A stretch of 10,115 nt of DNA, from assembly GCF_946885855.1 (NCBI RefSeq), contig NZ_CAMPHH010000114.1, forward strand, positions 1 to 10,115. Reading direction: 5' to 3'. The translations under genes and the position numbers were made by a program. Positions 1 to 10,115 of this stretch are shown here, in pieces (position 1 is the stretch's first letter; each line of letters starts with the position of its first letter). The notes under the pieces are model-generated. The model had not been told where the DNA came from. It made no database searches and was given only the letters and a program-made list of their open reading frames with translations. The stretch is from an uncultured Actinotalea sp. GTDB taxonomy: Bacteria; Actinomycetota; Actinomycetes; Actinomycetales; Cellulomonadaceae.

Positions 1-840
1 CAGCCCGGAGCCCGGGGTGCCCGCAGGTTCGGGTCCCGAGGACGGGTCGTCGTCGAGCCCGGCCGCCTCGCGCGAGCCCCACGCCTCGGCCCGCTGGACG
101 TCGTCGACAGCCGGCAGCGAGCCGACGTCGCCGTCGAACGCGTGCTCGCCCTGCACCACGGTCGTCCGCAGCCGCCCGGTGCCGGGTGCGCCGGGCACCG
201 TCGGGGCGTCCACCTCGACCTCGACCACGTCGCCCGGCCCGATGACGCTCGAGCCGGCCGGTGTGCCCGTGAGGACGACGTCGCCGGGTTCGAGGGTGAG
301 GTGCTGGGACAGGTCCGCGACCAGCTGGGCGAGCGGGAAGATCATCCCCGCGGTCGTGTCCTCCTGGCGCAGCGCGCCGTTGACCCACGTGCGCACGCGC
401 AGCCCGGCGGGGTCGAGGGTGCGCGCGTCGAGCAGCGCCGGACCGAGCGGGGTGAAACCGTCGCCGCCCTTGGAGCGGACGTTCGAGCCCTTGTCGTTGG
501 CGCGCAGGTCGTAGAGGCCGAGGTCGTTCGCCGCGGTGACCCACGCGACGTGGTCCCACGCCTGCGCGACCGGTACCCAGCGCGCCGTCGTCCCGATGAC
601 GAGCGCGACCTCGCCCTCGAACGCCAGCAGCTCGGTCCCGGCGGGCCGCTCGACCGTCCCGCCGCTCGCCGCGACGGAGCTCGAGGGCTTGAGGAAGTAC
701 GAGGGGTGGGCGGGCCGTCGGCCGCGCTGGTCCGCGCGCGAGGCGTAGGACAGGTGGATCGCGATGATCTTCCCCGGCCGCTGGGGGAGGGCGGCAAAGC
801 GGGCGTCCGCGGCGCCGTCGTCGGCGGTGTGCTGGCTCAT
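1..840 (-). CDS. Fumarylacetoacetate hydrolase (FAH) family protein, 3' end outside window
   Basis: A FAH-fold enzyme; members hydrolyse, decarboxylate or isomerise ring-cleavage products of aromatic catabolism in the cytosol, using a divalent metal. 280 residues are visible from an ATG with a GAGGGAG ribosome site just upstream; no stop is reached at the left edge. Family marks seen: GKIIAIHLSY at 23-32, the metal-binding ExE in FEGEVAL (E75, E77), the third acidic ligand D106 in AANDLG, the RSKGGDGFTPLGP segment at 122-134, and the LEPGDVVLTGTPAG loop near 183-196. The catalytic core should end near residue 230. About 50 further residues follow, Gly/Pro/Asp/Ser rich towards the edge, so the protein has a C-terminal extension or a second domain. 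It is separated by 233 bp from the upstream minus-strand decarboxylase-like gene and has its own TATACGATCC box, so it is probably its own transcript. The substrate cannot be told; HpaG-like isomerase/decarboxylase or acylpyruvate hydrolase are both possible. Confidence 0.9.
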   Translation of the reverse strand, partial: MSQHTADDGAADARFAALPQRPGKIIAIHLSYASRADQRGRRPAHPSYFLKPSSSVAASGGTVERPAGTELLAFEGEVALVIGTTARWVPVAQAWDHVAWVTAANDLGLYDLRANDKGSNVRSKGGDGFTPLGPALLDARTLDPAGLRVRTWVNGALRQEDTTAGMIFPLAQLVADLSQHLTLEPGDVVLTGTPAGSSVIGPGDVVEVEVDAPTVPGAPGTGRLRTTVVQGEHAFDGDVGSLPAVDDVQRAEAWGSREAAGLDDDPSSGPEPAGTPGSGL

Positions 841-865
841 GAGCTCCCTCGCTCGTGCGTCGACA

Positions 866-878
866 GGATCGTATACGA
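866..878 (-). promoter_or_regulatory. Putative promoter -10 / operator box before FAH gene
   Basis: Contains TCGTATACGA (869-878), a perfect 10-bp palindrome. Read on the minus strand it gives TATACGATCC, 26 nt before the FAH start. The same ten bases TATACGATCC recur at 2791-2800 before the monooxygenase. It may be an extended -10 hexamer (TACGAT) or an operator; palindromes centred on GTATAC are typical of FadR/FCD-type GntR regulators. No convincing -35 was found at 16-18 nt. No regulator gene is in view. Confidence 0.45.
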
Positions 879-950
879 CTGGTCCGGCCGGGTGCTGCCC
901 CCGTGCGCACGTCGGTCCGGTCGCCGTCTCCGCCGGGCCCGGCGTCCGCC

Positions 951-1062
951 AGGTCGGCACGCCTGCGCCAGGTCGGCTCGTCCTGGTGCCGACCTCGCGT
1001 GGACCTGCCGACCTCGCGTGGACGAGCCGACCCGCGTGGACGTGCCGATCTCGCGCGGGCCT
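951..1062. repeat. 19-nt imperfect tandem repeats with interleaved inverted repeats
   Basis: Four tandem copies of a unit close to GCCGACCTCGCGTGGACCT begin at 988, 1007, 1026 (18 nt) and 1044; the first two differ only in their last two bases. Inverted partners lie to the left: AGGTCGGCAC (951-960) pairs exactly with 986-995, and GGTCGGCTCGTCC (971-983) pairs exactly over 13 bp with 1020-1032. The two stems interleave, so they are alternatives or form a pseudoknot. The array begins 12 bp past the stop of the minus-strand decarboxylase-like gene, so it lies in that gene's 3' untranslated region; a factor-dependent terminator or a protein-binding array is plausible. There is no U-tract. Confidence 0.75.
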
Positions 1063-1073
1063 CGGACGCACGC

Positions 1074-2726
1074 TCAGCTGCTCTGGCCCGCGATCTCCTG
1101 CCAGTACGGCGCGACGACGGCGCCCGAGACGCGCAGGTCCAGCAGCAGGAACGGCCGATCGTCGACCGGGCGGGCCGTCCACGCGGCGAGCACGTCGAGG
1201 TCCTCGACGCGGCGCACCACCTCACCCTGCGCGCCCAGCGCCCGGGCCACGCCGGCGAAGTCGACGTCGGGGATGAGCATCGGCTCGCGCGCGAGCCCCT
1301 TGCGCCCGTACAGGTGCACCTCGGCGCTGTAGGCGCCGTCGTTCCACACCACCGCGATCCCGCGGCCGCCCGCGACCCGCACCGCGGACTCCAGGTCCGC
1401 CAGCGCCATGAGCCCGCCGCCGTCCCCGGTCGTGAGCACGACGGTCGACTCCGGCCGGGCGAGCGCCGCCCCGACGACGCTCGGCAGCCCGAGCCCGATC
1501 GACTGGAACGCCGTACCCACCATGATCATGCGGTCCGGGGAGGCCACCGGCCAGTACATGTTCGACCAGCCCAGGAAGTGTCCGCCGTCGGAGACGACGA
1601 CCCGGTCCGCGGGAAGCAGGTCCGCCAGCCGGGCCGCCGCCGAGCGCGGGTCGAGCCGGCCGTCGGGTGCCACGCCGTCGCCCGCCTCGCGGCGCAGGGC
1701 CGCCGCGACGTCCACCTGCTCCCGCCAGCCGCTGGGCGTGGCCCCGAGGGCGGCGAGCTCGGCCACCACCGCCTCGGCCACGACGGCGACGTCGCCCCGC
1801 ACGTAGCCGCCGACGTGCGGGTGGGTCGCGGCGGGCGCGACGTCCACCTGGAACACGCGCGTGCCGGGCGCGAAGAGCTCGCCGAACCGCATCGTGAACG
1901 GGTTGAGGGACGCGCCGAGGACGACGGCGACGTCCGCCTCCCGCGCGAGCGCCATGGCGCCGTCGGCCCCGAACCCGCCCGCGACCCCCAGGTCGAACTC
2001 CGCGCGCGGGAAGACGCCGCGGCCGAGCGCCGTCGTCGTCGTCAGGGCACCGGTGGCGTCGGCGAGCGCGCCGAGGACCGTGCCCGCGCCGGCGACCCAC
2101 GCGCCCCGGCCGGCCAGGAGCAGCGGCCGCCGCGCGGAGGCGAGGGCCGCCGCGATCTCCCGCACGACGCCGTCGGCGAACGGGCCGCGCGGGGCGAGCG
2201 GCTCGGGCAGGTGCGGCGCGGGCGTCCCGGGCACGGGGCCGGCGTCGAGGGTGGCGACGTCGTAGGGCAGGGCCAGCACGGTGGGCACGCGGTAGGTGAG
2301 CGCGTGCTCGACGGCGATGACCGTGGTCGCGGCGGCGTCGGCGCGACCGGCGGTGTAGGTCCGGGCGCCGACAGCGGAGGCCATGGCGATCTGGTCGACG
2401 TCCCACGGCCGCGGGCCCGACGTCGGCTCGTCCCCGACGACGAGGATGAGCGGCACGTGCGCCTGCACCGCCTCCGCGAGCGCGGTGAGCGTGTTCGTGA
2501 ACCCGGCCCCGTACGTCGTCGTCGCGGCGGCGAGCCCGCCGCAGGCGCGGTGGAAGGTGTCGGCGGCGACGACCGCGCCCGCCTCGTGGCGCACCGCCGT
2601 GAACGTGGCGCCGGTCTGCCGCTCGAGGGCGTCGAGGAAGTACGCGTTGCCGTTGCCCATGACGCCGAAGACGTGCTGGACGTGCTCGGCGAGCGTGACG
2701 GCGACGTGCGCGGAGACGGTCGGCAT
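1074..2726 (-). CDS. Thiamine-diphosphate-dependent enzyme (acetolactate synthase/benzoylformate decarboxylase-like)
   Basis: 550 residues, the usual length of the family. Three domains are evident: an N-terminal pyrimidine-binding domain with the catalytic glutamate E48 in AVRHEAGA, a central domain (about 185-330), and a C-terminal diphosphate-binding domain with the motif GDG (434-436) followed 26 residues later by N462 in VVWNDGAYSAE, which holds the Mg2+ and cofactor. Such enzymes decarboxylate 2-oxo acids and may ligate the product to an acceptor. The segment LALPYDV (151-157) is also typical. The ATG start is preceded by GGGAGG at about 10 nt. The gene is divergent from the flavin monooxygenase, with 111 bp between starts, and lies upstream of the FAH gene on the same strand. 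It could be a decarboxylase of an aromatic 2-oxo acid, as benzoylformate decarboxylase is, but the sequence does not settle the substrate. The long open frame continuing upstream past 2726 is antisense to the monooxygenase and is not coding. Confidence 0.88.
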   Translation of the reverse strand: MPTVSAHVAVTLAEHVQHVFGVMGNGNAYFLDALERQTGATFTAVRHEAGAVVAADTFHRACGGLAAATTTYGAGFTNTLTALAEAVQAHVPLILVVGDEPTSGPRPWDVDQIAMASAVGARTYTAGRADAAATTVIAVEHALTYRVPTVLALPYDVATLDAGPVPGTPAPHLPEPLAPRGPFADGVVREIAAALASARRPLLLAGRGAWVAGAGTVLGALADATGALTTTTALGRGVFPRAEFDLGVAGGFGADGAMALAREADVAVVLGASLNPFTMRFGELFAPGTRVFQVDVAPAATHPHVGGYVRGDVAVVAEAVVAELAALGATPSGWREQVDVAAALRREAGDGVAPDGRLDPRSAAARLADLLPADRVVVSDGGHFLGWSNMYWPVASPDRMIMVGTAFQSIGLGLPSVVGAALARPESTVVLTTGDGGGLMALADLESAVRVAGGRGIAVVWNDGAYSAEVHLYGRKGLAREPMLIPDVDFAGVARALGAQGEVVRRVEDLDVLAAWTARPVDDRPFLLLDLRVSGAVVAPYWQEIAGQSS

Positions 2727-2768
2727 GGGTGCGGAGCCTCCCGGGGCTGGCCGGCGCAGGGCGCCTCG

Positions 2769-2800
2769 TTGCCCCTGCGGAGCGCCAACATATACGATCC
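2769..2800 (+). promoter_or_regulatory. Divergent promoter region of monooxygenase and TPP-enzyme genes
   Basis: TTGCCC (2769-2774), 18 nt, then TACGAT (2793-2798) gives a fair sigma-70-type promoter reading toward the monooxygenase, 39 nt before its ATG. The box TATACGATCC (2791-2800) repeats the one before the FAH gene, here with one weaker palindrome arm (TCGTATATGT on the other strand against TCGTATACGA). The same bases read on the minus strand offer TATGTT as a -10 toward the TPP-enzyme gene, so back-to-back overlapping promoters are possible. No mapped start supports either. Confidence 0.45.
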
Positions 2801-2837
2801 GTCGACCTCGACAGCGGCGTCCGGGGGAGGGGGTCCG

Positions 2838-4727
2838 ATGCAGTTCCACCACCACGGGTACGTCTCCGGCGACCCCCGCGTGCAGCCCGCGGCCGGCATC
2901 GGCCTGGACCGCCCGGCCGAGCTGCCGGACGAGGTGGACGTGCTGGTCGTCGGTACCGGACCCGCCGGGATGATCGCCGCCGCGCAGCTGTCCCAGTTCC
3001 CCGACGTGCACACGCGCATCGTCGACCGGCGCGACGGGCGGCTCGTCGTCGGGCAGGCGGACGGCATCCAGGCGCGCAGCGTCGAGACGTTCCAGGCGTT
3101 CGGGTTCGCCGGGCGGATCGCCGAGGAGGCGTACCGCATCACCGAGATGTGCTTCTGGCACCCGGCCCCAGCCGATCCGGCCCGCATCGTGCGCGGCGAG
3201 CGGCCCCCGGACGACCCGGCCGGGATCAGCGAGTTCCCGCACCTCATCGTCAACCAGGCGCGCGTGCTCGACCACTTCGCCGAGTTCATGGCGCACTCGC
3301 CCAGCCGGATGGTCCCGGACTACGGCTACGAGTTCCGCGGCCTCGAGCGGACGGACGACGGCGACCACCCGGTCACCGTCACCCTCGTCCGCACGGCGGG
3401 GGAGCGGGCCGGCGAGGAGAAGGTCGTGCGCGCCAAGTACGTCCTCGGGGCCGACGGCGCCCGCAGCGCCGTGCGCTCGGCGATCGGCTGCACGATGCAG
3501 GGCGACTCGGCGTTCCACGCCTGGGGCGTCATGGACGTCCTCGCGGTCACCGACTTCCCCGACATCCGGCTCAAGTGCGCGATCTCTGCCGAGGCGGGCA
3601 ACATCCTGCTCATCCCGCGCGAGGGCGGGCACCTGTTCCGCATGTACGTCGACCTCGGGGAGACCGACCCGGACGCGCACCACGCGGTGCGCAGCACGAC
3701 GATCGAGCAGATCATCGCCCGGGCGCAGACGATCCTGCGGCCGTACACCCTGGACGTGCGGCACGTCGCCTGGCACAGCGTCTACGAGGTCGGCCACCGC
3801 CTCACCGACCGCTTCGACGACGTCCTGCCCGAGGAGGCCGGCACCCGCACCCCGCGCGTCTTCATCGCCGGGGACGCCTGCCACACGCACAGCGCCAAGG
3901 CCGGGCAGGGGATGAACGTGTCCATGCAGGACGGGTTCAACCTGGCCTGGAAGCTCGGCTCGGTGCTGTCCGGCCGGTCGCCCGAGAGCCTGCTGGCGAC
4001 CTACTCCGCGGAGCGGCAGGTCGTCGCGCGCGACCTCATCGACTTCGACAAGCAGTGGTCGGCGCTCATGGCGAAGAAGCCCGGCGAGGTCGACCCGGCC
4101 GACCTCGCCGCGTTCTACGTGCGGACCACGGAGTTCCTCTTCGGGTTCCGGACGCAGTACGCGCCCTCGATGATCGTCGCGGAGCCCGTGCACCAGCACC
4201 TGGCCACCGGGTTCCCGGTGGGCAAGCGGTTCCGGTCCGCGCCGGTGGTCCGCGTGGCCGACGCCAACCCCCTGCACCTGGGCCACCAGCACCGCGCCGA
4301 CGGCCGGTGGCGCGTCTACGCCTTCGCCGACGACGGCGCCCCGGCACCCGGCTCCGCGCTGGCGCGGTGGGCGGCGTGGCTGGCCGACGCCCCGGACTCG
4401 CCGGTCGACGCCCACACGCCCGCCGGCGCGGAGCGCGACAGCGTGCTCGACGTCAAGGCGGTGCTCCAGCAGCCCCACGCCGACGTCGACCTGGGGCAGG
4501 TCCCCGAGGTCTTCCTGCCGCGGACAGGCCCGTTCGCCCTGGTCGACTACGAGAAGGTCTTCGCCGCCGACCCGGCCGAGGACGTCTTCGAGGCGCGCGG
4601 CGTGGACCGGCGCGGGTGCGTCGTCGTCGTCCGGCCGGACCAGTACGTCGCCGGGGTCTTCCCGCTCGACGCGACGGCGGAGCTCGCGGCGTTCTTCCGG
4701 CAGCACCTGCTGGTGCGGACCGCCTGA
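2838..4727 (+). CDS. FAD-dependent aromatic monooxygenase, 3-hydroxybenzoate 4-hydroxylase/phenol 2-monooxygenase type
   Basis: 629 residues, matching the roughly 640 of MobA-type 3-hydroxybenzoate 4-hydroxylases. These class A flavoproteins insert one oxygen atom into a phenolic ring using NAD(P)H and O2 in the cytosol. Seen: the Rossmann dinucleotide motif VVGTGPAG (37-44), VGQADGIQARSVE at 71-83 typical of this branch, the DG motif LGADGARSAVR (203-213), the second FAD motif IAGDACHTHSAKAGQGMN (343-360) with G345-D346, and a C-terminal thioredoxin-like dimerisation domain from about 445. The ATG has GGAGG seven bases upstream (2826-2830). The flavoenzyme gene that follows, 83 bp on, is probably co-transcribed. 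With FAH-family and TPP enzymes beside it, a role in catabolism of a hydroxylated aromatic compound is likely; the true substrate is open. Confidence 0.9.
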   Translation: MQFHHHGYVSGDPRVQPAAGIGLDRPAELPDEVDVLVVGTGPAGMIAAAQLSQFPDVHTRIVDRRDGRLVVGQADGIQARSVETFQAFGFAGRIAEEAYRITEMCFWHPAPADPARIVRGERPPDDPAGISEFPHLIVNQARVLDHFAEFMAHSPSRMVPDYGYEFRGLERTDDGDHPVTVTLVRTAGERAGEEKVVRAKYVLGADGARSAVRSAIGCTMQGDSAFHAWGVMDVLAVTDFPDIRLKCAISAEAGNILLIPREGGHLFRMYVDLGETDPDAHHAVRSTTIEQIIARAQTILRPYTLDVRHVAWHSVYEVGHRLTDRFDDVLPEEAGTRTPRVFIAGDACHTHSAKAGQGMNVSMQDGFNLAWKLGSVLSGRSPESLLATYSAERQVVARDLIDFDKQWSALMAKKPGEVDPADLAAFYVRTTEFLFGFRTQYAPSMIVAEPVHQHLATGFPVGKRFRSAPVVRVADANPLHLGHQHRADGRWRVYAFADDGAPAPGSALARWAAWLADAPDSPVDAHTPAGAERDSVLDVKAVLQQPHADVDLGQVPEVFLPRTGPFALVDYEKVFAADPAEDVFEARGVDRRGCVVVVRPDQYVAGVFPLDATAELAAFFRQHLLVRTA

Positions 4728-4810
4728 CCTCCGGGCTGTCGCGGGGCTGGCCCGGCGGGGACCGCCCACGTCCGCGGGCCGACCGGCGGCGTCCGTGGTG
4801 GGGTGGTGAC

Positions 4811-5908
4811 ATGCCTCGTGTCGCCGTCGTCGGGGCCGGCATCGTCGGCCTCTCCACCGCCTTCGCCCTCCAGCGCCGCGGCGCGGACGTCACGCTGCTG
4901 GAGCCCGGCCCGCCCGGTGGCGGTCAGTCCGCGGGGCGGTCCCGCATCTTCCGGCACGCCCACGCCGACCCGCGCCTCATCGACCAGGTGGTCCGCAGCC
5001 GCGCCCTGTGGCGCGAGTGGGAGCGCGAGCTGGGCGTCGAGCTCGTGGCCGGGGAGGGTGCGCTGGCCATCGGGGACGCCGTCCCCGACAAGGCCGCGGC
5101 GCTCGCCGCCGCCGACGTGCCGGTGCGCCTTCTCGCCCCCGACGAGGCCCGTGAGCACCTGCCCGTGCTCGCGCCGTTCGACGGGCCCGCCATGCTCGAC
5201 GTCCACGGCGGGGCGATCCGGACGCGCGCCGTCGTCGCCGCGCTGGCGGACCGGCTCGCCGGCTCCCTGGTGGCGGACCACGTCCTGGCCGTGCGCCGCC
5301 GGGACGACGGCGCCGTCGAGGTGCGGACCGGCACGGGCGTGAGCGTCCACGACCACGTCGTCCTGTGCGCCGGGCGCGGGACTGCGGGCCTCGCCGCGGC
5401 GCTCGGGACGGAGATCCCGGTCGAGCAGGCCGCGCACGTCCGCGTCACGTTCGAGGTGGCGGGACCGGGCCCGCGCCCGATGCCGACGTTCCAGGACGGC
5501 AGCGGGGCGTTCGGCGAGACCGGCGTCTACGCCTCGCCGTACCCCGACCCGCGCTACTACGCGGTGGGCCTCAGCGAGGTCACCCCCGCGCTCGCCGCGG
5601 GCGCGGTCGCCGACCCGGACGAGCTGGCCGCCCTCGCCGACCGTGCGGTCGCCTACGTCCGGCGCGCCCTGCCGGGCCTGCGCGCGGATCCCGTCGAGCA
5701 CGTGCACTGCTGGGTCACGCGGCTGCCGTGGGGCGAGGACGGTGTCGGGATCTGGTCCGACGGCGGGGTGACGGCCGTGGCGGGCCACAACCTCTTCAAG
5801 CAGGCGCCGGTGCTCGGTGAGGCCCTCGCGACCACGGCGGTCACCGGCGAGGTCCCCGCGCCCTGGCACGCGCAGGCGCGCCTCGGCGCGGATCAGCCCT
5901 CGTCGTAG
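4811..5908 (+). CDS. FAD-dependent oxidoreductase, monomeric sarcosine oxidase-like (DAO family)
   Basis: 365 residues, close to the 385-390 of monomeric sarcosine oxidases and N-methyltryptophan oxidases, which oxidise secondary amines or amino acids. The N-terminal FAD motif VVGAGIVGLSTAFALQRRG (6-24) follows the start at once. RSRIFRHAH (43-51) matches the sarcosine oxidase arginine segment near the flavin. C300 in VHCWVT lies where the covalent-FAD cysteine of sarcosine oxidase (Cys315) is, and GHNLFKQAPVLGEAL (325-339) matches the C-terminal FAD-binding stretch. By my hand alignment the lysine that activates oxygen (Lys265 in sarcosine oxidase) corresponds to A251 in RYYAVGLSE, so it may use an acceptor other than O2. 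The ribosome site (GGGGTGGTGAC) is weak. Its end overlaps the convergent DUF4240 gene by 16 bp. Likely in one transcript with the monooxygenase; substrate unknown. Confidence 0.85.
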   Translation: MPRVAVVGAGIVGLSTAFALQRRGADVTLLEPGPPGGGQSAGRSRIFRHAHADPRLIDQVVRSRALWREWERELGVELVAGEGALAIGDAVPDKAAALAAADVPVRLLAPDEAREHLPVLAPFDGPAMLDVHGGAIRTRAVVAALADRLAGSLVADHVLAVRRRDDGAVEVRTGTGVSVHDHVVLCAGRGTAGLAAALGTEIPVEQAAHVRVTFEVAGPGPRPMPTFQDGSGAFGETGVYASPYPDPRYYAVGLSEVTPALAAGAVADPDELAALADRAVAYVRRALPGLRADPVEHVHCWVTRLPWGEDGVGIWSDGGVTAVAGHNLFKQAPVLGEALATTAVTGEVPAPWHAQARLGADQPSS

Positions 5909-6435
5909 GCGAGGGCCGCCAGGCGCGGCAGGTGCAGGCGCATCTCGTCCTCGTCGTCGAAGTCCCACATCGCCTCGAGCTGCGGCAACGCGGCGCGGTC
6001 GGCGTCCGGCAGCTCGTCGCCGGTGAGCGACTCGTAGACGTCCCACGCCACCGCGAGCATCGCCTCGCACTCCAGCTCCTCGCCGTCGGCCATCGCGGCG
6101 CGGACAGCAGGCACCTCCGCGAGGCTGTCGGGCTCGGCGACCGCGGCCTCGAACACGTCCCGTCCCTGCGCCACCAGCCAGCCGCGGAAGTAGTCGAACC
6201 CGTCGTCGGACGCCCCGCCGTTGACGAGGTACGCCGCCGCCCACAGCAGCGTCGTGTACGACTCGTCGATCACCGCGCGCAGCGCGGCGTCGAACGCGAC
6301 GACGACGGCGGGGTCGCGCTCCTCGAGGTAGGCGGCGAGCACCTCCACCACCGCGTCCGCGTCGGAGGGGTCGTCCACCTCGCTCCGCGCCGTCTCGACC
6401 AGGTCCCAGAGCTCCGAGGGGTCCACGGTCCCCAC
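5893..6435 (-). CDS. DUF4240 domain protein
   Basis: 180 residues when started at the GTG at 6433-6435, chosen because GGAGG stands six bases upstream; a second GTG three codons later (6424-6426) is the alternative. The protein is acidic and helical. Features of the DUF4240 family are visible: a leading ELWDLVETAR (start MGTVDPSELW), an LLWAAAYLVNGGASDDGF core with the following YFRGWLVAQGR, then PDSLAEVP. The tail is rich in Asp/Glu. The family has no established biochemical role, is usually cytosolic and lacks a signal peptide, as here. It overlaps the end of the convergent flavoenzyme gene by 16 bp and stands downstream of the broken sigma gene, from which a strong hairpin separates it, so it probably has its own promoter. 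None is clearly visible in the 96 bp gap. Confidence 0.8.
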   Translation of the reverse strand: MGTVDPSELWDLVETARSEVDDPSDADAVVEVLAAYLEERDPAVVVAFDAALRAVIDESYTTLLWAAAYLVNGGASDDGFDYFRGWLVAQGRDVFEAAVAEPDSLAEVPAVRAAMADGEELECEAMLAVAWDVYESLTGDELPDADRAALPQLEAMWDFDDEDEMRLHLPRLAALAYDEG

Positions 6436-6516
6436 GCTAGACCTCCGTCGGCCGCGCGGGGGAGCGCCGTCACCCGCACGGCGGTCCGGTGACGGAGCGG
6501 CGCAGCCGCCCACCGG

Positions 6517-6548
6517 CCCCCCAGGACGCGGTCACCCGTCCTGGGGGG
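6517..6548 (-). terminator. Strong hairpin at end of the DGPF-sigma unit
   Basis: CCCCCCAGGACG (6517-6528) and CGTCCTGGGGGG (6537-6548) form a perfect 12-bp stem around an 8-nt loop. On the minus strand the stop codon of the sigma gene (6534-6532) lies in the loop, so the stem includes its last codons. No T-run follows, which is common for terminators in high-GC actinobacteria. Confidence 0.7.
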
Positions 6549-7451
6549 TCTCCGCACTCGTCCGGGCCGCGCCCCGTGCGCCCGCGGTGTTGAGCCGCGC
6601 CGCCTGCCGGGTCAGGTGGTCCCGCTCGGGCGCGCTCGCGGCCTTCCGCGCCGCCACGGCGTAGAGCCCCGCGGCGGTCGCCGTGTCCCCGGCGCGCGCG
6701 TGCAGGTGGGCCGCCACGGCGTCGTACCGGGGGAGTGCCGGGTCCAGTCCTGCCAGCGCCGCCAGCCCGGCGCGCGCCCCGTCCGCCTCCCCGACGGCGA
6801 CCGCGCGGTTGAGCCGGGCGACGGGGCTCCCGGTGATCCGGACGAGCTCGTCGTACCACTCGACGACCTGCACCCAGTCGGTCTCCGCCGCCGTCGGGGC
6901 ATCGGCGTGCAGCGCCGCGATCGCCGCCTGCGCCTGGTACTCGCCGAGGCGGTCGCGCGCGAGCGCTGCCTGCAGCACGTCGACCCCCTCGCGGATGAGC
7001 GCCGTGTCCCACCGGGCACGGTCCTGCTCCGCCAGCGGGACGAGGGCGCCCTCGGCGGTGGTCCGGGCCGCGCGCCGCGCGTGGTGCAGCAGCACGAGCG
7101 CGAGCAGGTCCTGCACCTCCGGGTGGTCGACCACCGCGGCGAGCTGCCGCGTGAGGCGGATGGCCTCGGCGTGTCGTCGGCCGACGGCGCCGGCCCCGGG
7201 TGGGGCTCGGCCGCGACGGCGTCCTCCCGACGACGGCGCGCCGCCTCCGAGCGCGTGGCGTCGAGGAACCTGCGCCACGCGACCGCCACGAGCCACGCGA
7301 GGGGGTCCCGCGGCGTCGTCGTCAGCCAGGTGCGCAGCGCCTCGACCAGGGCGTCCTGCACGGCGTCCTCGGCCGCCGCGAAGTCGGCCCCGCGGCGGAC
7401 GAGGGCACCGAGCGCCCGTGGTGCGAGGCTGCGGACCGACGCCTCGTCCAC
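6532..7451 (-). pseudogene. ECF42-type RNA polymerase sigma factor, internal deletion and frameshift (sigma-4 lost)
   Basis: The start is a GTG (7449-7451) with GAGG six bases upstream, 8 bp after the DGPF gene's stop. The first 94 residues are a normal ECF42 N-terminus: VDEASVRSLAPRALGALVRR, then FAAAEDAVQDALVEALRTW and LAWLVAVAWRRFLDATRSEA of sigma domain 2, then PAPSADDT. At about 7167-7174 the family-like reading jumps frame to AEAIRLTRQL, which in intact relatives follows sigma domain 4 and begins the C-terminal TPR-like extension; 212 residues of that extension follow to a TGA at 6532-6534. The two parts make 306 residues against about 400 in the family, so roughly 100 residues (sigma domain 4 and linker) are missing and the frame is changed. 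Continued reading of the first frame gives an unrelated tail to 6612. Without domain 4, which reads the -35 element, it should not direct transcription. An assembly error is the main alternative. Confidence 0.85.
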
Positions 7452-7459
7452 GGCGGACC

Positions 7460-7867
7460 TCACTCCGTGATGGTCGGCGGGGCCGTGAGGAACGGCCGGA
7501 CCTCGAGCCACTCGTGGATCGGCCTCCCACCGGCACCCGGGGCCGCCGACAGCTCGCCGGCGAGCTCGACCGCGCGCTCCTGGCTCTCCACGTCGATGAC
7601 CATCCAGCCGGCGATGAGGTCCTTGGTCTCGGCGAACGGGCCGTCGGTCACCGGTGGACGGCCCTCGCCGTCGTACCGGACCCAGAGGCCGTCGGGGGCG
7701 AGCGCCTGCCCGTCGACGTTCTCCCCGGTGCCCTGGAGGCGCTCAGCGAAGTCGTTCATGTACCGGATGTGGGCGGCGACCTCGTCCGGCGTCCACCGGT
7801 CCATCGGGACGTCGTTCACCGCCGCCGGGTTGCCGCGGTAGTGCTTGAGGAGCAGGTACTTGGCCAT
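7460..7867 (-). CDS. DGPF/YCII-like domain protein, partner of ECF42 sigma factor
   Basis: 135 residues, the usual length for YCII-related DGPF proteins. It starts MAKYLLLKHYRG from an ATG with GGGAGGGAG upstream. The name-giving motif lies in PPVTDGPFAETKDLIAGWMV (71-90; DGPF at 75-78), followed by the IDVESQERAVELA strand-helix and the closing HEWLEVRPF. The fold is a small dimeric ferredoxin-like alpha/beta domain; its reaction, if any, is not established. Genes of this family sit beside ECF42 sigma factors and are reported as the targets of that group. Here the sigma gene follows 8 bp downstream but is broken. The DGPF reading frame itself is intact. Confidence 0.9.
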   Translation of the reverse strand: MAKYLLLKHYRGNPAAVNDVPMDRWTPDEVAAHIRYMNDFAERLQGTGENVDGQALAPDGLWVRYDGEGRPPVTDGPFAETKDLIAGWMVIDVESQERAVELAGELSAAPGAGGRPIHEWLEVRPFLTAPPTITE

Positions 7868-7915
7868 CGTCGGTCTCCCTCCCTGGTGCACCCGGTCCGG
7901 GCGCGTTCACCGGGG

Positions 7916-7942
7916 GACGGAACAGGCCGCCGGATCTCGACA
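7916..7942 (-). promoter_or_regulatory. Putative ECF42-dependent promoter of the DGPF gene
   Basis: On the minus strand TGTCGA (7942-7937), then exactly 17 nt, then CGTC (7919-7916), 48 nt before the DGPF start codon. From the literature as I recall it, ECF42 targets carry TGTCGA at -35 and CGA/TC at -10; the match and spacing are exact. The TGTCGA lies inside the palindrome that closes the gene upstream, so it could also be chance. Confidence 0.6.
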
Positions 7943-7963
7943 TCGAGCCGGACCCGCGTCCGG
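7930..7963 (-). terminator. Hairpins directly after the hypothetical gene's stop
   Basis: CCGGAC (7948-7953) and GTCCGG (7958-7963) form a 6-bp stem with a 4-nt loop touching the stop codon. The neighbouring stem CTCGA/TCGAG (7936-7940 with 7943-7947), extended by CCGG (7930-7933 with 7948-7951) past a 2-nt bulge, shares CCGG with it, so the two exclude each other. No T-run is present. Confidence 0.45.
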
Positions 7964-8350
7964 TCAGGTCGCGATCGGCTCGGAGACCCACGCCGGGATG
8001 TTCCCGTTCCTGGGCGTGAAGAGCACGCGGTGGAACCCGCGCGAGGGGTCCTCGGGCAGGTCGAAGGCGGTGCGGGCGCGGCGCCACCTGCGACGCTCCG
8101 CGACGGTCTCCCAACCGCCGCCGGCCGTGCGCCGCTGCAGCCGCACCGTGCCCGGCAGCTCGGTGGCGGGCGCGACCCGCGACGGCCCCTCCCGGTGCAG
8201 GGCGGTCCGGCCGGCCCGCAGCCGGTCCTTGGCCTTGACGGCCCCGATCGGCGCGGCGACCCCGAACGAGGCGCTCATGCCGGGCCCGCTGCTCATCGGG
8301 ACGTTCGCGGCGGCCATCGGTCGCTCGGTGCGGTCGGATCGGTCGGTCAT
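7964..8350 (-). CDS. Hypothetical protein with beta-sandwich-like C-terminal half
   Basis: 128 residues; I do not recognise a named family. The ATG has a GAGGGGG ribosome site and a plausible promoter further upstream. The first 40 residues are polar and Met/Ser/Ala rich, without signal peptide or membrane segment. From about 65 the pattern LPGTVRLQRRTAGGGWETVAE, then a turn with FDLPEDPSRGFHRVLFTP and the closing IPAWVSEPIA, resembles the alternating strands of Ig-like/carbohydrate-type beta-sandwich repeats that normally occur in secreted actinobacterial proteins. The absence of an export signal is therefore odd: it may be a cytosolic stand-alone domain, a fragment of a larger surface protein, or exported another way. 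It is divergent from the flotillin gene and followed by hairpins. Confidence 0.6.
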   Translation of the reverse strand: MTDRSDRTERPMAAANVPMSSGPGMSASFGVAAPIGAVKAKDRLRAGRTALHREGPSRVAPATELPGTVRLQRRTAGGGWETVAERRRWRRARTAFDLPEDPSRGFHRVLFTPRNGNIPAWVSEPIAT

Positions 8351-8379
8351 GGTGCCCCCTCGTCGCGAGTCCGAGTTCC

Positions 8380-8408
8380 ACCGTAGTGATCACCCGATCG
8401 GCTGTCAT
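8380..8408 (-). promoter_or_regulatory. Sigma-70-type promoter of the hypothetical gene
   Basis: On the minus strand ATGACA (8408-8403), 17 nt, TACGGT (8385-8380), 29 nt before the start codon. The -35 matches the TTGACA consensus at five of six bases and the -10 at T1, A2 and T6. The spacer holds the perfect palindrome GTGATCAC (8386-8393) directly against the -10, a position where a repressor could block. Confidence 0.5.
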
Positions 8409-8567
8409 CGGCCCCGGCCCGCCTGCCGCCGTCCGGGGGACCTCCCCTAGAGTGCAGGCGTCGTCGATCACGGAACGGTCCGGGTCGGTGACGGTCAGGG
8501 TGCAGGGGGGCGAGGGCGTCGTCGGCACCGCAACGCCCTCCGTGGGGGGCCCGTCCGGAGGTGTCCG
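8409..8567 (+). promoter_or_regulatory. Leader/promoter region of the flotillin gene
   Basis: A TAGAGT hexamer (8448-8453) could be a -10 element, but no -35 match stands 16-18 nt before it. The ribosome site GGAGG (8557-8561) is six bases from the ATG. No ORF, terminator or RNA gene is recognisable in the roughly 110 nt between the hexamer and the start. Confidence 0.3.
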
Positions 8568-10115
8568 ATGGAGCTCGTAGGTCCCGTCCTGATCGGCGTC
8601 GTGGTCGTCGCAGCGCTGCTGCTGCTCGGCCTCGTCGTCGCCGTCTACGCCAAGGCGCGGTTCAAGATCGCCACGCCCGACGAGGCGCTCATCATCACCG
8701 GCCGCAAGAGCGGGACGCCGGTCATCAACCCCGAGACCGGGGACGAGACGACGGACCTGTCCGGCCAGCGCGTCGTCATCGGCGGCGGCACGTTCGTCAA
8801 GCCGATCTTCGAGCAGGTCGTGCGCCTCTCGCTCGCCTCGCAGAGCTTCCCGGTCGCCGCGGAGGACGCGACGACCAAGAGCGGTGTCGGCGTGACGTTG
8901 CGCAGCATCGCGGTCGTCAAGGTCGGCGGCACGGAGCGGATGGTGCGGGCCGCGGCGCAGCGGTTCGCCGGCCGCAGCCAGGAGCAGGTGATCGAGCAGC
9001 AGACCAGCGAGGTCCTCGTCGGCGTGCTCCGCACCATCGCCGGCACGCTGACCGTCGAGTCGATCCTCTACGAGCGCCAGGACTTCTCCAAGGAGGTCAA
9101 GGACATCGCGGTGCCGATGCTCGCCGAGCGCGGCCTGGTCCTGGAGAACTTCGAGATCCAGACGGTCGAGGACTCCGGGGACTACATCCGCAACCTCGGC
9201 CGCCCGCGGGCTGCCGCCGTCGCCCGCGACGCCGAGATCGCCGAGGCGCAGGCGCAGCAGGAGAGCACGGAGCGCTCCAACGAGGCGGCGGTCCAGATCG
9301 CGGAGTCGAACAAGGCGCTGGCGCTGCGCAACGCGCAGATCGCGCAGCAGACCGCGCAGGCCCAGGCCGAGGCGGAGGCCGCCCAGGAGCGCGCCGAGGC
9401 CGAGGCGCAGCAGGCCGTCCTCGAGCAGCAGGAGCTCGTGGCCCAGCGGCGGGCCGCGCTGCGCGAGCAGGAGCTGCAGACCGAGGTCCGCAAGCCCGCC
9501 GAGGCGCGCAAGTACGAGGCCGCGCAGGAGGCGGACGCGCGCCGGTACGCCGCGGAGCAGGAGGCCGAGGCGGCGCGGACGGCCGCGATCCGCCGGGCCG
9601 AGGCCGAGGCGCACCGCACCACCGCGCAGGCCGACGCCGAGGCCGCGGCCGCGCGCTCGCGGGCCGAGGCGGCACTGGTGGAGGAGCAGCGTCGCGCCGA
9701 GGGGACGCTCGCGCTCGCGCGTGCGGAGGCGGACGGCATCCAGGCGCGCGGCGAGGCCGAGGCGGCCGCCGAGCGCGCCCGCGGTGAGTCCCGCGCCGCA
9801 GCGATCAAGGCCGAGTCGGACGCGTACCAGGCGTTCCCGGAGTCGGCGCGGCTGCAGATGGTCCTCGACGCCCTGCCCAAGGTCGCCCAGCCCTACGCCG
9901 ACGCCCTCGGCGCCATCGACGGCATCACGATCATCGACAAGGACGGTGCCTCCCGGGTCACCGGCCAGGTCGCGACCGGCGTGCAGGAGCTCGCGGCACT
10001 GCTCAAGGCGCAGACGGGCATCGACCTGCTCGACCTCGTCCAGGGGCGAGGGACGGAGCCCGCCGGGGTCGGCGCACGGGCCGCGTCCAGCGAGGGCGCG
10101 CCGTCGCGGGCGTCC
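8568..10115 (+). CDS. Flotillin / SPFH (band 7) family membrane protein, 3' end outside window
   Basis: 516 residues are visible from an ATG with GGAGG six bases upstream; no stop before the right edge, though the conserved body appears complete. One transmembrane helix at about 5-28 anchors the protein in the cytoplasmic membrane. It is followed by the SPFH domain (about 29-210; TPDEALIITGR near 36-46, SVASQ-like LASQSFPV near 89-96, ERGLVLENFEIQTVEDSGDY at 187-206, NLGRPRAAAVARDAEIAEAQ at 209-228). A long Ala/Glu/Gln/Arg coiled coil of AEAEA-type repeats runs to about 415. Then comes the conserved YQAFPESARLQMVLDALPKVA segment (420-440) and ITIIDKDG (453-460). Bacterial flotillins organise membrane microdomains and fluidity, often with an NfeD protein encoded next to them; none lies upstream here. 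The last 25 residues (RGTEPAGVGARAASS on) look like a variable low-complexity tail. Confidence 0.95.
   Translation, partial: MELVGPVLIGVVVVAALLLLGLVVAVYAKARFKIATPDEALIITGRKSGTPVINPETGDETTDLSGQRVVIGGGTFVKPIFEQVVRLSLASQSFPVAAEDATTKSGVGVTLRSIAVVKVGGTERMVRAAAQRFAGRSQEQVIEQQTSEVLVGVLRTIAGTLTVESILYERQDFSKEVKDIAVPMLAERGLVLENFEIQTVEDSGDYIRNLGRPRAAAVARDAEIAEAQAQQESTERSNEAAVQIAESNKALALRNAQIAQQTAQAQAEAEAAQERAEAEAQQAVLEQQELVAQRRAALREQELQTEVRKPAEARKYEAAQEADARRYAAEQEAEAARTAAIRRAEAEAHRTTAQADAEAAAARSRAEAALVEEQRRAEGTLALARAEADGIQARGEAEAAAERARGESRAAAIKAESDAYQAFPESARLQMVLDALPKVAQPYADALGAIDGITIIDKDGASRVTGQVATGVQELAALLKAQTGIDLLDLVQGRGTEPAGVGARAASSEGAPSRAS

Follow-up and report, generated by a model that had tools for sequence, protein, structure and literature searches.

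ECF42 sigma factors are recognized by sigma-2 and sigma-4 domains and a C-terminal extension of about 200 residues (DUF6596/TPR), all in one continuous reading frame, and by a YCII-related neighbor gene. The ECF42-type promoter motif of S. venezuelae is TGTCGA. In the accessible part of PMC6180224, two target promoters of S. meliloti RpoE10 fit TGTCGG-N17-CGTC. The TPR extension is essential for ECF42 activity, and its sigma-4-proximal part must contact sigma-4, according to the portions of two papers available to us (PMC8999054, PMC9023288). What the YCII partner of these sigma factors does is not settled in the literature, as far as the accessible portions of it go.

The stretch of DNA analyzed here (10,115 nucleotides, hereafter the window) contains a YCII-ECF42 pair in which the ECF42 gene lies in two pieces, on the minus strand from 7451 to 6532. 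The features of this region are:

7916..7942, minus strand: promoter-like motif TGTCGA-N17-CGTC, 48 bases from the YCII ATG (pattern match)
7460..7867, minus strand: YCII/YciI-family gene, intact, 135 aa, upstream of ECF42 (Pfam YCII; near-identical ENA protein; full length in 48 of 48 loci, themselves selected with a YCII query)
7170..7451, minus strand: sigma-2 half, ECF42 residues 1-94, GTG start at 7451 (Pfam Sigma70_r2; 88% identity to the intact relative P0004)
7168..7172, minus strand: deletion junction, with the CGC at 7171-7169 assignable to either side (comparison with 12 intact loci)
6532..7170, minus strand: C-terminal half, ECF42 residue 183 to the end, DUF6596/TPR region, in another frame (Pfam DUF6596; 88% identity to P0004)
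6612..7451, minus strand: present N-terminal frame, 94 sigma residues followed by about 185 out-of-frame, Arg-rich residues, with a stop at 6612 (ORF list, translation)

By tblastn against P0004 (382 aa), frame -1 matches residues 1-94 (7451-7170) and frame -3 matches residues 183-382 (7170-6571), each with 88% identity. No internal stop was seen in the translation of either half, and the frame of the C-terminal half is open upstream to at least 7536. The N-terminal piece contains Sigma70_r2 (36.6 bits vs. a cut-off of 24), and the C-terminal piece matches DUF6596 profile positions 31-101 of 102 (71.5 bits), the first 30 positions being absent. The extension is thus recognizable through DUF6596, in a frame that differs from that of the sigma-2 half, and the gene has no single continuous reading frame (-1 and -3). 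For sigma-4, no Pfam match was listed for either piece at E <= 0.001; the missing residues, 95-182, comprise sigma-4 and the sigma-4-proximal extension. Pfam also places the YCII gene directly upstream. These data agree with a first-pass annotation of the window, which had identified an ECF42 gene with its halves in different frames and had attributed the loss of sigma-4 to an out-of-frame internal deletion.

The alignment to orthologous loci of relatives that this annotation had called for upholds the deletion against 12 intact loci. The missing DNA amounts to 265 bp relative to 11 of the 12, and to 280 bp relative to the remaining one, which has a five-residue insertion; 265 is not divisible by three. 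The two sides overlap by 3 nt (CGC) at the join, which falls within the interval proposed earlier (about 7167-7174). The loss had been overestimated, at about 100 residues or 300-350 bp vs. the 88 residues and 265 bp measured against relatives. A 17-base string spanning the junction had no match in viral contigs or in the 151 loci compared. In other assemblies, none of the 120 matches listed of 2,503 shares the whole fused N-terminal frame, the coverage of the query being at most 37% among them.

In this actinobacterium, a relative of Cellulomonas and Actinotalea, we consider it highly probable that ECF42, the second member of a YCII-ECF42 pair, is a pseudogene and that a genuine short-homology deletion produced it. 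Recombination at the short homology would have removed the segment, and the product of the first frame, keeping sigma-2 followed by junk, would no longer recognize the -35 element. By analogy with the accessible accounts of the TPR extension, loss of function would be the likeliest consequence of removing sigma-4 together with the proximal extension. The operon would thereby be deprived of its own activator, with YCII and the ECF42-type promoter left in place. The ECF42 gene itself seems dispensable in this group, since other deletions or frameshifts account for its loss in some relatives.

These relatives came from a search with YCII as bait (E <= 1e-45) in 221 genomes of the family of Puerhibacterium puerhi (G001, L006), which yielded 48 loci in 47 genomes. 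The family is Promicromonosporaceae in NCBI; the group drawn also includes Cellulomonas and Actinotalea, and we take it to be the GTDB Cellulomonadaceae. ECF42 is intact in 42 loci and broken in five, and one locus was set apart (G193, with Ns after residue 330). All 48 have a full-length YCII frame (135-139 aa), a result partly forced by the bait threshold. Three of the broken genes have deletions and two have frameshifts, in each case elsewhere than in the window:

G007: several deletions in ECF42; YCII identical to P0265, named Cellulomonas bogoriensis
G157: ECF42 residues ~23-345 gone, frame lost
G218 (L150): by eye, an in-frame loss of ECF42 residues ~67-333 that joins sigma-2 to the last part
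G010: ECF42 frameshift near 257; YCII matches Actinotalea ferrariae CF5-4
G015, second copy: ECF42 frameshift near 275; the other G015 copy is intact

Sequencing error could account for the two frameshifts. The three deletion loci keep the first ~21 and the last 20-30 ECF42 residues and have no whole domain in common. In L150, the fused frame is continuous over about 115 residues (~690-1060 of the reverse complement) and lies beside a full-length YCII gene. The reverse case was seen in L151 (G209), found through ECF42 only, where a YCII frame of 81 aa lies beside a full-length ECF42 gene. In G019, a syntenic relative whose flanks share 86-88% identity with the window, only an ECF42 remnant aligned and YCII gave no alignment; positions 743-866 (L055/L102) hold the scar of a lost YCII-ECF42 locus, between a conserved DUF4240 gene and a hypothetical gene.

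A second family was sampled through 159 genomes drawn from that of Nocardioides rubriscoriae (G003, L005), giving 48 loci. Here ECF42 is intact in 47 and cut by a contig end in one, so that none of the 47 determinable loci is broken. The two families do not differ clearly (5/47 vs. 0/47 broken; Fisher p = 0.056 for all lesions, 0.24 for deletions). Two loci flagged by a script, L166 and L193, proved intact on recount. Among 27 named loci drawn with the C-terminal half, a search biased towards intact genes, 26 were full length. The exception, Nocardioides psychrotolerans L027 (~2514-2811), joins its first 11 YCII codons to ECF42 residue 272 with a change of frame, the pattern that a single deletion crossing both YCII and ECF42 would leave. 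Among the papers listed by a literature search of limited coverage, none dealt with broken ECF42 genes.

A different kind of change was observed in 12 database ECF42 proteins among the listed matches to the fused N-terminal frame (P0122-P0132 and P0136), one named Klenkia terrae and the other 11 from lgn, ena or jgi sources. In these, sigma-4 is kept and the C-terminal part slips into a wrong, Arg-rich frame further downstream. Their tails represent either sequencing errors or further pseudogenes.

To estimate residual constraint, we used 166 of 193 reference ECF42 proteins of 370-400 aa; the other 27 lacked the C-terminal motif or had a known frameshifted tail, and the set used still contained at least one bad row, with 47 departures. 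Of the 112 C-half columns conserved at >=95%, the window differs at 3, and 13 of the 166 references show as many departures or more; of the 43 such N-half columns it differs at 1, and 57 of the 166 references show at least one departure there. Relative-rate counts (window : sister; two sisters, six outgroups) extended over 12:4 to 9:11 for the C-half and, for the N-half, over 7:1 and 6:0 to 4:5, while YCII showed no excess (4:6, 4:6, 2:6). The counts for the ECF42 halves are raised at most weakly. Decay beyond the deletion appears slight at most, and the deletion is therefore probably recent. This accords with the earlier impression of a recent event without other damage: the halves have neither stops nor frameshifts, and their conserved residues are mostly kept.

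An assembly artefact, in which the assembler or a chimeric read dropped the 265 bp, is unlikely. The region is indeed GC-rich; however, the two sides, judged from relatives, share only 3 nt at the join, which would be too short for repeat collapse, and internal deletions occur in three relatives, the contigs concerned being 3.3 and 3.9 Mb long in two of these. Further evidence comes from P0002, a near-identical ENA protein of 200 aa encoded on a 4,414-bp contig of another assembly, with 4 differences from the window including the start residue. It begins with that residue 12 codons past the junction, as expected if its 5' part were also out of frame, although a contig edge could mimic this. 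P0002 thus fits the presence of the same lesion in another strain, with the caveat that a contig edge could look alike. Very probably the deletion is both real and ordinary, being one among several losses that the ECF42 gene has undergone in relatives.

Counting against a pseudogene, neither half is much further decayed, the relative-rate counts are at most weakly raised, and the second family has no broken ECF42 among its 47 determinable loci. The C-terminal DUF6596/TPR half could have been retained as a free extension protein able to bind the partner usual for ECF42, a possibility also raised in the first-pass annotation; its frame is open with few changes at conserved columns, and the 200-aa ORF of P0002 had been called on its own. 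We judge this quite improbable. By eye, no evident ribosome-binding site precedes the candidate GTG, DUF6596 positions 1-30 are absent, G157 and G218 are without most of the C-terminal half, and N. psychrotolerans retains only residues 272-364. Related broken loci thus retain different pieces, and the lack of a whole ECF42 domain common to all of them argues against a preserved free extension. The sigma-2 half might instead be a truncated regulator competing for core RNA polymerase, consistent with its single change in 43 conserved columns and with the in-frame deletion of G218, through which one open frame runs from sigma-2 into the last C-terminal residues. This seems very improbable, given that the window's frame runs on into about 185 out-of-frame residues and that sigma-2 itself is cut in G157 and G007. 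The most likely explanation is ordinary, repeated loss of the ECF42 gene beside an intact neighbor.

The promoter-like motif occurs once in the window, vs. a mean of 0.07 expected (200 shuffles, 13 with a match). In the related family, 47 of 48 loci carry the exact motif no more than 150 bases upstream of YCII; in the second family 36 of 48 do, or 42 of 48 when the spacing and the -10 are relaxed. It also precedes YCII in the five broken loci. In a genome-wide scan of 10 chosen genomes, the pattern TGTCGAG-N16-CGTC hit the operon promoter in nine (G019 had no match at all) and gave 30 other matches; a reversed control pattern gave 12. Besides the broken gene, DUF6596 matches at E <= 1e-5 were present twice in G157 and once in G218, and there was none in the G007 assembly. 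Another ECF42-like protein could therefore serve the promoter in some genomes, perhaps not in G007, to judge from these matches.

ENA contigs no longer than 1,133 bp encode a YCII protein that differs from that of the window by one residue, and close kin have therefore been sampled elsewhere. We raise tentatively, as a doubtful but possible reading, that YCII is independent of its sigma factor in part of the related family, the sigma gene being repeatedly deleted while YCII and an ECF42-type promoter are kept. If so, YCII would act outside the ECF42 circuit and would be expressed by other means than that circuit. Genomes without the sigma gene but with YCII and its promoter would be natural knock-outs for asking what YCII does alone. 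Apart from the YCII question, the case is one of ordinary gene loss.

The remainder of the window includes, within 1-5908, genes for an FAA hydrolase, a TPP-dependent enzyme, a phenol-hydroxylase-type FAD monooxygenase and a DAO-family oxidase, which may together form a catabolic cluster. Matches to the Rhodococcus plasmid NZ_CP108042.1, which fall in this same part, cover 26% of the window.

Globally, the locus shares sigma-2 and the C-terminal DUF6596/TPR extension with the S. venezuelae Sven_0747 type, S. meliloti RpoE10 and P. putida ECF-10, as well as the upstream YCII-related gene and the TGTCG..CGTC promoter, as these systems are described in the parts of the literature available. Unlike them, it has lost sigma-4 and the proximal extension, and its frame is broken. 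In combining a full-length YCII gene and the promoter motif with a broken ECF42 gene, it resembles G007, G157, G218, G010 and the second copy of G015, but its lesion lies at a place of its own.
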